Virus record (IMG/VR): IMGVR_UViG_3300044646_000729
Coordinates: 1-29,936 of that record
DNA from: a virus
Length of the DNA stretch: 29,936 nucleotides
Direction: 5' to 3' (one strand)
Under the pieces are notes generated by a model that was not told the DNA's origin, ran no database searches, and worked only from the letters and a program-made list of their open reading frames with translations. Both the position numbers and the translations under genes were made by a program. Numbering within the stretch: position 1 is the first letter of the stretch; each line of letters begins with the position of its first letter. Below, one piece after another: positions 1-29,936 of this stretch.

Positions 1-177
1 ATCTTTTCAAAGTAATGTAATCCGATCAACGGGTTTAAAAAGTTACTTGAGGAGCGTTAATATTAATTTCGGCTTTAACGTTTCCGCCTTTGAGTTGTCT
101 CTCTTTATATCGAGAGCCTCGGAGGTTCGGGTTTTCCTCTTGTAATTTCCGGCGGACGCGCGTAATATAGTCCGCCG
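1..177. repeat. Terminal direct repeat, left copy
   Basis: This stretch is repeated at the right end (29760-29936). The copies differ only at 128 (C here, T at 29887) and 131 (G here, A at 29890). Both differences fall on third codon positions of the gene at 35-391 (a Pro and an Asn codon) and are synonymous. The repeat starts and stops inside genes, which fits a circular or circularly permuted genome assembled with overlapping ends better than a discrete functional repeat. True short terminal repeats cannot be excluded. Confidence 0.95.
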
Positions 178-391
178 TTGGTAGGTTTCCGAGAGAATAC
201 TCTTTTAAAAACTCCGTCGTCGATAAGTGATCCGGCGATTTACCGGAGTCTTTTATAAATTGATAAAGAGTATTCGCGACGAGTCTCTCGTCGTCGTCCC
301 GCAAGTAATCGCGGGAGACGAGGAGACTTTCGACAATTTTAATCGTTGTCGTCTTGTCCGTCCGTACTTGGCTCCGGTTTGTTATCGACAT
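35..391 (-). CDS. Hypothetical protein, possible DNA-binding
   Basis: 118 residues. No family is recognised with certainty. The protein is basic and helical. Its C-terminal half (about residues 58-100) looks like a helix-turn-helix or winged-helix recognition unit: a TTEFLKEYSLGNLPTADYI segment is followed by the basic RVRRKLQEENPNLRGSRYKER stretch split around residues 78-97. The ATG at 391 lies 53 bp inside the end of the upstream gene, so the two are probably translationally coupled. Downstream, across the circular junction, comes the DUF6291-like replication gene, so a role in replication initiation or early regulation is an inference from context. A truncated copy of its C-terminus lies at 29794-29936 because the contig ends overlap. 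Confidence 0.8.
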   Translation of the reverse strand: MSITNRSQVRTDKTTTIKIVESLLVSRDYLRDDDERLVANTLYQFIKDSGKSPDHLSTTEFLKEYSLGNLPTADYITRVRRKLQEENPNLRGSRYKERQLKGGNVKAEININAPQVTF

Positions 392-779
392 TCGATAAAT
401 ATTTTTCGTTTAACTTTTGGATTATATCCTCGACCGAGTCTCCGGTTACGCCCTCAATATCGAGCGTATTCGCTTTAAAAAACTCGGGCCTCTCTTTATT
501 TTGTAAAGCGACTTGAAAGTGAGCGATCAAAATAAAATTACAACCTTTCGCGTTGTAACGGAGATCGACGTTATAATTAAACCAATTCGGAAAAGACTCT
601 CTCGCCTCTTTGTAATTTTTTACGAGAGTAATCTTAATCGCCGGATAATTCTCGTCGATAAAGTTGATAATCATTCCGACGTCGGGGATCGCAAGTTCGA
701 CGCGTACCGTTTTTTCAATCGCCATTTTAAAAGGGACGGCGTTCGTCTCCTCGTTTTGGTTTGTTTCGTTTGTTTCCAT
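339..779 (-). CDS. Hypothetical acidic-tail protein
   Basis: 146 residues, starting at an ATG in the context AACAAAATGGAAAC, about 22 nt after a strong -7 promoter match at 802-809. No family is recognised. The central part (about 20-120) alternates beta-like and helical segments. The last residues are strongly acidic (ending DGQDDND), as in single-stranded DNA-binding proteins that recruit partners through an acidic tip. I see no clear OB-fold signature, so that comparison is weak. It is the first gene of the transcription unit that continues through 35-391 and, across the contig junction, to the replication genes, so a replication accessory role is plausible. Confidence 0.8.
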   Translation of the reverse strand: METNETNQNEETNAVPFKMAIEKTVRVELAIPDVGMIINFIDENYPAIKITLVKNYKEARESFPNWFNYNVDLRYNAKGCNFILIAHFQVALQNKERPEFFKANTLDIEGVTGDSVEDIIQKLNEKYLSNVDNKPEPSTDGQDDND

Positions 780-783
780 TTTG

Positions 784-809
784 TTATAAATTAAAATTAT
801 ACAAATCTA
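784..809 (-). promoter_or_regulatory. Early promoter, copy 1
   Basis: Read on the minus strand, 809-802 is TAGATTTG, a match to the Bacteroidota -7 consensus TAnnTTTG. It is followed by TATAATT and an AT-rich leader ending just before the ATG at 779. No TTG is seen at the usual -33 spacing. The 26 bp at 784-809 match 23 of 26 bases of 3485-3510, which sits in front of another early gene, so both look like copies of one promoter type. A perfect palindrome, AACGATCGTT, lies just upstream in the 780-856 gap and could bind a regulator. Confidence 0.7.
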
Positions 810-856
810 TTCTTTTTTATTTAACGATCGTTGTCGACCGTTGTTTTTTATTAACA

Positions 857-1657
857 TTAATAAAGGTACGCGGGTTTTTCGGCGACGAAAATTCCGTCTC
901 CTCGCTCCGAGTAAAAATCGAAACTCCGATTAAACGCGTCGAGCAAAATACAGCGATTGAGGTTTTCCATTAAAAAGGCGTATCGCTCCCGACCGAGATT
1001 AATTAAACGCTCGTCGAGCAAATGAACCGAGACTCCGCCGGATTTATCCGCCGCGATAAGGTAATAAGGAACGTCCTCTCCGATCGCGGTTAAATACATA
1101 GCCGCTTGTAAATGATAATCGAACGCGATTAAATCTCTTTGAAACTTTCGAGGCGACGCGTCGGCGCAAGTTTTGAGATCGAGGATAAATTTTCCGGCCT
1201 TGTACTTGTCAATAAATCCGCGAAACTTAAAATTAAGAAATTCCCAAGTCGCCGCGAGTTCGTTTTGTCCGTCCTGTTTTAAAAGATTGTTCGCCGGAAA
1301 GTTTGATCGGATCGCGCGTTTTGTTTCCAACGCTTGAGAGTAAACCTCTTGAGATATAACCTCGCGGCCTTGGGCCTCGTCAACAAACGCCGCGTAAATA
1401 TTTTTTCCGACGGTTGTTCGGCGATCGCAAGTCGGCGCGACGGCGTAACGCTTCTCGAAATTTTGCTCCTCGAGTACAAGGCAATGAACAACCGATCCGT
1501 AAATCATTGCGTCGGTCGATTTCTTTTCCTTGAGTTTGTACTCGATAAAATGTTTTGGACTTTCGGCAAAGTTTGAAAGGGAGGAGTAACTCAAAGGCTC
1601 CTCCCCATTTAACAACCTCGCGACAAGTTCGTCGATTTTTGTTTTTCTCGTTTCCAT
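857..1657 (-). CDS. RecE-like PD-(D/E)XK exonuclease
   Basis: 266 residues, a typical length for phage RecE/YqaJ-type nucleases of the PD-(D/E)XK fold. Visible motifs in order are GSVVH (His58), the beta-strand FRGFIDKY with Asp150, ILDLKT giving the D160-x-K162 catalytic pair, and YHLQAAMY with Gln184, as in lambda-exonuclease or RecB-like active sites. Such enzymes resect dsDNA 5' to 3' and leave 3' tails for a partner annealing protein. The gene immediately upstream (1672-2616) is the probable partner. It starts at ATGGAAAC behind an A-rich stretch, 14 nt after the upstream stop. Family is confident; RecE-type polarity is inferred from the pairing. Confidence 0.88.
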   Translation of the reverse strand: METRKTKIDELVARLLNGEEPLSYSSLSNFAESPKHFIEYKLKEKKSTDAMIYGSVVHCLVLEEQNFEKRYAVAPTCDRRTTVGKNIYAAFVDEAQGREVISQEVYSQALETKRAIRSNFPANNLLKQDGQNELAATWEFLNFKFRGFIDKYKAGKFILDLKTCADASPRKFQRDLIAFDYHLQAAMYLTAIGEDVPYYLIAADKSGGVSVHLLDERLINLGRERYAFLMENLNRCILLDAFNRSFDFYSERGDGIFVAEKPAYLY

Positions 1658-1671
1658 TTTTACAAGGTATT

Positions 1672-2616
1672 TTATTCGCTCGACTTTTTCAACTCTTTTC
1701 GTTTCGCTCCGACCATTGTTTTAAACGATTGTATGTTTACAAGTTCGCGGAATTTTTCGACGTAAACGTTTAACTCCTCCTCGCTTTTTATTGCGCCGAT
1801 TTCGTTAACCGCAAGTTGAGCGAGGCGATTAATCTCCTCCTCCGAAACAACGATCGGAGCCGACGAGGTTTGTTTTCCTTTGAACGCTTGATCGACCGAC
1901 GTATCTCCGTCCTTGATCGCTTGTCCGATACCAATTAAAACGACGAGGTCGTCTCCGGTTAAATGATTGACGGACGCCTTTCCGATCGCTCCGAGGATTT
2001 CTTTTTCAGTTACCGAGTAAGTGTCTTTTAAGGAGTCGATAACTTTTTTTCTTCCGGCGATAAGTTTCGTCTCGTCGGAGAGGTCTCCGGTTATCGTTCT
2101 CTTTGCCTCGTTGTAAACTTTATCGACAACCGATTTCGGGATTACCGATAGGACGGCGTTTCGTAACGCGATCGAGTTCGCGGCGTTTCCGGTTACGACG
2201 ATCATATCGTCCGACATTCGACCGGACTTTGTCATAATTGAACGCTTTACCTCGACTTTAATTGCGAGGTTATTCTCAAGATCAAAGGCGATAGCTTGAG
2301 ACGTAATCGTTTTGTCCTCGACCGAGATAACTTTCGCCTCGACTCTCATATTACCCCAAACTTGCGCGAGTATTTTCGCCAAGTGAACGGACGGCCCCGT
2401 TATTGCTTTACCTCCTCTCGGGACGGAATAAGTACAAGTTGAGGCGGTTTCCCGATCAAGAGTAACGATCGCGATTGCGTTCTCCGTTGATCTCTTTAAA
2501 TTTCGCGGATATGTTTTCGCGGTTGTAATTTGCATATCGATCGCGGCTTTATCTTGTTGATAAATTACGTCCGCCGATACGACTTGAGCGACTTCGATTT
2601 GTTCGTCGTTTTCCAT
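1672..2616 (-). CDS. Putative single-strand annealing protein (RecT-like role)
   Basis: 314 residues from the ATG at 2616, chosen because it sits in TATAAAAATGGAAAACG, like other starts here. An upstream ATG at 2643 would overlap the previous gene. I do not see the Walker motif of a Sak4-type ATPase. Residues about 25-175 are a beta/alpha domain with a conserved-looking segment around TYPRNLKRSTENAIAIV and VPRGGKAITGPSVHLAK. This is followed by helical segments and a C-terminal helical tail (about 255-314). Similar proteins sit beside RecE-type nucleases in Bacteroidota phages, so single-strand annealing is inferred mainly from synteny with 857-1657. A different DNA-repair role is possible. 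Confidence 0.7.
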   Translation of the reverse strand: MENDEQIEVAQVVSADVIYQQDKAAIDMQITTAKTYPRNLKRSTENAIAIVTLDRETASTCTYSVPRGGKAITGPSVHLAKILAQVWGNMRVEAKVISVEDKTITSQAIAFDLENNLAIKVEVKRSIMTKSGRMSDDMIVVTGNAANSIALRNAVLSVIPKSVVDKVYNEAKRTITGDLSDETKLIAGRKKVIDSLKDTYSVTEKEILGAIGKASVNHLTGDDLVVLIGIGQAIKDGDTSVDQAFKGKQTSSAPIVVSEEEINRLAQLAVNEIGAIKSEEELNVYVEKFRELVNIQSFKTMVGAKRKELKKSSE

Positions 2617-2630
2617 TTTTATAATTGATT

Positions 2631-2909
2631 TTAAAGTTTCCAAACGTAAATAATCAAAGGAGTTGATAAATCCTCCGACAATTCTTTTAAATTTTTGATC
2701 GTTGAGAGTTTTATCTCGATCGCTTTTTTATGAAGATAACGCCGAGTAATTAAATCGGTATCTTTTTTGTATGGCGTTAAAATTACCGAGTCTCCGAATT
2801 TTTGTCTCGAGCCGATTACCGACTCGACGATTTTAATATCCTCCTCGAGTTGTTCGATCTCAAGTTCGAGAATAGTGATCCGATTACTTATCGTAATTGT
2901 CGTTTCCAT
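2631..2909 (-). CDS. Hypothetical coiled-coil protein
   Basis: 92 residues. The N-terminal third (about residues 8-32, ITILELEIEQLEEDIKIVES) is a strongly heptad-like acidic coiled coil. A second helix about 60-85 is also charged and amphipathic, suggesting a helical hairpin or dimer. No family is recognised. It starts at ATGGAAACG after a TTTAAAA stretch and its end lies 14 nt before the annealing-protein start at 2616. Co-transcription with the recombination pair suggests an accessory role in that pathway, but nothing in the sequence shows this directly. Confidence 0.8.
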   Translation of the reverse strand: METTITISNRITILELEIEQLEEDIKIVESVIGSRQKFGDSVILTPYKKDTDLITRRYLHKKAIEIKLSTIKNLKELSEDLSTPLIIYVWKL

Positions 2910-2933
2910 TTTAAAAAGTTTTAGTTTTTGTTT

Positions 2934-3245
2934 TTATTGTTCAAGTTTTTTCCATTTATCCGGCGGTTGTTCGGATATAAACTCTTTAATCTCGTCCTCG
3001 CAATATTCGAAACCTTGCTCGTAAGGATCGTAATCCTTTACTCGAACGTGTCTCGGTTGTTGTCTCGAATAATCCCAAATAAACTCCTCCGCGTAATCCT
3101 CGACCGGAACGTCGCGGAGTTGAAACTCGAGGACGAACCAATTATCGCGATCGATCATTTTTAAAGCCGAACAAAATTCCGAGTTTTTATCGAGTTCGAC
3201 CTCAACGTCGAAACCGTCGATTTTAAAAAAGATTTGAGTTTGCAT
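2934..3245 (-). CDS. Hypothetical acidic protein
   Basis: 103 residues from the ATG at 3245, one base after the stop of the HTH-like gene. A longer reading upstream would overlap that gene and need a non-ATG start. The protein is acidic, with a beta-rich first half and a charged helical C-terminus. The C-terminal segment YCEDEIKEFISEQPPDKW is a probable amphipathic helix. No family is recognised. It is the second gene of the unit that starts at the 3503-3510 promoter. Confidence 0.75.
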   Translation of the reverse strand: MQTQIFFKIDGFDVEVELDKNSEFCSALKMIDRDNWFVLEFQLRDVPVEDYAEEFIWDYSRQQPRHVRVKDYDPYEQGFEYCEDEIKEFISEQPPDKWKKLEQ

Positions 3246-3246
3246 A

Positions 3247-3483
3247 TTACGCGAGTTTATCAATAAATACGAGGAGCGATTTAATATCGGTTTTATAAAA
3301 GTCCGCGATCTCCGAAACAATATCGTATCGTAAAAGTTGAACGTCTTTTTTTACGGCCCAAAGGCGAATAGTTTGCTCCGACATTTCGGTTACTCTCGCG
3401 ATCCTTGTACGGAGAATTTTCTTTTTAAGTTCGTCGTAAACGTGAGGTTTTAATTCGGCGGCGACTTTTTTAAATTGTGGCAT
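3247..3483 (-). CDS. Small HTH-like protein
   Basis: 78 residues, basic N-terminus. Residues about 26-50 (RIARVTEMSEQTIRLWAVKK) read as a helix-turn-helix: a helix, a short turn, then SEQTIRLW as the recognition helix. The rest resembles the tail of XRE/phage regulators in which a hydrophobic helix follows. It is the first gene behind the early promoter at 3485-3510 (the ATG abuts the leader) and heads the recombination operon, so an early regulator is the natural reading. The fold assignment rests on pattern only, and I cannot say whether it activates or represses. Confidence 0.8.
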   Translation of the reverse strand: MPQFKKVAAELKPHVYDELKKKILRTRIARVTEMSEQTIRLWAVKKDVQLLRYDIVSEIADFYKTDIKSLLVFIDKLA

Positions 3484-3484
3484 A

Positions 3485-3510
3485 TTATAAATTTTAATTA
3501 TACAAATATA
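3485..3510 (-). promoter_or_regulatory. Early promoter, copy 2
   Basis: On the minus strand, 3510-3503 is TATATTTG, a perfect -7 match. It is followed by TATAATTAAAATTTATAAT and then directly by the ATG at 3483. It is 23/26 identical to 784-809, including the bases downstream of the -7 element. No TTG is seen at the -33 position. It lies in the 45-bp gap before the HTH-like gene and probably drives the recombination block. Confidence 0.7.
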
Positions 3511-3528
3511 GTATTTATTTTAATATGA

Positions 3529-3705
3529 TTATCCGAGTATTGTTATTTTTATCAATACGCCGTCAAGTTTACAAGAGGACAATCCTCCCGCGATCATTGA
3601 GTCGACTGTCTCTCGATAATTTATTTTTTGTTTCCACGCGGACAAGGCCGCGCCGTCCATTACGCCGGACATTACAAGGTCGATTTTAATTTTTGGTTTT
3701 TGCAT
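3529..3705 (-). CDS. Small hypothetical protein
   Basis: 58 residues from the ATG at 3705, which follows an A-rich stretch and overlaps the end of the upstream gene by 20 bp. Reading further upstream would use a non-ATG codon deep in that gene. The sequence has a basic beta-like N-terminus (MQKPKIKIDLVMSG), a short helix with DGAALSAW, and a final beta strand (VLIKITIL). No family is recognised. The gene ends 24 bp before the early promoter at 3503-3510. Confidence 0.6.
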   Translation of the reverse strand: MQKPKIKIDLVMSGVMDGAALSAWKQKINYRETVDSMIAGGLSSCKLDGVLIKITILG

Positions 3706-3982
3706 TGCGTTTGATTTTTTTAAGGTTTTCCAATCCGTTAATAATGTAGTGAGCAAACTCGCGAGTCGATACGGTCTCGATAACGCAACCGGATTTTAAT
3801 AAGTCGGCGGTAAAGTATTGGCCGACGTTACGGCCTCGAGAATAAGTTTTGTCGTAAATATCCGACTCGTCGAAATCTCGAACGACTTGATAAACATTAT
3901 ATCCGATTTGATCTCCGGTTCCGTAAACGTCCGAGGATTGTCTTTTTTCGACTACTCTTAAATTCGTGTAAGTTGTTTCCAT
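3686..3982 (-). CDS. Hypothetical protein
   Basis: 98 residues from the ATG at 3982, chosen because it sits in CAAAATGGAAACAAC, the start context shared by several genes of this phage. An upstream extension would need a TTG start. The protein is a mixed alpha/beta small domain with many Tyr and Asp residues and one Cys (in LLKSGCVIETV). No family is recognised. The 150-bp gap upstream holds a hairpin at 4073-4105 and an AT-rich stretch with a weak promoter-like TATAATTTG at 4031-4039 (minus). Confidence 0.72.
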   Translation of the reverse strand: METTYTNLRVVEKRQSSDVYGTGDQIGYNVYQVVRDFDESDIYDKTYSRGRNVGQYFTADLLKSGCVIETVSTREFAHYIINGLENLKKIKRNAKTKN

Positions 3983-4072
3983 TTTGTTTCGTTTTATAGA
4001 TACTTGAACGCTTATAAATTTATATAGTTTCAAATTATAATAAATATTTATATCAATACGGCGTAAACGATT

Positions 4073-4105
4073 GAGCCTCAACGCGATTAATTTCGGTCGA
4101 GGCTC
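4073..4105 (-). terminator. Hairpin after the lysis genes
   Basis: A 7-bp perfect stem, GAGCCTC (4073-4079) and GAGGCTC (4099-4105), encloses a 19-nt loop, just after the endolysin stop at 4133. Only a weak T-rich stretch follows on the minus strand (AATCGTTT), so this may be a poor intrinsic terminator or a regulatory hairpin at the late/early boundary. Confidence 0.45.
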
Positions 4106-4132
4106 GTTCGATATGGCGATTTTAAATAGGAT

Positions 4133-4786
4133 TTAAGGTTTAAAGGCCCAACAACCGGAGCCGGAATAACGAGGATTTTTAAACCAATTATCCGCGAAAT
4201 ATTTTTTATTGGTAAAACCCGATTGAGATTGCAACGGAACAAACTCTCCGTTTACGACCTTGGCCTTTTGTCCGTTTTGTTCCGGTACGATCGCGACGAT
4301 ATGGCCCGAACGCGAGACGATCTTTTGTTTCGCGACTATTATAACAACCTCGCCGGAGTTCGCTCTCTTTTGAGCGTCCTCAAGGCTCGACGGCTTTTCC
4401 CAACCGAACGCGTCGGAGTGATTTACAAACCAATCGTAAAGAGAGTTCGCGTTTAATTCGAGGACGGTCGTTCCGTACTTCGCTTGTACGTCCATAACGT
4501 TGAGAGTTTTGATCGCGTCCGGCGTCCACCAAACGCGAGGGAGGTAGGCTCCCGCGAGATAAGCGTAATCGAACGCGTAAATATTGCAATAAGTCGCGAC
4601 GACTTTTCCGTCGACCTCTTTACGCTTGTAACGGGCCGAGGTTTCAACTTTTAAAAACTCAACGATCCGAGTTAAACTCTCCGGCGTTCCGTCTCCTTTC
4701 GGTTGCGTTGGCATATTTAAAGGATAAGCCTTGGAACCGTCGGCGAGAGTTATCTCGCGGTTACTTGTTAAAATCGCTTTTTTCAT
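4133..4786 (-). CDS. Endolysin, papain-like amidase/peptidase candidate
   Basis: 217 residues. The likely catalytic residues are Cys67 in TYCNIYAFDYAYLAG at the start of a helix, His162 in SRSGHIVAIVPE, and a downstream acidic residue (Glu169). This is the order of CHAP and NlpC/P60 peptidoglycan hydrolases. The protein would cleave cell-wall peptide or amide bonds at lysis. No signal peptide is visible, so release probably depends on the holin upstream. The ATG overlaps the stop of the spanin-candidate gene (ATGA overlap). The position after holin and spanin candidates supports the call. The subfamily (CHAP or NlpC/P60) is not settled by eye. Confidence 0.82.
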   Translation of the reverse strand: MKKAILTSNREITLADGSKAYPLNMPTQPKGDGTPESLTRIVEFLKVETSARYKRKEVDGKVVATYCNIYAFDYAYLAGAYLPRVWWTPDAIKTLNVMDVQAKYGTTVLELNANSLYDWFVNHSDAFGWEKPSSLEDAQKRANSGEVVIIVAKQKIVSRSGHIVAIVPEQNGQKAKVVNGEFVPLQSQSGFTNKKYFADNWFKNPRYSGSGCWAFKP

Positions 4787-5370
4787 TTCTTTTTAAATTT
4801 AAGTTTGAAACCAAACCCGAACGAATAAATCGGCGATCCGCCAAAAGGAGAAAACGCCGCGCCGACTTGGTAAAGATTATCTCGTTTATCCGTCAACGAT
4901 AATTGAGGGCCGAAATATAATTGATTTTTAAAGTCCGATCCGAGAGTCCCTCCGAGATAAACTTTAACGCGGTTCTCTTGAACGATATTAGTAACGGCGA
5001 CCGGAAACTTTATCCGATAGCCGGATCGTTGTTTTACGATCTTATTATTCGTAACCTCGGCGTAATTGAATAAGTCGACCGAGTCGTTTGATAATGTATC
5101 GGAATAATATCGAGTTGATAAGTAATCGATCGCGATACGCTTACAATAATTCGAGTCGAGATAAGGTATCTCGATTGTTTCGTTCGGGAGTTGTGTAAAA
5201 ATATTGTGAGGAGTATAAACCGGAAAAAATTTCGCGATCGTATCAAACTTGTAAACGGTTTCAACGATAGTCGTTTTCTCGACATTGGAACCTTTACAAG
5301 ATTGCATATAAACAATATAAGCAACAAGGAGAGCGACGACAATTAAAACGACTTTATTGTCCGTCCTCAT
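4783..5370 (-). CDS. Membrane-anchored protein, spanin candidate
   Basis: 195 residues. An N-terminal hydrophobic segment (about 7-23) is followed by a Cys in MQSCKG, which only partly fits a lipobox. The middle is polar. The C-terminal 60 residues (from about VKVYLGGTLGSDF to the FGFGFKLKFKKK end) alternate as amphipathic beta strands ending in a basic tip, like part of an outer-membrane barrel. It lies between holin and endolysin, overlapping both. In Gram-negative phages this slot often holds the spanins that disrupt the outer membrane, so a one-piece spanin is a reasonable inference. No sequence signature proves it. Confidence 0.75.
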   Translation of the reverse strand: MRTDNKVVLIVVALLVAYIVYMQSCKGSNVEKTTIVETVYKFDTIAKFFPVYTPHNIFTQLPNETIEIPYLDSNYCKRIAIDYLSTRYYSDTLSNDSVDLFNYAEVTNNKIVKQRSGYRIKFPVAVTNIVQENRVKVYLGGTLGSDFKNQLYFGPQLSLTDKRDNLYQVGAAFSPFGGSPIYSFGFGFKLKFKKK

Positions 5371-5818
5371 TGTTTTTAGATTGATCCTTGATTTCCTCCT
5401 CCGGTTTTTCGTTCCGTTTCGGGTTTAGCATTTTGATAAGATCGGAAAATATAGAGACTCCGGTTATCGCTTTAATGTTTTCGTCGAGAGATTTGATTTC
5501 GATAAACGCAATCAATCCCGCGACAAGTTTAACCGCCGGAAAGTCCTTTATAAATAGCAACGTTAAAACGTGAGCGACGATAATTCCGAGGCCGTACGCC
5601 GAAAATTTCGGGATCGTCTTAAACATTTTATTTGATTGTATTTTTTGCCCTTTCTTTTTAGCCGCAAACATTCCCGTTATTAAATCAGCAAAGACAAAAA
5701 CTCCGATCGCAATGATCCAAGGCATTAAAGGAGTAAAAAAGCTAACGAGATAAGTTAACGTTAATCCGATAAAATTCGTCCCGAATATCTTTATCGCAAG
5801 TATTTTTTTTAATGGCAT
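5354..5818 (-). CDS. Holin, phi29/Cph1-like (phage_holin_4)
   Basis: 154 residues with three or four hydrophobic segments (about 10-30, 33-52, 75-95 and 98-110) and a highly charged tail (KPEEEIKDQSKNNEDGQ). The motif DLITGMFAAKKKGQKI after the second segment is characteristic of the holin_4 family (asp-x-x-thr-gly followed by a basic stretch). The protein would oligomerise in the inner membrane and set lysis timing. It starts at an ATG 11 nt before the stop-to-start gap of the upstream gene and overlaps the spanin candidate by 17 bp. Family is fairly confident. Confidence 0.88.
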   Translation of the reverse strand: MPLKKILAIKIFGTNFIGLTLTYLVSFFTPLMPWIIAIGVFVFADLITGMFAAKKKGQKIQSNKMFKTIPKFSAYGLGIIVAHVLTLLFIKDFPAVKLVAGLIAFIEIKSLDENIKAITGVSIFSDLIKMLNPKRNEKPEEEIKDQSKNNEDGQ

Positions 5819-5830
5819 AACGGCGCGTTT

Positions 5831-6142
5831 TTATTTTGATATCTCGACAATATATCCGAGTTCAGTTTCGTAATATGTTTTCAAATGAGATAAAACCGCG
5901 TCGATTGATTGAGTCTCCCCTTTGTCAACAACGACGTAAAGGTTTGCGGTCGGTACGTTTGTAAATAAAGTTTTTCCCTCTAAAAACATAGCCTCCGACG
6001 CGAACGGATAAAGAGCAACCTCGCAAGTTTTACCGTCAACTTTTGCGTTGAACGCAATTCGTAAATAAATCTCCGGTAACTCGATTGAGGTTCCCTCGAT
6101 TGTAATTTTTTTGTCTCCGTTTTGTTTGATTAATAAACCCAT
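5831..6142 (-). CDS. Hypothetical protein next to the tail fibre
   Basis: 103 residues from the ATG at 6142, chosen because it follows TTTTAAAT and lies 11 nt after the fibre stop. A GTG at 6181 would extend it into the fibre gene. The predicted fold is beta-rich: KKITIEGTSIELPEIYLRIAF, then CEVALYPF, NLYVVVDKG and a final helix, KTYYETELGYIVEI. No family is recognised. Small proteins just after a fibre gene can be fibre chaperones or tip proteins, but this is inferred only from position. Confidence 0.75.
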   Translation of the reverse strand: MGLLIKQNGDKKITIEGTSIELPEIYLRIAFNAKVDGKTCEVALYPFASEAMFLEGKTLFTNVPTANLYVVVDKGETQSIDAVLSHLKTYYETELGYIVEISK

Positions 6143-6153
6143 ATTTAAAAGTA

Positions 6154-7029
6154 TTAAGGTACGTCGAGTATTCGTCTCCACGAAACGCCGTTATAAATGT
6201 TTAAAGTGTTAGTTGTAATATTATAAATTTGCATTCCGGCAACGGGGCCGACGATTGCGTTACGTTGGGCCGTTGTCATTCTCGGCATTAAAAAACCTCT
6301 CGTTAAACTATCCATTTGACAAAGAGCGGAGGCGATTACCGCCGTAACGTTTCCGATTAAAGTTTGTCCCGATCCGATAACTTTAAAATGATCTTGAGTA
6401 TTTGCGTTATTTCGGACGCGAATATCGAAATCGGTCGATAAATTTCCGGCGGAATGTACGTCGAGCCTCGCGCCGTTTCCGATTATATCTCCGATCGAGA
6501 GTCTTTTCTCTTGACTTAATCGGAGTCCCTCGGTTGCCGGAGTAACGGCGGAGTTGTTGGTTACTAAAACGCTAAATCGAGTACCTTGTCCGGCGGCTTG
6601 TTGAGCAAAGGCAAACGCTCCGACTCTAATGTTTGCACTATTTAAAGCGTTGTGAGCAAACCACGTCGTATTCGAGTTTGGCGGAACCGCGTCTCGTTGG
6701 TAACTAAATGTTAAAGGGTTTGCGTCAACGTTTCCGATACTTGAAAAAACGTGAAATCCCGACAAGGGAGCGGCGATATTTACTCCGATCCTTTTATTTG
6801 TGTAATCGTATTTAAACGCGTTATCTTGCGAAACTTTCGTCCCTTGTTGAAAAAGAATATTTTTGTCGGCTCCTCCGGTTATATTTGTAACGCCGATCGA
6901 TAAACCTAATAAAGCGGGTAAATCTAAAACGTTAACCTTTGAGTCGATAAGGTTAAAAAATTGTTGTTGAGTCGGAAAGTCTCCGGTCTCAAACCATTGT
7001 TTTAATTGTAGATCGTTAAAAACCGCCAT
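6154..7029 (-). CDS. Tail fibre / receptor-binding protein candidate
   Basis: 291 residues, rich in Asn, Thr, Gly and Ala with repeated short beta strands. The N-terminus (about 1-35, FNDLQLKQWFETGDFPTQQQ) resembles fibre attachment domains of Bacteroidota phages. The C-terminus carries the typical end motif MPRMTTAQRNAIVGPVAGMQ, then IYNITTNTLNIYNGVSWRRI, which is common in Bacteroidota phage fibres. It probably binds the cell surface. It lies after the connector genes and before lysis, while a second surface-binding candidate (20662-21942) sits in the tail module. Confidence 0.8.
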   Translation of the reverse strand: MAVFNDLQLKQWFETGDFPTQQQFFNLIDSKVNVLDLPALLGLSIGVTNITGGADKNILFQQGTKVSQDNAFKYDYTNKRIGVNIAAPLSGFHVFSSIGNVDANPLTFSYQRDAVPPNSNTTWFAHNALNSANIRVGAFAFAQQAAGQGTRFSVLVTNNSAVTPATEGLRLSQEKRLSIGDIIGNGARLDVHSAGNLSTDFDIRVRNNANTQDHFKVIGSGQTLIGNVTAVIASALCQMDSLTRGFLMPRMTTAQRNAIVGPVAGMQIYNITTNTLNIYNGVSWRRILDVP

Positions 7030-7035
7030 AAATTT

Positions 7036-7650
7036 TTATTTTATAGGTCTTATTTTATACGTTTGTTTCGGGTTCGGTTTGTAAACCTCGCAATCAACTA
7101 AGTATTGTACGCCGTCAAATGTACGATTTTTTTTACAAAGTTCATTCTCTAAACGGTTATACCAAATCCCGCGTTTTTTTCTCGCGTCCGCAATCAACGC
7201 GGCGCGGCCCTCCTCCGTTACGGGGATCGAGGTATCTTCCAACATTTCGCGTAAACCGTATTGAGTTAAGTTACGTCCGATCCATAATAAAAATTGTTGA
7301 TACGTCGCGAATACAATAAACGGACGGAGATATTTATTAAAAAAAGTTCCGAGTTCGTTAACCTCCCAATCGAAAGGAAATAAATCCGGTTGCGATCCGA
7401 CATTCGCCGTCAACGCTTTATAAACAATTTTTCCGTAAACAACAAAGTCGCCGATCGCGTACGCGGTTAATATATCCCAAGGAATTAAACCTCCGTCGAA
7501 ATCCTCGATCAACTTGTCGAACATTGCGTCGCCGATCGTCGGTTTCAAGTCGTACTCTTGAGAGTCCTCGATATTCGGATTAATAATTCGATCCTCAATA
7601 TTTAAAGTAAATTGAGCGAGGTCTTTTATATTTTGTTTCGTGATTAACAT
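7036..7650 (-). CDS. Head-tail connector candidate with CBM-like insert
   Basis: 204 residues, next to portal, so a head-completion or adaptor protein is likely. The N- and C-terminal parts are helical (PTIGDAMFDKLIEDF, YQQFLLWIGRNLTQYGLREM, ADARKKRGIWYNRLENELCK) as in connector proteins of Bacteroidota phages (DUF6712-like). Residues about 62-95 read AYAIGDFVVYGKIVYKALT followed by a Gly/Pro stretch and a Trp. This is the pattern of a CBM5/12-type carbohydrate-binding hairpin module (Y..GD.V.Y...Y.A...P...W). The insertion may project from the neck and touch glycans. Both assignments are by pattern. Confidence 0.72.
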   Translation of the reverse strand: MLITKQNIKDLAQFTLNIEDRIINPNIEDSQEYDLKPTIGDAMFDKLIEDFDGGLIPWDILTAYAIGDFVVYGKIVYKALTANVGSQPDLFPFDWEVNELGTFFNKYLRPFIVFATYQQFLLWIGRNLTQYGLREMLEDTSIPVTEEGRAALIADARKKRGIWYNRLENELCKKNRTFDGVQYLVDCEVYKPNPKQTYKIRPIK

Positions 7651-7651
7651 A

Positions 7652-9034
7652 TTACGCCGGAGGAGTTGCGGGAGGAGTTATCGCCTCGCCTTTATTAACT
7701 AATAATTTCGCGTTCTCCTCCGTTATTCCGAATATTTGAACGATCGATTGTATTTTTTGCGAGTCGCTTAATAACGGGTTCGCTTGTATTCCGGTTAAAG
7801 CCGTAACGCCTCCGACTCCGATCTTTTCGGCGAGAGTTATCTCCGAGGTTTGGCCCTCCGTTGAAACGGGAGGATAACCTCCCAAGGCCCGTATCTCGTC
7901 CGTTGAAAGTTTCGCGAGTACCTCCGTCGGGATATAACTAATTAACGACATTGTCGAGATCGTCCAATTCGGGACGGGCCAAATCTTTTTAAACGCTTGA
8001 GAGATCAAATTTTGATCGGGTAAAACATTCGCGTTTAAAATCTTGATCCCGTTCGCGATCGCTTGAGTATTCCCAAGGATCGCCGCAACGTCAAACCCAA
8101 CGAGAACCGGAGGACAAGAGAACAAACGACAAACCTTTCGAGATACTCTCTCGGTCGCGTTTTCCACGCCGTCGAGTTGCTCGGATAAAGGAAATTGAGT
8201 TACTTGCGGGAGTCCCTCCTTTGTTGACGCCTCGAGATGTAAAATTGTCGCGGCGTCGTCTCCGGTAAAGTTTCGCAAATTTGCGTCGAATTGATCCGCC
8301 TCGGTTCCGGTTCCGGCTCCTTTACTTGTATCGTCCAACTCGCCAACGGTCGAAATAATAACGGTCGGACGAAATCCCTTTGTTATATTGCGGTTGTCGA
8401 GGTTTGTAAGCGATCCGTCGGAGATTATATCCTTTATCCCGATCATTGCGTTCGGGTAAGGATATTCCTCAATATAAGGATTTTCCTCGTAAGTATATAA
8501 AACCTCTCCGAGTTGATAACCAAACTCGTCGATCTCTTTTAAAATTTTTGCGGCCCTCTCGTCGGGAGTATATCTCGACGGATCAAACTCGGGATAAATA
8601 ACGTCCTCCGATTTTTTATATTTTTTCGTCCCGATCGTATCGTTATAAACGTAATTTCCGGCGGCGGTTTTTCTTACCTTATTAAACGCCATTAAATAAA
8701 CCGATCCGACCTCTCCGTTATTTCGATAAAGTATATTGAACGCGAAACCTTTATAAATCGCTTGAGAATAAGCAACTCCGGCGAGTAGTTCGTCGGCCGT
8801 TTGTTTTGGATTGACTTTTATTTTTCCCTCTCCTCCGTCGAAACCGTCGGCCTCGATAAATATTTTTAAAGTTTTAACGCAATTCGCGGCGGTTCCGCTC
8901 GAGGATATTGCGTTTATTAAATGGTTTGGGACGAGGTTATCCGCTCCGTAAGAAATAACTCCGGTTTGAGTGTTAACGAAACTCTCCGGTATCAAATTAT
9001 AAAGGAGAGAAATAACTTTACTCTTGATCGACAT
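7652..9034 (-). CDS. Portal protein
   Basis: 460 residues, a normal length for portals of HK97-like phages. The strongest segment is about residues 294-340 (ERVSRKVCRLFSCPPVLVGF, then a Gly-Asn rich turn and an NANVLPDQNLISQAFKKIW helix). This matches the portal pattern of a crown/stem helix, a Pro-Pro-x-Leu-x-Gly turn and a downstream helix. The dodecamer would form the DNA channel and dock terminase. The last residues are TPPATPPA. Its place after the major capsid and tail-tube genes, far from terL, is unusual. It is immediately followed by the connector candidate. Confidence 0.82.
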   Translation of the reverse strand: MSIKSKVISLLYNLIPESFVNTQTGVISYGADNLVPNHLINAISSSGTAANCVKTLKIFIEADGFDGGEGKIKVNPKQTADELLAGVAYSQAIYKGFAFNILYRNNGEVGSVYLMAFNKVRKTAAGNYVYNDTIGTKKYKKSEDVIYPEFDPSRYTPDERAAKILKEIDEFGYQLGEVLYTYEENPYIEEYPYPNAMIGIKDIISDGSLTNLDNRNITKGFRPTVIISTVGELDDTSKGAGTGTEADQFDANLRNFTGDDAATILHLEASTKEGLPQVTQFPLSEQLDGVENATERVSRKVCRLFSCPPVLVGFDVAAILGNTQAIANGIKILNANVLPDQNLISQAFKKIWPVPNWTISTMSLISYIPTEVLAKLSTDEIRALGGYPPVSTEGQTSEITLAEKIGVGGVTALTGIQANPLLSDSQKIQSIVQIFGITEENAKLLVNKGEAITPPATPPA

Positions 9035-9245
9035 TATCGGAGTTGTTGTTTTTCTTTTTCTTTTTAAAGTTTTCCTCGGACTTTACCTCCTCAACGGGAG
9101 CAACGAGAGAAATTATTTCTCCGTATTGGCCCGACGACAAAAGTTTTTCGGCGATCTCGTCGTTTATGTTTTCGTTTGTCAATCGACCGAAACCTTTAAC
9201 GTTGATTATTTGATCTCCGTTTATTTTATATCTCGTTTTCGCCAT
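9018..9245 (-). CDS. Small Lys-rich-tail protein
   Basis: 75 residues. The N-terminal part (about 1-45) is a small alpha/beta unit with INDEIAEKLLSSGQYGEIIS. The C-terminus is disordered and basic (FKKKKKNNNSDN). It has the same architecture as the gene at 11136-11393: a short N-terminal strand region, a (T/N)DE(L/I)AE helix, then a Lys-rich tail. The gene overlaps its neighbours on both sides (17 bp with portal, 20 bp with 9226-9444). Similar proteins are found in head operons of Bacteroidota phages without known function. Confidence 0.72.
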   Translation of the reverse strand: MAKTRYKINGDQIINVKGFGRLTNENINDEIAEKLLSSGQYGEIISLVAPVEEVKSEENFKKKKKNNNSDNVDQE

Positions 9246-9444
9246 TTTCCGAAAGGTATTTTTTTAATTTTAAATAAGCAAACTCTCGATCCTTTGTACA
9301 AGTTCGACAAAGTTTCGCGTCTCCGTATATCGGGCCTCTAAAAACCGCCTCGAATTGATCGAGTAACTCGATCCGGTTCCTTACATTTCTAAATGGTACG
9401 GAGGTTAATTCTTTAATCAAATCGATATTAACCTCCGGCCCCAT
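9226..9444 (-). CDS. Small hypothetical protein with Cys pair
   Basis: 72 residues. A CRTC motif around residues 46-49 within DAKLCRTCTKDREFAYLK could bind metal, but only one Cys pair is visible, so a full zinc site would need a partner subunit. The rest is helical and charged (NRIELLDQFEAVF, LKLKKYLSENGEN). It lies between the probable tail tube (13 bp upstream) and the small Lys-rich gene. No family is recognised. A minor head or neck role is suggested only by location. Confidence 0.68.
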   Translation of the reverse strand: MGPEVNIDLIKELTSVPFRNVRNRIELLDQFEAVFRGPIYGDAKLCRTCTKDREFAYLKLKKYLSENGENEI

Positions 9445-9457
9445 TTAAAAAAAGAAA

Positions 9458-10054
9458 TTAAGGAGCAACGTTCGGGAAAGTGATCGCGTCGAGTCCGATA
9501 ATATTGTTCGCCAACGTGTCGGCGGGTTTGTATCTCATTGGTAAGTTTGGAACGTTACCGGATAAAGTAACTCGGTAAACCGTATCGTCGTTGATAAGGA
9601 CTCCGGTTCCGTTTCCGGTTCCGGCGGTTGCCTTTAATCCAAAATTGTCGTAACCCAAAACGCTTGAGTTTGACAATCCGAAAACCTCAATCGATCCCGC
9701 GTTGGTTTCAATCATTGCGAACATATCCTCAACGTTAACAAGTTCGTTAACGGCTTTACGCTCGAGATCAGTCTCGAAATATAAAGCTAAAATCGCGGAT
9801 TGATTGAAAAGATTTACCGTCTCTCCGGCGGTAAGTTCGTACGTTCCTTGATGTTTTTCTTTTTTACCGATAAACGCCTTTAACGACTTTCCGGTCGTAA
9901 GTGTAAACGCGGTAATTTCGCCGTCAACTCCAAAAGTTACGGACGCAATATCGGAGATTTGACCGATCCAAATTCTTTTATTTGCTCCGCCTATTTTTTT
10001 AAGGGCTTCGCAAGTTGGATCGAGTCCAAGGGTTAAAAACGAACAAGTTGCCAT
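9458..10054 (-). CDS. Probable tail tube (major tail) protein
   Basis: 198 residues, beta-rich throughout with frequent Thr/Gly turns and few long helices, as expected for a tail-tube subunit. The N-terminus, MATCSFLTLGLDPTCEALKK, then GGANKRIWIGQISDI and an FGVDGEITAFTLTTG strand pair, resembles major tail proteins of Bacteroidota phages (Cys-containing N-terminus, GG-x-K-x-x-x-I). A decoration protein is an alternative. It follows the terminator at 10101-10129 after the capsid gene, so it may be expressed at a different level from capsid. Confidence 0.68.
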   Translation of the reverse strand: MATCSFLTLGLDPTCEALKKIGGANKRIWIGQISDIASVTFGVDGEITAFTLTTGKSLKAFIGKKEKHQGTYELTAGETVNLFNQSAILALYFETDLERKAVNELVNVEDMFAMIETNAGSIEVFGLSNSSVLGYDNFGLKATAGTGNGTGVLINDDTVYRVTLSGNVPNLPMRYKPADTLANNIIGLDAITFPNVAP

Positions 10055-10100
10055 TTTATATAAAATTATTTTGTTTAACTAAATTGAATAAATGAGAACG

Positions 10101-10129
10101 AAAAAGAGGAGCGTCCTTTCGAACGCTCC
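10101..10129 (-). terminator. Intrinsic terminator after major capsid
   Basis: Read on the minus strand, a 7-bp stem GGAGCGT/ACGCTCC (10129-10123 with 10114-10108) with an 8-nt loop is followed by TCTTTTTC. It starts 8 bp after the capsid stop at 10137 and lies in the only sizeable gap of the head region (10055-10136). It would cap capsid mRNA while allowing some read-through to the tail-tube and portal genes. Confidence 0.8.
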
Positions 10130-10136
10130 GATATTT

Positions 10137-11129
10137 TTATCCTTTGTATAGGACTTTTTGCGCTTGACTTACAACCGCTCCGGCTTGAGTAAATACTCCC
10201 TTTATAAATCTTGTATCGGCGTTTAAAGCAACGCGATCGATTTGCAAATAAGAGAAATCCGCCGTCGAGTCCGTACCCCAAAGAATATCCGACCAACGGG
10301 CCGCGATCATTGTGTCCTCGGGCAAAGGAACAAACTCGATTTTTACGCCAAGGAAATAAAAATTACCTTGAGCGTCGATCAAAAACTTATCGCGGAAAGT
10401 TTGATCGGTATTGTATAATTGAATAAGTTGCGCGTGAGACTCCGGCGCAAAAATTTTAGTCATTCCGATATTACTCGGCTTTAACATTACGGTCGGAATA
10501 ACCGAATAAACGGCCTTATACTCGTCCCAAATGTTTAAAGCGGTTATCGTAGTTCCAACAACGTCGATCGAGGTTCCGACCGCTCCGTTATTATAGATCA
10601 AATATGTAACGATACCGTCGCAAAGAGTTAAAGGAGCGGCGGCAACGTAAGCCTTTTCCTCGGCGGTTAAATTCGGGCCAAGTGGCGCGGCGGCAACGGC
10701 TACTTTTGTAGCGGCGGAGGCTCCGTTCCAAAAATCTTCCTCGGCTTGTCTCGACATTTGTACGCCGTACGTTTCAAGGACAATACGAACCCACTCCTCC
10801 GAAACGTTTTCCCACGCTCCCGCTCTCATTGAGGACGCGAAACGCGAAAATCTTAAATCGTCGGGACAAAATTCGTCGTAAGCCATTAACTTACAAGGAC
10901 GCAAAAGAGCGTCGTTCATATCGATTGAACCGCTCGGAGTTGGAACGCCGCAAACGTACGCTTGTAAATTTACGGTAACGCCCATTTCCGTAATAACGGT
11001 TTCGTTTTTGATACCATTTATTAAACGTACTTTCTCTTGAGCAACGGTTTCGTTTTGAAACAATAACTCCATAAATACCTCCTCAAACGCGGGGCCGGTA
11101 AACTCAATCGGTGAATAAACTATCGACAT
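10137..11129 (-). CDS. Major capsid protein (HK97-like)
   Basis: 330 residues, which is compact for an HK97-fold capsid. Supporting segments are the N-terminal SPIEFTGPAFEEVFMELLFQ, the mid helix WVRIVLETYGVQMSRQAEEDFW (about 112-133), and the C-terminal MIAARWSDILWGTD followed by RVALNADTRFIKGVF, which looks like the P-domain/A-domain end of Bacteroidota phage capsids. No separate scaffold gene is visible. The upstream protease carries a long coiled-coil tail that could supply this. Genes for protease, small protein and capsid are in canonical order, and a terminator follows. Confidence 0.85.
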   Translation of the reverse strand: MSIVYSPIEFTGPAFEEVFMELLFQNETVAQEKVRLINGIKNETVITEMGVTVNLQAYVCGVPTPSGSIDMNDALLRPCKLMAYDEFCPDDLRFSRFASSMRAGAWENVSEEWVRIVLETYGVQMSRQAEEDFWNGASAATKVAVAAAPLGPNLTAEEKAYVAAAPLTLCDGIVTYLIYNNGAVGTSIDVVGTTITALNIWDEYKAVYSVIPTVMLKPSNIGMTKIFAPESHAQLIQLYNTDQTFRDKFLIDAQGNFYFLGVKIEFVPLPEDTMIAARWSDILWGTDSTADFSYLQIDRVALNADTRFIKGVFTQAGAVVSQAQKVLYKG

Positions 11130-11135
11130 AACTTT

Positions 11136-11393
11136 TTATTTTTTTGATTTAACTTTTTTATTTGTGATTACTTTTTTCGGTTGCGATTTTTTGATAGTCG
11201 TTTCCTTTTTAATTTCTTTTTTCGGTTGCTCTTTTTTTACCGATCCGATCTTTTCGATAATCGTTCCGAGTAAAGCGGGATTTTTCTTAATAAAAAACTC
11301 CGCGAGTTCGTCCGTTAAATCCTCGGGTTTAATCAAGGATTTCGGGCCGTTGGGCCTCAACTCTTGGCCCTCTATTATTTTATAAATCGCCAT
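11136..11393 (-). CDS. Small Lys-rich-tail protein in head operon
   Basis: 85 residues. The first 50 residues form a small alpha/beta unit with LTDELAEFFIKKNPALLGTI. The last 35 are almost all Lys, Glu, Gln and Thr (KKEIKKETTIKKSQPKK), probably disordered and able to contact DNA. It has the same layout as 9018-9245. Its start overlaps the protease stop as TAATG and it ends 6 bp before capsid. It could be a capsid-interior or decoration protein. No family is firmly recognised. Confidence 0.75.
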   Translation of the reverse strand: MAIYKIIEGQELRPNGPKSLIKPEDLTDELAEFFIKKNPALLGTIIEKIGSVKKEQPKKEIKKETTIKKSQPKKVITNKKVKSKK

Positions 11394-12556
11394 TACTTCG
11401 AGAACGTTTCGCGATTTGCTTTATCGATTGCGATCCTTTTCTCCCAAGGCTTTAAAGGAGCGTCAGTTTTCGTTTCGTTTTTCTTTTCGGCTCTCTTATC
11501 TCCGGCGACCGATTTTTTATAATTTGCGATTTCGGTTTTCAGTTTGTTAACCTCCTCGATAATCGCCTCGTTATTTGTGTCGTTTGACTTTGCGGCCAAC
11601 TCGTCGGCAAGTCTTTTGTTTTCCGCCTCAAGATCGGCGATCTTTTTCGCGTTGTCGTCAACTTCAACCGGACGGATTTCCGTAACGGTTCCCTCGAAAA
11701 TAACGATTACTTCTCCGGTGTCGAGAGTATGTTCGCCGTCCTCCGCCATTACTGATAAAGCCTCGTCGGTAAAAACTTTCGTTCCAACTTCCAAGGTATC
11801 GCCCTCAAAGTAAAGAGTAACGCCGTCCTCCGCCGTAACGGTTGCGTTTTTCTTTTCGGGTTTCAATAAGTTTAAGATCGCGTTAACTCCTTTTTCTAAA
11901 AGAGATATTTTTTTATTTTGCTCCTCGATATTCATTTTATTATCGTTGTTTGATTTATATTTATTAAATATTAATTCAGTATAAGCGGCCTTGGCTTTTT
12001 TACGCTCGAGGGTTCCGGTTGCGAAACCTAAGTCGATCGCTCTTTGAGTTCCGAGGTCGGTATCTTTTGACATTAAATCCCGTACGATCGATTGATCCGA
12101 GTCGTTTAATTTTAGGGAGTCTTTATAAAAGTTGAAAATTTTATCCTCCGAGTTGCGAACGTCCTCCGCGATTGCGTCGAGTTCGTCGGCGGTTAAAGGC
12201 ATATTTCCCAAGTTCGAACCGTCGATCCAAGGGTTATGAATTACAAACTCCGCGTTTTTCGAAAGTAGTCTCTCCGATCCGGCTAAGAAAACAACCGTCG
12301 CGATTGAATTAACTTTATAACCTTTCGTTATTATTTTTTTACCGGAGTTAATAAGTTTGTCGTGAATTGCAAATCCGGTCGTTACCGATCCGCCGTTCGA
12401 GTCGATCTCGATTTCGAAAGTATCGGCCTCGGGATTGGCGTCGATAAAGTCGCCGATCATTTGCGCGTTTGTCGAGTCGTCAATTACTCCGAACGCGGCG
12501 AGGAAAGGATCAGGCTCTCCGATATTTCCCGAGATTTTAAATTTCGCGACTTTCAT
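11393..12556 (-). CDS. ClpP-like prohead protease fused to scaffold-like tail
   Basis: 387 residues. Residues 1-185 are an S14/ClpP-like domain: EIDSNGGSVTTGFAIHDKL (about 50-68, oxyanion and substrate strand), a nucleophile candidate Ser84 in KVNSIAT, His107 in EFVIHNPW, and Asp165 or Asp167 in SKDTDLGTQRAIDLG. Such proteases cut scaffold and capsid N-termini in prohead maturation. Residues about 208-387 hold a coiled coil, a beta-rich insert (about 235-300, with VTAEDGVTLYFEGDTLEVG) and a second coiled coil (about 305-350), consistent with a built-in scaffold. It is the first gene behind the late promoter at 12562-12569, only 5 nt upstream of the ATG. Confidence 0.85.
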   Translation of the reverse strand: MKVAKFKISGNIGEPDPFLAAFGVIDDSTNAQMIGDFIDANPEADTFEIEIDSNGGSVTTGFAIHDKLINSGKKIITKGYKVNSIATVVFLAGSERLLSKNAEFVIHNPWIDGSNLGNMPLTADELDAIAEDVRNSEDKIFNFYKDSLKLNDSDQSIVRDLMSKDTDLGTQRAIDLGFATGTLERKKAKAAYTELIFNKYKSNNDNKMNIEEQNKKISLLEKGVNAILNLLKPEKKNATVTAEDGVTLYFEGDTLEVGTKVFTDEALSVMAEDGEHTLDTGEVIVIFEGTVTEIRPVEVDDNAKKIADLEAENKRLADELAAKSNDTNNEAIIEEVNKLKTEIANYKKSVAGDKRAEKKNETKTDAPLKPWEKRIAIDKANRETFSK

Positions 12557-12561
12557 TAATA

Positions 12562-12569
12562 CAAATGTA
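12562..12569 (-). promoter_or_regulatory. Head-operon promoter -7 element
   Basis: On the minus strand, TACATTTG matches TAnnTTTG and is followed by TATTA and then the ATG of the protease gene. The 5-nt gap implies a leaderless or nearly leaderless mRNA. No TTG lies 17-23 bp upstream. Instead a TTTGGTACTTAAT motif (12607-12595) ends 34 bp upstream. The plus-strand RHH promoter -7 element is only 7 bp away on the other side. Confidence 0.7.
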
Positions 12570-12576
12570 AATTGAT

Positions 12577-12584
12577 TATATTTG
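12577..12584 (+). promoter_or_regulatory. RHH gene promoter -7 element
   Basis: TATATTTG on the plus strand is a perfect TAnnTTTG match, 54 bp upstream of the RHH start at 12639. It forms an inverted pair (7 of 8 bases) with the head promoter element at 12562-12569, separated by 7 bp. Polymerase at one would cover the other. Two putative operators lie 10 and 31 bp downstream. Confidence 0.65.
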
Positions 12585-12594
12585 ATCTTGATTT

Positions 12595-12607
12595 ATTAAG
12601 TACCAAA
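12595..12607. repeat. Putative operator O1 (ATTAAGTACCAAA)
   Basis: First of two identical 13-bp copies. The core fits an imperfect dyad, TTnnGTACnnAA, as expected for an RHH dimer site. It lies in the leader of the RHH gene and 34 bp from the divergent head promoter -7 element (distance measured from its CAAA end). Confidence 0.6.
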
Positions 12608-12615
12608 CTAAAATA

Positions 12616-12628
12616 ATTAAGTACCAAA
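12616..12628. repeat. Putative operator O2 (ATTAAGTACCAAA)
   Basis: Identical to 12595-12607. Start-to-start spacing is 21 bp, two turns of B-DNA, so two bound dimers would sit on the same face and could cooperate, as is known for Arc and MetJ family repressors. It ends 10 bp before the RHH start codon. Confidence 0.6.
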
Positions 12629-12638
12629 AAACGAAAAA

Positions 12639-12797
12639 ATGAGCAAACCGAAAACTTTAAAAACGAGAGTCTCTCCCGAAATTCACGAAAAGTTTAATAA
12701 AAAATGCGAACAACTTTTTGGAAACAAACGGAGCGCGGATAAAGTGATCCGAAAACTTGCGATTAAATTTAACAACGGAGAAATAAATCTCGATTGA
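12639..12797 (+). CDS. Ribbon-helix-helix (Arc/CopG-like) regulator
   Basis: 52 residues (MSKPKTLKTRVSPEIHEKFN to the end NGEINLD), the only supported plus-strand gene. The pattern is a basic N-terminus, a beta strand TLKTRVS, helix A EIHEKFNKKCEQLFG, a turn NKRSAD, and helix B KVIRKLAIKF. This is the RHH dimer fold. The ATG follows ACGAAAAA, an A-rich start like the others. It ends with TGA at 12795-12797, one base from the tape-measure stop, so the two genes converge. Minus-strand read-through from the tail operon would produce antisense to it. Promoter, two operator-like repeats and divergent layout suggest an autoregulated switch for late genes. An antitoxin is unlikely, since no toxin gene is adjacent. 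Confidence 0.85.
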   Translation: MSKPKTLKTRVSPEIHEKFNKKCEQLFGNKRSADKVIRKLAIKFNNGEINLD

Positions 12798-12798
12798 A

Positions 12799-15700
12799 TT
12801 ATCGTAAAGTTGCGGCGATTTTATTTTGAGCGAGTTGATTATTTACTCGGTTTATATCCGTAACCTTTGTAATTATTTGAACGTTCGAAATCGCGTCCGA
12901 TATTTGCGCGGCGAGTTTATCCGTCGCGATCGCGTTAACTACTCCGGCCCTAATATCGTTCGCCGTAAATCCTCCGTCGGCAAATCCCGACAAACCTAAC
13001 GAGGATATTTTTCCGAGTCTCATTCTCTCAAGAGTTGAAACGAGAGCCGATCCGGTTTCCGTTTTTAAAATTTTATTCGGGACGACGTACTCGCCTTTGT
13101 GGTATGTATAACTTTTACGGCCCAAGGCTCGAGACTCCTCGCGAGGATTTCCGTCTCCGGTATATCCTCCCTCGTAAAACGGCGGCGGCGGCGGTTGTTG
13201 AGCCGCAATGATTCCGATTTGTACGGCTCCGGTCGCGGCGGCTACTCCGGCGAGTACGGCTCCGACAAACGGAACCGGATTAGCAAGGGCCGCAATTACG
13301 GCGGACGCGGTCGAGATAATTGCTTGAGTTATTTGAACGCCTTTATTAAAATTGAATTGATCGACGTCGAGTTGATATTTTTTCCGCGCGGTTTCCTCGT
13401 TGATCTTTTCGATTTGTTTTTGTTTTTGCTTTTCGGTTAAAGTTGTTTTTTCAATCGCTTTAACTTGCGCGGCTCCGAGTTGCTCAACTTGCGCGGTCGC
13501 TCCATTAAACGCCGCGTTTACCGCGTCGGCTAATGATCCAAAAACTTGCGAAACAATATCGGCGACTTGTTTAAATTTCTCCTCGAAATCTTTTGGTATT
13601 ATCGCGATCGGTTGTTCGTTTATTTGCTTGAGTTGGATTTCTAATTCGCGGAGTTTTAGTTTCGCCGTTTCGATATTTGCGACCTCCTCCGGCGTAATTA
13701 GATTGTCAACTTTCGCCGACTCCTCCGCGATCCTTAATAATTCTTTTTGAGTATCGATTTCGAGTTGTATCAACGCGATCGATTTCTTTTTCTCGTCCTT
13801 TATCGTTTCCTCAATATCGAGACGCCTCGCCTCTTTTGATACGGCTAAGTTTATAACTTGAATATCGAGACGCCTTTTCGCCTCCTCTTGATCCTTGGCC
13901 CGACGTTGAGCGTTAAACTTTTCGACGATTTCCTCTTGTTTATTTGCGGTCTCCTCGTCGATCTCAAGTAAAAGTTTTTGCAATTCAATACGCGCTTTTT
14001 CTTTTTCCGCTTTTTCTTTTTCGTTTGTCGCCTTGAGATTTTTAAACTCCTCGAGGAGTTGTAATTTTTGGCGATCTTGCGCGGTAAATAACGCCTCGAT
14101 TTCCTGTTTTTGTTGATCTTGTATCGCCTCGGTTTGTAAATCTTTACTTTGTCCGAGTATCTTTTTTTGAAAAGCGAGGATCGCCGTTAAATTATCTTGA
14201 GTCGACTTTTTTGTTTTGTCTCCGGTTGTTGTTACTTGGCTTTGTAAATTTACTAACTCTTGAGTTAATTCGTCGACTCTTATTTTTTGCTCGACATATC
14301 CGAGGATCGCTTGATCGTTTACGTTCTCTCCGACTTTCAAGAGTCGATCTTGATTTCCTCCGTAATCATTTTGCGAGTTAATAACGTTGTCGATATTCTT
14401 TTTTAATTTATCTTGATTTGAGATCGAGTCGAGTTCCGCTTGTATTCTTTTTCGATCCTCGTCGTTCGTTGCTTTTTTAAGTTGCAAAATTAAATCTCCG
14501 CGTTTAACTTGACTCTCATTTAAAAACTCTTGTTTTTGGAGGAGATCAGTAATCGCCGCCTCGAGTTGCGTCTCCTTTATTCGAGCGGAGATTTTTATTT
14601 GAATGTTTTTAATTACTTGCTCTTGAGCCTTGGCAACCGCCGCCAAAAACGCGGCCTCGTCCGACAAGTTTTTTAAAGTAGTTCCATACGTCGAATTGAC
14701 TTGGTCGATTAATTGTTTACGTTGTTTCGATCCGGCGTTCGATTTTTGTAATTCTCCGAAAAGTTTTGTCGCTTGAACGACCTCTTTTATTTCCTCCTCG
14801 CGTAATTTTTCCGTCGCCTCTTTTAAATTCTTTTCCGCCTCGGTTAATTCGACGACCTTTGTTTTATTACGAGCAAGGTACGCGATTAATAATCCAAGTC
14901 CAACAACCAACGCGCCGACTCCCGTTGTCGCGAGTGCAATCTTAAACGCCTTTAACGCTCCGGTCGAGGCTCCGATAACCGTTGTATAAACGATTTGAGC
15001 CGCCGTCGCCGCCTTTGTTTTTACAAGTTCAATCGTCGATATAATCGCGCCTTTTGACTTGGCGATATTTGCCGCCGTTTGAGCGATCGCGACCGCTTGT
15101 AAAGCCTTTTTTTGAACCTCTTGAATATCCTCGCTCTCTCCGAACGCTATCGATAACAATCCAATGGAGGACGTTAAAGCCGTCGCGGCTTCGAACGTGT
15201 CGTCCATTGCCTCTTTTGCGGGATTTTTTGGCTCCTTATTTCCAAACTCGTCGACTTTTCCGATTGCTTTATCGATCTCGAATTGAGTCTCGCGGATCGC
15301 CTCGTTTGTTTTTTTATACTCCTCGGAATTTAAGTCAAGCGTCGGAGCGAGTTTTTTTAAATCGGAAAGTTTTTCCGTCATTCCCTCGAGAGTATTGTCG
15401 TACTCTTTTACGGATTGTTTTCCGGCGTTAAATCCGATCTCCGTTCTCTTGATCTCTTGATCTAATTCGGCGAGAGATTGATCGATCGACATAACGGCGG
15501 AGTCGACCGACTCGATCGAGGAGGAGGTTCCGTTTAACGACGCGTTGAAATTATTAACTCCCTCGGTTGTCGCGTTGAGTTTCGAAATTCCCGCGCCAAA
15601 TCCGAACGGTTTTTTATTTATGTTATCTTGTTGCTCTCCGCTTTGTTTTAACGCCTCCTTTTGAGCGAGTAACGCTTCGCGTTGTTTTAACAATGGAGCG

Positions 15701-16191
15701 AGAGTTTCCTCGAGAGCCTCCTTATAATTACCTACATTTCGCCGATTATCTCCGACGGCGGACTCGTTTTCTTTTAACGTGTCGGAAATTCCTTTAATTG
15801 TTTTTTGCAACGCTTGGCCCTCGGCGGAATTTTCTCTCGCCTCTTTACTCAATCCGTTATAAGTTTTCGTTAACGCCGAAAGTTGTAAACGGAGTTGTTC
15901 GTTCGATCCCTCTTGCGCGTTGTTGAGTTTTATTTGAAACTCGATCTCCTTATTATTCGCGGAGATTTGTTTCGAGTATTCTTTCGTTTTACGGCCCAAC
16001 TCGAGGAGTTGATCCTCGATCTCTTTTCGTCGTTCAACTCCCGTATTTTTATCGTTTAACTCTTTGTTGAGTTTTTTCGTTTCCTCTTTTAATTTGTTGA
16101 GGGATTTTTGTAAAACGTCGCCTTGTTTTTCAAGATCGGACGGATCGAGTTTAACTCGGAGTAAAACCTCTTTTGTAATATTGTCCGCCAT
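12799..16191 (-). CDS. Tape measure protein
   Basis: 1130 residues, the longest gene. Long charged coiled coils cover about residues 15-165 and 455-900, with a hydrophobic segment about 415-445 (GALVVGLGLLIAYLARN) and a second Ala/Gly/Ile-rich hydrophobic stretch about 954-1007 ending in PPPPPF. The following GGYTGDGNPREESRALGRK and HKGEYVVPNKIL is the typical C-terminal signature of tape measures in Bacteroidota phages. The protein sets tail length and is injected with DNA. At roughly 1.5 angstrom per residue the tail would be near 170 nm (inference). It is followed convergently by the RHH gene and preceded 5 bp upstream by the tail-tip gene. Confidence 0.93.
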   Translation of the reverse strand: MADNITKEVLLRVKLDPSDLEKQGDVLQKSLNKLKEETKKLNKELNDKNTGVERRKEIEDQLLELGRKTKEYSKQISANNKEIEFQIKLNNAQEGSNEQLRLQLSALTKTYNGLSKEARENSAEGQALQKTIKGISDTLKENESAVGDNRRNVGNYKEALEETLAPLLKQREALLAQKEALKQSGEQQDNINKKPFGFGAGISKLNATTEGVNNFNASLNGTSSSIESVDSAVMSIDQSLAELDQEIKRTEIGFNAGKQSVKEYDNTLEGMTEKLSDLKKLAPTLDLNSEEYKKTNEAIRETQFEIDKAIGKVDEFGNKEPKNPAKEAMDDTFEAATALTSSIGLLSIAFGESEDIQEVQKKALQAVAIAQTAANIAKSKGAIISTIELVKTKAATAAQIVYTTVIGASTGALKAFKIALATTGVGALVVGLGLLIAYLARNKTKVVELTEAEKNLKEATEKLREEEIKEVVQATKLFGELQKSNAGSKQRKQLIDQVNSTYGTTLKNLSDEAAFLAAVAKAQEQVIKNIQIKISARIKETQLEAAITDLLQKQEFLNESQVKRGDLILQLKKATNDEDRKRIQAELDSISNQDKLKKNIDNVINSQNDYGGNQDRLLKVGENVNDQAILGYVEQKIRVDELTQELVNLQSQVTTTGDKTKKSTQDNLTAILAFQKKILGQSKDLQTEAIQDQQKQEIEALFTAQDRQKLQLLEEFKNLKATNEKEKAEKEKARIELQKLLLEIDEETANKQEEIVEKFNAQRRAKDQEEAKRRLDIQVINLAVSKEARRLDIEETIKDEKKKSIALIQLEIDTQKELLRIAEESAKVDNLITPEEVANIETAKLKLRELEIQLKQINEQPIAIIPKDFEEKFKQVADIVSQVFGSLADAVNAAFNGATAQVEQLGAAQVKAIEKTTLTEKQKQKQIEKINEETARKKYQLDVDQFNFNKGVQITQAIISTASAVIAALANPVPFVGAVLAGVAAATGAVQIGIIAAQQPPPPPFYEGGYTGDGNPREESRALGRKSYTYHKGEYVVPNKILKTETGSALVSTLERMRLGKISSLGLSGFADGGFTANDIRAGVVNAIATDKLAAQISDAISNVQIITKVTDINRVNNQLAQNKIAATLR

Positions 16192-16195
16192 AAAA

Positions 16196-18181
16196 TTAGT
16201 TTTGTATTATTATTAAAGTTATTTGAGTCGAGTCTTTTTCGTTTACCTTATATTGAGTAATCTCGTTGATATAAAAATACGCTCCGAAATAATCGATCCA
16301 AATCGGACGACTAAAATCGAGTTGATTAACGTCGAGATTATTTAAACGGATCAAGCAAGTAACCGCCTTGTTTGAGTTTATCGTCGACGATAGTAAAGGA
16401 TAATATTTATCGAGCAAGTTTTCGAAAATCAAATCCTCAAAATAAACGTTAGGTTGAGGAGAGGTAAAAAATCCGCTCGGTTGAATTGTCAACTCCGCCG
16501 ACGTATCGAAATCAACGTAAGCGAAACGACCGTTAACGACCGTAAAGGTCGATCCCTCATTTACCGGAATGTACGCCAACGGAACGACGCCTCCGAAACC
16601 GCTCGGCCCGTTGTAAGAAAATAATCGGATAACCGGAGAAAATACACTCTCAAAAATTACTTGCTCCGTATTGATCGCCGCCGCGTTAACGATAAACGAT
16701 CCGCGTCCGTAATTGATTTGTCGAGACAAATATTCGTCGGTATCGTCCGGCGCGTATTGAAAATAATTATTACGGGAATAATTGTCCGAGGTAAACGAGA
16801 TCGAGTAATCCTCGGAGAGATCAAGTTTTTTCGACCAATCGATCGCGTTGGGAATATTTCCGATAACTTTTCCGAATTGAAAAATTTTAACCGTATTCGA
16901 CAAAGGACTTTGTTCGAAAATTAATCCGTATTGATTTGCGATCGAGAGAATAAAATCGGATTGAGTTACGTCGGGCAAAGTCGCCCCGAGTTCCAACCAA
17001 TTAAAAATAGGATCAACAACCAACGCGCCAACGTCTCCGGTTAATTCAAACGAAACGATCTCGATTGTCGATCCGGCTTTCCAAATCGCGTTTGTTTCGG
17101 TCGAGAACGCAACGGCCCCGCGTCCGATCGTAATATCGATTTCGCCTTGAAAGTTATAAATCCCGACGGGCTGACTTACGAGATTGTAAATCGGGTAATA
17201 TTGTTGAGTCCCGTTCTCGTCATAGTAACTTAATTGAGAGGCGTCAAAAAACGCAGTATTAAATAAACGATCGACCGTAATATTATATTTTAATTTTACT
17301 TTTACGGAGTCCATAAATAACCAACCTTTCCCCGCGTTGATATTAAAAAACGGAATACCAAACGGATCGATCCAATTTACTTGGTTAACGTACGGATAAC
17401 AACTCGTTTCGTTAGTGTCAAATATATGAAACTTATCTCCGTTCGGAGCGAATACCGAGGACGGAGGAGCGAAATCGACCGAGGCCGTTGATTTTAATTT
17501 ATTTCTCAACTCCGTATTTTCCGACCTTGAAAATTGAGCCGAAAACGGGATTATTTGTTTTTCGAATAGTGGATCGTTATCGAACCAATCCGACTCGATC
17601 GAAAGTCCGACGTCGTCGAATATCTTTTTAAATAAATATTTTGCGTAAATAGCCGGATAAAGTTGAAACCAATTAACGTTAAACGGCGGCCCCGCGATCG
17701 GGTTAAAAAATATTTCTCCGTAATCAATATTCGGACAAATAAAAACGTCGGGCCAAAGGTTCGCGCGTGATCCGGTCGTAAACGCCTCCGTCCAAAAATA
17801 AGAATAATCGCAATGTAATAAAGCCGATTGAATATTTTTATCGGCGATCAATTCAAACCAATTCGAGTTACCCGACAAGATACGGATTTCGTATTCGCTC
17901 CGACTCGCGGTAATTATCTCCGCAATTCCCTCGACTTGCAAAAGTCCGTCGGTATAAATTAAACAAGGTATTTTTAAATAAGGTAAATCCGAAACGCTCA
18001 AAACATTGTTAGAAAATCCGAGGATCAAATTATTTTTTTTTGTCGCCGGAATTTTAAACGTATTCGAGTACGATCCTTGACGGCTCTCGATCTCGAAAAG
18101 ATTATTAACCGCGTAACTCATAACGATAGTTTCGTCCGAGTATAGTTCAATGAGTTCGGTATTTATATAAATTTCCGTCAT
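16196..18181 (-). CDS. Tail tip / distal tail protein candidate
   Basis: 661 residues, beta-rich with many aromatic residues. The N-terminal segment LFEIESRQGSYSNTFKIPAT (about 28-47) is a recurring signature in large tail proteins encoded next to tape measures in Bacteroidota phages. It probably forms the base of the tail tip or hub. I see no lysozyme, peptidase or lipase motif, so a purely structural role is favoured. It lies 4 bp upstream of the tape-measure start and downstream of two other tail genes, in one operon. Confidence 0.75.
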   Translation of the reverse strand: MTEIYINTELIELYSDETIVMSYAVNNLFEIESRQGSYSNTFKIPATKKNNLILGFSNNVLSVSDLPYLKIPCLIYTDGLLQVEGIAEIITASRSEYEIRILSGNSNWFELIADKNIQSALLHCDYSYFWTEAFTTGSRANLWPDVFICPNIDYGEIFFNPIAGPPFNVNWFQLYPAIYAKYLFKKIFDDVGLSIESDWFDNDPLFEKQIIPFSAQFSRSENTELRNKLKSTASVDFAPPSSVFAPNGDKFHIFDTNETSCYPYVNQVNWIDPFGIPFFNINAGKGWLFMDSVKVKLKYNITVDRLFNTAFFDASQLSYYDENGTQQYYPIYNLVSQPVGIYNFQGEIDITIGRGAVAFSTETNAIWKAGSTIEIVSFELTGDVGALVVDPIFNWLELGATLPDVTQSDFILSIANQYGLIFEQSPLSNTVKIFQFGKVIGNIPNAIDWSKKLDLSEDYSISFTSDNYSRNNYFQYAPDDTDEYLSRQINYGRGSFIVNAAAINTEQVIFESVFSPVIRLFSYNGPSGFGGVVPLAYIPVNEGSTFTVVNGRFAYVDFDTSAELTIQPSGFFTSPQPNVYFEDLIFENLLDKYYPLLSSTINSNKAVTCLIRLNNLDVNQLDFSRPIWIDYFGAYFYINEITQYKVNEKDSTQITLIIIQN

Positions 18182-18188
18182 TGCTTTT

Positions 18189-19049
18189 TTATTGCGTTTG
18201 AATTAATTTCTCCGAGGAGTATTTTACTTGTATATCGTATCGCATTAAGCCGTCGCCGTCCGTATAAAGATCGAAATCTTTATCCTCGATCAAGATCGGA
18301 ATAAAACCTCCCGTCCATTTTATAAACGCTTGTATCGAATATTTTAATCCCTTTACGAAAGGAGAATGAGAGACGGGAATTTCGCCGGATAAAACCGCGA
18401 TCGCGTCGAATACGTCCTCGACTTTGTAATATTTTAAAAGGCCGTTCGCGTCCTTAAACGTCGACTTGTTTCCGATTTGTACTTGATAGGTTTTTTTTCC
18501 TTTGAAACAATAAGACGACCAACCTCCGGCGCGATTTAACCAAACGATATTAATATCGTACGGAGTACAAAAATCGTACTCGTCGAGGCAACTATCGAAA
18601 ATAAACTCGATTAAATAAACTTGAGTCGGATCGATACTATCTTGAAACAAAACGTAAAACGTACCAACGACCGGAACGACCGCGACGGCGTAACCCGCGA
18701 ACGCCAAAAATAACCAATCGGGATAATAGTTTCCCGATAATTGCCAAACTCCAAAAGGGGCCGGAGGTAAAGCGGTCGGAGATATTGACTCGGCGATACA
18801 TTTGTTATAAGTGATCGACGGAGAGACCGCGAGAACGGTTAAAGTTATCGTATCGATCGGAACGAGTAAAGCGTCGAGAACGGTAAAAACATAAACTCCG
18901 GCGGTCGTAATTACGTCGACCTCGAAATCGTAATCGACTCCGTTGTAAATTAGATTTACATTATCTTGAAACGGAACGATCGAAAGGCCGAGAGCAACGT
19001 TCGGATAATTGTAATTTCTCGCTTGATATTGATTTATAGTAACTAACAT
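18189..19049 (-). CDS. Tail tip-associated protein
   Basis: 286 residues, beta-rich. Residues about 45-80 (VITTAGVYVFTVLDALLVPI) resemble an Ig-like strand set. The middle carries several Cys (NKCIAESIS, IFDSCLDEYDFCTPYD, WSSYCFKGKK) that might form a metal or disulphide site. The motif NIVWLNRAGGWSSYCFKGKK recurs in tail proteins of Bacteroidota phages in this position. It is probably structural. Stop and start of neighbours nearly abut (ATG at 19049, upstream stop at 19050). Confidence 0.72.
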   Translation of the reverse strand: MLVTINQYQARNYNYPNVALGLSIVPFQDNVNLIYNGVDYDFEVDVITTAGVYVFTVLDALLVPIDTITLTVLAVSPSITYNKCIAESISPTALPPAPFGVWQLSGNYYPDWLFLAFAGYAVAVVPVVGTFYVLFQDSIDPTQVYLIEFIFDSCLDEYDFCTPYDINIVWLNRAGGWSSYCFKGKKTYQVQIGNKSTFKDANGLLKYYKVEDVFDAIAVLSGEIPVSHSPFVKGLKYSIQAFIKWTGGFIPILIEDKDFDLYTDGDGLMRYDIQVKYSSEKLIQTQ

Positions 19050-19862
19050 TTAGTTGACGATTAAAGTATTTTCGATTTCCATTTGTCCGATACCGCCGGA
19101 GCCTTGCGGACAAACTATAAAGTTATACGCTTGAACGTTGATAATTTTCGTTAAGATATTACAACAATTCGCCGCGAATACCGGATCGGCCTCCGCGATC
19201 CAATCGTTCGCCGCGATTAAACTTTGTAGTTCCGAATGTTGGATCGACGAGTTCAATCCGTAATAAATTTGCGCGAGATAGTTCCAACCCGTAAACGTGT
19301 CGATCGTTAAAAACAAAGAGTCGAGCAACGTCGCAAACTCTCCGAGAGGTATGTAATCAATCCGAAAATATGTAAACATATTAACGTCGAAACCTTGGAT
19401 CGGCGGCGCGATTTGAACGACGTTTTTTAATATCGATCCAATATCAACGAACGCGGTTCCGTCAAATTTATGAAAGGCCCGTATATCAATAAAATTATTT
19501 TGAGACGGAAATCCGTAATAAACTCGATAACCAAACGGGACGACTTGATTAAACGCTCTTTGTATCGCGGGGAAAACGGGATCGGCGACGGTGTAAATCG
19601 TATCGGTAAAAATTTCCTCGGTAAAAGGATCGTAATTTATTACATTGTGAAAACCTTGATACGGCCCCGAGTCAACGTAAAACAATTTCGAGAACGTTGC
19701 GAACGGATAAGGATTAAAATTCGCGCGAGTAAAAACCGCGAGTCCGTCTCCGTCCGGTAAAACTTGCGTATATCCTTGCGGATAAAACGGTTTGTCCGCT
19801 CCGAATAATATTGATCGGTGTATCGAGTACCAAGTTTGATCCGCCGGAGATAGTGTCGTCAT
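19050..19862 (-). CDS. Tail protein, function unknown
   Basis: 270 residues, rich in Phe, Tyr, Pro and Asn with many predicted beta strands (RVYYGFPSQNNFIDIRAF, MFTYFRIDYIPLGEF). A Cys pair occurs in FAANCCNILTKIINV. No enzymatic motif is seen. Its ATG overlaps the upstream stop as ATGA, and the downstream gene follows directly, so it belongs to the tail-tip block. It could be an adsorption or baseplate component. Family not recognised. Confidence 0.72.
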   Translation of the reverse strand: MTTLSPADQTWYSIHRSILFGADKPFYPQGYTQVLPDGDGLAVFTRANFNPYPFATFSKLFYVDSGPYQGFHNVINYDPFTEEIFTDTIYTVADPVFPAIQRAFNQVVPFGYRVYYGFPSQNNFIDIRAFHKFDGTAFVDIGSILKNVVQIAPPIQGFDVNMFTYFRIDYIPLGEFATLLDSLFLTIDTFTGWNYLAQIYYGLNSSIQHSELQSLIAANDWIAEADPVFAANCCNILTKIINVQAYNFIVCPQGSGGIGQMEIENTLIVN

Positions 19863-20371
19863 AATTCAATATTTAAAGTTTCAAGTTCAAAGTCTTTAAT
19901 AAACTCGGTTGTCGCTTGTTGAATAAATCTCTCGCCGAGTCCCTCTTGTAAAGTATCGAGCAACGCGTCGAGAGGTATTCCCTCAAGTAACGGCGACGGT
20001 TGGCCCTTGTATCTTTGCCAAACTTTCGAACCGTTTTTAGTAATCGATTGAGCAACGGCCCAAGGCGATAAATTTACGAGTCCTTTATCTTTTAACCATT
20101 GTTCAATATTTGAGATCGGCGGTAACTTTTTAGGATCGGCGACGACCTTTCCGTTTTTATTTGTAATTGTGTACGGTTTCCGTCCGTATATCGAAAAATA
20201 AAGATAAGAGTTCGCGAGGATCGTTAACTCGTTTCCGGCGATAACGTATTCTCCCGAGTTCGCAAGGCGACCGGAGGCCGACGCCGATTTGTCGATTACC
20301 TTTTTAAATTCTCGGAGGTAATTTTCGGCGAACGCGCTTAATATTTCTTTTTCGAAAACGGAAATCGCCAT
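19859..20371 (-). CDS. Tail component (gp10-like) candidate
   Basis: 170 residues. The N-terminal helix (AFAENYLREFKKVIDKSASAS), then strands and a short loop IYGRKPYTITNKNGKV, and a C-terminal helix (LEGIPLDALLDTLQEGLGERF) resemble small head-tail joining or tail-completion proteins of the HK97 gp10 kind found in Bacteroidota phages. The Gly-Arg-Lys-Pro loop is a frequent feature of that group. The ATG overlaps the upstream stop as TAATG. The call is low-to-moderate because no single diagnostic motif exists. Confidence 0.6.
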   Translation of the reverse strand: MAISVFEKEILSAFAENYLREFKKVIDKSASASGRLANSGEYVIAGNELTILANSYLYFSIYGRKPYTITNKNGKVVADPKKLPPISNIEQWLKDKGLVNLSPWAVAQSITKNGSKVWQRYKGQPSPLLEGIPLDALLDTLQEGLGERFIQQATTEFIKDFELETLNIEL

Positions 20372-20658
20372 TACAAAGATTTTATAATATATCCGATTTT
20401 CTCGAGTTGAGAAATTATTTCGTTATCACAATACTCGGCCAACTCCTCCGGCTCGACGTTTACATTATTCGCAACGTCCCAAAAAAACGAGTTTATATTC
20501 GAGAGGACTTTGTCTCGACCTAAAAAAGTAACGGCGGAAACTCTTATAAAAGATTGATCCTCGTTCGGAGTTAATATCGTCGAGGCGTTGATCTCCTCGA
20601 TCATTTTTGCGTTAACGATTATTTTCGCTTTTTCGGTTGCAATTATTTTAAATTCCAT
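20371..20658 (-). CDS. Hypothetical protein in tail operon
   Basis: 95 residues. Beta-like first half (FKIIATEKAKIIVNAKMIEE), then a helical acidic C-terminus (VEPEELAEYCDNEIISQLEK). No family is recognised. The ATG sits in AAAAAATGG and its stop is shared with the next start. It lies 3 bp after the beta-helix protein, so it could be a chaperone or adaptor for that spike, by position only. Confidence 0.75.
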   Translation of the reverse strand: MEFKIIATEKAKIIVNAKMIEEINASTILTPNEDQSFIRVSAVTFLGRDKVLSNINSFFWDVANNVNVEPEELAEYCDNEIISQLEKIGYIIKSL

Positions 20659-20661
20659 TTT

Positions 20662-21942
20662 TTAAAAAGTATAAAGAGCGTTAACGTAAAAGTTTCCGAC
20701 AACCGGATTACTCGGAGCGACGTTTCCTTTTGATCCCTCACTTAAAACGGTTCCGGCCGGATTGCTTATCGTTGGATTAATTCCGTTCGTTACGATTGTC
20801 GTCGCCATTAATGAGAGAGTCCCTCCTGAAACAAAGATCGGAATATTTGACAAAGATTTTACGAGAGAGTTTTTAATTAAAATTTTTCCGATCGTTTGTT
20901 CGCAAACTCCCGTCGCCGAAACCTCGTCGAGTTCGAGAATTATATTCGCTGTCGGATTTGTATTTTTAAACAAAGGTCGAACGATCGAAACTTTTTTTAT
21001 CTTGATTAAGAAATCTCCGGCGGTATTTACAAAGGCGTTGTTTATTCTTATCGCGCCTTGAGCAACGTTCGACGTATCGATCAACTCGTCGAGTTCAATA
21101 CTCAAATAAGAGCCGGATAAATTGTCCGCGTAAATATGGCAACTAAACCCGCCGACAACGTTCGAGGGAATGATAAACGATTTCGCCTTGATCGTTGCCT
21201 TTCCGCTCCACGTTGTGCCGGAAATCCAAAAACAACCGTTTGAGACATTTACAAACGTATTCGTTACATTTCCCCAAATTACCGCGTTAAGGTTTCCGGT
21301 TAATCTCATTGAAAAATTACGTCCGGCGGAGTTGTAATCTCCTCGGATTAGTAATTTTATTAAACCGTCTTGTCCGAGAATACCGTTCGAGATATTGTTT
21401 ACCGTAACCGAATTAAACTCGAGAGTTACGTTCGCCGTTGGGTTCGACTTTACGTTTATAAGATTTCCCGTACATTGTAAAACGCGAGAGTAACCCGTCC
21501 AAAAAAACGGAGTCGTTAAAGCAACTCCGCCGATTGTAGTGTCGAAATTTAATAAGGTCGTAAAACAATAAATATTCGATCCTTCCTCGCCGTAAAACGA
21601 AACGCCGTCGATTGCTAAGTTACTAAAAACGGAATGATCTCCGGCCCTTAAAACAACAACGTCGCCAACTTTCGCGGCGGCGATTGCGGCGGCGATAGTT
21701 AGGAAAGGTTTATCCGCTCTCTCTCTCAATCCCGAAAAGTCGTCTCCGAATTTCGGATCGACGTAAACGGTTTTAGAGACGTTAATTTGAGTCGTAACGA
21801 AACCGAGAATAAAGTCTCGGAGTTGTTCGACCGTTATCCGATCCGTTCTCGGGATCGTTGCGTCAACGTCGACGATTGCAAATAAGTCCTCGAGAGAAAT
21901 ATCCTCGGTCGCGATCGTTGGTAAATTTGTAATTTTTGGCAT
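20662..21942 (-). CDS. Tail spike with beta-helix fold
   Basis: 426 residues. The N-terminus (about 1-50, ITNLPTIATEDISLEDLFAI then TDRITVEQLRDFI) is the attachment module common to Bacteroidota phage fibres. From about 58, VYVDPKFGDDFSGLRERADK, PFLTIAAAIAAAKVGDVVVL and RAGDHSVFSNLAIDG is the canonical entry of a pectate-lyase-like parallel beta-helix. Many Asn/Val/Ile short rungs follow to about 400. Such spikes bind and often cleave surface polysaccharide. No catalytic residues can be assigned by eye, so depolymerase activity is only possible. It lies in the middle of the tail block. Confidence 0.82.
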   Translation of the reverse strand: MPKITNLPTIATEDISLEDLFAIVDVDATIPRTDRITVEQLRDFILGFVTTQINVSKTVYVDPKFGDDFSGLRERADKPFLTIAAAIAAAKVGDVVVLRAGDHSVFSNLAIDGVSFYGEEGSNIYCFTTLLNFDTTIGGVALTTPFFWTGYSRVLQCTGNLINVKSNPTANVTLEFNSVTVNNISNGILGQDGLIKLLIRGDYNSAGRNFSMRLTGNLNAVIWGNVTNTFVNVSNGCFWISGTTWSGKATIKAKSFIIPSNVVGGFSCHIYADNLSGSYLSIELDELIDTSNVAQGAIRINNAFVNTAGDFLIKIKKVSIVRPLFKNTNPTANIILELDEVSATGVCEQTIGKILIKNSLVKSLSNIPIFVSGGTLSLMATTIVTNGINPTISNPAGTVLSEGSKGNVAPSNPVVGNFYVNALYTF

Positions 21943-21954
21943 ATCGTTAAAATT

Positions 21955-22443
21955 TTATTCGGTTTCAAGAGGTTCGTTCGACTCGGTAAATATATCGATC
22001 CCGCTCTCGGTTAAAAGTATGTTAGACGCGCAATCTATTTTTGAATTAATTGTAAAACTTAAACCGTAACCCGATACCGTTCCGGCGAGTTGACGATATT
22101 CGGGAGTTTTTAAAACGTTGCTCAAGTTCAAACTCGAGGACGCGTTTAAAGCAAATAAAAATATATCGGAAAGGTCGTCCATTTCGGCGATAATTTCCTC
22201 GCGCCTTTCGTTCGTTGTCGCGGGTGTATCTTGTTGCCAAAACATTAGGACGACGGTATGTTTAACGTTATCGTTCGAAAGGTCGTACTCCGATTGTACG
22301 GGTAATAAATGGATTTGAGGAAACGGCCCGTCGTACTCGAGCGATCCGTCCGTCCGGCGACCGTGAACGAAGCGACCTTGAGGCGGAGGATTTACCGTAT
22401 TCGCAACGTTTCGGATTGTATTAACGAGGCTTTGATAATTCAT
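21955..22443 (-). CDS. Tail completion/terminator-like protein
   Basis: 162 residues, alpha/beta. The segment order (MNYQSLVNTIRNVANTVN; PQIHLLPVQSEYDL; KHTVVLMFWQQDTPA; EIIAEMDDLSDIFLFALN) matches small Bacteroidota phage proteins that cap or complete the tail tube: helix, strand with Asp/Ser, central strand, then helix. The start codon lies 23 bp inside the -1-frame extension of the tail assembly chaperone (stop at 22421). Its identity as terminator is inferred. Confidence 0.65.
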   Translation of the reverse strand: MNYQSLVNTIRNVANTVNPPPQGRFVHGRRTDGSLEYDGPFPQIHLLPVQSEYDLSNDNVKHTVVLMFWQQDTPATTNERREEIIAEMDDLSDIFLFALNASSSLNLSNVLKTPEYRQLAGTVSGYGLSFTINSKIDCASNILLTESGIDIFTESNEPLETE

Positions 22444-23145
22444 TTTGACGTTTATAAATTTCGGTTAACTTTTCCTCGTACTCTCTTTTTTCTTTTTCGA
22501 AAATCAACGTCATATAAATAGTTTCCGCGTCGGTCTCGAGCAAGGTTTCGTATTTTGTTACGTCGCCTTTTGAAAGTGAGTACAGAGTTTTAAAAAATCC
22601 GTACTTATTAAAGTTCTCGACTCCGGCCTCCTCCTCCTCCTCGGAATATTTACCCTCGGTTAATTGTTTAAAGCGGTCGTAAAATCGAGATATTTGCGCA
22701 AAAAAAAATTCACTATTCCGAGGACTTTCGTAACGGGTTCGTTTTTAATATCTCGGTCGGTATAAACTTGAACGATCTCGGCTCCGGCGTTAATTGTGTC
22801 CTTGCCGTCAAGTTTCGCGATCGCTTGTTTCGCCTTTTCCAACTTGGCCCAACTTTGCAAACCGATATTAAAATCCTTGTACTCCTCCGGTTCGCTCGAC
22901 GTTTTTAAAATATCGTCGTATTCAAACGAGAACGCAATTACCGGAATGAGGTTAATTATATCGTCCGCGCGTAAAGTATTAATTAAATCGTAATCGATCC
23001 CGACAAGGATCGCGATACGTCTCTCGAGAGTACCGTCGTCGTAATTAACCAACTCGACGTATTTTTCGAAAGTTACCTCGTCCCAACTTGTCGGAACGTT
23101 TTTCGTTTCGACTCTTTTATTTGTTATAACTTCGAATTTTATCAC
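22421..23145 (-). CDS. Tail assembly chaperone, -1 frameshift product (gpGT-like)
   Basis: Fusion of residues 1-148 of the gene at 22660-23145 with 93 further residues read in the -1 frame after a T9 run (22708-22700). The extension is fully open from 22702 to its TAA at 22423-22421 and looks like a real protein: FYDRFKQLTEGKYSEEEEEA, then NKYGFFKTLYSLSKGD and IYMTLIFEKEKREYEEKL. That composition and helix pattern are typical for the T domain of G/GT chaperones. The 216 bp between the zero-frame stop and the next gene are otherwise unexplained. Total about 241 residues. Fusion and short form would recruit tail tube and tape measure. Confidence 0.85.
22660..23145 (-). CDS. Tail assembly chaperone, short form (gpG-like)
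   Basis: 161 residues from a GTG at 23145. No in-frame ATG occurs near the start, and the protein begins MIKFEVITNKRVETKNVP when GTG is read as Met. The motif VPTSWDEVTFEKYVELVNYD (about 17-36) is typical of Bacteroidota tail assembly chaperones. The short form ends FFLRKYLDFTTALNN at 22660. A T9 slippery run near its 3' end gives the long form. The GTG start lies only 4 nt after the -7 element at 23150-23157, with a second element 19 bp upstream. Confidence 0.85.
   Translation of the reverse strand: MIKFEVITNKRVETKNVPTSWDEVTFEKYVELVNYDDGTLERRIAILVGIDYDLINTLRADDIINLIPVIAFSFEYDDILKTSSEPEEYKDFNIGLQSWAKLEKAKQAIAKLDGKDTINAGAEIVQVYTDRDIKNEPVTKVLGIVNFFLRKYLDFTTALNN
22700..22708 (-). other. T9 slippery site for -1 frameshift
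   Basis: The minus strand reads AAT TTT TTT TTG in frame, nine Ts in a row, within codons 146-149 of the chaperone gene. This provides the heptamer T TTT TTT, a known type of -1 slippage site. The -1 frame is open for 93 codons afterwards. The zero frame stops 37 bases downstream of the run, at 22662-22660. No clear downstream pseudoknot is identified by eye. Confidence 0.8.
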
Positions 23146-23149
23146 AATA

Positions 23150-23176
23150 CAAATATAATTTTAATCGACAAATATA
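23150..23176 (-). promoter_or_regulatory. Tail-operon promoter, tandem -7 elements
   Basis: On the minus strand two perfect TATATTTG elements occur at 23176-23169 and 23157-23150, 19 bp apart. The proximal element is followed by TATT and the GTG start. The bases TATTTGTATT match the head promoter closely (TACATTTGTATTA ATG). The proximal element has no -33 TTG at 17-23 bp, but a TTTGGTACTTA motif ends 34 bp upstream, exactly as at the head promoter. The terminator of terL lies immediately upstream. Confidence 0.7.
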
Positions 23177-23184
23177 AACCGGAC

Positions 23185-23195
23185 TAAGTACCAAA
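23185..23195. repeat. Third copy of TAAGTACCAAA motif
   Basis: Same 11-bp core as both copies at 12595-12628. The last base of the adjacent -7 element (23157) and the CAAA (23192-23195) are separated by 34 bp, identical to the distance at the head operon. It overlaps the A-run of the terL terminator. Confidence 0.6.
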
Positions 23196-23220
23196 AAAAA
23201 TCCTCCCTTGAGAGAGAGGA
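23193..23220 (-). terminator. Intrinsic terminator after terL
   Basis: On the minus strand, TCCTCTC (23220-23214) pairs with GGGAGGA (23207-23201, one T-G pair) around a 6-nt loop, followed by T8 (23200-23193). It ends the terS-terL unit and is directly followed by the tail-operon regulatory motif and promoter. Confidence 0.82.
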
Positions 23221-23293
23221 CTTTTTCGGAAACTACTATTAAAACCAAAACTTGAGGCCGTAAAGTTATAAAATTTTATTATCAGTTTTTCGA

Positions 23294-23304
23294 TAAGTAC
23301 CTAA
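23294..23304. repeat. Degenerate fourth motif copy
   Basis: TAAGTACCTAA differs from the other copies at one base. It overlaps the terL stop codon at 23301-23303. A weak -7-like TAACTTTA (minus, 23268-23261) lies 32 bp downstream in the transcription direction, with no gene start close by, so function is doubtful. Confidence 0.35.
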
Positions 23305-24608
23305 TAATTACGAGATCGTATTCTCGGAGGAGGAGAGAGTTCGAAAAACATTCTCAAGGCCAAGGCGTCCGAAATATCCGGCGATCGTCCGATCAATTCC
23401 TTTACTTTATCTTTTGGGATTATCGAGAGGCGGGAGTCCTTGTCGATATTGTTTCGTTTTACTTGCTCGAGTTCCTCGATTAATTTTTCTTTTGTAACGT
23501 TATCGCAATCGATCCAACCGATTTGATTTGAGTTTATAAAATCCGCAAGTTTAAAATAACATTGAGATTTTAAGTTTTGATAGTTCTCTCCGTTTAACGC
23601 TCTCGAGTTGTTAACGAAACCTTTGCAACCGGATAAGAGGTCGACGGCCCCTCCGCCGACTCCGTCCTCGTCGATAACGACTTGCGACCTCGGGATCGAA
23701 TGTTTTACCTCTAGGGATTTAATCGCGTCGACAACCTCAACGATTGACGATTTCGGGATCAATTTATAATTGATTACCTTGAGGCCGTCCCAAACGATTA
23801 AAACGGTTTGATCGTCTCCAAATCGAGCAACGTCGGCGGATAAATATTTATTCCCTTTCGTTTGAAAGTTGTTCGTAAAAATATTCGTTATCGCGTCGAA
23901 ATTAATCAGTCTCGCCGGATCGTCGTCGTATTCCCAATTTCCGAAAAGGAGTCTCTCCTTTGAAACCTTGTCGAGCGTTTTCAAGTTCTCGAGGTAATGT
24001 TTTGAGATATAAGGATTATCCGTCGCGAGGGATTGAATAACGGCCCTATTTTTATTTATTGATCCGTCGCGCCAAGGTTTATAAAATTGCGAGTACGTCC
24101 AATTTTTCGCGGGGTTGCAAGTGTATAAAATTTTAGGGATCAAATTATTCTCGTCGAGTTTGTATCGAATACGGGATTTTAAAATCTCTTTACATTTCTC
24201 CGTTATTTGATTAGCCTCGTCAACGAACGCGCCGGATATTTCCAACGATCCGAGTTCGTCAAAATTGGGATCGCTCGGATAATTAAACAAGTCCTTGAGC
24301 AATATCTCGGAACCGTTGAAAAACGTTATTAAATTCGATTGATAGTTTATTTTGTAATGAACATTTCGCGCGATCCCTTGCAACCGAAACAAATCAAAGA
24401 GCGAGTTTAACGTCGTCTCCTTTAAAGTTTTTAAAACGGATCGTCCGATTAACCAACGAGTCGCCGGATATTGTATCGCGTTTTTTGTAATCCAATAACA
24501 ACCGAAAACGGATTTACCTCCTCCGGCCCCTCCTCCGAAAAGTAACTCGGTCGTTTGTTTATCCTCGAGGAGATTGATCGCCTCCGTTTGCTTTTTCGTT
24601 AATCTCAT
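23301..24608 (-). CDS. terL: Terminase large subunit
   Basis: 435 residues. ATPase: Walker A FGGGAGGGKS (about 24-33) and Walker B LEISGAFVDEAN (about 129-140). Nuclease: first Asp in LSADVARFGDD (about 253-263), VVIDEDGVGGG (about 309-319) and the last acidic site in GRSPDISDALALR (about 409-421). All the catalytic residues expected of a headful or cos terminase are present. It packages DNA through the portal. It overlaps terS by 50 bp and is the last gene before a strong terminator. The tail and head operons follow in the same direction. Confidence 0.96.
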   Translation of the reverse strand: MRLTKKQTEAINLLEDKQTTELLFGGGAGGGKSVFGCYWITKNAIQYPATRWLIGRSVLKTLKETTLNSLFDLFRLQGIARNVHYKINYQSNLITFFNGSEILLKDLFNYPSDPNFDELGSLEISGAFVDEANQITEKCKEILKSRIRYKLDENNLIPKILYTCNPAKNWTYSQFYKPWRDGSINKNRAVIQSLATDNPYISKHYLENLKTLDKVSKERLLFGNWEYDDDPARLINFDAITNIFTNNFQTKGNKYLSADVARFGDDQTVLIVWDGLKVINYKLIPKSSIVEVVDAIKSLEVKHSIPRSQVVIDEDGVGGGAVDLLSGCKGFVNNSRALNGENYQNLKSQCYFKLADFINSNQIGWIDCDNVTKEKLIEELEQVKRNNIDKDSRLSIIPKDKVKELIGRSPDISDALALRMFFELSPPPRIRSRNY

Positions 24609-24945
24609 TATCCGAATATTTTTCCTCGATCCAATTAACCGGAATTTTTGAAACGTCGATCTCTTGTCGTTCGATATATCCTCGATCTTTACATTTTGTT
24701 TTCGCCATAAAAATAATAACGGCGGTATCGTTGAGATTTAATTTCTCGACGAGTTTTTTCTCGATCAGGTCTTTTAATTGTTCGCCGTAATCCGCCGCGT
24801 CAAACTCCGCCTTAAATTCGGGATCGTCTCGGAGCCAAGCGTAATGAGTTGATCGAGAAATCCCGACGGCGGCGGTTGCCTCGGTAATATTTCCGAGAGT
24901 AGTTTTCAACGCGTCGAGATATAATATTTTTTTTTGTTCTAACAT
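24559..24945 (-). CDS. terS: Terminase small subunit
   Basis: 128 residues. Residues about 18-40 (NITEATAAVGISRSTHYAWL) are a helix-turn-helix of the terminase small-subunit type, followed by RDDPEFKAEFDAADYGEQLK and an oligomerisation helix (KDLIEKKLVEKLNLNDTAV). The protein recognises the packaging start on phage DNA. The terL ATG lies 50 bp inside the terS end in another frame, an unusually long overlap that ties their expression. The upstream gene ends 15 bp away. Confidence 0.88.
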   Translation of the reverse strand: MLEQKKILYLDALKTTLGNITEATAAVGISRSTHYAWLRDDPEFKAEFDAADYGEQLKDLIEKKLVEKLNLNDTAVIIFMAKTKCKDRGYIERQEIDVSKIPVNWIEEKYSDNEINEKANGGDQSPRG

Positions 24946-24960
24946 TTGCGATCGATTTTA

Positions 24961-25320
24961 TTAATGGTTTTTAGTAATATACTCGTCGACGGCGGACTCA
25001 ATCGCGAACGCCGTATCGCCGTAATAATCTCGTTTTGATTTTAGTATCTCATTAAATTTAATTTCGTCGAAAGGTTTTCTCGTCGCGAGTCGATCGGTAA
25101 ATATTTTCTCAATCTCTTTTAACTTTAAAGGCGTAACGCTCTTATCGATCGAAAAGAGTTCAACTCTCGGCGTTTCGATCGAATTAAATTGTAAGTGAAT
25201 AATCCGATACTCGTCGGAAAGTTCGCGCAAACAAATATCGAAATATTCGCAATCCAAAAATATTTGATCTCCTTTATTTTGATCGAGGATCGGCGTATAA
25301 ATTACGAGTAACGGTTTCAT
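24961..25320 (-). CDS. Hypothetical protein before terminase
   Basis: 119 residues. Alpha/beta composition: a first strand PLLVIYTPILD, then an acidic helix FDICLRELSDEY, a strand YRIIHLQFN, and a basic C-terminal helical part (EIKFNEILKSKRDYYG). The pattern strand-helix-strand is compatible with a small Rossmann- or ferredoxin-like domain, but no family is recognised. ATG overlaps the upstream stop as ATGA. In the same unit as terS-terL. Confidence 0.78.
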   Translation of the reverse strand: MKPLLVIYTPILDQNKGDQIFLDCEYFDICLRELSDEYRIIHLQFNSIETPRVELFSIDKSVTPLKLKEIEKIFTDRLATRKPFDEIKFNEILKSKRDYYGDTAFAIESAVDEYITKNH

Positions 25321-25616
25321 TTGAACGGTTGCGAGTTTACGTTTTTATAGTTCTCTTTGTTCGCCGCAATCGCGACAAGTTTAAGGATAAACTCCTCGGA
25401 AAATTTCTCCTCCGGTTTCGTTGGCTCCTTTAACTCTTTTACAAAGTTCGGGATTTTATTATCAAGATACCAAATCGTTAAGTTAACAACCGCGACAAAT
25501 GATTTATTTTTAAACTCGTCCTCGACAATATAAAGGCCGTCGCCGGAGTAATTCGACGCGATATAAATATCCGCCGAGTTAATCTTTATTTCTTTTATTT
25601 CGATTTCCGCCCTCAT
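25317..25616 (-). CDS. Hypothetical protein
   Basis: 99 residues. Beta-rich first half (AEIEIKEIKINSADIYIASN, then GLYIVEDEFKNKSFVAVVNL) followed by a charged helix. Residues around KELKEPTKPEEKFSEEF are probably a linker. No known family. Start and upstream stop overlap as TAATG, and its stop overlaps the next ATG, so translation of 25888-24961 is coupled. Confidence 0.78.
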   Translation of the reverse strand: MRAEIEIKEIKINSADIYIASNYSGDGLYIVEDEFKNKSFVAVVNLTIWYLDNKIPNFVKELKEPTKPEEKFSEEFILKLVAIAANKENYKNVNSQPFK

Positions 25617-25888
25617 TAATTTACGTCCTTTTGATTTGATCCGTTTATAATTTGCGCGACTTGCTCCTCGATCGGTTGTTGATCCGCCTCGGCTTGAGTT
25701 TGTAATTTAACGAGTCCGCGTTCCTTTAACTTTTCGATCCTTGCGCAAACGAGATCGCGTTCGGACTTTGAGAGGTTTGATTTTTTATCGAGAATAAGAT
25801 TATACTCCCGAACGAGATCGGCGAGAATAACCGTAACCTCGCGAGGCTTGGTTCCTATTCTCGGACGTTTTGTTTTTTTGAGTCCCAT
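25616..25888 (-). CDS. Hypothetical helical protein
   Basis: 90 residues, first gene behind the promoter at 25918-25925. Very basic N-terminus (GLKKTKRPRIGTKPREVT) and charged helices (ADLVREYNLILDKKSNLSK, DLVCARIEKLKERGLVKLQ). No family is recognised. The basic N-terminus suggests nucleic-acid contact. It leads the terminase operon, and a helper in packaging is a possible but unproven role. Confidence 0.75.
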   Translation of the reverse strand: MGLKKTKRPRIGTKPREVTVILADLVREYNLILDKKSNLSKSERDLVCARIEKLKERGLVKLQTQAEADQQPIEEQVAQIINGSNQKDVN

Positions 25889-25917
25889 TTGTTCAAATTT
25901 GTTTTTTTAGTAATAAG

Positions 25918-25925
25918 CAAATATA
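25918..25925 (-). promoter_or_regulatory. Promoter -7 element, terminase operon
   Basis: TATATTTG on the minus strand, 29 bp before the ATG at 25888, in the 87-bp gap between two genes. A -33 TTG is not obvious. The downstream leader is A-rich. Confidence 0.6.
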
Positions 25926-25975
25926 ATAAAATTTAATTAATCTCTTGTATAGATCGACGGCGAGGAGTCGGTTTT

Positions 25976-26254
25976 TTATTCGGCTTTTCCATTGATCGCG
26001 GCGAGTTTTATTTTAAGTTCCGTTAACGCTCGTTGAATACCGTTCGAGATTATTCGATCAACAAAGAGGACGATTAACCAAACGACGTAAGGTTTCCAAG
26101 TCCAAAAATCCCAAACGATCGAATAAATCAAGAGGGCCGGAAAGGAAAAGAAAACCGTCAAGGAAACGACGGCGTATCGTTGCGAAATTTTTTTGAGAGC
26201 CTTGATCGCGGCCTCGAGTTTTTCTTTTTTTACTTTCGTGTATTCCGTTTCCAT
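25976..26254 (-). CDS. Two-helix membrane protein
   Basis: 92 residues with a charged amphipathic N-terminus (about 8-27), two strongly hydrophobic segments (about 27-48, VVSLTVFFSFPALLIYSIVW, and about 54-68, KPYVVWLIVLFVDRI), and a charged end. The ATG overlaps the lipoprotein stop as TAATG and opens with GGAAAC. The small size and two membrane spans suit a host-membrane protein such as a second holin, antiholin or superinfection-exclusion factor. Its position outside the lysis block argues against a holin. Function is unknown. Confidence 0.75.
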   Translation of the reverse strand: METEYTKVKKEKLEAAIKALKKISQRYAVVSLTVFFSFPALLIYSIVWDFWTWKPYVVWLIVLFVDRIISNGIQRALTELKIKLAAINGKAE

Positions 26255-26622
26255 TATTCCCGATTTAAAAAAGTTGTTGAGTTATTTTCGTCGATCCACT
26301 TTATCAACGTGTCGGATATTTTTTCGACCGAATACGTCGAGGAGTTTATTCCGGCCAAGTCGGAGAGCGTTAAAATATTGCAATCGTCCGAGAAATTATA
26401 AAGGCCGAGAGTACCTCCTCCCGATATAAACTCAACGAAAACCGTATCGGATTGCAAATCGAATTTATATTTAAGAGGAGGCGTGATCCAATAACTCGAG
26501 CCGAAAATTTCGTCCGAGCAATTTCTTTTTATTGGTTTGCACCCCAATAAAGATAGGGCCGAAAATAAAGCGATTAACAACAAAACGAAAACCGCGTAAA
26601 TTTTTGGATTTATTTTTCTCAT
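26254..26622 (-). CDS. Phage-encoded lipoprotein
   Basis: 122 residues from the ATG at 26622, which shares an A with the upstream stop (TAATG). A reading further upstream would need 38 extra basic residues before the signal peptide, so this start is favoured. The N-terminus MRKINPK is followed by a hydrophobic core (about 8-26) and a lipobox LSLLGC with Cys at about 28, a type II signal. The mature part (about 95 residues) is beta-rich with two more Cys (NCSDEIFG, DDCNILTL). Lipoproteins are known from other phages in superinfection exclusion (for example T5 Llp). That role is an inference here. Confidence 0.82.
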   Translation of the reverse strand: MRKINPKIYAVFVLLLIALFSALSLLGCKPIKRNCSDEIFGSSYWITPPLKYKFDLQSDTVFVEFISGGGTLGLYNFSDDCNILTLSDLAGINSSTYSVEKISDTLIKWIDENNSTTFLNRE

Positions 26623-26972
26623 TATTCGCCGATTTGTTTTTGATAGTCCTCTTTTGTCATTGGTTCGACTCCGACCTCGACTCCCTCGAAAAAATAAGTT
26701 TTCCGTCCGGTTACAAAGTCGAGAACAACCTCGCAAGTTTTAAAAAGATATTCGTAACCGTTGTTTATATGGTTCGAGATCAAGTTCGACTCGGAAATTT
26801 TTTCCTCGATCTTTGCTTTAAATTGAGTAACGGCGGTTTTCTTTTCGTCCTCGAGTTCGAGTCTCGCTTGAATACTCCTCGCGAGTTGTTTGCTTTTTTC
26901 CTTGAGTTCGTCCTCTGTAAAAACGTACTTAAATTGATAATTTTCTTTTCGGGTTTCGTTGCTTGTTTCCAT
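26622..26972 (-). CDS. Hypothetical coiled-coil protein
   Basis: 116 residues. Residues about 20-65 are a charged coiled coil (DELKEKSKQLARSIQARLEL, then DEKKTAVTQFKAKIEEKI) followed by a small beta domain (YLFKTCEVVLDFVTGRKTYF, VGVEPMTKEDYQ). Similar coiled-coil/beta small proteins occur in many phages near replication genes with no known role. The ATG lies in TATAAAATGGAAACAAGC. It precedes the lipoprotein gene in the same unit. Confidence 0.78.
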   Translation of the reverse strand: METSNETRKENYQFKYVFTEDELKEKSKQLARSIQARLELEDEKKTAVTQFKAKIEEKISESNLISNHINNGYEYLFKTCEVVLDFVTGRKTYFFEGVEVGVEPMTKEDYQKQIGE

Positions 26973-26982
26973 TTTATAGTTG

Positions 26983-27516
26983 TTAATTGTTTGCGGGTTT
27001 TAAATATTTTATATCGAGGAGATCGTAAACTCTCAAATCGAAATTATCCGTTATCATTTTAAAAGTTGATCCGTCCGTCCGGTATCGATCCGATCCTTTC
27101 GGAGTAAAGGTCGAGAGTTTTAAAAAATGTTTTTTATCAATCCAACCGACGAGAGTTAAAGTCGACGAGTCGGGATTTACAAACGCGAAAACGTACGCCT
27201 CCGCCTTGTTTGAAACTTGAGAGAGGACGACGGTAACGACAAAGTTTTCGTTTATCCGTTTCGTTGTCTCGCTCGATTTAACGTCGATATTTTTTCCGTT
27301 CAAAATAAAGTCGATCCCTTGATCGTCTCCGAATTTAAACTCGGGATATTTTCCGAAAAAGAATTTATAAACGACGCCCTCGGCAACGAGGCCGATAAAT
27401 TGTTTTCGAAAATCTCCGTCAAACTCTCCGCGTTGTCCGACGTTTCGAGTTTTGAGAAAATTCGCGACGATCGATTTAATATCCTCCTCGATTTTTATTT
27501 CGATAAAATTACCCAT
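26983..27516 (-). CDS. PD-(D/E)XK family endonuclease candidate
   Basis: 177 residues. Glu46 in GLVAEGVVYKFF, then Asp69 in DQGIDFILNG and the pair Asp78-Val-Lys80 in KNIDVKSS form the D...(D/E)xK active-site order on consecutive strands. A following strand ENFVVTVVLSQ and the helix TKGS region complete a small nuclease core. Possible roles are Holliday-junction or flap resolution, or restriction-like cleavage of foreign DNA. The sequence does not decide. It lies between small unknown genes in the replication block. A distinct nuclease from the RecE-like gene at 857-1657. Confidence 0.78.
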   Translation of the reverse strand: MGNFIEIKIEEDIKSIVANFLKTRNVGQRGEFDGDFRKQFIGLVAEGVVYKFFFGKYPEFKFGDDQGIDFILNGKNIDVKSSETTKRINENFVVTVVLSQVSNKAEAYVFAFVNPDSSTLTLVGWIDKKHFLKLSTFTPKGSDRYRTDGSTFKMITDNFDLRVYDLLDIKYLKPANN

Positions 27517-27822
27517 TTACAAACGCTCGTTTTTAATTTGTCGGAGATACTCGGAAAAGTCCGCGATCTCGTCCTTATTTTGTTTAAAAAAGTTTAACAT
27601 TGCGTTGAGGACTTGAGTTCGGATTTCCTTTTTATTAAGCAAATGGAAAACAATTCCCGAAATTGCGCCGTAACTTGATCGAGTATGTAAAAAAGTTTCC
27701 TCGATTTTTTGGCCCTCCATTTTTACCCGAATATAAGCGACTCCGTTATCGTCGTCTTTTGGGAAATTTGCCAAGGCGTTTAAAACGTCGAGATCAAAAT
27801 TATCGCGTTCCTCTTTTGTCAT
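27517..27822 (-). CDS. Hypothetical protein
   Basis: 101 residues. Mostly helical, with an acidic N-terminus (MTKEERDNFDLDVLNALANF) and a charged C-terminal helix (FFKQNKDEIADFSEYLRQIK). A short strand pair (GVAYIRVKMEG) is seen about 28-38. No family is recognised. ATG overlaps the preceding stop by 4 bp and its stop abuts the nuclease gene, so it belongs to that unit. Confidence 0.75.
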   Translation of the reverse strand: MTKEERDNFDLDVLNALANFPKDDDNGVAYIRVKMEGQKIEETFLHTRSSYGAISGIVFHLLNKKEIRTQVLNAMLNFFKQNKDEIADFSEYLRQIKNERL

Positions 27823-28019
27823 TTTTTTATTTTTAGAATTTTGTTAATCATTTCCTCGTATTCGGTTTGATTTATTGTCTCGGGATTGAGTCCGTAAAAA
27901 ATAAACAAATCGAAAGGTAATTTATTTTTTTGCTCGATCTCCTTTACTATCTCGCGAGAGATTGCGTCCGCGTCCTCGAGAGTTAAAAGATATTTAAACC
28001 AAGCGGTTTCGTTAATCAT
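27819..28019 (-). CDS. Small helical hypothetical protein
   Basis: 66 residues. Predominantly helical (TAWFKYLLTLEDADAISREI, EEMINKILKIKK end), acidic middle, basic end. ATGA overlap with the upstream gene and a 4-bp overlap with the downstream one. No family is recognised. Confidence 0.72.
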   Translation of the reverse strand: MINETAWFKYLLTLEDADAISREIVKEIEQKNKLPFDLFIFYGLNPETINQTEYEEMINKILKIKK

Positions 28020-28243
28020 TGTATTGATTTTAAAAATCGTTTAACTATTTTTTTTGCGTCCGTTTTAGTGTATTCCGTTTCGTAAATTTCCGAAGCCTTT
28101 GGAGTATCAAAATAATATTTTTCTCGATAAATTATTCTCGTTTGATCGATTGTTAAAATATGTACGTTAATAATATCTCGATCGCGATAAACTTTAACTT
28201 GAAAATCTCCGTCCTTGTCGTTTAATACGGTTATCATTGTCAT
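28016..28243 (-). CDS. Small hypothetical protein
   Basis: 75 residues, beta-rich: TMITVLNDKDGDFQVKVYR, then IINVHILTIDQTRIIYREKY, then a charged C-terminal helix (DAKKIVKRFLKSIQ). No known family. Starts one base after the stop of the DnaC-like gene and is coupled to the gene after it. Confidence 0.75.
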   Translation of the reverse strand: MTMITVLNDKDGDFQVKVYRDRDIINVHILTIDQTRIIYREKYYFDTPKASEIYETEYTKTDAKKIVKRFLKSIQ

Positions 28244-28244
28244 A

Positions 28245-28949
28245 TTATCGCTTCATTTTTTCCGCGATTGATTTCGCGAGGTTCATAAACTCGGGATTTT
28301 CCGGCGGATTTTTTGTCGGGGCCGATTGTTTCCAATAAGGTAAAACCTCCGGCAAACCTCCGATAAAAGGAACCGCGTCGGATCGGCGATCTTTATAATT
28401 TTGAGCGACTCCGAGATTAATTATTTCGACCATTTCCGAAAGTCTAGAAAAGCAATGATCGCCGTAACGCTCTCGCAAATCTTGAGCGGAATAATTACTC
28501 GTAAAATAAGTTCGGGCCTCTTGCTTTTTAAAAAGTTCGTATCGTTTAAGTATAGTCCTTTGCATAACGTCGCAATCGGAGCCGTAATGTTTCGCCGGAT
28601 TTTTTTCTCGACCGAGTTCGTCGTAAACAACGTTGAGATTTTTCTCCTCGATAAAGCAATCCTCGCCGTTTTTTTCGTACTTGGCGACGATTGCGTCGCA
28701 ATGGCGGAGGATAATTCTCTCGGGATCGAACGGCCCTCGGTAAATTTTTGAGAGTACCTCGAAAATAAACGTTTTACCCGATCCCGTTTTCCCGCAAATT
28801 AACAAACCTTTCGGAGAGTTTTCAACGGCCTCGATTATCCGTTTTAATTGCGTTTGATTTTCCTCGTCGACCTTAAATTTATTGTCGGTAACGTAATTCG
28901 CGTATCTCCAAAAACGCTCCCGCAAGGACATTGATAAAGTAATTTCCAT
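28245..28949 (-). CDS. DnaC-like helicase loader ATPase
   Basis: 234 residues, AAA+ fold. Walker A GKTGSGKT (53-60), Walker B NVVYDE (106-111), sensor-like TYFTSN (about 147-152) and an arginine-finger/sensor region RYGDHCFSRL (about 161-170), as in DnaC/IstB-type loaders. It would load the host replicative helicase at the phage origin. No helicase or polymerase is encoded in the window. A promoter lies at 28978-28985, and the DUF6291-like protein upstream is probably its partner, as DnaD-like and DnaC-like proteins often pair in phage genomes. Confidence 0.88.
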   Translation of the reverse strand: MEITLSMSLRERFWRYANYVTDNKFKVDEENQTQLKRIIEAVENSPKGLLICGKTGSGKTFIFEVLSKIYRGPFDPERIILRHCDAIVAKYEKNGEDCFIEEKNLNVVYDELGREKNPAKHYGSDCDVMQRTILKRYELFKKQEARTYFTSNYSAQDLRERYGDHCFSRLSEMVEIINLGVAQNYKDRRSDAVPFIGGLPEVLPYWKQSAPTKNPPENPEFMNLAKSIAEKMKR

Positions 28950-28977
28950 TTCTCAAGATTTAATAAGTTTCCGATCG

Positions 28978-28985
28978 CAAATATA
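28978..28985 (-). promoter_or_regulatory. Promoter -7 element, replication operon
   Basis: TATATTTG on the minus strand, 28 bp before the ATG at 28949. It lies in the 143-bp gap 28950-29092, which is otherwise AT-rich with no gene. The gap is a possible place for an origin or binding sites, but I see no iterated repeats in it. Confidence 0.6.
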
Positions 28986-29092
28986 AAAATATAATTTGAA
29001 AAAATAATATAAATTTACAAACGATCAAGATTGTTAATAATTTTTTTTGGCGTTTATTTAATTTTCGTTTCAATCGTTCAAGTTTTTGTTTA

Positions 29093-29704
29093 TTAAAAAT
29101 TATCCGATCCGTTGAGGTTCAATTTTTTATTGTCGGAATTGTTATCGGGATTTTTTTCCCAAGTTCGGACGGCGGCCCTCCAATCAATCATTGAAACTTT
29201 ACCAATTTTCCAACCTTTCGACTCGTAAAAATCGACAAACCTCGCCGGATTAACGGAGTTTTTTCTCTCGTTGCAATAATCTCGAACCTCTTGGATCGTT
29301 GGTTTAATAAATTTCTTTTGTTTATTTTCTTTTATAACATTAACATTAACATTAACATTATCAGTTGAAACCGTTGAACGATTTTCAACGTCCGTTAAAT
29401 TCGATCCGTTTAACTTTTCCAATTTATCCGCCGCAAGTTTCGCCAAACGTCGAGCCTCCGCCGATTTTTTACCCGCGTCCGACCATTGTTCGCGCTTACC
29501 TTGGTATTTTTTTAAATCGCGTTTGAGTTGTAACTTTATCGGCTCAAAGGCAACGGATAAAAGGAGATCGTCGACAACCGGATCGAGGTCGTTAACGTAC
29601 TCGAGGACGATTTTAAAAAGTTTTCCGGCGATCTCGTCGGGTAATTTTCCGACGGTTGCGATCAAGTCCGCGTATAAAACAAAAGATTTTTTATTTTCCG
29701 CCAT
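29093..29704 (-). CDS. DUF6291-like phage replication protein
   Basis: 203 residues. The N-terminal domain (about 1-75, KSFVLYADLIATVGKLPDEI, then GKLFKIVLEYVND) matches the DUF6291 pattern, with the RDLKKYQGKREQWSDAGKKS end. A flexible linker (about 76-135) contains Asn-Val repeats. The C-terminal part (about 137-185, PTIQEVRDYCNER, then RFVDFYESKGWKIGK, WRAAVRTWEK) is the conserved DnaT/DnaD-like module that occurs in many phage initiator or primosome proteins. Likely role: replication initiation together with the DnaC-like protein. No origin is recognised. Confidence 0.85.
   Translation of the reverse strand: MAENKKSFVLYADLIATVGKLPDEIAGKLFKIVLEYVNDLDPVVDDLLLSVAFEPIKLQLKRDLKKYQGKREQWSDAGKKSAEARRLAKLAADKLEKLNGSNLTDVENRSTVSTDNVNVNVNVIKENKQKKFIKPTIQEVRDYCNERKNSVNPARFVDFYESKGWKIGKVSMIDWRAAVRTWEKNPDNNSDNKKLNLNGSDNF
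29335..29358. repeat. Tandem TAACAT hexamer, four copies
   Basis: Four perfect copies of TAACAT within the DUF6291-like gene encode the Asn-Val-Asn-Val linker. Hexamer gain or loss keeps the reading frame, so the linker could vary in length without destroying the protein. Confidence 0.9.
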
Positions 29705-29759
29705 TGTTTCAAGTTTATAAAAAGGTTTTAAATTGTTTTAGTTTGTAACGTCGTCGATT

Positions 29760-29936
29760 ATCTTTTCAAAGTAATGTAATCCGATCAACGGGTTTAAAAA
29801 GTTACTTGAGGAGCGTTAATATTAATTTCGGCTTTAACGTTTCCGCCTTTGAGTTGTCTCTCTTTATATCGAGAGCCTCGGAGGTTTGGATTTTCCTCTT
29901 GTAATTTCCGGCGGACGCGCGTAATATAGTCCGCCG
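29760..29936. repeat. Terminal direct repeat, right copy
   Basis: Second copy of 1-177, with differences at 29887 and 29890. Joining 29759 to position 1 restores an uninterrupted gene order from 35-391 to 29093-29704. Confidence 0.95.
29794..29936 (-). CDS. Partial copy of the gene at 35-391
   Basis: C-terminal 47 codons (without N-terminus) of the putative DNA-binding protein, present because the contig ends overlap. The stop corresponds to that at 35. It is not a second gene. The two synonymous differences make it a variant allele rather than an exact duplicate. Confidence 0.9.
   Translation of the reverse strand, partial: ADYITRVRRKLQEENPNLRGSRYKERQLKGGNVKAEININAPQVTF

Follow-up and report, generated by a model that had tools for sequence, protein, structure and literature searches.

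The head and tail operons of a phage with Bacteroidota-type promoters appear to be joined in one late regulon that is encoded by the phage itself. In the reading favoured here, which is given a probability of roughly 0.57, an RHH-like protein binds a short DNA box, activates the head and tail promoters, and represses its own gene. It is probable that the 52-residue product of a small divergent gene is the binder of this box and, given binding, activation is a good deal likelier than repression. The fixed distance of the box, its covariation within genomes, and its co-occurrence with the gene were read from the sequence; from these we infer binding, activation, and timing.

The window, which is the whole stretch of DNA analysed, is a 29,936-base virus record. 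Its two ends (1-177 and 29760-29936) share a 177-base repeat with two mismatches. This overlap suggests that the phage genome is probably complete, with a length of about 29.76 kb, and circularly permuted or terminally redundant; the two mismatches probably reflect two variants mixed in the assembly. The minus strand carries all convincing genes except that of the regulator (Table 1), which the first-pass annotation had rightly described as alone on the plus strand. The other plus-strand ORFs are antisense to minus-strand genes, and those that were checked show protein conservation mainly in the nearest relative, as shadow frames would. The absence of lysogeny genes, claimed in the same annotation, holds for what was scanned. 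A 78-residue product encoded at 3247-3483 (minus strand) shows a weak HTH signal (E 0.053 against Cro/C1 HTH, short of the cut-off). Its gene lies behind a TATATTTG promoter, is conserved in G001, G003, and G006, and may encode a second regulator.

Table 1. Features of the window, from the terminase end to the head end (positions of the window).
Feature	Position	Strand	Remarks
Helicase loader and primosomal genes		-	
Terminase, small subunit	24559-24945	-	
Terminase, large subunit	23301-24608	-	
Possible extra box, TTAGGTACTTAT	23293-23304	-	2 mismatches; overlaps the terminase stop codon; only in the window and G001
Intrinsic terminator after the terminase gene	23202-23217	-	T-run enters the tail box
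Tail-operon box, TTTGGTACTTAG	23184-23195	-	Centre 40 nt from the 3' edge of the tail -7 element
Tail operon -7 element, TATATTTG	23150-23157	-	Predicts a leaderless mRNA; GTG at 23145
Tail operon	from 23145 down to the tape measure gene (12799-16191)	-	
Tail operon gene 1	22660-23145	-	161 aa; N-terminus M[ILV]xF conserved
RHH-like regulator gene	12639-12797	+	52 aa, 52 codons; basic, pI 10.0
Box 2, identical copy 21 bp upstream of box 1	12617-12628	-	Only in the window lineage (window, G001, G002)
Box 1, TTTGGTACTTAA	12596-12607	-	Centre 40 nt from the 3' edge of the head -7 element, about -44.5; also in the early transcribed region of the regulator gene
Regulator -7 element, TATATTTG	12577-12584	+	Consensus kept in G001, G004, and G006
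Head operon -7 element, TACATTTG	12562-12569	-	Predicts a nearly leaderless mRNA; ATG at 12556
Head operon		-	Protease (12556), likely capsid gene, portal; then holin and exonuclease genes
Head maturation protease (ClpP-like), head operon gene 1	11393-12556	-	PF00574, 5e-12; phrog_94, 6.5e-30

The window was compared with related IMG/VR contigs (G001-G007), and the rest of the set was obtained through capsid and terminase relatives. Full-length copies of the regulator gene are present in five IMG/VR contigs (G001, G002, G003, G004, and G006) and a cut-off copy in G007. All full-length copies have an identical position and orientation, beside a head protease of 48-100% identity (that of G001 is 90% identical to the protease of the window). 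The relative G005, a 20.9-kb fragment with 46% protease identity, has the same gene order with only a short gap between the tape measure and protease genes. It is the sole relative without both gene and box: the regulator is missing, and neither the head nor the tail promoter carries a box. Because the lineages compared are related, they count only in part as independent tests. Terminase relatives more remote than these (L040 onwards) were set aside: the genes that follow their terminase are arranged differently, and there is no tail promoter to compare. Contig L038 (IMGVR_UViG_3300037042_004169) has a tail promoter without a box; it ends before the regulator locus and therefore does not test the co-occurrence of gene and box. 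If the model is true, L038 would be expected to lack the regulator.

What connects the two structural operons? Two identical 13-bp motifs, 21 bp apart, had been noticed in the regulator leader, and ATTAAGTACCAAA is indeed found exactly at 12595-12607 and 12616-12628. In 20 shuffled versions of the window, exact matches to its 12-mer core averaged 0.0. A core sequence, TAAGTACC, is present four times in the window; every copy is on one strand, either in the regulator leader or between the terminase and the tail operon. Read on the minus strand, the box TTTGGTACTTA lies upstream of both structural promoters, and at each of them 40 nt separate its centre from the 3' end of the -7 element. Box 1 has counterparts at 39 nt in G001, G003, G004, and G006, and the tail box has counterparts in G001 (one half degenerate), G003, G006, and G007. 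The box of G003, TTTAGTCCTTA, and that of G006, TTCAGTACT[AT]A, each precede both structural promoters, and 39 nt separate their centres from the -7 edge; the tail box of G007 is of the G003 type, and the consensus is near TTnAGTACTnAA. The tandem repeat was ruled out as an essential operator, since G003 and G006 keep only the promoter-proximal box. The possible third box in the window lies 109 bp upstream of the tail box.

At each of the ten promoters with a box (in the window, G001, G003, G004, G006, and G007), 39-40 nt separate the centre of the box from the 3' edge of the -7 element. This is what is looked for in a late activator: a common site at a fixed position upstream of late promoters. 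When whole genomes were scanned with the head box of each lineage, the best other site was the tail promoter (23195 in the window, 5087 in G003, and 24947 in G006), while box matches with at most one mismatch are expected by chance 0.0-0.45 times per whole genome. The chance of a tail box falling within 1 nt of the head spacing is 3e-6 to 8e-5 per lineage. This recurrence at tail promoters of three lineages, with fixed spacing, makes it highly improbable that the 52-codon gene is simply an autoregulated accessory gene inserted between the tape measure and protease genes, with the tail box a coincidence or relic, for all that it is the sole gene on its strand and is missing at this very junction in G005.

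Comparison of head with tail promoters of the same genome in three lineages finds the boxes identical at 11/11, 11/11, and 10/11 positions and the spacers at 6/24, 9/23, and 8/23. The first of these pairs is from the window, where the two promoters align without gaps from the box through TTTGTATT. The spacers have diverged to chance level and the boxes match within each genome. Across lineages the box varies (GGTAC, AGTCC, CAGTAC), and head and tail boxes of one genome agree with each other, an indication that the binder is encoded by the phage. Were it a host factor, the box should tend to stay the same in phages of similar hosts, whereas a drifting phage protein would take its sites with it. 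Moreover, the box overlaps the regulator leader in every lineage for which leader sequence is available (the window, G001, G002, G003, G004, and G006). A box retained with the gene in its own leader is as would be expected of an autoregulator.

The -7 element of the Bacteroidota sigma-A type, TAnnTTTG, is present at the promoters of the window; in Flavobacterium, sigma-A promoters carry TAnnTTTG at -12 to -5 (PMC9723704). The window contains 36 sites of TANNTTTG against 19.3 expected, and none of 100 shuffles reached 36 or more. The regulator -7 element of G003, TATATTGC, is one base off the consensus, and the head -7 elements of G001 and G003/G004 are one base shorter (TAnTTTG). At the tail promoter, G001 keeps the -7 element at 23150-23157 but not a distal TATATTTG (23169-23176 in the window). 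A -33 TTG at 17-23 bp is absent from the candidate promoters of the window. This absence was considered as a sign of activator dependence and dropped, because other candidate promoters in the window also lack a -33 element. A study of B. thetaiotaomicron notes that no -33 motif had been found in F. johnsoniae (PMC7366714).

At the head end, the -7 elements form the inverted pair reported in the first-pass annotation: TACATTTG (12569-12562, minus strand) and TATATTTG (12577-12584, plus strand) are separated by 7 bp (12570-12576). The spacing of this pair is 6-8 bp in all five phages compared, so that simultaneous occupancy by two polymerases is impossible. A local divergent switch between the head operon and the regulator had been proposed on these grounds. 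Comparison supports its core, in which the two promoters exclude each other and a protein bound at the repeats would shut off the regulator gene in favour of the head promoter: the relatives retain the divergent gene, the inverted -7 pair 6-8 bp apart, and the promoter-proximal box down to 48% protease identity. The tandem repeat on which it also relied is not conserved; among phages with the gene, the second copy is confined to the window lineage, and only the promoter-proximal box is shared. The proposal was also incomplete. The same box at the same distance before the tail operon argues for a late regulon of two operons and not for a local switch between head genes and an RHH gene.

Where would late transcription begin? 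From the -7 element to the start of the tail gene there are 1-5 nt in the window, G001, G003, G005, G006, and G007, and the conserved M[ILV]xF terminus of the tail gene product fixes the leaderless start. The tail mRNA of the window should begin at the first base of its GTG, judging from the position of the -7 element, and a leaderless or nearly leaderless tail mRNA is predicted across all relatives examined. The head gene is similarly near its -7 element in the window, G001, and G005; in G003 and G006 the gap is at least 13 nt. Few Bacteroidota transcripts have short leaders or none: in B. thetaiotaomicron about 3.7% of 5' UTRs are shorter than 10 nt (PMC7366714), and in F. psychrophilum 5.5% are leaderless (PMC9723704). 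The intrinsic terminator closes the terminase unit just before the tail box, which makes the tail operon dependent on its own promoter, and this layout of terminator and tail box recurs in G001, G003, G006, and G007.

The region of the first tail gene (22421-23145) contains a run of nine Ts at 22700-22708 on the minus strand. Downstream of it lie two overlapping frames conserved in five phages (NFFL.KYLDF and FFF.QISRFYDRF...EEEEEAG), the second without a good start of its own. From this arrangement the run looks like a slippage site for a tail assembly chaperone pair of the gpG/gpGT type.

Is the 52-codon gene real, and what does it encode? Codons that differ between the window and G001 comprise 10 synonymous and 0 nonsynonymous changes, and those between G003 and G004 comprise 7 and 0. 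By this measure, the gene is real and under strong purifying selection. No convincing homologue was found in GTDB genomes, GenBank phages, or plasmids, with two weak, insignificant matches among GenBank phages. The RHH identity assigned in the first-pass annotation is consistent with the sequence pattern and the predicted strand-helix-helix; it found no match in profile libraries and can be called plausible only. Searches of Pfam, NCBIfam, PHROGs, and PDB sequences returned neither RHH_1 (PF01402) nor any other RHH family, and PF01402 was absent even at E 10. A single-sequence AlphaFold2 model has a strand at residues 7-10 and helices at 13-27 and 30-39 (mean pLDDT 77), whereas a second model, from a 3-sequence alignment, was poor and lost the strand. 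Foldseek gave no significant match for the regulator model. A weak PDB profile match (E 1, residues 7-35) is to the DNA-binding domain of TraM (1dp3), an RHH protein. The significant PDB sequence matches are to designed low-complexity helical proteins and were discounted as support for the fold. Since the profile test failed and the single-sequence model has the right order of elements, the protein is treated here as RHH-like.

The boxes themselves are pseudo-palindromic, with 3-5 of 6 pairs, although at least 3 pairs occur in about 19% and at least 4 in about 5% of 12-mers of the window. If an Arc-like register is assumed, the predicted DNA-facing residues of the strand would be T6, K8, and R10 in the window, S6, K8, and Y10 in G003, and Q6, K8, and Y10 in G006. 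Box position 4 is G in the window and A in G003 and G006. This covariation between residues and box position 4 is only suggestive, since it represents a single change on the tree.

Taking the -7 element as -12 to -5, the box centre falls near -44.5 in the window, or -43.5 in the other phages, at both late promoters. This places it beside the contact of sigma region 4, a position typical of class II-like activators. Bound to the pseudo-palindromic box, some 44 bp ahead of the predicted starts of the head operon (12556 leftwards) and the tail operon (23145 leftwards), the regulator would occupy this class II-like position and may help the host sigma-A polymerase to start late transcription. At the regulator gene, the box centre would lie at about +12 to +14, within the early transcribed region, and a protein bound there should block initiation or promoter escape. 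With the box in the regulator leader and the promoters overlapping, a single binding event would silence the regulator gene to the benefit of the head promoter, and control of the tail promoter would be exerted in trans through its own box. The regulator gene, with its consensus -7 element, could be read first, and accumulation of its product may act as a timer for the late genes.

It is possible, if rather unlikely, that the regulator binds these same boxes but represses both late operons early, until replication of the genome titrates it and releases the late genes. All the cis evidence fits repression equally well, and most viral RHH proteins are repressors; SvtR, for example, is an autorepressor that also binds at a structural gene promoter (PMC5569661). 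However, the box lies upstream of the core promoter, at about -38 to -50, and not over the -7 element or the start. The nearly invariant spacing of 39-40 nt suggests contact with polymerase over occlusion, and the tail promoters of G003 and G006 have one box, not an array.

A still less probable explanation is that the box serves another factor, either the 78-residue HTH-like protein or a host regulator, and that the 52-codon gene is a mere neighbour. The first of these candidates has its Cro/C1 match and its homologues in three of the boxed phages in its favour, but the promoter of its own gene has no box. The overlap of the box with the leader of the 52-codon gene in every lineage also argues against this explanation, as does the joint absence of gene and box from G005. 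Furthermore, a box that changes between phages and agrees within each is unlike a host site.

The preferred reading, activation of both operons by the 52-residue protein, can be set beside several known systems. Ogr of phage P2 and C of phage Mu are small late-gene activators whose binding sites precede several late promoters by a set distance. The former is a zinc protein and the latter is of the HTH type; both act with E. coli sigma-70, have no known sequence relation to the regulator, and are not known to be divergent from a late operon. Arc and Mnt of Salmonella phage P22 are phage RHH proteins of about 50-80 residues that act at divergent promoters. By contrast with the role proposed here, they repress within the immunity region of a temperate phage and are not known to activate late genes.

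The nearest analogues are the archaeal virus proteins SvtR and AvtR, and by analogy the regulator may work like them in outline. SvtR is a small (6.6 kDa) RHH protein that represses its own gene and binds a structural gene promoter (PMC5569661), and it resembles the present case as a small viral regulator with a site at a structural promoter. The SvtR site is about 80 nt from the promoter and is repressing, whereas here the protein belongs to a bacterial phage, has a fixed site by the core promoter of both structural operons, and probably activates. AvtR, from Acidianus filamentous virus 6, is likewise an autorepressor, and through a shared region it can both activate and repress a neighbouring gene (PMC5569661). 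It differs in carrying two RHH motifs in one 11.9-kDa chain, in covering about 100 bp, and in having another RHH protein as its neighbour; the candidate described here is a single 6-kDa unit with single boxes at two distant operons.

A partial search of the literature found no late-gene activator in phages of Bacteroidota, and late timing with a -33/-7 polymerase is little described for these phages. The candidate presented here is a protein of about 6 kDa that would act through one box at two promoters. The chances are about even that, in a group of Bacteroidota phages, both structural operons have this protein as their dedicated activator, acting from a box at about -44 at late promoters whose mRNAs have little or no leader, and that the placement of its gene makes a single binding event serve for both late commitment and self-shutdown. 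The natural variants of protein and box in three lineages allow a specificity-swap test. The arrangement would also provide a sequence rule for late promoters in such phages: box, 39-40 nt, -7 element, start codon. If the model is true, this would be, as far as the searched literature shows, the first late-gene activator for phages of hosts with a sigma factor of the -33/-7 type.

Follow-up and report, generated by a model that had tools for sequence, protein, structure and literature searches.

Organization of the T9 Gene

The window analyzed here is the whole stretch of 29,936 nucleotides that makes up positions 1 to 29,936 of IMG/VR virus record IMGVR_UViG_3300044646_000729. On its minus strand a gene with a run of nine T's, called the T9 gene in the following, lies directly behind the terminase gene. 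The features of the region are listed below.

23301-24608, minus strand: gene of the terminase large subunit, directly upstream of the T9 gene (Pfam Terminase_3, E = 2.6e-11; PHROG terminase, E = 2.8e-34)
23202-23217, minus strand: terminator-like stem and T run between the terminase gene and the G open reading frame (consensus match only)
23150-23157, minus strand: TATATTTG box shortly before the start codon of G (6/6 type-1 sequences inspected)
22660-23145, minus strand: 0-frame open reading frame with GTG start for a G-like product of 161 aa (relatives 27-93% identical; AF2 model, pLDDT 86.6)
22700-22708, minus strand: T9, the candidate slippage site, AAT TTT TTT TTG in the 0 frame with an in-phase T_TTT_TTT (exact T9 in 23/23 sequences found by protein similarity)
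22660-22662, minus strand: 0-frame stop codon, beginning 46 nt past the first T of T9
22424-22702, minus strand: -1 frame extension (T-like domain) of 93 codons, stop at 22423-22421 (matches the C-terminal half of phrog_28240, E = 8e-4)
21955-22443, minus strand: gene after the T9 gene, 162 aa, its start overlapping the extension by 23 bp (neighbor conserved in type-1 relatives)
12799-16191, minus strand: gene of the tail tape measure protein, farther downstream (match to PHROG tape measure, E = 8.6e-12)

Read from 23145 to 22660, the T9 gene has the form GTG ... GTG AAT TTT TTT TTG ... TAA. The 0 frame is closed 13 codons after T9. The -1 frame offers 93 codons before its stop, filling the 216 bp between the T9 gene and the ATG of the next gene at 22443 and entering the latter by 23 bp. 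An earlier sequence-only reading of the window had given the T9 run at 22708-22700, the 93-codon frame, the gap and the overlap, and every one of these figures was correct. Shuffling of synonymous codons in the 41 CDSs of the window gave an expectation of 0.9 sense-strand runs of at least nine T's, and one was observed. Consequently, the scarcity of T9 inside the window was rejected as evidence. The run alone is unremarkable; it is its conservation that gives it significance. Sense-strand A9 runs were expected 4.5 times in the window genes by the same procedure and seen twice, at 18033-18041 (gene 16196-18181) and at 24927-24935 (small terminase). Scans of the window for Rfam families and tRNAs yielded no matches.

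Seven genes separate the T9 gene from the tape measure gene in the window. The succession of TerL, T9 gene, tail genes, tape measure and protease recurs in those relatives whose contigs are long enough, and a comparable order was found in L024, L029, L030 and L026. Between 7652 and 24945 the window carries terminase, T9 gene, tail genes and tape measure, followed by protease, capsid and portal; Cellulophaga phage phi46:1 and other contigs are arranged alike. This order differs from that of lambda. The closest terminase is that of Flavobacterium phage 11b (54%) and the closest capsid protein that of phi46:1 (41%). Thus, the host very probably belongs to the Bacteroidota.

The TATATTTG box was located 3-5 bases ahead of the start codon in 6/6 type-1 sequences inspected. 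By comparison to a Bacteroidota consensus it may be a promoter element. If it is the -7 box of a promoter, the message of the T9 gene would be leaderless or nearly so. Downstream of the T9 gene, the following gene of relative L002 is about 95% identical over 135 aa and then continues with a new C-terminal module that it has in common with L004. A counterpart of the window gene at 20662-21942 (426 aa) is present in L024 (58%); L002, L003 and L004 gave no match. On comparison of these sequences, window positions 22443-20662 appear as a swapped module within an otherwise similar stretch.

Coding Selection in the -1 Frame

Two scans of IMG/VR, one starting from the G protein and one from the extension, yielded the same three contigs (L002-L004). 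Their G proteins are 63-93% and their extensions 82-94% identical to those of the window at the amino acid level. The exact T9, its phase, the 0-frame stop and the stop of the extension are as in the window in all three. Within the extension-only part, changes fell on third positions of the -1 frame in 18/29, 37/59 and 44/62 cases when the window was paired with each of the three contigs, the second value being that of L003. The dN/dS ratio of the extension in the -1 frame was 0.05-0.13 for five of six pairs of these close relatives, dS being undefined for the sixth pair. Coding conservation of the -1 frame in relatives, on which the sequence-only reading had let its proposal of a frameshift depend, is therefore present. 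Judged by this substitution pattern, the extension of the close relatives has evolved as a sequence that is translated in the -1 frame. Its interpretation as a chance open reading frame was rejected because of the selection in the -1 frame.

Alignment-based scans added two loci, L011 and L012, with an exact T9 in the type-1 phase. Identity of the G proteins is 42-44% (L011) and 31-32% (L012), and that of the extensions 58% and 37%, respectively. The type-1 set found by protein similarity consists of six members, namely the window, L002-L004, L011 and L012.

Conservation of the T9 Run

A more distant clade was reached with L021, which was found via its extension and in which T9 has moved by one codon position (CTT TTT TTT TAT). 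The phase of the run against the 0 frame is the third codon position in type 1 and the second in type 2. A scan with the N-terminal part of G from L021 and L051 retrieved 15 contigs, all with an exact T9 (15/15). In the 14 translated contigs of the L021 clade the -1 extension opens at T9 throughout; L127, the fifteenth type-2 contig, is the L051 contig. Tblastn with the G protein of L021 also led to the cultured Nonlabens phages P12024L and P12024S. Their gene after the terminase codes for a 'hypothetical protein' of 175 aa and contains an exact T9, followed by a -1 extension of about 84 residues. In the deposited annotation only the last 55 of these residues appear, entered as a separate gene. 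These small hypothetical genes, P12024L_41 (L128, 6366-6533) and P12024S_39 (L129, 2866-3033), coincide with the end of the -1 extension and probably represent the tail of a recoded product. The same search against GenBank phages with the G protein of L051 found no match; with the window G and the fused proteins it gave no genuine match either, a Microviridae match (E = 0.09) being spurious.

In total, an exact T9 and a -1 extension were observed in 23/23 finds made by protein similarity (six type-1 sequences, 15 type-2 contigs and the two P12024 phages). Many of the type-2 contigs are near copies, so that we judge the number of independent lineages to be about seven. TTT accounts for 332 of the 454 phenylalanine codons of the window. 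The probability that two TTT codons are retained across seven lineages by chance is about 0.01 (0.07 with the codon usage of P12024L), the flanking T's being set aside. This calculation comprised 13 of 14 type-2 contigs, nine of them distinct, L123 being left out owing to a 3-nt indel.

The pattern GGNNTNGNNNNT9GNNCA occurred in 37 viral stretches, 16 of which exhibited a long G frame with a -1 extension; five of these 16 were contigs known before. A tighter T9 pattern gave 45 stretches in bacterial genomes, with the layout in none of them, and a first scan of genome contigs gave nothing among 589 stretches. Since the pattern demands T9, the 16 layout matches were left out as evidence for T9 conservation. 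They indicate the breadth of the arrangement and the rarity of its chance origin. L036 (2218-3014) also carries a T9 and a 99-residue -1 extension; a terminase or other structural match is absent nearby, and with its membership uncertain it was not counted as a secure member. L028 ends at the contig edge. L027 has no TerL match, and its near twin L053 has one.

Position of the Frame Change and Proposed Products

The -1 frame is closed directly before T9 in five of 12 type-1 loci (L002, L024, L027, L053 and L032), and in L032 the 0 frame ends only 16 nt past the first T of the run. Consequently, the shift would have to take place on or just after T9. We consider it highly probable that a programmed -1 recoding at T9 yields G-like and GT-like products from one gene. 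The arrangement is real and conserved, and the recoding is very probably functional. The sequence-only reading had proposed such a -1 event, and the layout, the coding selection on the extension and the conservation in relatives all support it. According to the proposed mechanism, the majority of expression would stop at the 0-frame stop codon and give the G-like protein of 161 aa. In a minority of cases, slipping back by one base on T9, or translation of a T10 message that the polymerase has produced, would join the first 148 residues to the mostly helical extension of 93 residues and give a GT-like protein of 241 aa. By analogy to lambda G/GT these two products might be two forms of a tail assembly chaperone of a tailed Bacteroidota phage. 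The slip event, the slip rate and the chaperone function are what we infer here.

Two other explanations of the open -1 frame were weighed against this recoding. If the -1 frame were translated independently into a small protein of its own, this would agree with the annotation of P12024L_41 as a separate gene (ATG at TAATG) and with a GTG or TTG that is found in the -1 frame 8 nt ahead of T9 in type 2 and P12024, where such initiation is conceivable. In the window, however, the first ATG, GTG or TTG of the -1 frame appears at +165 from the start of T9, the 0-frame stop lying at +46. Translation could thus start at extension residue 54 at the earliest, yet the N-terminal half of the extension is strongly conserved. 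The closure of the -1 frame just ahead of T9 in five type-1 loci is a further argument against separate initiation, which we regard as very unlikely. The sequence-only reading had also been concerned that the length of the homopolymer might be an artefact. Homopolymers are indeed prone to error, and a sequencing or assembly error could have disguised a single-frame gene with T10. Against this stands the exact T9 in all 23 sequences, which originate from many samples and include two cultured phages, because a length error is unlikely to repeat so exactly. The concern was therefore not borne out, and an artefact is extremely improbable.

Relationship to Tail Assembly Chaperones

The lambda G/GT tail assembly chaperone is produced by a ribosomal -1 frameshift. 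Chaperones of this type bind the proteins of tape measure and tail tube and are missing from virions. The layout of the T9 gene and the coding selection on its extension agree with a G/GT-type gene, in which two products share the N-terminus and the -1 recoding lies near the 3' end. Like the lambda system, the window combines a short protein, a predicted -1 extended form for which the frame changes late in G, and a tape measure gene. Where lambda has a mixed heptamer, however, the window has a pure T9; sequence or fold similarity was not detected, the extended product is a predicted one and the gene follows the terminase, seven genes away from the tape measure. The usual position of G/GT genes directly before the tape measure gene, which is typical and not strictly defining, is thus not the one observed in the window.

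Pfam contained no family that matched G or the extension at the cut-off, and none of the PHROG matches to either is annotated as tail chaperone. Neither fold nor profile comparisons to the PDB gave a relevant match, the absence there proving nothing. When the AlphaFold model of G was compared to BFVD, a 161-aa protein was retrieved with TM 0.81, as was I6R9M9 of P12024S (E = 1.8e-3). The only fold matches labeled as chaperones were weak (A0A8S5V8Z8, E = 0.14; A0A873WGT4, E = 2.7). The model of the T extension is of low confidence (pLDDT 62). Among the BFVD proteins retrieved, six of 234-267 aa, A0A6J5SVK3 being one of them, were common to the G and the T model. These single chains are similar in size to the 241-aa fusion predicted here and may represent fused counterparts, seen as protein only.

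Bacteroides phage BS-TP3 has gp55 in the slot after TerL, as in the window, with tail genes and tape measure following in a similar order, but this protein of 178 aa is encoded in a single frame without T9. It was assigned to phrog_28240 (E = 1.6e-30). The C-terminal half of this family matches the window extension, and seven of 12 T domains hit the family (best E = 5e-4). On these profile matches BS-TP3 appears to carry a T-like domain as an in-frame fusion. Gp16 of Cellulophaga phage phi46:1 occupies the same slot in a single frame without T9, and neither the G nor the T profile matched it. The terms 'tail assembly chaperone' and 'T domain' of the sequence-only reading are thus backed indirectly, by layout and neighborhood, and they find no backing in profiles, solved folds or a position before the tape measure gene. 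By analogy we suggest that the T9 gene works like G/GT and, with moderate confidence, that it has a chaperone role; homology to the lambda family is not claimed.

Ribosomal or Transcriptional Slippage

The homopolymer had been contrasted with the XXXYYYZ heptamers of known G/GT sites. This contrast does not hold: within any T9 a T_TTT_TTT lies in phase, and this heptamer already conforms to XXXYYYZ, with X=Y=Z. The accompanying caution that a T homopolymer might slip during transcription fits an exact T9 with no consistent RNA structure behind it: for structures free of pseudoknots, z-scores downstream of T9 ranged from -2.8 to +1.8 and scattered around 0 in 17 loci. Programmed transcriptional slippage on A/T runs takes place in Thermus dnaX, Shigella mxiE and Citrobacter tssM. 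In these genes a homopolymer run chooses between a short and an extended product with no known stimulators, as may be the case here. They are not phage tail genes, however, and transcriptional slippage in the window gene is only putative. All G/GT cases known to us are ribosomal, which speaks against slippage of the polymerase. A near precedent is SPP1 gp17.5/gp17.5*, a gene of the G/GT type whose slippery site consists almost entirely of U (UUUUUUC) and for which a putative -1 shift is given in the accessible text of PMC6316719. It differs from the window gene in its heptamer in place of T9, its Gram-positive host and its position adjoining the tape measure gene.

Purely ribosomal -1 slippage on U_UUU_UUU, with the extra T's as a coding constraint, is favored by this precedent and by the heptamer being in phase in all members, although the latter is a consequence of T9. 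Stimulators of ribosomal -1 frameshifting would be a conserved structure downstream or a Shine-Dalgarno sequence upstream, the latter assessed by eye. The former was not detected in the 17 loci, however, and a heptamer does not demand a length of exactly nine in two phases. If instead RNA polymerase added one U on T9 in some mRNAs, the T10 message would give the long protein. This would agree with a run length of exactly nine in all members found by protein similarity despite the different phase of the clades and with the lack of a consistent structure after T9 in the 17 loci. An A/T run of about nine at the frame change, as marks transcriptional slippage, is present in every one of them. In the accessible parts of the respective sources, slippage in bacteria is described on runs of nine A or T (PMC5009743), that of E. 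coli RNA polymerase is biased to poly(T) and undetected under seven T's (PMC6260861), and Shine-Dalgarno sequences are unrecognised by Bacteroidia ribosomes (PMC9976891). On the other side, the in-phase T_TTT_TTT is unavoidable in any T9, the flanking T's are possibly fixed by dual coding, and the polymerases treated in the literature examined do not include that of the Bacteroidota. We slightly favor tandem tRNA slippage on U_UUU_UUU by precedent, giving it about an even chance; slippage of RNA polymerase is nearly as likely, and the action of both together is improbable.

Implications

A T9 site in a tail chaperone gene was not found in the accessible text of the literature searched, which was mostly non-subscription (PMC5009743, PMC3711429, PMC10885494, PMC6316719, PMC3952083, PMC9976891, PMC6260861, PMC4256274, PMC8008677 and PMC6149199). 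Within this literature, the conserved T9 gene would be a not yet recognised version of the known G/GT principle. It would extend this principle to a protein group that is present in PHROG, if at all, as unknown function. The codons for G-x-x-x-F-F over T9, after the terminase, may serve as a search signature for annotation, and the Nonlabens phages P12024L and P12024S offer a cultured pair for testing the recoding. Only tentatively do we consider that RNA polymerase slipping on an exact T9, in replacement of ribosomal frameshifting, sets the ratio of the two chaperone forms in a large and so far unrecognised group of Bacteroidota phages. The T9 gene would be a natural case for the question of whether a phage can set the ratio of structural proteins at transcription, in a phylum without Shine-Dalgarno pairing.
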